Shown here in pieces: positions 1-64,000 of a DNA stretch of 64,000 bases; the first letter of the stretch is position 1, and the number at the start of each line of letters is the position of its first letter. The position numbers and the translations under genes were made by a program. Under the pieces are notes generated by a model, which was not told the DNA's origin, ran no database searches, and saw only the letters and a list, made by a program, of their open reading frames with translations. The stretch spans positions 14,286,988 through 14,350,987 of the forward strand of contig VZDJ01000623.1 of assembly GCA_008694505.1 (NCBI GenBank). The letters run 5' to 3'. This stretch comes from Cyanoderma ruficeps. Taxonomy: Eukaryota > Chordata > Aves > Passeriformes > Timaliidae.

Positions 1-3000
1 ATACCCTCCAAACACCTTCCATGTCTAAGTTAATTGAAGTATTTTAAGTCCCCAAAGAAATGAGAAGAGATAAAGTTAATTCCATGTTTAGAGACATTTT
101 TCTTATTTTGAGGTAGAGATCATCTTTGAGATTCAATTATTTTGAGGTCTACAGTACTAGGAATATGGTAAACCACAACAGAATTAGCTTTAAGAGTATA
201 CTGTCAGAAGCTCTGTCTATTTTATTAAATTCTGGGATACTTCTGAGCCCTTGGTCTGATTTCCCTAGTTGTTCCCCATTTTTAAGGATGGTTTACATTC
301 AAAGCAAGAGAAAGAAAAAAGAACAGGGTCAAGAATATATTATCAGCCTAATAAGAAAAAATTAAATGCAAATGAAAAGCAACATTCCAGCTACAATGAT
401 AGCAACAAGTATAGTACAAATTAGTACAGGAAAAACTATATATTATTACCTTTAGAATCCTTTTAGAACATCCTTTGTTAAAAGATATCCTTATTTGCTG
501 ACACTGTATTCACCTTCCCAGTTTCCCTCCAGTTTCCCCAGCCAAGTGGGGTTGTGCTGTCATGGTGAGTCACCAACGTGCTGAGCACCTTCCTGGGAGA
601 AATGCAGAGTTACTGGTCAGGGTCCCATAATCCTCAATGTTTGGATGTGCCTGGGTTTATTAGATATATATTTTGATGTATATTAGAAATGTATACTAAT
701 GTATACTACCTATGAACCCAGCAAAACCAGGCTGTAAATAAAGTCTCTTAAGCTTTTCCTTTATATAAGCAGTTACTGAGGTGATTTTAAGCTGATTTTT
801 TTTTTGTCACAGAAAAATTTTTTTTCTCAATCTAGTAAAAATTCTCATAAAACTTGTCTTCTTCCCTTAAAAGTGATTGATATATCAGAAAAACCTTCGA
901 GGACTTAGACCTGAAAACTAAATAGTGAGAAAATAATTTGACTTTGGAAGTTATTTTAAAGTAAAAGGGACAACATAAAAAAATGTGGGAAACATAAGAA
1001 AAGATAACCAGCATGCTCCAACAGTTAATTTTGTGATTAACAGTATGAGAGTGGAGCTAAAAAAGAAAATATTCTGTTTCATTATTAAGTTCCATACAGT
1101 CTCACTACTTTCTGCTTTTAAAAAAAATATTTGGAAGAGCCTGAATTCCATGTATTTATTTAATTTTCTGCTTTATTTTCCATTTTCCAATTAAAAATTC
1201 CCTCAATACTAATTTTCTAGCACATTCTTTAGTAAACACTTAACAAAAACAACAACAAAAGCTTTAAGGATTAAAATTTGATTATTAAGAAGTGTCTAGT
1301 AGGTAACATCTTAGTCTATATTTTTTACTAACAATCTGTCAATAAAGAGCTTAATCTTCAAATTCTTGAAACCACTGGAAAGGAAATATATCCGAATATC
1401 TAAAGTACAATCAGGCACTGACCTAAGACCTTTGAAAATCTATTAAAAAAAAAAAAAAAGTTAGTAAATACATGAAACAGAAATTTCTTCACAATTATTA
1501 TACTTACCTGGGCTGAGACTTTCCTTCAATCTTTACATTTATTGGAAGCAAGGTATTAGAGCGTCATGCTTATTTCAAGTGTGTGTGCTCAATATTTTGC
1601 TACAGTTTCCTTCTTTCCCTTTCTGGATCAAAATCATTGATTCTGTCCTGGAGTTAAAATTCCCTACTATGAAATTTTTTGATAATTTAAATTCTGATCA
1701 GCTCTATTTAGAAACATTTTCATCTGGTCCTGATTATATTCAGACACAAAATATTTCATATAAATGGGTTAAATTGAAAGGTCGAGCTTTTGATGGACCA
1801 AATCTACTGGAAAAAGGAAACTCATTGTGTTATCACAGGACATCTACCAACTCTTTATAGGTGAGTAAAACATGCTGAGGGAGATCTCAGAATGGGATTT
1901 AGGGAATATTTTGCCGAAGCCCATCATGCTATTATTATCTAAATTAAACTGCAGAATTAAATTGTCACAGGACGAAAGTCAAAAGTACAAATTAAATCAA
2001 AAAGCAATTAGAGATATCTATGGCTTAAAAGTCCTTACAGACCTTTTAAATGCCAAGTTATAAATAGGAATTTTAACTAAGGAGATGCCAATACTGCAAG
2101 CTGTTGGAAACTGACAGAGAGTATGCTGGGGAAAAGACTACTCCTTACAAAACCCATTTTTGTATCAATTTTCTAACTATGTTTCCACTTGCTGCAATAA
2201 GCACAGAGTGCTTTTCTAGATGGATATTTGTTCTTAGTTCATACAACCATTCCTGAAAGTTGCATTTAAGTTCTGAAATATTCCATTATTTCCCAAGTTG
2301 CAACAGACTTAATGTATATTCAATAAGATTAGTAACAAAAGTAGCTTGTGCTTTATTCTTTATGTGTTCACGTCATTGAATCCGTTGTTTTGGGCGAAAT
2401 GTTGAATGTGTCACCTTTAACCCAGCTGCCTAAAAAAAGAGAAAAAAACCCCAAAAAACAGAAAAGTAGACTCATTCAGGCAAAACTATATGCATTAATG
2501 ATGTTAGGAGAAGAAGCCTTAAGAAAAATGCTTCCATTAGAATTGCCATTTTAAGAAAAAAAAAAATCCATGTGGATGCGATTAGAGAAAGCAACTCTCA
2601 GTTTTGAAAGCTAGAGCTGATTTCATACTCATCTCTTGTGTCTGTTGCTTCCTTGCTTGTAGGACTACAGAAAGCAGAATTCTGAAGAAAAGAGAAGACT
2701 TTTAAGGCAAATGTGAGGTAAAATGAAAAGGAAAAAATGAGGAATTAGGAAAGATATCTAAAGATATCTTTATTCTAAGATAAAGATATTCTTTATATTC
2801 TTTATCTTAGAATTTTTCAAAATGGTCCCGATAAAGCTGTGCAACAAAAGTCATTTTTAGAAACTTGGATCAATAGTATGGAGAAGCCAACAAAGTAATG
2901 AGATTGAAACCTAGTTCACCCAGGATATTTACAGAAGGCAAAGTGATTAGAAAACATAACTTTAAATTCAAACCCCAGATAATTTAGCAAGCTCAACCGT

Positions 3001-6000
3001 CCTAATCTTTTTGGCTCATAGTAAATCAAAAACACACAACCCCTAAAACATTTTTAAAAATCTAGCACAATGTGAATTTTCAAGCAAAGAAGATTAATTC
3101 TCAGAGCTTGTTCCTTCCTGCAACACTTCCCAGCTACTGAGGAGTGATTTGACATAGAATATATTTCACATGAATTGACCATGGGGCTCTGAAGTCTGAA
3201 GCTGGATGATGGCAACTATGGAACTGGAAATGAAGCATAATGAGTCTGATGAATAACTAAAAAGACAGGCTATAGCACAGATGGAAAATTTCACTAAAAA
3301 AAGTAAAATTATCATCATTCTGGCTATGGGAGGAATGGCATTTTCAGTGACATTGCTGAATAGGCAAGAGGGAAGTGTATTTGGCTGGGACCTATGTTTA
3401 CACTAGAAGGGAGATTGTAGAGGCATTATTGTGATTGATTCTCACAGTATGCTGGATCAGCTAAAGGTTCATACTTATGGCATTTCAGATTTGCATAAGA
3501 GGAAAATGTATTTCTGTCCCCTTATATTAACTTAAGCATCAGTACAAAGTATTGCACATTAACAAGAAGTACATTTCTACATGGAAAGCAGCGTTGAGTT
3601 TATTCTATGGGAAATTTCATTCCTCTTTTTTTGACGTAATGTTTGATGTACTCAAATGTACAACTATATCTTGTGGGTGTATTCTACATAAATCAATCTG
3701 ATGAAATCTGGTAAAACTGCGTATTCACTGCGGATCAGAACAAAGTTTTGCAGCAGAAGCTGGTACAGTCACGACAGAGTGGGGACAGTGGAAATATTTA
3801 ATGGCCTCTAAATTTCCATGTTGAATGTGTTTTCATACTGGCCTCAGCAATGCATTGTAAGCTTGCTGATTCAGACTTTTCTAAAAAAACAAAGCTGTTA
3901 TTTGTGTGTCCATACCTAATCCACTAGTAAGCTTCATTATGTTAACTCAAAAAAAGTACTGTCATTTGCTGTATCTCCCAAACAGATAAAAAAAGTCTAA
4001 ATTAAGTATGACTGAATAGGTTAAAATATATTTTCTAGGAAATTTCCTAGGTGGAGAATTAATTATCATTCTACAGTTAACCCAGTGTAAGGAATCTGCC
4101 TATCTTGATCTGACTTTCAAAAGACAAGATTTGTTTGTGCTGCAGAGTGTATTTTGTTCCACTCATATTTTATATTTATATTAAGTTTATATATCTGTCT
4201 ATGAGATTAGAATGGCTTCATTTCAGCCACTGAATACAATAGGTTCACATAAAATGTATGTCTTTCTCCATGAGTTTATAATTTTTTCTTGTGAGGTTTC
4301 CCTACTTTCTGAATAGTGAATATATTTTTTACTTTAAAAACATTTTATATATATTAAATATTAAATATTTTATATATTCAAACCAAAATATACATGTGAC
4401 AGAATTCAAAAATGACCTATGATCATGGGTGAATTATAGATATGTATTGCTAAAATTAGTAAATACATTCAGTAATTCACCTCTCTGTATAGCATTTAAT
4501 CTTTTAAAAATTTTCCTTTGTAGTTGTTTTTTACTCAAGTGTCATATAACTGATTTAAAAGAAAAATAAAGCAAGCAAAGAAACCTATCAATCTTTGTCA
4601 GTTCAGAATTGCTCTTGAAAAGAGCATGTAAGGAAGACAGAGATATTATTCTGACAATCTCCACATCTCTGAAAGTTGTTTCTAAGTGATGTATTAAACA
4701 ACCCACCATCAGCCATGGATCAAAATCAAGGAAAAAAAAAATACACCATTATTTGGATAAACCTAAGAATTTTATTCAACTGTTTTCTTCTTAAGCAATA
4801 AATATATTAAAAAAATGTTCTTTTCACATTTACCTTCTGATCCTGTCAATGTTTTGATATCAACACTTGCATTAAAAGAGTTAATTAATAAGATATTGAT
4901 AGACATTTCAAAAATTCCACATTCCTTAAATTTCAAGAAATCAATACAGAATTTTGATGAAACATTCATATTTATCAGCCAATGTAGTGTTTATCTCAAA
5001 GTGTAGTATCTGGGAAGACAACTTAGAGATAAGGCTTCTGGAAACACAGAGCGACAGATAAAGCTAAGGATTTCAGATTGTCTCTCCTACCAAAATTCCT
5101 AATCTATATTTAGTCATACGGAATTAGAAGAAAAGTTTATGAAAAATTTCAGTAAGAGCTTAAAAAGTTTAAATCATTAAGTGATTATGAAGAAGAATGC
5201 ATGTATCTGAATGATTCCTTTCCTGTTTTATTCCAGTTCTATGAAAAAAAAGCCTAAAAATTATTTTTAATCTTTATACATGGAGATTGGTCTATTCATG
5301 CTTCACTTTCTTATAGATTCTGAATTCAAAAGTTCTTTTTTATTTTAGATATCTTTTGAAACAGAACGTCAGGACCAAAATAGTAAGACTAACTGTGGAG
5401 ACCCTACAGATGCAAAAAGCACTATATTTAACTGTATTGTCACCATTTTTGTTTGAACTTTGAAATATTTTTTCCAGTTCAAGCACTTAGATAATAAGCA
5501 ATAGTATTTTCTGCTCTGTACTGCACTATCACTCATTTCTGACAAGATTTGGGTGTGCTCAATTGAACTAAAATTATAGATTAGTATTTGATTTGCACTT
5601 TTGAATAAATATATGAGAAAATCAGCTAGCCAACTTTCAAAAGTTTTGGGTTAGATATTTCATTGTTTTTTTCTGTTTTGGTTTTATTCTATCATCTTTG
5701 CCTTCCTTTTTTGTAATATTTTTTTATATCAATATTTTTCAACTTTTTTTTCAAGATTGATAATTTAATACTTATGTGCAGGAAATTTAAATTGTGAGAA
5801 AATATGTTAATTATAAAACCTAGAAAAACTATATATTAGAACTTTAGGCCTGTGCATTATGAAGGTTTTTGAGTTTTGGAAGAATGAATTAAAACTATAA
5901 TCTAAGTTGTTACTGTAAAGTAATACGGGACTATTTTTCTGTTCTACTGCAGCTGTGTCCTGATCTCTCAGGAACTTTTCACCTGACTCAGGGAAAAAAA

Positions 6001-8857
6001 GGAAGAATTAAAATTGTCTGCTAATAATTGTACCCTTCATGTTTTTTGAGCAAGAAGCCTTCTGAAAATAATTAGAGACAGTCTGAGATTTCACTGCTAT
6101 TAATTTTGAACTCCGTTTTTATCTAAAACTTTTTATCCAAAACTGCTGGGTTCTAGTATAAATTTAACTTGTCTGTTCACTAAAGATGTCTGATTTAGCA
6201 CCCAATAATTTTACTGCCTATTATGTAAGCAAATGATACCTGTTAGTGATAATCACATTCATCACATTAGATACTACTAATCATAGAACCCTTTAAAACT
6301 TAGGTGCAGGTGATCATCAATATTTTGTTCAAACATGCAATGATCAGTAGTTTTAAAGTTATCTAAAATAAGGCAATTTTTTCCCAGGCCATATAATCAT
6401 TATGACATGAAAAATCCAATGTTGCAGCAATAAACTATTAATGATAATCATGGTGCGTTATAGAAACATGTTATAAATCGGGCTGCAGCTTTGGAAGTTT
6501 GGAGCTCATTTTTCCTTTGTGAAACACTGTATTCTACTGACAATATCTGGATATATTGCAAAAATGTCATTTCTTGAGTGTTCTCATTTGATGGTAGAAG
6601 ATGCAGAAGTATTGATTCAGCAATATCCTTACAGTTTTCTCACTCTCCTCAAACAGCCATGACCTGGAATCATCCTGGAGGTGACAATGGCTGTCTGGAA
6701 AGAGATGACAGACCTTTCACTACACTCCAGCTACTTTACTACCTATGAAGAGTGATACTATTAAAGTGACTTTTTTCCCTCTGGTTCTTGTAGATAGTGA
6801 AAGGGGTTAATGTCATTTTGTGCTGCTTTGTGTGACTCTGTGTCTGTGCTCGGTCAGGGGCAATAAAAAGGCAAGGCAGAAACATATGAGGAGATGTGCA
6901 GTCCCTTCAGGCCAAGCAGGGGTTCTGCTCTTTATTCCAAATAGTATTTTTATTTTCATTCAGTCAAAATATGAAGTGCCTACAAATTTAGCTGGACTTA
7001 TCACCTGTTAGATGAGAGGTTTTCTCCACAAAAATATTTAAAAAGAACTCCAGACTTTTTATCTGCTGGTGCTTTGGACTAAGATTCTTATTTGAGTGGC
7101 TATACTGACCAAGACGCCCGTTTTTCCTTTTGTGTTTGTTTTGTTGTTGGGGGTGTGATGGGGAAGGGAGGTGATTTGTTTTGTTTTATTTTTTATTATT
7201 TGTCTGCTCTGTGGAAAAGTTCCATTCAGTAACCTCAAAATAATAAAAACTCTAGGTTGTTTCATGTGACACTACTATCAGATTATTAAGTAATAAATAA
7301 CAACTATTGTAGAATTTGTTCAGGAAAGAGTCTAGCAAATTGTGTCCTATGGGAAGAATGGAATTTATCTCTTTCTATTGCTTCTTTTCATCCTATAGAA
7401 CCGGTATATGAGCTCTCTTTTATTTTCCAAAATAATTGTTTCTAAAAAATATTTCTAATAAATTGTATGGGTTTTAGTATTAGCCAGGAACTTTACTAAT
7501 CATCTTAGCATGAGTTGAGTGATAAATTTTCCTGAAAAAAATTCAAGTAACAAGTTATTTCTTTGTAATGAAGTAAACCAGAATCTAAAGAAACATAAAT
7601 TATTACTCTCATTTATCCAGGTATTTGGACTATGTATTACTAGTAAATTCAATTTTTTTGGAAATAAAAAGTTCCAGACGGCTACAAAGTACACATAGTG
7701 CTCCCAAATCTGATAATCTACAGTAACTCCTACAAATATATCATAAAGCATTTGAGGTTGAGCCTTGGTGCAGTCATGGTAAAATGGAATTGTTAAAACA
7801 TCTGCAACTATGTGGGAACTGATAAGTGGAATTTATACTTGAGAATGTAATAGGAGTTGACACCTCTTTGTGACGTGACTGTATCATAGATTGCCTGCGG
7901 CCTGATAGCATCACTATTTCTTGCGGGCAGAGATGTATTTGCTGAAGGTGAAAATGTCATTTAAACAGTTGATACCTTTCAAATAGTATAAACTTAATGC
8001 CTTGTACAGTTCTTGCCTTTTCAGAACAAATATACACAACTTGAAATTCTGGAGAAAGAAATAATGCATCCGTGATTATTAAGTCAAGCCAGAATATACA
8101 TTTGCAACAACACACACTATCTGTAGAGGAATTGGATTTGTTGTGGCAAAGATTAATAATCAGATATTCCTGTGAGTCTGGGAATAACGATTTGACATAA
8201 TGGATACCTGTTTATTTTATTTATCTTGCAAATAAAAGCCACGGAACTGTTTTAAAAACCCCTTTATATTTAGAGAGGACCTAACAAAATCAAAACCTCC
8301 TTTACAACACAGCTTGCTCCCATATAAGAGGTAAAGAAGTAAATGGTCACAGCTGACACTGAAAAGGAAGTCTGAGCATAAGTCAAGAGGAATATATTCA
8401 GACATAAACTCAAAAGTTATTTTTATTTATATGAGAAATTATATTTAAGAGTGCATACATTGACTTCCATTTGGTGACATGATCAAAGATTAAAATGAGG
8501 TGTTTGTTCCCTGCCATATTTCCAGCTTCCAGGCTCGCCGCTATGTCGTCACGTCAGCAGTTTGTTACCAGAACAGCATCTCGCATTCACGATGTGCCAA
8601 ATGAACCAATCAAAGCTTCTGTTGTCTCCTTTTGGCTTTTTCTGAAATTTCCTTCTTTTCACTCTGACATTGTTTCTCTACACTCTGTCCAACAGCCCTT
8701 GCTTCATCACACTCCGCTTCTCGGCCTTCCCTTTGTTTGCATCTTTGCTTCCTTCATGGTAATGCCAATGGCAGAGCACTGCCAAGACAAGACAGGTGAT
8801 GCTCCTGAAGGGACAGGGAGCCAGGAGCTAATGGTGGGACCGGGCCGGCCAGCTCGG
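1..8857. other. AT-rich non-coding stretch, presumed ME3 intron
   Basis: No coding exon, RNA gene or recognisable transposable element could be supported here. Open frames are all short (at most 127 codons) and resemble no family I know. The DNA is AT-rich with many A/T homopolymers. Malic-enzyme exons that should precede the one at 15433 (for example those carrying the catalytic Tyr and Lys) were looked for by eye and not found, so the stretch is inferred to be intronic. Very diverged repeats could be missed. Confidence 0.5.
2772..2813. repeat. Perfect inverted repeat, 15-bp arms
   Basis: Arms 2772-2786 and 2799-2813 are exact reverse complements around a 12-nt AT-rich loop. The arms are AT-rich (core TCTAAGATAAAG). 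No gene lies next to it, so nothing suggests a terminator role; a chance or microsatellite-derived hairpin is most likely. Confidence 0.7.
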
Positions 8858-9255
8858 AACCGGTCGGAACCGGTCTGAACCGGTCTGAACTGGTTGGAAC
8901 CGGTTGGAACCGGTTGGAACCGGTTGGAACCGGTCGGAACCGGTCTGAACCAGTCGGAACCGGTTTGAACCGGTCTGAACTGGTCGGAATCGGTTTGAAC
9001 CGGTCTGAACCGGTCTGAACTGGTCGGAAACGGTCGGAACCGGTCTGAACTGGTCTGAACCAGTTTGAACTGGTCGGAACCGGTCGGAACCGGTCTGAAC
9101 CGGTTGGAACCGGTCTGAACCTGTCTGAACCGGTCTGAACCGGTTTGAACCGGTCGGAACCGGTTTGAACCGGTCTGAACTGGTCGGAACCGGTTTGAAC
9201 CGGTTTGAACTGGTTGGAACCAGTTTGAATCAGTCTGAACCGGTCTGAACCGGTC
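8858..9255. repeat. 10-bp minisatellite, left block (unit GAACCGGTYK)
   Basis: Forty units follow each other with an AACCGGT-type core at 8858, 8868 and so on to 9248, every 10 bp without an indel. Variants are mostly substitutions (AACTGGTC, AACCAGTT). About nine units carry the exact palindrome AACCGGTT and many more AACCGGTC. The unit lacks stop codons in several frames, which creates long meaningless open frames coding a 10-residue repeat. The block ends exactly at the TG terminus of an LTR at 9256. The core matches the known consensus of Grainyhead-like factors; binding is only inference. Confidence 0.95.
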
Positions 9256-9976
9256 TGTCATGGGTTGGCACTAGTCAAAAGCCAGTGCACCCATGAGTGT
9301 ATAGTTTTTTAATAAACTACTGTGAGATGTGGTCAGTCAGGAACAGAGCAGAGCAGGCCTGTCACTTGAAATAGGAAACATTTATTAACCTACATAACAA
9401 TAATAATAGACAATACAAAACAACAGACAATAGACACAGGAAGAAAACCCAATCACCCAAAGGCAGGAAAAAAACTCCCCAGAACACTCTTCCTCCTCCC
9501 CCCAATTTCCATCTTTTACATGCTCAACACTTGTCACCAGCACATACTTTCATTTACTTGCTTGAACCTTCCACAACTCTGGGTTCCCAATTCAAGCCAT
9601 TATCCTTTAAAAACACAATCCTCAATCCATCCAGAGAGAGAAAGAGGAGTCTCTCTCACACCACAGACCGCCCCCCACAGGAAACACAGGGCCATCCTCC
9701 CGTGCTCCCACATCACCCATGGCACCACTCGAAGAACTCCACCACGGTGACACCCTCCTTCCATGTCCGGTGCTCTCACCACCGTCCATGGGACAACTAG
9801 ATAGGGCTCTTTTAAGGATGTTTGGCCCAGTACCAAAAACCAGCCATCTCTTCTATTGGGACTAGCAGTCCCCCCCAGATTCACCCCTGGGGCCGAGGGT
9901 CTCAGAAACAAGCCACAAAGTCTTTGGCTTTGAACCAAACAGCATCCACCCAATTCAGTTTCATTTATATTTAGGA
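9256..9976 (-). mobile_element. Truncated ERV LTR (copy A), promoter-upstream half missing
   Basis: This copy aligns closely and in the same direction with 12382-13101 of the full LTR further right. On the - strand it ends in CA at 9256 and carries an AATAAA signal (TTTATT on + at 9381-9386) and a TATA-type box (ATTTATA on + at 9963-9969). Homology stops at about 9976, roughly seven bases beyond the TATA box, where an ambiguous base and the 10-bp minisatellite take over. The roughly 455-bp U3 part seen in the other copy is absent. No coding capacity; the + strand open frames in it are antisense shadows. Confidence 0.85.
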
Positions 9977-9977
9977 N
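9977..9977. other. Ambiguous base N at LTR/minisatellite junction
   Basis: A single N lies exactly where LTR copy A stops and the second minisatellite block starts. It marks unresolved or conflicting assembly evidence at this breakpoint. Confidence 0.9.
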
Positions 9978-10320
9978 GGTTTGAACCGGTCAGAACCGGT
10001 CAGAACCGGTCGGAACCGGTCGGAACCGGTCGGAACCGGATTGAACCGGTCTGAACCGGTTTGAACCGGTTTGAACCGGTCTGAACCGGTCTGAACCGGT
10101 TTGAACCGGTCGGGACCGGTCTGAACCGGTCTTGACCGGTCGGAACCGGTCTGAACCGGTTTGAACCGGTCTGAACCGGTCTGAACCGGTCTGAACCGGT
10201 TTAAACCGGTTGGAACCGGTCTGAACCGGTCTGAACCAGTCTGAACCAGTTGGAACCGGTCTGAACCGGTCGGAACCGGTTGGAGCGAAAACCCGGACCG
10301 GATTGTTCCTGGTGACCGGA
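9978..10320. repeat. 10-bp minisatellite, right block
   Basis: Thirty units with the core AACCGGT (or one-base variants) sit at 9984, 9994 and so on to 10274, again in unbroken 10-bp register. The repeat then decays over 10281-10320. It is the same unit and orientation as the block left of the LTR, so the LTR fragment is embedded in one array. About seven units hold exact AACCGGTT. The apparent 123-133-codon frames across it are repeat artefacts. Confidence 0.95.
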
Positions 10321-10341
10321 CTGGAGTATTGTAGCACCCTA

Positions 10342-11012
10342 ATTTGTATACTACGTGGCACGTAATTTGCATATTATACTACGCAACGTGTAATTTGCAT
10401 AATGTGCGGCGAGTAATTTGCATATTATACTACGCGGTACGTAATTTGCATATTATACTACACTGCGTGTAATTTGCATAATATGCATTGCTTGATTTGC
10501 ATACCACACACTGCGTAATTTGCATGATACACATTGCACGCCACGCCGTATGCAAATTACACAATGTGTAGTATGCCCATTATGCACTGCATAGTAAGAT
10601 ATGCAAATTACCAGCCACATGTTACGCAAATCACGTGTATTATATTATGTTGCGCGTAATTTGCATAATATGTGGTGCGTCTTTTGCATATTATACTACG
10701 CAGTGCGTAATTTGCATAATGCACATTGCGTAATTTGCATACTACGCGCTGCGAAATTTGCATAATACACATTACACGCCACATAGTTTGCAAATTGCAC
10801 AATGCGTAGCATGCAAATTACGCACCGCGTAGCAAGAGATGCAAATTACGTGCCGTGTGGTATGCAAATCACGTGTATTATACTACACGGCGTGTAATTA
10901 GCATAATACGTGGTGCGTGGTTTGCACATTATACTACGTGGCGTGTAATTTGCATAATATGCATTGCATAATTTGCATACTGCACGGCACGTAATTTGCA
11001 TAATACGCATTG
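10342..11012. repeat. Compound satellite of octamer motifs with 238-bp higher-order unit
   Basis: Nineteen exact ATTTGCAT/ATGCAAAT octamers occur here. Fourteen are on + (10365, 10393, 10416, 10444, 10472, 10495, 10518, 10659, 10710, 10733, 10756, 10948, 10971, 10994) and five on - (10550, 10601, 10811, 10839, 10862). One-to-two-base variants fill the gaps. Within a block, spacing is always 23 or 28 bp, reflecting two unit types that share the octamer and differ in the linker. Blocks alternate + / - / + / - / +. Ten successive motif positions from 10518 to 10756 recur exactly 238 bp later (10756 to 10994), so there are about 2.5 copies of a 238-bp higher-order repeat. The octamer is the known POU/Oct factor site; function here is not shown. 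Confidence 0.92.
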
Positions 11013-12381
11013 ACAGGGGACCACTTGGACACCATACACAAGGGATGCAGGGTAGTTTCTGCAGTCATCAGCAAAGAAACTGCAAACATTGAAGGGCAGC
11101 ACAATGTTGCAGTGAAAGGGTGATAAGCCAGTGACCTAAGGTGCATGGCATACATTTCAGATGTTCCCAACCAGCTATTCCCAACTGTGATAATTAGATA
11201 ATATTAGGTTACCTCTCCTAATTTAGGTGTCTAAAGTTAGCTCTCTTAATTTAGAATGGTCAGCTTAGTTTACCTTCACAGACACTCTGTTATCTACTTC
11301 TGTTTTTCAATTAGACTAGTTGAATTTAGAATTAGAAAGAAGTTGCTACTGGATATGGCCTTTCTCTCCATGGTCTGAGAGGGCAGTCAGAGTTGTCCAG
11401 CTGGGCATTACACAACCAGCTTTTCATATGTAAAGGTAGTGGAAGAAATCCCATTCTGCACCGCATTTCATTGGCTGGATTCCAATCCATGTAGCAGCTC
11501 TCAGGAGACCCTTTCCCTTTGCAGTACCAAGTATTCTCCACCTTCTTACCAGAGCTAGACTTTTTCTTAACATTGTTGCATATTAAAGGACTTCTGTGCT
11601 CCAGTCCCAAGTTGGCTACATTTTACTTTTGGGTGCTACCCAAACATTCTTTGTAGAGCGCTCTGAATTCCTTTGGGATGAAAGGAATTACACAAATATT
11701 GAGATGTTGTGCCGTGGGGGAGGGACAATAGAACTGACTCATCATGTTGATACTCACAAAGATCTTACTGCACATGGCCCCAGCAGCTGGTTTGTTCAAA
11801 CTCCTTGCTAAGTTTATCCTTAGCTTGCTCTGGTCACCCTCAGATGGAGCATTGTACACAGCCACCAAAGTAGCACTAGAAAGGGGCAGCAAGACTGGTA
11901 GATTTCTAAGACAACTCAGTAAGTCAGCTGCCTAGTTGTGCTTAATTTCAGTAACTTTGGGTAGCAAAAGTTGATCACAATTTCACAAATTTCTCTCAAA
12001 ACTTCAGTAAGGTGAGTAATCCTTGAGGACTAAGATCATGATCTGAGATTCCCATCTTTAACTGTGGATCCAAAATTGTCGGTTCTTTCAATTAAAGCAT
12101 CCATTCATTGGGTCTTACCATGACCAGTTTGTGGTCTTTATGAATGAAAGCTTCAGTTTTCACCTTATGCAAAGGCTCACATAAGCTCAAAAATGAAGTT
12201 CATGCTTTAAAAAGCTCAGTAGATGTATTGCAGTGGAAAAGAAAACAATTTGAAAAAAATACCTCATTGAGAAGAGCCTGTACTGCAGCACTGAGGGGCA
12301 GAAGGAGAAATGAAGTGTTTATGGGCTACCACACTTCTTTTGTGCTCTGCTTAATAAGGATCAGAGGTGAAAATAAGAGAT
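11013..12381. other. Unassigned non-coding segment between satellite and LTR copy B
   Basis: No retroviral internal sequence, tRNA primer-binding site next to the LTR, or coding exon was seen. Open frames are at most 92 codons and unrecognised. It therefore does not look like the inside of a provirus bounded by the two LTR copies. An old, diverged DNA transposon cannot be excluded. Confidence 0.45.
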
Positions 12382-13547
12382 TGTCATGGGTTGGCGCCGG
12401 CCAAATGCCAGTGCACCCATGAGTGTATGTTTTTCCCTAATAAACTACTGTGAGATGTGGTCAAGAACAGAGCAGAGCGGGCCTATAACTTGAAATAGGA
12501 AAAAAAAATTTATTAACCTACATAACAACAGACAATACATAACAAAAGACAGTAGACACAAAAAGAAAACCCAATCACCCAAAAGCAGGAAAGAAAACCT
12601 CCCAGAACACTTTTCTTCCTTCCCCCAATTTCCATCTCTTACATGCTCAACAGTTGACACCAGCACATACTTTCATCCACTTGCTTAAACCTTCCACAAC
12701 CCTGGGTTCCCAATCCAAGCCATTATCCCTTAAAAACACAATCCTCAATCCGTCCAGAGAGAGAGAGAGGAGTCTCTCTCGCACCACAGACCCCCCCACA
12801 GGAAACACAGGTCCATCCTCCCGTGTTCTCATGTCACCCCTGGCACCACCCAGAGAATTCTACCAGGGTGACACTCTCCTTTCCATGTCCAGTGCTCTCA
12901 CCACTGTTCATGCACCAAAACTAGATAGGGCTCTTTTAAGGATGTTTGGCCAATACCAAAAACCAGCCATCTTCTCATATTGGGACTAGCAGTCCCCCCC
13001 AAATTTACCCCTGGGACCGAGGGTTCTAAGAACAGGCCACAAAGTCTTTGGCTTTGAACCAAAAACATCCACCCAATACAGTCTTATTTATATTCAGAAG
13101 AGTCAGGGTCTGTCTATGGCTAAATTATGCAAGAGACGTTCAACCCAAAGGCCACTCCTCTTCATCTTTGGCAATCGGGGGAGATTCTTTTCATCTTCCT
13201 TTATCATCTTAGTCCCAGGCTGTCCTCTCTCTTCTGAAACCACAGCCATGAGTAATCAGTGTCTGGAAAGAGTTCTCCTCTGCCTTAGAAAGAGTTAAAA
13301 GCTTCTATTTCCCAGCAAGGCCACAGGCTCAGGCAGGCTCCAGCACGACAGAGACGGGGGACGGAAGACACCTCCGAAGCTCTCCACCCCTCCATCCTGG
13401 ATGGGGCTAACCCAGNTTTAACCCCCTGTGTCCTCAGAGGTGTGTCCAACTTCTCAATGGTCACAGAAGGTGCCAACATCCAAACCTGGCCACTGATTGG
13501 TTTGACCTCAGCTTCCTGAAAAACTCATTTCCCCTCAAACCAGGACA
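12382..13547 (-). mobile_element. Solo ERV LTR (copy B), complete
   Basis: Read on the - strand it begins TGTCCTGG at 13547 and ends CATGACA at 12382, giving TG...CA termini over 1166 bp. A TATA-type box (ATTTATA on + at 13086-13092) lies about 455 bp in, and an AATAAA signal (TTTATT on + at 12509-12514) lies about 575 bp further on, as in a retroviral U3-R-U5. Flanking bases are gagat (12377-12381) and gggat (13548-13552), a 4/5 match consistent with a decayed 5-bp target duplication, so this is likely a solo LTR. It is antisense to ME3. One ambiguous base sits at 13416. Copy A at 9256 is the same family. Confidence 0.85.
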
Positions 13548-13884
13548 GGGATCAAAGATGAAGTAACTTGTGCACTGTACCATGCTGCAGACCACAAATG
13601 TGGGAGGAATTGACAGAGCTGGTCACACGTACATTAATGCTGGCTGAGATCATTGATTTTGTTAAGCAAGTCAGTAATGTTACTTCCTCAGTGATACCAA
13701 TAAATAAGACCAGTGCTAGAGAAATAGTTTCTATAGCAACTGAAGTTGCATAAAGATTTGCTAATTATTTGGTGTGAGATATTAGCAGATGTTCTGGATG
13801 CTGTGTCATCTCCCTCTTAGCCATGTTTTCCTTACATATCCAAATGATGAATAATAGGAACATCCATTAGTAAGCTGATCTTCA

Positions 13885-14100
13885 ACCAGACCAGGTTGCT
13901 CAGAGCCCTGCCTACCCCTTCCCTGAATGTTACCAGGGATGGGGTATCCACTACCTCTCTGGGCAACCTGTGTCAGTCTTTAACCACCGTCACTGTAAAA
14001 AATATTTTCCTTATATCCAGTTTGAATTGACCCTCTTTTAGCTAAAAACCATTATCCTTTGTCCTGTTGCTCCAAGCCCTACTAAAAACTCTGTCCCCAT
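13885..14100 (-). mobile_element. CR1 LINE 3' fragment
   Basis: The text contains the reverse complement of the typical CR1 3' region: the 'accaggttgctcagagccc', 'ctctctgggcaacctgtg' and 'cattatcctttgtcctgt' blocks in the expected order. It is non-coding and diverged. Confidence 0.8.
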
Positions 14101-32533
<18,433 letters not shown>

Positions 32534-32725
32534 TGTTTTGTGAGAACTGTTCTCTCATTTTTGCTATCAGTTCCTGTGGTCCATGTCATTGCTGATATAA
32601 CATACTTCCAGGCTTGCAGAATGATAAAAGTAAATGAGTCCAAGTAGTTTTTTTTTCTTGCCACTGATTTTTGTCTGGGGGAGCATGTCAATAGGGAATA
32701 AAACAGAGTCCAGAGTGGGCAGTGG
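32534..32725 (+). other. ME3: ME3 3' UTR (putative)
   Basis: The sequence directly after the stop runs to the first canonical poly(A) signal at 32697-32702. A short UTR of about 190 nt is inferred; a longer alternative UTR is possible. Confidence 0.6.
32697..32702 (+). terminator. ME3: Poly(A) signal AATAAA of ME3
   Basis: AATAAA lies 164 bp after the stop codon, and the sequence after 32702 is mixed. It is the closest canonical signal on this strand. Confidence 0.6.
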
Positions 32726-35700
32726 GCGCTCCAAGGAGACAGACTGGCTGCAGCCCACCCCAGTCAGTCAGCACTGCTGATTGCTTATTGCTTAACTTCC
32801 TGCCTGCTCTCAGCTGCCTTGGGATAAGCTACCTGGGCCACCTTAGAAGCACAGAATCCCATTCCTACTGGGAGTGCCCACAGGCATCTCAAATCCATGT
32901 GGCCATCCCTCACACATGACAGCCACACTTTGCCTGTGGCTCTCTGGATGTAATGGGAGGTGTGTGCATTGCCCTGGGAGAGTTGCACACTTGGGAAGCA
33001 CTACTCTTACCTGCTACTGAAGTCCCTGATTTTGGGGAGTCTCAACCAACCCAAACTGGTGCACAGGTTACACAGCCTGGCACTGTTCTCTGCCAACACC
33101 CCATGGAAACACACCCAAAACGTCCCTCGACCTGTGGGGACAACAGACCCCTCCCCTCCTCAATTCAGGTGGCCCTTCAAGAGAACATGAGTGAAGGGAC
33201 ACATATTGGACAGCCAAGCCAGAGAGCAGGACACCCCCAAAACCACAGACAACCATCACATTGGTGCAGCTCCTGACGGACACTGCTAGGGAAGCACTGC
33301 CACCAGCCAAGAACGCCCCTGGCAGTCTCTCTGTGTCACAGAGTTCTAGGGAGGCTTCCCCCAGACTCATGACATTGTCACACCTCACCAAACATTATCC
33401 CAGCAGGATGGGTTCCCCTGACCATAACTGGGAAAGAACAGAGGGACTGCTCTGAGCACACACTCCCTGTTCTGGTGTGGCTGAAGGGAAGGTGGGGCTC
33501 GGGGGAGCACAGCAGGTTGGGTGGGAGCCTTTTTTGGGAGCCTTTTATGCCTGCCCTGCGAGTTCCTTGCCAACGCCGGCGGCCGTGTTCCCACCATGTA
33601 GGACTCAAAGGGAACCACTTGAGGGCTGCAGAGGACTTCCATGCACAACTTTTCCCCGGCGGCGAAGGTCCAGTGGCAGTGAATATTCTTTTCTTGTCCA
33701 GTCTTCTACAAGAAAAGTCTCCCACAGCGGGAATACTTACTGCAGTTGGAGTTGCTGGGTGTCTGCCCTACGTGGAACTCTCTAGTAAAAGAGACTAAAT
33801 TGGTGTAGGAAAAACTCAAGTTTGAATAGTGTGGGACTTTTAGCTGCTGTGTTTTGTTTTCTAATTTAAAGCAAGGATATTTCTAGCAGCTCATTTTGGT
33901 TTTGTCTGCTCCCAGTTTTTCTCTCTGCAGCAAGAAAAGTCTCTATTCTTAAATTGTTCTTTTTTTCATTCCTTTGAAAAATGACAATTTTAAACCAGTG
34001 ATATAACTAGCGTAAACACAAGAAAAGTATATCAATACAGGTAATAATGTGGCAATATTCATACCTATTTCAAGATCAGAAAGGATTATTGTATCATCCA
34101 AACATGATGCTAAGCCTGGCAATTTCCTGATATCGGAATTACCTCTGCCAGGAAAAAACCTGTCACTTCTCTTTGCCTCATCACTCATGTCTCTGCTCTT
34201 ATTTAAGAAAATTTCATCCAGTCATTTATTTTTGATTAAACCAATAAATATTTATAAATAATAAAACAAATATTTATAAATAAATAGTTAACCAATATTT
34301 ATAATTCCAGTTGGTCTGGATTAGCCAAGTAGCATTTGTCCTATAGTAAAACATATTCTTCCTCCCCTGGCAGGGCCCATCTATTGGCCAAGACAGCACA
34401 TTGCTTGGAGTTGCCACAGGCTGTATCACTGGCTTATCTCCAGGAGCATCCAGGAACCAACGTGTGGCTCTGACAACCCAAGGGGCTCTGCACAATACAG
34501 TAAAAATAAATTGTATTGAAGTCAGGGCCGTCCTCCTCTGGCCTGACTTTTTACTTCAGCCCCTGTTCCTGCTGTTCTGTCAGCTGCCTCTAGGCGTGAA
34601 GGGTCATCTAAGCCATAAAAAGTATTAATCACAGACTTTAGCAAAAAAGTCAGGATGTCTGGCCATCACATTTGTATTAGGAATGCCAGGCTTGTTCTTA
34701 CAAGTAGCCACCCAAAATTAAGCCTCTACCTTTAAGTCACGTTCTGAGGCTTCTTCCTCACAAGCCCTGACTTCATGTGCAAATGGGAGACATTTGTTTT
34801 GCTGGCACTTCAAGGGTGTGATGACCTTTCCATGCTGAAAGGAAAATCTTGATAAAATCACTAATTAATGACTGAGCTTGAATCATTTGTCCCAGATATG
34901 TGGATAAACAAAGAAGCTAAAGGTCTGGCTATTAAAAAGGAAAGAAAGGTTTTTCTTCATAGAGCGAGCTGTTCAAATGCCTAAAATGGTGGTAATTGAT
35001 TTATATGCAATTATTGGAGTGCACAGAAGCAATTACAGCTGTTATTTGAAGCCTGGTCCTACTGTGAGGTGTTTCTATGCAAAAAATTCCTTATTAGTTA
35101 TTCACTGATGAAAAATGGTGGTAGAAAGATGGAATTTCTCCTCATTTAAACTTCATACCCAATTTTACCCCTCTGATCTCTGCTTTCTGTATCTTGTGAA
35201 TAGCAGGGCTATTTACCCCAGACTTAACAAATCTAGCTGACAAACCACTGGCAGGAAAGAAACTGTTGGCATGGGAAGGGATTTGATCACAGAACTGTAA
35301 CACTGCTGGTATTATTGAAACAAGATCTGCCAGAGTCCAGCTCAACTCACAGGCTGTATTCATAGAGTCAGCAGTCAGAGCACTAAATGCTTTTTAATCT
35401 GTAACTCCTGCAAATTGGTCTGGACAATCACTGAGATGTCCAGAGATCTCATAGACTGACTGTAAACCTCCATCGCCTTCCAGGGTGCTCAACCTCAATA
35501 CCCAAAGAAACATTCTAGTGAGCTTGGGAGCTGAACACATCGAAGGAAGATGGGAAGAGAAGGAGATGAGAATGTCATGTTAAGGGAGGACAGCTCTCAA
35601 TGCCACCCTGGAGTGTTGTGTCCACCTGAACCCAGAGTAGAGTTCTGAGCACACTCAGCACAAGCTCAAGCACAAGCAGAAGCTCTTCACTATGAGGTTA

Positions 35701-38700
35701 GGAAGACAGAAAGGGTCATGTCTGCTACATCACTGAAATGAGTCGTGGGGATCAGTCCCTATAAATTTCTCCTTTACCCTGTGGTACAGAGGAGCCTGTA
35801 TCACATTCTGCAATTTAAAAAAAAGGGACAAAATCTGGGCCACCACCTCTCCTGTGACACCATCCTTGGTCCAGCAGCTTCCCAGGCAGGATTCTTCTGT
35901 TTGAAGGGCATTGTGGCAACAGCAAATTAAAAATCATACACTGAGCTTTCACCACTGTGGAGGTACAGAGGGTTGAAGCTGTGGGCCTCTATCTTTTATG
36001 AAGCTGAACAAAAATAAAATTAGCAATAATTATGCCCAGCTTCTCCAGAGAGAGCCATCTGTATTCCCCATCTACAGCTCCCCATAAAATGATTTGTTGA
36101 CCAGTGTTTTAGGTTTAACTCACTCCCAGTCTGAGACGGCAGATTTGCTCCACTTAGCTGTGGCTGAAATGGCTGAGCTGAGCTCCAGCCATTCCTGGGC
36201 TAAGCCAAACTGCCCCCACTTCACTCCAAACCCCCCTTGAGGATGCCCTTGGGCACTGATCACAGGCTGTAGTAATGGAGGCACAGGTACAGTTCCCTTC
36301 AGCACAAAGCTAAGGGATGGCACCTATGGCAGAGACAGGACAGAAAATGGAGACAGTCACCCCTTCATCTGGCACAGCAGGATCTTCCAGAATTTGTTCA
36401 GCAGAGCCCACTGAATGAATTACTATTAGCTGCTAAGGCTGAAGCAGTCTAAAATGCCCACCAGGAGACATCCTAGCACAAAACATGCACTAACAGGCAC
36501 ACCAGAATCTCTTACTACAAATCCTGAATCCTCTTCTCCCTCTCAGTACAGACCAGTCCACATCTTGTATGCCCAGTGTTGTTGGGGAATACCTGGAGGG
36601 AGCATAGGGCAAATGGTGCCGTTTTAGCTGCCTCTGGGAGGTTGACAGAGATTATATAAGGTGTGATCCCCTCATTTCAGAGAAGGAAAGATGAAGGATC
36701 ATTTGGGAAATGCTGCCTATACCTCAAATCCCACACTGGCCAATTCAAGCAATTAAAAGTACATTCCACTGACAGCAATGCAGTGGCATTGAGTCTGTGA
36801 TCTCTGGACAACCATAGGTGTACAATCATAACAACTCTAAAGATAAGGCTTTGACAGTACATTTACATTTCATTTGAAGAGGGTCCAAAAAGCATAGAAG
36901 CCTAAAAACCTGTGGGCTGGTGAAGTGGTTCTTTGCCAGCAAGGGAGGAGATATCAGGGTTACAGTGAGGAATTGAAAAATATTACTAAACACCTTCATC
37001 ATTCATAGCATCATCTTTCAGCAATCTCCTGCCAATCTTCACCCACACAGAACTGGGGAGAGGCCACTCATTATAATCCATTCTGTTCTTGACTGTTTAT
37101 GTTCAGATGCCTTACAAACCCCATTGGATTTTAAGGAAGTGTTCACCAGCCCCTTTACTGACACAAAGATATCCTAAAAGCATTCCCAGCTTTCACTTCG
37201 TATAGTCAGGCTTGTAGGCTTGAACTTCCACAGTCTCGTCTGAATTTCTTGCACATCTCTATGGAATTTCTCCACCACCTTTTTCCTCCTGTTGCCAGTA
37301 AGTGCAGGATGACCTTCAGTTTTTGCACTGTTGCCAAAAGCAGTTTATTTAGAAAGGCAGAAAACAAAAAGAGTCTACAATAAATTTCTGTATCTTTTTC
37401 GCTAACACTTTGATCAACTATGTAAGCTCAATGAAGACAACTCATCATCAATGGCCTGGCTGTACTAGAGCATTCCCAAGCTCAGGCCATGAAATAGTTA
37501 ACGAGCCTGTTTGAAAACACTTTTAAAAAAAGAAATATTTCTGCTTTCTGAAAGTGGCTTTGGAATAGGCCCAGACTGTTTAAGTCACAAAATACTGAGG
37601 CACAGTAGTAATTATCCATGGTGAACCCTTACTTATTTGTCAGTAAATCACCATTAAGGAAAGGTTAAGATTCCCTAATTTAAAATGAGAAGCAAGGGTT
37701 CTTGTCATCCCCCTTTATCATCTTTGACTATATATGAAAATTATTAACAAATGTATGCTTTCCCATCAAAGTCTCCAGTAACATCAGGCAATATGTGTAA
37801 AACAAATCAGCAATAAAATGGAGTTTAGTGTATCTGAGGAGCTCAGTGCAGGCTTTGTAAAATGAAGTAGTTTGGTAGTCTGACCTCGATCCAACAAAAC
37901 AGAACTTGTTTCCTTTCAAAGGGACACACTTCTTTTAAGAGAGAAAAGCTAAAAAGAATCAGCTTTAGTCCTTAGGGACAGACTCCTTATAAAAGTGCAT
38001 CCAAAAAACCAAAATATCTTGCTCAATTACAAAAGCTTTTATTCTTGCAGATGCTTAAGGTGATGATCTTCAGTGTTTCAGAGGAGAAAACAACTCCCCG
38101 AGGGTGTTTCTGTGCAAGACTGTTAGGTGATGTTTTCAGTGCCTGCACTATTCAAACTGAGGGAAACAAGCCAACAAAAAGAGCCCACACATGCACAAAG
38201 GAGATCAGAGATGCAGCCTCACTAGATGGCAACCCCTGGCCTGTTCAGGTGCCCTCAGTGCCTCCTCAGCATGGAGAGGGGCTCCAGCACTCCTCAGGAG
38301 TTACACAGAAGTTCTTTGCTTGGTTTGTGTTGTGGGAAAAGCTGTTGTTAGCTCCTTTCCAGGCTTATCAGACTTCCCATGCCAGGTCCTCCTCAAATAC
38401 AAATACATCCTCTAGCAGCAATGTAGCCACACTTCGAAGAACACTGATTTCTACATTTCTGGTTTTTTCTTTCAATGCAAGCTCCTATAAACTGAACATC
38501 CCCCCTTAAGGAACTACAGCACGATGGAGGCTAAGCTGAAGAGATTTCTGCAGCTGCTGCTCAGTCAGCCTGATTCCCAGAGCCTGATCCAAAGTTCTTG
38601 CAAGCCCACAAAGGACCCTCCCAACCTGGCAGCACTGAGAATAGGCTGCCAGCCTTGGATCAGCCCAGCTCTGCTGGCACCCACAGAGCTGCTTCTCTCA

Positions 38701-40925
38701 CTGGTTTTAGACAAGGTCTAACCCAAGAAGGCTGATGGATGCTCAGCTTCTGAGCACCACAGGTCACCATCTACAAGGCAGCAGGGTGCCAAGTGAGCAA
38801 AAACCACCAGCTGGTCATATTTGTGGCCCCTCAGGGCTACTTGGAATAAAAAGGTGAGGTCTGTGGGCAATCAGACTATTCAGGTTTGCAATGTCTATCC
38901 CAGAACCAATTCCTGAAACCTCTTTTTGACTTTTTCTGAGCAAAATCTGACACCTGTGATACAGCTGACAGGATAGCCTATAAAGTCTTCAGGATTAGAT
39001 CCCCAGTTAATACACAGTTGCCCACTGGGCTTATGAGATAAATAAATCCTTAAAAAGGTGGGTTTGTTCCTTAGCAGTGACCACTACATTGTCAGCCCCC
39101 CCATCATTTGCCTGGCCTGCTGAAAGCACCAATCTTAGGTGCACAGCTCAAGGGAGGAAAATGGGCACTGAGATTATAAGCACAGTACCATCATAATGAA
39201 ATATTCTGAGCAGCTGCCAAGACATGCTGCAAATTCACGTTTGAAGTAGAAGCTAAACAAACAAACAAAAAAAAAATACAGCACATCTCCACCTGAAATA
39301 ACCCCCCAGCTTGTCCAGGTAGTCTCAGATGCAAGCTCTGCTGGGAGCTGGCAGCGCACAGCTCATTAATGCAAACTGGGAGGTTTGCCAGAGTGAGGAA
39401 GGCAGGACAGAGCTTACAGAGCAGAACATTGTCCCATCATCAAAACCAGCAGCATGGCAGGATTAACCCAATTTGTAGCTACCTTGGCTGGAAAGGCTGC
39501 CCATTGATCCCCGTACACACTCTCGAGAAGCTGTGAAATAAGCTGCTGCAAAATTGTTCTTGAAAAGTGCATTTCCTCGACAGCACTCAGCTATCAGATG
39601 CTGGGGTGTTGTGAACATGCATCCATGGTGGTTCTTTCCTGTACAGCTTGTGGAGACCTTGGGCAGTTTGTGGGGAGGAAAGAGGAGGCAGCAGTTACAG
39701 CTCCTGCTTTAAAAAGTAAAATTAAAACATTTGCCCAAACAAATTATCTCGTTTTATTTCCAAAAGATTTTCTTGCACCTTTCCACACTTTGCAGCATGC
39801 TGACCCAAATCTCTGAGAAATTAAATCTGGGTTGAAGAATGAAAAAAAAAAAATTTGCTTTACCTTTCACATTATCTTTTAAAACACAGAAGGCACAAGG
39901 ATTTGTCACCACCGAGGGTAAAACCCCAGGCTGATCCCTATGTGGATCCCGTTTAAAAAACAAACAATCCACTTGGGGCTGGCAGGGAGCCAGACTGCGG
40001 GATTGCCTTTGAAAACGTGCATCTCAATAGGAAACCTCCGAGTATTTTGATCTGTTTCATAACTGTAACAATTTTCATCCCTTGACTTTGCAGCGTATTA
40101 TAGCTCCTTTCTTTATACTAAGTTACAGAAACGGAGTGTACAAATGAAGGCTAGACAAGCACGGGTCGCTGTGGATAAAATACAGCGTTTCAAAAGATTT
40201 AGAAAAGACAAAACCCGCTGCCTGTCTTAACTCCTGCCAAGAAAGCATTACAGAGGATGGAGGCACGGTGAAAACCCCCTGAACGCCGCGCCTCAACAGC
40301 AGTAACAACCACACAGCCCGGATCTATTGTGTAGCTTTATTTTTATAGGACCTATCATAGACTCTTTTACATAACTTAAATGATTATCAAATAATCTCCT
40401 GTACACAATGAGACGGAGCCGCATTGCTTTCTGAGCTTTGACACATTCCTGGAAGAAATCCAACAGTCTGTAGGAATCACATGGCCGCAGTGGCTACAGT
40501 ACATTTTTGTCCCGAACTTACACCATCAATTAACTTACGAATCGCTGTAAATTGCCGTTTTGCAAGATCCTGCAAGACGCTGTTAAAATTTCAGGACACT
40601 GAGTTTTGGTAGCAGCATTTTTAATTTTGCTTCACTTTCTTGCCTTTGTGTCCTCAGATGAACACCTGCCAGCACTTGTGACAAACGTGAGCCTGGGGAA
40701 AATGTTAAACGCACCTCAAGTGTTGACCTGAGGTTTAGATTTAGACTGAAATCATTGACGAGTGGTCCCCGCGGCCTCTGAGGAGCGCAGCCCCCGTCCC
40801 CACGTCGCCTACAGGTACAGCAACGCGTCTGCCTACAGCAGCCAAGCCCCGACCCCTAAGGAAGGAGGACGAAAGAGGGGCACCGGCCGCTACAAAAACA
40901 CCTGAAGAAACCCAAAGTTTCACAT
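32726..40925. other. Intergenic stretch between convergent ME3 and FAM181B
   Basis: No gene was supported. Visible items are an AT-rich direct-repeat patch (34243-34305) and a possible decayed CR1 piece near 35590-35720. A G/C-poor block at 34840-35110 with homeodomain-like TAAT sites could be conserved regulatory DNA. 40040-40700 may contain distal FAM181B 3' UTR or downstream regulatory sequence. Confidence 0.5.
34243..34305. repeat. AT-rich direct repeat
   Basis: ATATTTATAA-type words recur three times within about 60 bp, with ATAAATA/TATTTAT on both strands. It is low-complexity sequence. Confidence 0.7.
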
Positions 40926-40931
40926 TTTATT
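40926..40931 (-). terminator. FAM181B: Candidate poly(A) signal of FAM181B
   Basis: TTTATT on + reads AATAAA on -, 220 bp after the FAM181B stop codon. Another TTTATT at about 40337 could be a distal signal. Confidence 0.5.
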
Positions 40932-42560
40932 TGCAGCGTCGCCCCAACCGGAGGAGGAGACTGGCAGTGCACAAGGGCGAATCCTGCGGGGGCCGTGGCC
41001 ACGGTTTCGGGTGCGGGGCTCTCACACGCAGCGGGGTGCGAGAAGCCCCGTGCGGCCTCCGCGCTGCCCCAGCGTCCGCCCGCCGCCGCGGGGGGCTCCG
41101 GGCTCCGCTCCCCGCCTCGCCGTCCCGGCGGGCCCCGAGCCCCGGCCGCCCTACAGCCCGGGGTAGCCCCCGCGGTGGTACCCGCCGCCGTAGTCGTAGG
41201 GCGGCTGCGGCGGGGGCAGCGGGCACTCGGGGAAGAAGGGGGCGAACCCCGCGGGCAGGTGGCCGCCGGGCTCCTCGCTGCCGCCGCCGCCGCCGCCGGG
41301 CACGGGATCCGCGCCGCCGGGGTAGAGCGGGCGCAGCGGCTCGGCCGGCGCCTTCCTGGGCGGGCTGCAGGGCGCGGCCGGGCTCCAGGGCGGCTCGGGG
41401 TACAGCAGCCCGCCCAGCAGCGGGTGCGGGCCGGAGGGCAGCGGCAGCTCGTACAGCCCGTGCTCCAGCCCCAGCTCGGCGGGCAGGCGGCCGCCGAAGG
41501 CGTCGGTCGGGGCGGCGTGCTCGGGCAGCAGCGCGCCGTACTCGGGGCACAGCAGCTCGAAGAACTCGGTGGCCTCCGCGCCCCCGCCCCCGCCGCCCTT
41601 CTCCGGCTCCTTGGCGGGCGGCCCGCGGGCGGCGGGGCCGGGCAGCGCCGGCTCCGTGAAGAAGGAGGGCGGCAGGTTGCGGTCCCGCAGCGGCACCTTC
41701 CGCGGGCCGCCCGCCGCCTTCTCCCCGCCGCCCGCGCCGCCGCCGCCCGCTTTGGCCTCGGCGCCGCCCGCCGCGCCCCGGCCCCGCTGCAGGGAGCCGA
41801 AGAGGGCGGCCAGACTCTTGCTCTGGAGGCTGCTGCCGGCCGCCTGCGCGGGCTCCCGGCGCGGCGGGGGCCGGGCGGGGCAGGCGGAGGGCGGGCAGGC
41901 GGCGGGCGGCGGCGCGGGCGGCGGGGCGGCGGCGGCGATGATGCCGGTGCAGCGCTTGATCTGCTTCTGCAGGTACTTCCTATGGTTCACCTTCCGCCGG
42001 GACTTCACCGGCCGGTCCAGCGCCAGCTTGATGTTGCTGGAAGCCGAGTCGATGAAGCTCAGCAGGTCCCGGGTGGCTTCTCTAAAGTCCCCCGCGTCGC
42101 CGCCGCCGCCCTCGTAGCCCTTCTCCAGGTCGGCATAGCCCAGGAGCCCGCCGGCGGCGGGGAAGCAGAAGGAGAGGAGGTGGGGGCTGAGCAGCGCGGC
42201 GGGCACGGCCATGGCCGGCGGCGAATGCCGCCGCCCCGAGTTCCGACAGACTCCGCTGGGATGCGCCCCGCGGGCGACGGCAGCGGCAGCGGGGAAAAGG
42301 CGGCGGGCGGGGAAGGAGGAGAAGGAGGAGGGATCAGAGCGGGGCTGGCCCCGGCCCTCCCCGCCTCCCTGCCGGGAGCCCGGGGGCCGGGCTGGCTGCA
42401 CCCATCCACCCACCGACCCGGGCGGGAACATCGGCAGCGGCGAGGCGGGACGAGCATCACCCCCAGGAGTTGGACACACCCGCCCCGGGACAGATGCGCG
42501 GCCCCGCGGACAGGTGTACGCCCGCAATCCGGGACAGGTGCACAGGCATTCCCTGACCAA
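40932..42560. promoter_or_regulatory. CpG island covering FAM181B
   Basis: Base composition switches abruptly from AT-rich to extremely GC- and CpG-rich over the whole FAM181B CDS and its upstream flank, then returns to ordinary composition at about 42600. The upstream part (42213-42560) is the likely - strand promoter and 5' UTR. No TATA box is evident, as usual for CpG-island promoters. Confidence 0.75.
41151..42212 (-). CDS. FAM181B: FAM181B, single-exon TEAD-binding family protein
   Basis: 353 codons without intron. The start chosen (CAT at 42210-42212) gives MAVPAALLSPHLLSF, matching the family N-terminus (human MAVQAALLSTHPF); the frame stays open upstream but that part is not conserved. 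Residues 42-92 are the FAM181 core (DFREATRDLLSFIDSASSN, then a basic HRKYLQKQIKRC stretch). Residues 130-141 (SKSLAALFGSLQ) and 173-189 (VPLRDRNLPPSFFTEP) are also conserved. The latter resembles YAP's omega-loop LRKLPDSFF and, from published work on FAM181A/B, is the TEAD contact. Pro-, Ala- and Gly-rich linkers join them, including a GGC-run poly-Gly. The protein ends YHRGGYPGL, shorter than human (426 aa). Its cellular role is poorly known; it is expressed in the developing nervous system. Confidence 0.93.
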   Translation of the reverse strand: MAVPAALLSPHLLSFCFPAAGGLLGYADLEKGYEGGGGDAGDFREATRDLLSFIDSASSNIKLALDRPVKSRRKVNHRKYLQKQIKRCTGIIAAAAPPPAPPPAACPPSACPARPPPRREPAQAAGSSLQSKSLAALFGSLQRGRGAAGGAEAKAGGGGAGGGEKAAGGPRKVPLRDRNLPPSFFTEPALPGPAARGPPAKEPEKGGGGGGAEATEFFELLCPEYGALLPEHAAPTDAFGGRLPAELGLEHGLYELPLPSGPHPLLGGLLYPEPPWSPAAPCSPPRKAPAEPLRPLYPGGADPVPGGGGGGSEEPGGHLPAGFAPFFPECPLPPPQPPYDYGGGYHRGGYPGL

Positions 42561-42904
42561 ACACGGGCAGGCACCCCAGAGCAGATGCATCTTATCCTTC
42601 AGATCCCATCCGTCTTGTCCCTCCTCCTGCAGTTGCTCAGCTGGCAGAAAACATGTTCCTCAGTCTGGAGTCGGGCCCGGCGCTTGCACGGCTCTGGGTG
42701 CAAGGGCACGGGGACGTGCTCTTGCTCTGACAGCCGCCAGGATACACACACTTAAACTGATTTGTAAAGGATGCTTTTTCCCAAGCTCATTGCTATGCAC
42801 GTTACATAGCATATTCTCTGTCAAGTCCTTAGGAAATCCAGAGCTGTGATCCAGTAGAGATTTCAAATGACTGGGGTGCCTGGAGTTAAAGTCACAAAAT
42901 AATG

Positions 42905-43000
42905 TACTGGTTTGGATGGGAAGGAACTTCGAAGATCATCTAGTCCAACTCCCCTACAGTGGGCAGGGACACCTTCCACTAGACCGCCTTGCTTGTGGTG
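42905..43000 (-). mobile_element. CR1 LINE 3' fragment
   Basis: 'gggaaggaacttcgaagatc' followed by 'atctagtccaactcccctac' and 'gcagggacaccttccactag' is the reverse complement of the CR1 tail. Confidence 0.9.
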
Positions 43001-45514
43001 TTGCATGGATTTAGTGAAGCAGCAATATAAATCTTCCATACAGAAGGTAGAAAAGTTAGTGAAGTGGCTGCTTAAAGTACGGGTAACAGCTCCTGACGGA
43101 GCTATCTTGTCTTTTTTATGGGGAAAAGGTATTTCCATTTGCCTTCAGAAAACTCTTACATTGATGCAGAACAACCCTCAACCCAGCTCCAGGTTTATAT
43201 TCACTGATTTTATATGTTCAAATTTCAATGAAGATCCATATCTGATTTGGAATTAAATAAAACTGGGTTTTCGTGGTCTGCATCAATTCATTAGAAGTGC
43301 ATCAGTTTTGTGCTGGAAGGAAAAAAACAGAAAGCAAAACTGCAGAAGGAAAGTGAGACAGGCTCCTAGTACTGTAAATAGTGGTAAAATAGAAAAAAAA
43401 GCCAAATTCACCTCATTGTGGTTTGAAACACTTGTTGAATGCAAAGCAAGCATTGCAGGGAGAAAAGAGGAGAAAGCACATATTTCATGAAAGGAAAAGA
43501 AGGCTCGATATCCACCACAAAACAGGAATGCTGATTTTCTTGATCTCTCACCAGCATCTCAGCATGTCTCAGCAGGATCCCAGCTGCAGGCAGAAACTCA
43601 CAGTCCCAGGCACAGCCTTGGCTCTGGTGCTGACCCAGCTGGACCAGGTTTCCTTTTACAAAACTTGCTTAGCTGAAGCTTCCCAGAGTCTCTTAGCTGG
43701 GGACTTGCTCTGAGTGTAACTGTGTAGGCAGAGGGCTATGTGAAGTTTATGTATCTCTCCATGTCAGAATGAGTATGTCTACATAGAAGGTGGATTTAAA
43801 CTACTTAGCTCGAATACAACTGACAGGGATTAGTGACCCGAGCTGCTACCCTCAGGCCCTGTCAAACCCTGTCAAGCTTTGCAGCCTGCTCCAAGCTCCC
43901 TTATTGATGGGGAAATGTAAAGAACAACATATACATCCCCTGTATGCTCCACTAGGTAGTTTTGCATCCCCTGTGAGGCCACTTCGAAGTGCACATGGGT
44001 CCAGAAAACGGGGGTCACTATCCTTCATGGGCTGTGCAGACAGTCTGGGACTGTTTCTTATCTGAGCAACACGAAATTATTCAAATAGAGCGGCAACAAA
44101 GTTGTCCTCAGATTAGTATCTGCTTCAGCATCATAGCAGCAATATTCCGTGGCTTGTCTAAAGGGTTTGTTAATGAGTCTGGGTGGTATTATATGCAGAG
44201 TGGCTAAATATCCGGTGGCTCACATAAAAAAAAAGAGCTGAAAGCCCCAGCTTCTCTTCTGTAAGGCTGAATTCATTCAATTAAACAGCTTTGAGAGCTC
44301 AGCTACGGTTTAGCGGCAGACTTTATTACCTCCTAAAACTTGGAGAGTATTAAAACAATTGTCAGGCATGCAAAGGAAAGTTTGCATTCAGTTGTGCTAA
44401 GCAGCCGAATTTACATATTCTCAACCAGATCTGGAGATTTAGAAAGCCTTCATAATTGCATTAAACATGCTTATTCTCTGTGTTCTCTCAGGCAGAGCTG
44501 ATTACCCCAAGTTGGGCAATGCCTGGAGGGAAATTTGCTAAGCCACATGATGTCAACAACTTGTAAGGAAACTTGATTTTTTTTTTTTCCAAGGAAATAG
44601 CAGTTTGGTTATTCCTGCAAAACATCTCTCTTTTCCAGCAGAAAATGTATGGGCCTGCTTGTCTTCTGCCTGTGCTCTTTCAGGATGCTGATGCTCAGCC
44701 CATTCGTGGTGACTCTCAGGCCCAGCTATCCACCTTAGCTCGCTAGCAGAGTCTAATGTCCAGGAAATGCTGGGATTAGACCCACAAAATAGCCCCAGCC
44801 CCAGGCAAAATTTCGGACCAGATGTCCTTTTCTCTCTACTTTACCCCGAACAGACTGAGGTGAGTGAAGTGGCTGCAGAATTGCTTCCACCACCTCAAAC
44901 CTTCATCCCACAGGAGAGCACTCAGTGCTTACTTACTAATGGACTCCAGGGGTTCTACTGCTAAATTTTTGCCTACTTTTCTGTAGGAAATTTATCTGGT
45001 TTTGTTCATTTTCTTGCTTGTTGTAGGGAGCAGCATCTCAACCACCTCTGGGGGTTGAACCAAGGCTTCTAAGAGTGACACCCTTGGCATCAAGCTTAGC
45101 TTTTTTGGAGAACCATGGCACAGTCACCCTGAGAATCAAAAGGAGTAGAGGCATGGCCTGATCACTAATGTGTTGCTCTGGCCATAGATTGAGCTCATGG
45201 CCACACGATCAAGCCCTTCACAAGGACAGCAATTTGCTATCCTTGCAGACCAAGCTGGACAGAAAGGAGAGCAGTTTCCACAGGCAAAGAAGCCTTGCTT
45301 GTCAAGGGCCACGTTACAGTGCCAGCACTTCTGTGGAGCAGCTCCTCACTGGAGCCAGTTGCAGGAGCTCTGTCTGCCCTCCTGATGCTCATGGGGCTGC
45401 CCATCTCAGTGTCCAACCCCAGGGTAAATCCTCTGCCACGCAGGGGCAGGATCCCACTGGGATTCAGCCTGAAGGAAACCTCTCATGTTATGCCTCATCA
45501 CTAATGGAAATAGA
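43001..45514. other. Intergenic, no gene recognised
   Basis: Open frames are short and unrecognised. The part at 44240-44480, upstream of FAM181B, is AT-rich, lacks repeat signatures and contains several TAAT and CATGCAAA-like words. It is a possible regulatory block, not demonstrable from one sequence. Confidence 0.4.
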
Positions 45515-45745
45515 TTCAGGCTGATATAAGGAAGAAATGTTTATGATAGGAGTTGTGAAACACTGGCACAAGTTGCCCAGAGAGGTGGTTGATTCCCCAT
45601 CCCTGGAAGTGTTCAAGGCCAGGTTGGATGGGCTTTGAGCAAGCTGGTCTTGTTGAAGATGTCCCTGCTCACTGCAGGGAGGTTGGAAACAGGTGATCTT
45701 TACAGTCCCTTCCAACCCAAACTGTTCCATGATTTTATGATCACC
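45515..45745 (+). mobile_element. CR1 LINE 3' fragment
   Basis: CR1 landmarks appear in + order: 'ttgcccagagaggtggttga', 'ccctggaagtgttcaaggcc', 'aggttggatgggctttgagc', 'cagtcccttccaacccaaac', and a terminal 'ttccatgattttatga'. Confidence 0.93.
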
Positions 45746-48700
45746 AGCACAACCTTCTCCTAGGGAAGGCAAACCAGATCCAGCACTGAGCCCAGCTCTC
45801 ACAATTCACAACACCCATTTTCCTTTCATCATGGCAGCAGGAAGGCAGCGTGAAAGTAAGAAAATCTCTGCGACAGAGGAGGGAGGGCTTTTGTTTTTCC
45901 CTTCCTGGCTGTATGGCCCATATGGTTATCGAGTTATGGGAAAATCTGGCTGCCCAAACAGGTGTCACTACTCCCAACCTACAGACTCATTTCCTGATCG
46001 CGTCTTAATCGGCGAGTTGGTTGTGAAAGTTGATTTCTTGCACATTCTTATATCAGTGGGAATTTCTGCCCTTCCCTGACAAGTATTATAGGCAGCCTTT
46101 GACATACAGCCCTACAGGACCTAAATAGGCTGCTATTCTTTCCCTACACTGAAAGGGAGCTTTGTGCCAGGGATTCATTAAACTGCACTGCACAGCCCTT
46201 CATAAATGGGCTCAATAATGAACAGTCGATTTAACTGGAAAAGCTGCTGGAGCTGTTAAATTAAAGGGAAATAAAGTGCACTTCAGGCTCAGTCTGCCAG
46301 AAGAAAATGTTGACCTAAAAAAAAAAAATCTTTATTTTACTCAATCTCTTGCAAACAGGCTAAAATCTTCAGGAAGTTTATACTCACAACAGTGGGAACA
46401 ATTTTAAAACATACTGATTTGCTTTCCCACTAAAAAAGAAAGAATTGCAATAAAATACTCAATAAAATCAGGAGAGATGAAAGGTGTATTCCACTTAAGC
46501 CAGATTTAGTCCCCTTAACGTAAATTTAATATTTGTTTGTAGATCACTCATCCCATCAACTTTATCTAGGCAAAGTTTCACCTGGGGCTGAGTCCTTAAG
46601 GTCATTAGGGAGATACTTTATTTCCAGTTTGCCAGTATTTTCTGAAATTTTGCGGTGCTATGCAGTCCAGTCCTTCAGTGTCCAGTTCTGTCATCATGTT
46701 GTTCTTAATGCAGTGGCTGTTTTGCTCATGTGAGGTGTGCAGGACTCAGCTGAAAAACAGGCACACTCGGGAGACTCCATTTAATCTTCTGAATGAATAC
46801 AAAAGTCCATCATTCAGCTGAGCCTGACCCAACTCTTGGTTTTGGAGGAGTGAAATTCCTTATTTCAGTGAGGTTACTCCAGTTTAAACCTGAAGCAGTG
46901 AATCAGCTTTTCCATCACAGCCAACTCACTCTCCTTCATCTGGACAGTCTTAAATCCTGTTCCTCACCCGTGTTCTGTACTTTATATATGAAATATTGTG
47001 AAGAGAATCTATCTATATGAAGGTAGACTAGAAGCTTTAGGACAAGAAGATCAGAAGAAGCATGCAATTGGGAAGGGATCATGTCCAAATCTAATTCCTG
47101 GGGCAGCTCATCTGAAAAGAAACCTCTGCACCAGCTTAAAAACCTTAGTGTTGCTTTCACATTTCACATTGTAGCTATTTTCCCTTATGTAAACTTCCTG
47201 ATTGGAGAAACGCTCATCTTCTTCATACTATTGTGATTTTTGTTCAAATCTTGTATATAATATATAAGGTGATGGCAGCAGGATTTCAGCTCTTCACTGA
47301 AGAGACCTTCAGTGGGCTTAATATTTTTTCATACTCTGAAAATATGGAGCATTCAGGAAGAATGCTGAAATTAACTGAAATATAACAGTCTTCCACCTAA
47401 ATTGTCCATAATTATTTAAAGTTTGATTGTAAGTTACCTAGAGTAGATCAAAATCCCACAAGAATTATAAAATCATGAACTTTACTGTCAAAAAAAAGAG
47501 TGCATTTTGTAGGCTGATAAGCCACCTCTCGTGCTAGTGACTCACCACTGCAAGAGCTGTGCAAAAAAACACCACTTGCATTCATCTTCAGGAAAGAGTT
47601 TTGGGCGTTGAAATAGTAATTTTGTTTCATTAAGTCCTGCTTATAATCCAGCACTTTGCTACTGGTAGAAATATACAATGAAGAAACATTTACAAATACA
47701 TAAAAATAATAGGAAAAGAAACCATTTTCATACTACTGAGAATTTTTTTCTTTTTTTTTTTTTTCCCAGTTCTTGTGTATTCCTTGAAATTTTCAGGGTT
47801 TTATCTTCACTCAGAGACATTTCTGAAGGTAAATGTGTGGGGGTTAGGATTGAATTCCTTCCTTTATTTCTATAGTACGGAAGAAATGTGAAATGCTGTC
47901 AGACAGCAGGTAATGTCAAGCACTGTCTTGTTTTCTGCAGACTATCTTTCCTCTAATATTTTTTTGCTTGGCAGGAACCAGCTTGTTTGATCTCCTGGTC
48001 CCTGGCAGGCTTTGAGGAGGTGCCACATGGCTTTGAGAAGGGGCTGTGTGGCTTTGGGGAGAACAAGAGCTCCTCAAACCTTACCTGATGCAAATAGTGA
48101 GGACTTAAAAATGCTACAAAAGAGCCTTCATGTATCTCATAATGGCCGGTGATACCAAAGGTGTTTGGTGTCCCTCAGAGGTCTGGCCGTGCACTGTCAC
48201 AAGGCTGAGAGGAGCACAGGAGGGCCAGGTGCTGTCTGGGGTGTGATCATGGTCACACACGGCTTGGCAACGCTGTTTCGGAAAGAAGCCTTCTCCTTCA
48301 CTATTTATGCTCTGAAGTAAGGACCTGGTCCAATTCCCAGTGAAGGCATTTCCACTGAGTGTCATTAAGAGATCAGTAACTCTGGCTGATGGATCTAATG
48401 TTCAGGATTGCTGGGCACCAGCAGTTCTCATGACTCTGGTAAGCCAGCCCCTGTCTCTGCCCTCTGTTTGTGAGTAATCAATTCTCTTGAGCCAGGAAAC
48501 CCCAGCCAAAATCTTCATATGATTTGTGGCATCTTTGCTCCATGAAGCTATGAGCTGAGCTTTGCTTGTCCTTCCAGCTCCGCTGTGGCCTGGAATGAGC
48601 ACGCTCTTCCACTCTGGGCAGCTCTCAAATGATGCTTCAGCCATGCTGACTTGGAGGTGACTTCTCTCCAACTTGAAGGTGATTTTCAGGTACCTCTGAC

Positions 48701-48759
48701 CACAGCAGTGTTATCATAACTTTTCTTACTCCCTTATGTCTCTCAAACAAACCTGGTGC
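45746..48759. other. Intergenic, no gene recognised
   Basis: No coding exon could be supported. A poly-A/poly-T rich patch occurs near 46318-46335 and another at 47748-47765. 46180-46330 is a repeat-free candidate regulatory block. Confidence 0.45.
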
Positions 48760-49135
48760 AGCTCAGCTGATGGATCAGCCTGGAGAAGAGAAGGCTCTGG
48801 GGAAACCTGAAAGCACCTTCCAGTACCTAAAGAGGCTACAAGAGAGATGGAGAGGGACTTTTCACAAGTGCATGAAGTGACAAGGCAAGAGGGAATGGCT
48901 TTAAACTGAAAGAAGATAGGTTTAGGTTAGATATAAAAAATTCTTTACTGTGAGGGTGGTGAGGCTCTGGAATAGATTGCCCAGAGAGGCTGTGGATGTC
49001 CCAACCCTGGAAGTGTTGAAAGCCAGTCTGTATGAGGCTCTGAGCAGTCTGGTCTAGTGGAAAGTGTGTCCTTGCCCATGGTGTTTGGAATTAGACCTTT
49101 AAGGTCCCTTTCAGTCCAAACCATGATTCTGTGCG
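48760..49135 (+). mobile_element. CR1 LINE 3' fragment, about 375 bp
   Basis: The longest clean CR1 tail in the window: 'cctggagaagagaaggctc', 'gaggctctggaatagattgc', 'ccagagaggctgtggatgtc', 'ccctggaagtgttgaaagcc', 'ttaaggtccctttcagtcca' and the terminal ATGATTCTGTG. It is non-coding 3' UTR of the LINE. Confidence 0.95.
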
Positions 49136-49731
49136 ACCCCATGGCAAACAACAACAGAGCCCAATCCTCACAGATATTTGCCCACAGGGAATTGTTTTCT
49201 GGGGTGTTACAATTGTTGTGTTTGCAGCACAAGTTCATCTGTAAAAATACTGTTCAGCAACATGTTCCAGTATTTAAATAAAAATAATTAGCTAATTAAT
49301 TAAAATAAGTGAAAACTAGTTAAACCCTGTTTCTTTACAAGAACTTTTATCTCATAAAAAGCAAAACAATTGTGGAAATTTTAATTGCTTTATTTTTAAC
49401 TTAGAAAGCTATCCAAACTGTGTCCAGTTTTACCTACCAAAAATTGCCTGTTAAAAAATTTCAAATCATCTTTAATAAGCTTAACTCAACAGGTAAATAT
49501 GATCTTCTATTCCCATCCTTGCCAGCCATACACTGAAGCACTGGGCTGCTCTGAGGGGCCCTCCAAGATCTGGAGCTAGACCAGGAATATGTTTTTGCCA
49601 GGGTGACATGATGATCCATGTGAAAAATTCTCAGGTGTAGGACAGCTTATGTTCCTTGTCTGAGCTGCCACAGGGAAATCAAAATCCCAAATTAATTTCA
49701 TGGTCTTCAGATACCAGGACCGATTTTATTA

Positions 49732-49768
49732 ACTCTTTTTTTTTTCTTTCTTTTTTTTTCCCCCCACT
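49732..49768. repeat. Pyrimidine tract
   Basis: A run of T with occasional C followed by a C run. Low complexity; equivalent to a purine tract on the other strand. Confidence 0.8.
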
Positions 49769-52700
49769 TTTAACTTTCTCCCTTGCTGAGGTATGTGTGC
49801 AGGGAGTTTAATCTCATCAGGAGCAGGAATTGGTCCCAAGACCCCTTTCATACAGAAAAATAATCTTCTCAGTGGTGTGGCACAGTCTGGGGGTTGAGAT
49901 GGCAGGACCTGGGCATGGCGGGTGACGCTGCTCCTGCACAAAGAGCTTCCTTGGCCCACCCTTGGCCATGATATGTTCTCCCATGGGAAACCCCAGACCC
50001 TAAATCACCACGACACCAGTGTCAGTCACCCAGGCCAAGCTCTGGGTTTCAATGGGTTTGCTCTCCTGCTTAGATCTGGGCATATCTTGTGGAACGAAAG
50101 ACTGTTCACAGCAAGAGGGATTCAGAACCAGTTTGTGGGGTACAGCTGCCTTTTAAACAGTACCTGTTGTAGGTTTCATTAGCAGTTTAGATTCCAATAT
50201 TTTATTTGTCTATAAATTGTCTAGATAAACATATAATAAAGACATATATACCCAGAGTGGGAGTATATTGTGGTTAGGAGCTTTGCATACAGCCAGTAAT
50301 GTATATAGACTAAAATATAGACTAAAAATGCTGTTAAGAAAAGACTTCTTTTTTAAAGCTATAGCTGACATAAATATTGGATTCTTGGTTACCATGAATG
50401 TTTTCTTAACCAGATGTTTTCAATCTTTTCTTAACACAGCCACTCACAGATTGTGTCCTGAATTATTTCAGGTTTAGAAATGGTGTCTGGTTAAAAGAGA
50501 GAGGGAGACGGAGGGAGAGAGTCGCACAAACTGCCATTATCATGCAAATAGCTCCAGAGGAAAAAGGACAGTGAAAATGATAGCACTGATCTAATTATCT
50601 GCAGGCCAATATAGCTAAGTCACTGAAAGAGGCCCACAGAAAAGGCTGCCACAGAAACACAAAAAACAGCCAGAAAACAATAAGGAACTTAGCAACAGTA
50701 TAAAAACGGACTTCTTTCTGTGCACAAAGACTAGTTTTATGAGCATTTTTCTTGCTTTCAGTTTGCAGAAAAGGTTAGAGCACATTTTAAATTCTATGCC
50801 AGGATATTCCCCCCCTTCAGCTCCTAAAGATCCTTTGGCACGCCGTCATATCACGGCGCGCCCGGCGGTGGGAACGTGCTGCTCCTGCCTGGCGTGTTCG
50901 GACCACCAGGCCCCAGTGCTGGGGGGTTCATGTGAGGTGGGGTCTGGCAGCACCCTTCTCCATGGCTGGGGCCTCCATCACCAGATTCAAGCTTTGCCCT
51001 TTCTGGAGGATGGAGGCTTTGTTTGTTTCCCACCCTCCCTCAGGTGCCCTGTGCAAGGGTCTCGTCATTCCATCCGTGTGGAGCCACAAGAGGACCCCGG
51101 CTGTGCCGGCCTGAATGGGCACAACCATGGCCACAGCTGTAATCCAGCTCAGCAAGGGCCTCCAGAAGGACCACAAGACCCTGCCCACCAGATTGCCAAA
51201 TACAGACACTGGCAACCAAACAAGGAACACTCAGAAGCCATGGACTGTGGTTGTCAAAGAGGACCCTACACGATCTGACCCTGAATCTCTTGGGGTGAGA
51301 AACAGGCAGCTCCAGAGTAACTTCCCTGCCCTGTTTCAGTGGTGCTGCTGACCTTGTTTTCCTCCTGACCTTGAAAAGGGCCCCATTATCAACCTAATCA
51401 AACTAATCTCAACCAGATCTAAAGAACTCAGGGCACCTGCCAACTTGTCCCAACATCCATTGGAGCTACCAAGTATCAAACCAGTGCAGGCAGTTGCCCA
51501 AAATGTACTGAAAATTGTTCTTAGAAATTCAGAGGTCATCACACTCTTTTGAGGGGGAAACTCCGACCCAGTAACTGCTTCTGTTCACTGCAGGTTTAAA
51601 CTGGACTGGGACCAAAGTTGGAAAGGGAAAAAACACAAAGCACCTCTTTCTCTCCAAAACCTCCAAGTCATCTAATCCCTCCTGCTCCCGTTTTTAGGTT
51701 TAGGAAGTCTACTAATATATCAAAATATCCTTAAATAGCCTCATGCCAAGAAGGTACAGACACTACAACAAATAGTTCCCAGATGTAGTAAGCCTTGTTC
51801 GTATGACTTGATGCTCAGGAAAAGGAAAGTGAGAAAAGGCATTATATTCCAAACAACTTGTAATTCTCTCTTGTGGGCCTATCAAAGGGATTTTTAAGAA
51901 GGATCTTAAAGGGAATATGGAACAGTCATTCAGCTTGGATGGGGAGACTCACCAATATCGACAAAATTCAGTGGCACCACAAGGAGGAAGAATAGAATCC
52001 ACTGGAAAACCCTGAGGCATGAGAGGATTCAGACTACACCCTCAGATACAGACAAGGGTGGGCATTTTTGACAATGACTCAGGCCAGTTCTGAGCCTGTT
52101 ACCCTCACAAACAGACAGACATGAAGGTATGGAAATACAAACACTCTGCACTCAATTTTGCCCAGTTTTATTTATACCTGTTAGGAGTACATCTGATGAT
52201 ATTTTTTGTGCAAGACACCATCTTTGAGCCATCTCTGCAGTCTGGAGCCTTCATCTTTTATCTTCAGGTGTGGATCACTAGGTGTGGACCACTGCAGGTT
52301 TAACACATGGCCTAGATGCACTATTTAAAGGTAGTTTTCCTTAGAAGCACGATTTTGGTCCATGGGATAGTATGGGCTTCATGGAGGAAGAATCAGAAGA
52401 AGAAAGAGGGCAGAAGGACTCTTAACAGAATTTTGGAAGGGGTGGGCAGATTCACTTGAAGAATTCCATTCTTGAGAAAAACAGCTTAACTATCAGGTGC
52501 TTAAAAAATCATTGTAGATAAAATGTTCCCATGTCTATCCAACAAGGGTTCCTTGAGATCCTGTCCGGGCTGTATCCCAGAGGACAAACTGGGGGTGTAT
52601 AATGCACATGACTTGAGTGGAGATCTGTGGAAACTTGGGTCAGTTGCAGAGGGAGTTGGTCAGGGCAGCAGAATCTTATTAGATTAGAAATCTGCTAGTG

Positions 52701-55149
52701 AGCCACAGGCAGACCTGTGCACATCTCTCATGGTCCTTCCTTTTTCCCTGTCTCAACCCTGGCTCCCACCACTGTCTGTAGCCAGCATCACACACAGCCC
52801 CATGGTGAACAGCCCAAATTGTTGCTAAACCTGTCATCTTTCAATCTTGACAGGTTCACCTGAACATTGATGGAATACCCAGGGCCCTTCACTGCATTAC
52901 CAAACCCTTGTACCAGCTTTTCCTACCCTACAGACCTCTTGGAAATACAGAAAATCACAGAGGAAGGAAGCCCAGAAATCAAGTTGGCATGAAGAGTGTG
53001 GCAGGCAGCTCCTTCTGCAGCGTGGCCATTTAACTGCACAAAGTCTCCCTGTATCTGAAGATACAACAAACAGCAGAATAAACAAATCAAATGAAGGAAA
53101 CTACCACTGAGATGGAGAAATAACAGGCACTCAGCCCCTCCATCCAGCTTTCTGGGGCATTCATTACATCTTATTTTGATTTTTTAGTGTCTATAAAACC
53201 CATCTATTTTCTAGGTGAGCTTTGTTAGCATTTATGCTATTGCAGGGGGAGCTGTCATGTCTGTGAATAGCCAGCTAAGGTCAGAAAACAGATTTTGGTG
53301 GCAAAATTGGCTGTGTCAGATAAATGTTAGTCATGGTGATTATCTGCCAGGGAATGTGAACAGGCTACAAAATGATAAGAGGAGCTGCTGGCACCAGAGA
53401 TCCAGTTTAATTTTTTTTTCCATGGAATTTAATTTATGCCATTTTTGCAAACAATACCTGACTGCTGTGTGAGATGGTCTAGCACCAGAACAGCAGCCAC
53501 CAAATCAATGTCCAGCTCTGCTCACCTCGTTTGCAGCAGCAGAGAGAGATTGGAGGGGGGTTGAGCCTTCTTTCTCACAATTCTGTGCATGCTTTGATAT
53601 TCCACATAGAAGTTTCTCCCCATTTGATACTTCATGGAGGAACTAGATCAAGCACTGCTTAGGTTAACAAGGGCCATGAAAACTAGATTTCATTGTCAAT
53701 ATCTAAACTATCCCCTTAATATTTCAGGAAGTGATGGGTTTAATTCCTTTCTGTGTTTCCCAGCTGCAGAATACACAGCAGTAATCAGTCTGGTGGAGGT
53801 GTGGAGGTGAGCCTCACAGGCTGATGCCCATCATCCAAGATTTGCTCCATGACATGAAGGGCTGTGTAGAGAGGTTCAGCAATAACCCAACAGGGCATCA
53901 GTCTTTAGGGCTCTGGGACCAGAAGCAGCTTTGGGAGGATGCCCTGGGTCAGACACCATCATTAAGAGCTGTCTGTCAAAGCACTCTTCCCCATCACCAA
54001 GAAAAAAATATGGCCTTTTTGAAAGTCTGGGATACACAGATCCCTTTCTGAGCACATGGAAGATACATCTGTGTTGGTAGCCCAGGGAACCAGTTTCCAG
54101 CTACTTTGACTGATAGTCTGACATCTGACTTGCCATTATCCTTGCCCCAGCTGATCCTGCTGGCCCTGGTCCACAGTTACTTGCCAAAGAGGGGATGGTT
54201 ATACCTCTATAATATTAGTCAAAGTTGGGCGCTTGGGGCCACAGAGGCTGCCTGGGATGTTCAGATATGTTTAAGAAAACATTTCCAAGTCACCATTACT
54301 TGCTTTCCTCTGGGGATGGCTGAACACTTGCCTACCCGTAGGAAGTGGGGAATGGATTCCTTGTTTTGCTCTACTTGTGTGTGCAGCTTTTCCTTCACCC
54401 ATTAAACTGTCATTATTTCTCATTTCTACCCTTCCCATTCTCTTCCCTGTGCTGCTGTGGGGGTGAGGGGAATGAGTGCATGGCTGTGTGGGGCTGAGCT
54501 GCTGGCTGGGGCTAGACCACAACAAAAGGCAAATTTCAGAACACAGTGCAGAAGAAGTTGTCTTGCACCCCTCACACTGGTGTCCAGTAATGGAGGATCC
54601 ATTGGGACAGCAAGCTGAAGAACTCCTGCAGCTTGGTGCAAAGGCTGCATGGGTTGTGAAGCCCTGGGCTCAGGCATCGGCTCCCAGTGCTGCTTTGGTA
54701 TTTAACATGACAGATGGAACTGCTGCCCACTTTCACTTCCATCCTCTCCATTTCCTCCTTGATCAGCAAAGACTGATGTACATCTTTGCATCTCCAGGAA
54801 GCACCTCTGTGTTCCCTTTATTTGTCACAGCAACCCTCTGCCTTGAGGATGAGTCCCAAAGACAAAGATGTTTCACACATTGGGGTTTTAGCTGAAGAGA
54901 AGATGCAATTTGCTGCCCAAAGGGACTTTTCTTGTTAGGCTAAATCTTGAGGCTCAGACTCCTAAAGGTGTCCAATCCCTACTAGTGTTAGTACAACTCA
55001 GGGGACATTGCCTAAGGCCAGAGATGGTCTGTGGTGGTAACTCTCCAGGGTTATGAGACTTAAAGGAGAATATGTGACACTTGGTCACGTTCAAGCCAAC
55101 TGTACTTTAGAAACTTTGGAATTTTATTCACATTTTCAAGTTTGCCTTT
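49769..55149. other. Intergenic, no gene recognised
   Basis: Many short open frames, the longest 179 codons (50739-51278), without recognisable domains. 50525-50640 includes an exact octamer ATGCAAAT at 50542-50549 in repeat-free AT-rich DNA and is a possible conserved regulatory block. No transposon was recognised. Confidence 0.45.
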
Positions 55150-55400
55150 TGTCCATCCACTAGTTGAAGGTGTCCCTGCAATGAGCAGGGACACCTTCAA
55201 CTAGATCAGGCTGGTCACAGCCCCATCCAACCTGGCCTTGAATGTTTCCAAGGATGGAGCATCCACCTCCTCTCTGGGCAACCTGTGTCTCTATACCTTC
55301 ATTGTAAAGAACTTCTTTCTTACATCTAATCTAAATCAACATTCCTTCAACCCTGGGCTGCATGCTCTGAGCATGTGTGTGCATGTGTAAATTCCCATTC
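55150..55400 (-). mobile_element. CR1 LINE 3' fragment with foldback end
   Basis: Reverse-complement CR1 text: 'gcagggacaccttcaactag', 'gccccatccaacctggcctt', 'ctctctgggcaacctgtgtc', 'ttcttacatctaatctaaat'. At its left end the first 20 bp recur as a perfect inverted copy (55160-55179). Confidence 0.9.
55160..55204. repeat. Perfect 20-bp inverted repeat, 5-nt loop
   Basis: 55160-55179 (CTAGTTGAAGGTGTCCCTGC) and 55185-55204 are exact reverse complements around AATGA. Both arms carry CR1-tail sequence, and both share the same deviation from the usual CR1 text (GTTGAAG), so one arm was copied from the other. Confidence 0.95.
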
Positions 55401-58400
55401 TAAGCAAGGGGCTGCTGCAGTTGCATTTCCTCTCAAGATGTGCCCACCTCACAACTTGCTGCTGTCACTATCCTCTTTTTTTTTTAACATAAAACCTTGC
55501 CCAAAAGCAGTTGTGTAAAGATTTAATCAGCTAAGTGCTCGTAATTAGGCAAACCTGGAAGGAGAAAGGCTGGAGGACTGGTAATGTGGGACCCTTACCC
55601 ACCCTGAGGACACAGCCTGCTTATGGAGCCTGAAGCCACCAGCACATTTTCAGGACCCAATTGTTTCCTGACAGGGTTTACTCGAGACTAAGAGCACAGC
55701 GGTCACTGTGCTAAAATCCTGTTCTTCCCTCTGGATTTAAGTCCCCTGTGACCACGGTGGGAGCAGAGACACCCTGTGATAGCACCAAGCCATAGGTCCC
55801 AGCCCTGCAGCAGCCCTGTGCACCCAGCAGACACCTCCCGAGTCACCCTCCCAGGCTCTCAGGGCTGTTTCTCCAGGAGCCACTGACTGACTCTCCTCAA
55901 GCCAAAACAACAACGTCCGTCATCCTTCCTCTTCCCAGCTCTGTCCCCCCGCCCCGGAGCAAGGAAAAGTGTCGAATAATCCTCCCCCGTTCGGTGTGTG
56001 GTCTGCTGCTCGGTGTCGTCATGCAGACAGTGCAGAGACAGGGGGTCAGGCGGGTCATCAGAATGCTAATAAGAAATCTGATTGATGAGCCGGTGCCTCG
56101 GGGATGAATGGGATACTTAATTAATGACTTCTGCTCTGTTTAAGAAAAAGTTTCCCTTAACTTCCCTCTTTTTCTAAGAAAAAAAAAAAAAAAGAAGAAG
56201 AAGGAAAAGAAAAAAAAAAAAGAAGAAAGAAAAAAACCTCTATAATCCCAAGTTTTCCAAACAGCATAAAGGGAACTTCAAAGACAGACGTGGTCAGTTT
56301 TTATGTGTTGGGTTGGTTCAGTGATTCTTTCCTTTCTTTGTTTACAAGGGCAGCCAGGCTTGATTCCAAGGCTGAAAAATAAAAGGCCACATTGTTCAAC
56401 CAGATTCTGGATTTTTACAAGAAATTTCCTCCTTCCCAGTAGGGCAATTAACTGCTTCATTTCTGGCTCTGCCAGTACCAAAACATGCCACCAGGCCTGT
56501 GAAACTCAGCAGAGGTCAGTTCCTGCCAAAACACTGCTCTGCTTCGGAAACAAGATGTACTATGGAGATGCTGTTGTCCAATTAAATCCAACCAGTGATC
56601 CAGGACTGGTTGTTTGTGGGGCTTTTTTCAAGGAAATAAAAGCCCATCGGGAAAAATACCTGGTAGGCACTTAGCTTAGGAACATTGGACTGTGTATTCA
56701 GGGCGATTCGAATGGGATTTCAAACCAGCAATTAGCAATGGGAAAACAGCAACAGTTGCAAATGATCTCTTCCGGATTGATTTGGAGGGTTATTTCATGC
56801 TAAATGAATAGCAGCAGGAAGGATGATGAAAAGGGAAGAAGGAAACCCACACAAATTATTTTTTTCCCTTTGAGGTTTGTTTTAGGAACAAGTTCAGCTG
56901 CAGCGTTGAGGGCAGAACAAACTGCTTGGTATCAGCACCTGGGAAATGGTAGCAACAAGGGGATGCAGAGAGTCATACTGGGTCCCACAGGTTTCCCACA
57001 CAAATTTATTCACCCCCAGCAGACAGCTCCTGGTCTCTATGGGCCCCCACACCACAACATGAAGCCAGGCCCACAGGCTCAGCAGATTTGTGGAATCTTG
57101 AGCCCCTTTGTGGACCCAAGGAGGGAAGGAAGCTGCATCCCTCAGCCCCACCTGAGCTTCACCAGCCCTTTGCTGGGGTTTAAGAGTGTCCCAAATGTTA
57201 GGCCCATTGTAATAACGTTTTGGTAGGCAGGAGCTGCTCATGTACCACTAGTCAAGTGTGTATTTAAGTGCTTGGTTGATCTGATATCCATGGGAGGAAG
57301 CTGAGGATCCTGACCAAGTCCATGGCTGTCCCTGGCAGTGATGCTCAACTCGGGATCACAGGACCTGCAGGCTGCCTTTGGCCAGATTGTTAGAGCTAAA
57401 TTTTGATGCTGATGTCTCATTTTTAACTTCTCCCTGTAATAATCCTGTCTATATCAAACATAACCTGTAAATATGTTCCCCTGTAGCTTTAAATATAATT
57501 AAAAGTAATTTATTTTAAAATAGGCAAGAGACACTGAGGACACAAAGAGTCGGCATGAGACTGAAATTTGGGCACATAATGGAATGTGCCAACTGCAGAA
57601 GAAGAAAGGGAAGGCATGGCTTTAACCTGGCAACCTAGTCTACTATTTGTCCTGTTAAAAAAATTGTGCATGAATTTTCTAAGTGACTAGGCACCTGCTT
57701 TGGCCTAAGGGTTTAGAGCAGTGGTTACTCTCACCAGCCTCGCTAGCTTAAATCCCCTTTTTTCAAATCCCACTTGTGGCATATAGGTCTCACTCATTTA
57801 GATAGTTTATTATCTAAAAATCCCTGACTTATTTAAAGTGATGGGAAAGTTCAGAGTCCTTCCTCCTACTGATCTTGGGTCCCCAGAGCTGTGATTTTTT
57901 ACTCAGTTTTGTCCAAGAGTTGAGCTGTGCAGAGCAGCAACAAAGCAGGAACATAATGGCTCAAGCCTTCTCATCTGGAACCAGTGTGGCCCACCTGATC
58001 ATTATTTTAGGGAATTTGAGTGAGTTCTGGTTTATTTTTGGTCGTTCATATCTTTCTGCATGAAGGGTTAATAAAGACACAAGTTGGGCAACAAGAGGAG
58101 GAGGAAGAGGAGGGCAGAGGTGTGGGAATGGAGCAGGTCCCTGACCCTCCTGGGGACCTCGCTTCGGATACACCAGCTAAAGGAAAGGGAGGAAAAGAAA
58201 CAAGTGAGAAAAGACCTGCCAAGCAATGCTGGCCAGACAGGAAAAAAGAAAAAAAAAAACAACAAACCAACGGCCCAGAGCTGATTTGCATTTGTATTGG
58301 GCACTTGGGGAATACGGATAAAACAGTCTTTATTTTTCAGGGGAGTTCAGGGAATATCAGTAGCAACATCCGTGCACGAGCACAAAAGGGGAAACAGAGG

Positions 58401-58934
58401 AAATAGAAGTATTTTGGCATTCCTGTTCTTAGGCAGTAACAGTGATAACATCACAATAACACATCTCTCACCCCTTTTCCCTGGGTCTCATCGAGAGAAG
58501 CAGCACAGGCACAAAACTACAGTCACTTCTGGCAGTGCTGTGTAGGAGAAGTCAAGGAGATAAGTTAGATGGGGGGGAGGTCACGAGCAATGTATTGCTA
58601 AACTGTGAACAAAAGGAAGGGCCCAGAGTCTGAAACTAGTATCAGAATGCCCCCAAACCTCCTGCCATCAATGCCTGCAGTGCTCTGTGGACCTCCTGTC
58701 TGCCTGATGGGCACTGGCAGCACAAAAGCAAAGAACTGAAAACTGAAAAAGAGCGCTGGTCAAATATTGAAAAAGATCACAGAAAGAAGTCTTTTGTGGC
58801 CAGTGGAACAATTTGTATGGCTGAGCTGCTTCTTAAACCTCAGGCTGTGACTGCTCACCATGAGTGTAGGGCACACTGTTATCCATCCTACTTCCCCCTG
58901 GTTCCCGGCCAGAAATTCCATCAGCATATTTCCT
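55401..58934. other. Intergenic, no gene recognised
   Basis: No coding exon could be supported. A homopurine tract lies at 56176-56236. 56030-56160 (TAAT-rich, no repeat signature) is a possible conserved block. Short GA-rich patches occur near 58095-58125. Confidence 0.45.
56176..56236. repeat. 61-nt homopurine (A-rich) tract
   Basis: An uninterrupted run of A and G, mostly A with GAA-like words. Low complexity; it may be length-polymorphic. Confidence 0.9.
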
Positions 58935-59070
58935 TAGATCAAATGAGTTGGGTTGGAAGGGACATTTAAAGACCACCTAGTCCGTTGCCCTCGCCATGGA
59001 TAGAGAGATCTTTCTCTAGATTGCTCAAAGCCCCATCCAACACAACCTTGAACATTTCTAGGAATGAGGC
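58935..59070 (-). mobile_element. CR1 LINE 3' fragment
   Basis: 'gggttggaagggacatttaa', 'agaccacctagtccgttgcc' and 'aaagccccatccaacacaac', then 'cttgaacatttctaggaatg', are the reverse complement of the CR1 tail, diverged. Confidence 0.88.
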
Positions 59071-62000
59071 AGCCACACAGTTATAGGGTTGTCCCTCCCT
59101 GTATTGCCCAAGTCATAAAATGCCTGCCTGCTGGGCTTCTCTCCAGCCTGGTGGTTTTGCAGGTTCCTGGGCACTTCTCCTTGGCAGATGAACGTTTATC
59201 AGCTGTTGGACCTCTGCTTAATTCTGATTTAGTTACACAGACATCTGGATTCTATCCAACCTATGAAAAAGCAGTGCATTGGCCGTGTTCACTCCTCATA
59301 TGCCAGCCATGCCCAGTGGAGGATGAACTTGTCCACCAGTGCACCAGTCCAGGGTACTGCCTACCACTGGGCAGCTCCACGTGGCCAGCTTCTTTTTGCT
59401 ATACAACTCTGGGGAGATTTACTCATTTTGCCCTTTTAAGTGGCAAAAAAGGACCACTGAGTTCATCTGATACCCCAAGTCAAAGTGTTGATACTGCTGC
59501 TCCTGTAACAGCCTTGTGGCCAGAGATGCTCCAGGAGGGCTCTGTGCAGGGCAGGGCACCTCAGGCATGATGGTCACTTCCCAGTCAGTGGTGGTGGTGG
59601 GTGGATCAGCAAGGACATGGGCCTACCACCTCAGGGAGTGCCTGAGGTAACAGCCCAGCTCCATCACTGTGTTACAGGAACAGCCCTGGGGCTAAGGATC
59701 TTCTGCTATGGGCCAACACCTGCTATTTATCCCTGTCATACCAGCCAGGAACAGCTCTGATGCTCTAAAAGCCCTGGAGAATCACTCGCCCTCGTGTTTA
59801 AATAAACTCCATAAATGTGTGCTCCTCTGCATGAAGAAGGATCAGATCCAGGAGGGCTCTGCTTGGCTGTTTATTAGCCCTGTGTACCAGATAAAGGCAA
59901 AGGAGCAAGTAGCCCTCTGCTGTCATTTCCCAGCTGAGAAACAACTCCGAGTTACTTCAGGCTTGATTTCCTTCAGACTTTACCCATACAATTCCTTATT
60001 ATGCATTTGCAGTCACCTTCAGAGCACACAGAACTTCGAGTGGAACACGAAGGTTCAGAAAACCCAAAGTGGTGTTGTGAAATGATTTAAAAGTGCAGCT
60101 GTGCCAATGCAACCCTGCTGGCTCTTGCATCTCCTGGCACCCACATGCCAGGGTCCACACACATTGCAGAAAGCGCTGCCTTCTCACAGGTTTCCTATGT
60201 ATCCTTTCTATCCAGAAATTCTCCATCCACCAAAAGGTACTTCTGCTGCCATTTCTTTATGTGCTGAAGGACAGGGGGCTGCAAGGGAAGGGAGGAACTG
60301 AGATAGCAGAGGTCGAGCCCCTGGCGTACTCCGCTGATCAAATCCCGGGCTGCGGCATTACCTTCCCTTTCGGCTGACCCAGTCCGAGCGCTGCGACTGC
60401 CTATTCCCACGCCACGTCAAAGGGAAGGTTTACATTGTTCACTGGATATTAATTTAAATTATTCTGGGGTGCTTGGAAACCACCTCCTCCCCCCTGCTCC
60501 CGTTCAGTCTCCATGGGGACTATCACAGGGGCTGGGCGATAGAAATGAGCAGCACTGACACACCGACCGTCCTCCCCTTCTGCTGCACACTGCCATCGGC
60601 CATTTCCACTGCCACAGGGGACACATTCATATTTGCCTGAATGACTTGCTAGGACAAGATAGATCAGTTTTCAGAGTCTGGTACAATATCCTGCTAATAC
60701 CATTTTCCATTTGTTCCTCAGGTTCACACGCTTGCGTTGTGGCTCTTTTCTTCACACCAACATCCTGCTGCTTGTTGATGGTATTAATAACACCCGCGGC
60801 AGGAGGCTGCGCCCCCCGGGGTCCGGGCTGTCGGAGTAATTATTGAATGACATTGGGGTTGTTCTGTAAATTACTTTGTGACCCAGGAATTCAGCAGGTT
60901 ACCACTATAACTCAGGCTCTCACAGTTGATTGCACTCACCTCCTGCTGCCCCGACATTTATTAGTCTCGTTTGCCTAGTGAGCATCGGCCTCATCTGTGT
61001 GCTCACACATAGATACGTGTTCTGTGGAGGGGAGCCCACTGTCCTCCCCTTACACCAAAGGAATGGGGCTCACATTCCTACCAGAGCCTGCCTCAGCCAA
61101 GGAATTGATGGCAGCTGGTGGACCTGTGACATGTTTGGAGGAACACCAAGAGACATTAGACACTGGAAAAAGCTGGGTTGCTTCCTATCAGACTGATGCA
61201 GGTGTGCAGGTGTGGAAGCAGAGCTCCGAGTGCTCTGGGACGTGACACACTGAAATCCTGGAAATAGGGACACACTGAGCTGTGCCTGCTATCACTCCTG
61301 ATGACTCCTCAGCATCTGCCCGATGTACTGGACAGCTTCCCAGGGAATGCTGAGCAGCCCTGAAGCACGGCTCAAGATTTGGACAGGGATACCACATTAA
61401 AATACTTGTAATTCCTTCTGAAAAAAAACCAGTCAAGACCTGGCTGGTCCTATTCTGGTCCAAATTCCCTACTTAAAAAATGGTTATATAACACCTGTGA
61501 TGAAACACTGGTGATTCCATGCATAGCTCTCTCAGACTCGTTTGGCCCTATAAACCACCCTCTAAAATAAACCCCTTACCCTTTGTATGGAGGCAGCTCA
61601 AACTGCTCCTCTTCCTCATACCAGTTGCTTGGACAGTGACTAACTGTTAAACCTGTCTCACAGTCCCTCTTCAGAAAGGACTGGGCCCTGTTTTCATGGC
61701 AGCATGGAGGCTGTGAGGACTGAACATCACTTCTAAAGCTCAGAGCAGCCGAAGCTGTTCCTCACTTGTCCTGGCAGCTGGTCATATCTCAGCTGAGAAT
61801 CCATGACAGGATTGATGTAGGGATACAGACAGCAAGAAGGTGGTCAGCCTTTCAGTGCTGCAAAAGTTTTAGAGAAAAAGGGTTTTCAAAACTAGTCCAA
61901 TCATTATCTTCTACAAGAATGACAATGAAGAAGCTACGTTGTTCTCAGATTTCAAGTTCTTTGGAATGTCTTAGCCTTGCAGATGACACCAAGTCAGAGG

Positions 62001-64000
62001 GAAGAACTGAAGGAAGGGTGGCCATGTGCTGAAAGAAGGAGACAAGAACTTCATGGCATTCAGTGAGAGCAAGCACAAAATCCTGTCACTTTGGGAAGAA
62101 AGGACTCATTGCAGTGGTACAGAATAGCTTTTCCCTCTTCAGAATATTCAGTTTGATACAATCTGGGACTGGTTTTCAGGTGGTGCACTAAGTTCTTGAA
62201 CACTGTCTCTCTCTCCACAACAGAGAATCCAGCACCAAGTCTGCAGTCAAGGCAGGTAGATGAGATATAGAAGTATGGCTGAGTGTCTGTCTTCACTAGG
62301 AAGACACATTGATGTTGAGGTACCTTTTTTTGCTGTGTTGCTCTACTGGGTGGTGAGAGGAGATTGTGTGTCATTCCACCTGGAAAGGGCAATAGCTCAA
62401 TATCCTTTTCTTCCTGATGTGCTGTTTTGAGGATGCTCAGAGAACAAATTAGAAAATGCAACCTGTTTGTGTCTGTTGTAAAGCCAAATCCATTTGCTAA
62501 AGAGTCCCAGAGCCACTACCTGCTTTGTTAAATTCTTCACCAACCTGGGAGGTTCTACGTATCTTGCTAACTGTTCCTGACAACAAGACTTCGTAATGTG
62601 CCTAAGACCTGTGCCTTCAGATGGACATGGGGAAACCAAAGAATCACAAGCACAGGCCTATGAACAGCAGAGAAGCTGAACACCAGCAGGCTGATGCCAG
62701 ACAAGGTCCAGCTGTGGCCGCATCCCACAGCATCACCCTTCGGTGCTGTCCTCCCTCCCCAGGCTCAGGCCTCCCCTGCAAAAACTTGTCAGAAGGTGCA
62801 AACCTTTCCTCCAAGGGGTTGATGTGGAAAACTGGACTTTTGGGTCTAAAGCCCTGGATCCGCACGGGTAGAGCTGCTCACCCAAAGCACAAAACCAGAC
62901 AGGGTCTTGTCATCCAAGCAGCTGCAGACTACTTCACCCCAGGCTCAGAAAGGAAAACGCATTCCTGTATTCCATGTTGCGGGGAGTGTGGTTTTGCAGG
63001 AGGGCAAAAAGGAGGACCCTCTATTCAGGTGGCAGTCAAAGGGAGCAGAGAGTGCTCAGCCCCTGCCGGAATTGGCCCTGTATTGGTTACACCCCCAGCT
63101 ATTTGAGGTGAAACTTGGCCTCTCAAAGCTCTCTGCCTCTCTCCTGCGCCTTTGTATTCTCTAGAAGGTGAAGCTGTAAGGGTATAAAAAGCTGCAAACA
63201 AGTTCCTACCTCTGGAGACCAGGCATTTACTCTAAGAAAGAAAGACCAATTGCTTCCCAGAGCATTGTCCACCCACATTAGAGAAAGGATTAAGCAGATA
63301 CATTCAGCTATTCTAACAGATTTTCTTTAAACCTTGAATACGCCTCTCACACTTGGTAAGATAATCACATTAGTTTTGTCATTAAAAGATCCCTTTTATA
63401 GAAAGTACCTAAACCGCTTAAACCACCCAGAGAGGTCGCATACATTAGAAAACAACAAGACAAACGGAAGGGATTTGCTATTCCTGGTCTCAGTGTTTCA
63501 CTGCCTCTACTTTCTAAACTGGGGGGTGGAACCAAAAGATTTTTCAAATCACCAGCGGAGGGAAAAGCCCCCGAGAGCTGGGCAGCTCGCACCTGCCCTG
63601 GGGAGCCCTGGCTCCTCACCCAGGAAACATTTGGGCACAGCACTGAGGACTTTGGAGAGAACATTGTTACACGTGGAGATGCCCACAGGTTACACCCACA
63701 GCACCCGCACGGCTGATCTTCCTCCGCTCAACATCCGGCACCCAAAACCCAACTGCAAGATCAGCAGCAGCTGAGGCTGAGCTGATCCCTGCCCTGCAGA
63801 GCACAGCTGTGAGGCGATCTGTGCTGAAGGAGCACACTCTCACTGTTCCCTCTTGTGGGTGTTAAGGGCCCTGCTGTCTCTGCATCACGCCCCAGGATCA
63901 CGAGATCCCCACAGGGAGTGCAGCAAGGACAGAGAGGGCCCCATCTCAGCAGGGTTCAGGGGAGGAGTGCAATCAGCTGTCAGCAATCCAACTCTGCTGC
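59071..64000. other. Intergenic, no gene recognised
   Basis: Open frames up to 168 codons (59064-59570) show no family resemblance. 60760-60900 mixes a short CG-rich core with TAAT-type sites and could be an upstream regulatory element. The last kilobase is ordinary single-copy-looking DNA. Confidence 0.45.

What the first reader, a model, noticed from the sequence alone, without database searches (positions are those of the whole stretch)
10342..11012. Octamer (ATTTGCAT) satellite with quantised 23/28-bp spacing and an inverted 238-bp higher-order repeat
Nineteen exact POU/Oct octamers lie in about 640 bp, against an expectation of roughly 0.02 by chance. Spacing within blocks is only 23 or 28 bp, orientation alternates in blocks, and ten consecutive motif positions (10518-10756) recur exactly 238 bp later. 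The linkers vary much more than the octamer, which could mean that the octamer is maintained, or only that it was the seed of the repeat. If bound, it would be a very dense POU-factor platform in the presumed ME3 intron.
Basis: partly seen in the sequence, partly recalled or inferred. Interest (0 to 1): 0.75.

Follow-up and report, generated by a model that had tools for sequence, protein, structure and literature searches.

The report
Dispersed satellite carrying octamer motifs
The cluster of a known regulatory motif in this gene intron is real, but it is one small copy of a repeat family found at a dozen or more places in the genome, usually joined to a second repeat, and nothing yet shows that it works as a control element.

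Summary
In detail: 19 exact octamers on a 23/28-bp grid, in blocks of alternating strand, with a 238-bp unit repeated about 2.5 times.

It is not private to this intron. The same units occur at 11 other loci in the window's own genome, a lower bound. At 10 of the 12 loci the octamer array adjoins a 51-bp satellite in one fixed relative orientation, with recurrent junctions. The alternating strands are private to the window: all 11 other arrays run one way.

Is the octamer maintained? It is the least variable part of 406 units (6% departures v 14% and 23% in non-CpG and CpG linker columns). Much of this is CpG decay and subfamily variants. Transversions are equal within the window, lower in octamers family-wide (2.8 v 4.9%), and not clearly so once common variants are set aside (2.8 v 3.3%). 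The conserved block, TAATTTGCATA, is longer than the octamer and overlaps the join to the 51-bp satellite.

Best reading: a dispersed mosaic satellite family, its intronic copy in ME3. POU binding is untested.

The parts
10342..11012 (.). Octamer array: 26 grid places, 19 exact ATTTGCAT, 23- and 28-bp units in blocks + - + - +
10342..10426 (+). Left part with 23- and 28-bp units, outside the 238-bp repeat
10427..10664 (.). Higher-order unit copy A (238 bp)
10665..10902 (.). Higher-order unit copy B, 189 of 238 bases equal to A
10903..11012 (.). Higher-order unit copy C, first 110 bp
10427..10863 (.). Imperfect inverted repeat, arms 218 nt, 72% complementary, 1-nt gap; strand alternation is private to this locus among the 12 compared
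   Evidence: DNA fold of the array -163.7 kcal/mol, z -13.8 against 20 shuffles
10271..10327 (+). Remnant (about one copy) of the 51-bp satellite that adjoins octamer arrays at 9 other loci
9978..10280 (.). 10-bp minisatellite, about 30 copies; also present between octamer blocks at one other locus (L042)
8857..9257 (.). Second block of the 10-bp minisatellite, about 40 copies
9256..9975 (.). Interspersed element (LTR-like by my reading, no repeat library used), 87% identical to 12386-13097, between the two 10-bp blocks
15422..15544 (+). First malic-enzyme exon found downstream of the array
32366..32530 (+). Last coding segment of ME3

Best explanation
The array is one small member of a dispersed mosaic satellite family. 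Octamer-bearing 23- and 28-bp monomers are amplified in tandem, are joined again and again to a 51-bp satellite through the shared block TAATTT, and have spread as composites to many chromosomal sites. The copy in the ME3 intron then underwent an inverted duplication and a tandem duplication of the resulting 238-bp module. Linkers were CG-rich and lose CpGs; the octamer, without a CpG and part of the block at which monomers join, changes least. Shown: the family, the composite structure, fixed orientation, recurrent junctions, the local inversion and the mutation pattern. Inferred: that the shared block promotes joining, the order of events, germline methylation, and that the ME3 copy has no regulatory role.
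For: 60 exact matches of a 31-bp unit pattern, 0 for the reversed control, group into 12 loci on 6 contigs. In the fetched loci the octamer block adjoins 51-bp repeats at 10 of 12 (not L044, L045), in the same relative orientation at 10 of 10 (in the window by the majority strand). Of 12 octamer-to-51-bp junctions listed, 10 place ATTT/ATTC of the 51-bp unit where the next ATTTGCAT would begin; of 11 junctions the other way, 7, the window's among them, read GGAGT followed by a TTATA-like stretch, 3 are of a second kind and 1 of a third (my reading). All 11 other arrays have units on one strand only; the window has 20 and 8. CpG O/E is 1.64-2.30 in the 12 octamer blocks and 0.11-0.40 in flanks. 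In the window's 84 CpG-capable steps, CG 30, TG 28, CA 20, TA 1, other 5; TA expected 7.1, no shuffle of 10,000 as low. Eight-column windows shifted by one are as conserved as the octamer, e.g. 5.9 v 6.0% in the 23A units.
Against: Over 406 units octamers also have fewer transversions: 91/3246 v 218/4449 in non-CpG linkers, ratio 95% interval 0.42-0.76 by locus bootstrap, lower in 10 of 12 loci, higher in 1, which selection or a bound protein would explain. Setting aside minor alleles above 10% of a column leaves it (0.43-0.78); above 5% it fades (0.64-1.09; 7 loci lower, 4 higher). These cut-offs are mine, made after seeing the data. Two loci lack the 51-bp satellite. Flanking sequence is shared by some loci (L040/L041/L043, in L041 beyond a gap of N; L046/L047; L046/L048), so part of the spread may be segmental duplication or carriage in a larger element. 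No role of the shared block in joining was tested.
Confidence: 0.75

Rival explanations
1. Part of a larger transposable element: the arrays are the repetitive core of a mobile element, and its ends define the dispersal.
For: Shared flanks beside the arrays in three groups of loci, at 85-99% identity.
Against: Edges of the other loci show no common sequence by eye, and the masked flanks of L039, L044, L045 and the window share nothing adjacent to the array with other loci at E 1e-4. No target-site duplication or terminal repeat was looked for systematically.
Confidence: 0.1
2. POU factors or another protein bind the conserved block across the family, opportunistically or as in MORC3-restricted repeats or CENP-B-box satellites, without a selected role at ME3.
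For: The octamer, to within one column, is the least variable block in all three unit types. Described MORC3-repressed repeats hold 26-45 motifs of one factor (PMC13373173: abstract, section 13, passages).
Against: No binding data. That paper reports ETS/SPI, AP-1 and SP/KLF clusters and found no general regulatory activity; POU and octamer are not in its main text.
Confidence: 0.1
3. A selected POU platform that regulates ME3.
For: 19 exact octamers; fewer differences in octamers than linkers between copies A and B (6/70 v 43/168, p=0.003).
Against: Within the window the difference is all transitions: 2/104 v 47/244; transversions 6/104 v 14/244, p=1 (A-B and B-C pooled). 7 of 26 places are degraded. 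Family copies lie at 11 other loci, so the motif density is not special to ME3.
Confidence: 0.04
4. Assembly artefact.
For: An N at 9977; gaps of 411 and 696 N near L041 and L046.
Against: Copies A and B differ at 49 of 238 sites; 12 loci show the same monomers.
Confidence: 0.01

Closest known systems
Satellite libraries with conserved motifs at monomer junctions (Meloidogyne, PMC3694981, abstract read)
   Same: Different satellites joined in mosaic arrays, with a short conserved motif at the junctions
   Different: Motif is octamer-like, not CENP-B-box-like; short arrays, one in a gene intron; a role of the motif is not shown here
MORC3-restricted tandem repeats with homotypic motif clusters (PMC13373173; abstract, section 13 and passages read)
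   Same: Tandem repeat dense in one factor's motif
   Different: No evidence here of binding, repression or enhancer activity; motif not among those reported
Satellites with macro-dyad symmetry (Tribolium madens, PMC13081366, abstract read)
   Same: Inverted blocks able to form hairpins
   Different: Only the window's 671-bp copy is inverted; 11 other arrays are not

Membership tests
Satellite DNA | Tandem monomers | tested here: met
   TRF periods 23, 28, 51, 74 and others
Satellite DNA | Many loci in the genome | tested here: met
   12 loci with the 31-bp pattern, a lower bound
Satellite DNA | Long heterochromatic arrays | tested here: not met
   The 12 blocks fetched span about 130 bp to 2.9 kb, other satellites included; longer ones may be missing from the assembly
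Transposable element | Common ends | tested here: inconclusive
   Shared flanks in three groups of loci only
Homotypic POU-factor cluster | Motif density beyond chance | tested here: met
Homotypic POU-factor cluster | Motif held by selection | tested here: inconclusive
   Transversions equal in the window, lower family-wide, not clearly so with common variants set aside
Homotypic POU-factor cluster | Factor occupancy | not testable with these tools
   No ChIP or CUT&RUN data
CpG island | CpG O/E above 0.6 and GC above 50% (criteria recalled) | tested here: not met
   O/E 1.64, GC 39%

The most novel reading that the evidence does not exclude
The block TAATTTGCATA is a protein-binding box of a dispersed vertebrate satellite, an octamer counterpart of the CENP-B box: a POU or related factor binds hundreds of copies, keeps the box from decaying and helps the two satellites join and spread, and the intronic copy brings such a platform into ME3.
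Probability: 0.07. Interest if true: 0.75.

Novelty: new member of a known kind. Interest (0 to 1): 0.4.

Why it matters
It turns an apparent single-gene regulatory platform into a repeat family with a testable rule: two satellites, one orientation, recurrent joins at a conserved block. If that block is bound, it would link a transcription-factor motif to satellite spread. If not, it is a clear case of how CpG decay and subfamily variants make a motif inside a repeat look selected.

Tried and rejected
That was wrong: the genome search then answered and showed the family. Odds and interest were changed for that reason.

Rejected: an array confined to ME3; inverted blocks as a family feature; assembly duplication.

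Weak or void tests: the viral-contig patterns match the window's own array 3 and 2 times and found nothing in viral contigs, which says little about a vertebrate repeat. The prokaryote-contig pattern was badly built and does not match the window's own array; it tests nothing. Rfam gave no match at gathering scores.

Octamer against linker, against my reading: sites without CG in either copy still differ more in linkers (24/122 v 5/68, A-B); with CpG-capable columns widened, 16/90 v 6/70, p=0.11; the third, non-independent pair A-C has transversions 0/32 v 4/78. Two of the six octamer transversions pooled are adjacent and may be one event. In the window's 26 places, the neighbouring non-CpG columns -2, -1, 9, 11 and 12 depart 22 times in 130, octamer columns 9 in 208 (counted). 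In the 28-bp units of the window the two are close: 7/84 v 3/56; in its 23-bp units they are not: 26/98 v 5/112, 14 of the 26 in two subtype columns. One search left out 5 edge units. The 406-unit parse left out stretches that matched both satellites and two octamer pieces under 45 bp.

A pattern for the 10-bp minisatellite failed and was redone.

Literature (open-licence PMC only): 0 papers; 16 listed, of which 7 titles are on microsatellite or SSR markers and none on an octamer satellite; listings of 15 of 4,077, 2 of 2 (37), 15 of 59 (38), 12 of 130 (39), 4 of 4 (45), 12 of 36 (48) and 10 of 125 (78) showed no octamer array by title and abstract start. PMC3188502 was seen as abstract only. 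No repeat library (Dfam, Repbase) was available, so the family may already have a name.

Full report
Observation. The array is real. Nineteen exact octamers lie at 10365-11001; 12 close pairs are seen where shuffles give none. Of 41 sites with up to two mismatches, 26 form a grid from 10342 to 11001: eight on +, four on -, five on +, four on -, five on +. All 21 within-block intervals are 23 or 28 bp. Lag 238 gives 80.4% identity. Copies A 10427-10664, B 10665-10902 and C 10903-11012 differ at 49 of 238 (A-B), 20 of 110 (B-C) and 19 of 110 sites (A-C). Arms of 218 nt are inverted at 72%.

A family. The window lies at C296:14286988-14350987 of a 1,025,384,561-base assembly in 481 contigs. Octamer pairs 15-20 bp apart occur 233 times on both strands together, the reversed control once; many of the listed pairs have unrelated linkers, and only the first places are listed. 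A stricter 31-bp pattern of the 23-bp unit has 60 exact matches, control 0, in 12 groups: two on C296 (the window and one 2.1 Mb away), three on C326, one each on C454, C474 and C478, and four on C480. I fetched the 11 other loci. This is a lower bound; a DNA search for more did not complete.

Composite structure. The octamer blocks adjoin a 51-bp satellite at 10 of 12 loci; L044 and L045 lack it. In the window it is reduced to about one copy at 10271-10327. The two satellites keep one relative orientation at 10 of 10 loci (in the window by the majority strand). In 10 of 12 octamer-to-51-bp junctions the 51-bp unit begins where the next octamer would; the exceptions are L046:3387-3396 and L048. 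In the other direction, 7 of 11 junctions are of one kind (L042, L043, three in L046, L047, window), 3 of another (L039, L040, L041) and 1 is different (L049) (classes by my reading). A 10-bp minisatellite adjoins the composite in the window and in L042 only, in opposite relative orientation for most hits.

What is special to the window. The other 11 arrays have all parsed units on one strand; the window has 20 and 8. So the inverted 238-bp module most likely arose here. Its CpG O/E (1.64) is the lowest of the 12 (1.64-2.30), with L044 at 1.65, which would fit an old copy.

Octamer against linker. In the window, copies A-B and B-C pooled, transitions are 2/104 in octamers and 47/244 in linkers (p=2.8e-6), transversions 6/104 and 14/244 (p=1). 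Sliding the octamer mask along A-B, 13 of 237 shifts have as few differences, 4 as few transitions and 153 as few transversions. With 406 units from 12 loci, parsed with equal weight on every column, departures are: octamer 107 transitions and 91 transversions in 3246; non-CpG linker 413 and 218 in 4449; CpG linker 489 and 115 in 2590. So family-wide the octamer is lower in transversions too, ratio interval 0.42-0.76, 10 of 12 loci lower. Setting aside minor alleles above 10% of a column makes non-CpG transitions about equal (3.7 v 3.3%, ratio interval 0.70-1.11) and leaves the transversion gap (0.43-0.78); above 5% the transversion gap fades (2.8 v 3.3%, 0.64-1.09), while that rule removes most linker transitions and so cannot be used for them (octamer 2.3 v linker 0.7%). 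My reading: CpG decay and amplified subfamily variants explain most of the contrast, and a modest extra constraint on the block remains possible. The block is not sharply the octamer: windows of eight columns shifted by one have the same rates, and GTAATTTGCAT occurs 15 times in the window array against 19 octamers.

Setting. tblastn hits of a recalled malic-enzyme sequence lie on + at 15422-15544, 27106-27219, 28395-28511, 29165-29335, 29842-30003, 30869-31066, 31478-31576 and 32366-32530; the last matches mitochondrial NADP-dependent malic enzyme entries best (8eyn_A, E 2.3e-15). No hit lies before 15422, where the query is at residue 221, so the array is most likely in the intron upstream of that exon; short or divergent exons could have been missed.

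Known relatives. Satellites of root-knot nematodes are joined in mosaic arrays with short conserved motifs as obligatory parts of monomer junctions (PMC3694981, abstract), which is close to the structure here. Tandem repeats packed with one factor's motifs can be repressed enhancers (PMC13373173), but POU motifs are not mentioned in its main text and it reports no general gene-regulatory activity of such repeats.

Verdict. A real array, part of a dispersed mosaic satellite family, with one locally inverted copy in an ME3 intron. The regulatory reading is possible but unsupported.

Noticed in passing
8857-9257 and 9978-10280: About 70 copies of a 10-bp minisatellite; of 66 matched units the core reads CCGG 50, CTGG 7, CCAG 5, other 4. 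Some units resemble the grainyhead consensus (recalled).
   Followed up: partly
9256-9975 and 12382-13097: Two copies, same orientation, of an LTR-like element, 87% identical (60 transitions, 14 transversions in 706 sites); the first lies between the two 10-bp blocks, next to an N at 9977.
   Followed up: partly
L046:1513-2056 and L047:3064-3607: Flanks of two arrays on the same contig, about 95 kb apart and in opposite orientation, 97% identical over 544 bp: a recent inverted duplication or shared element.
   Followed up: no
L040:1-399 and L040:1496-1893: Inverted repeat of about 400 bp at 98.7% identity left of the octamer array, also found at L041.
   Followed up: no
41151-42659 (-): Long open frame in a GC-rich stretch whose translation looks like FAM181B (recognised from memory, not searched).
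   Followed up: no
18300-18418: Two-copy 58-bp tandem repeat, 88% matches.
   Followed up: no
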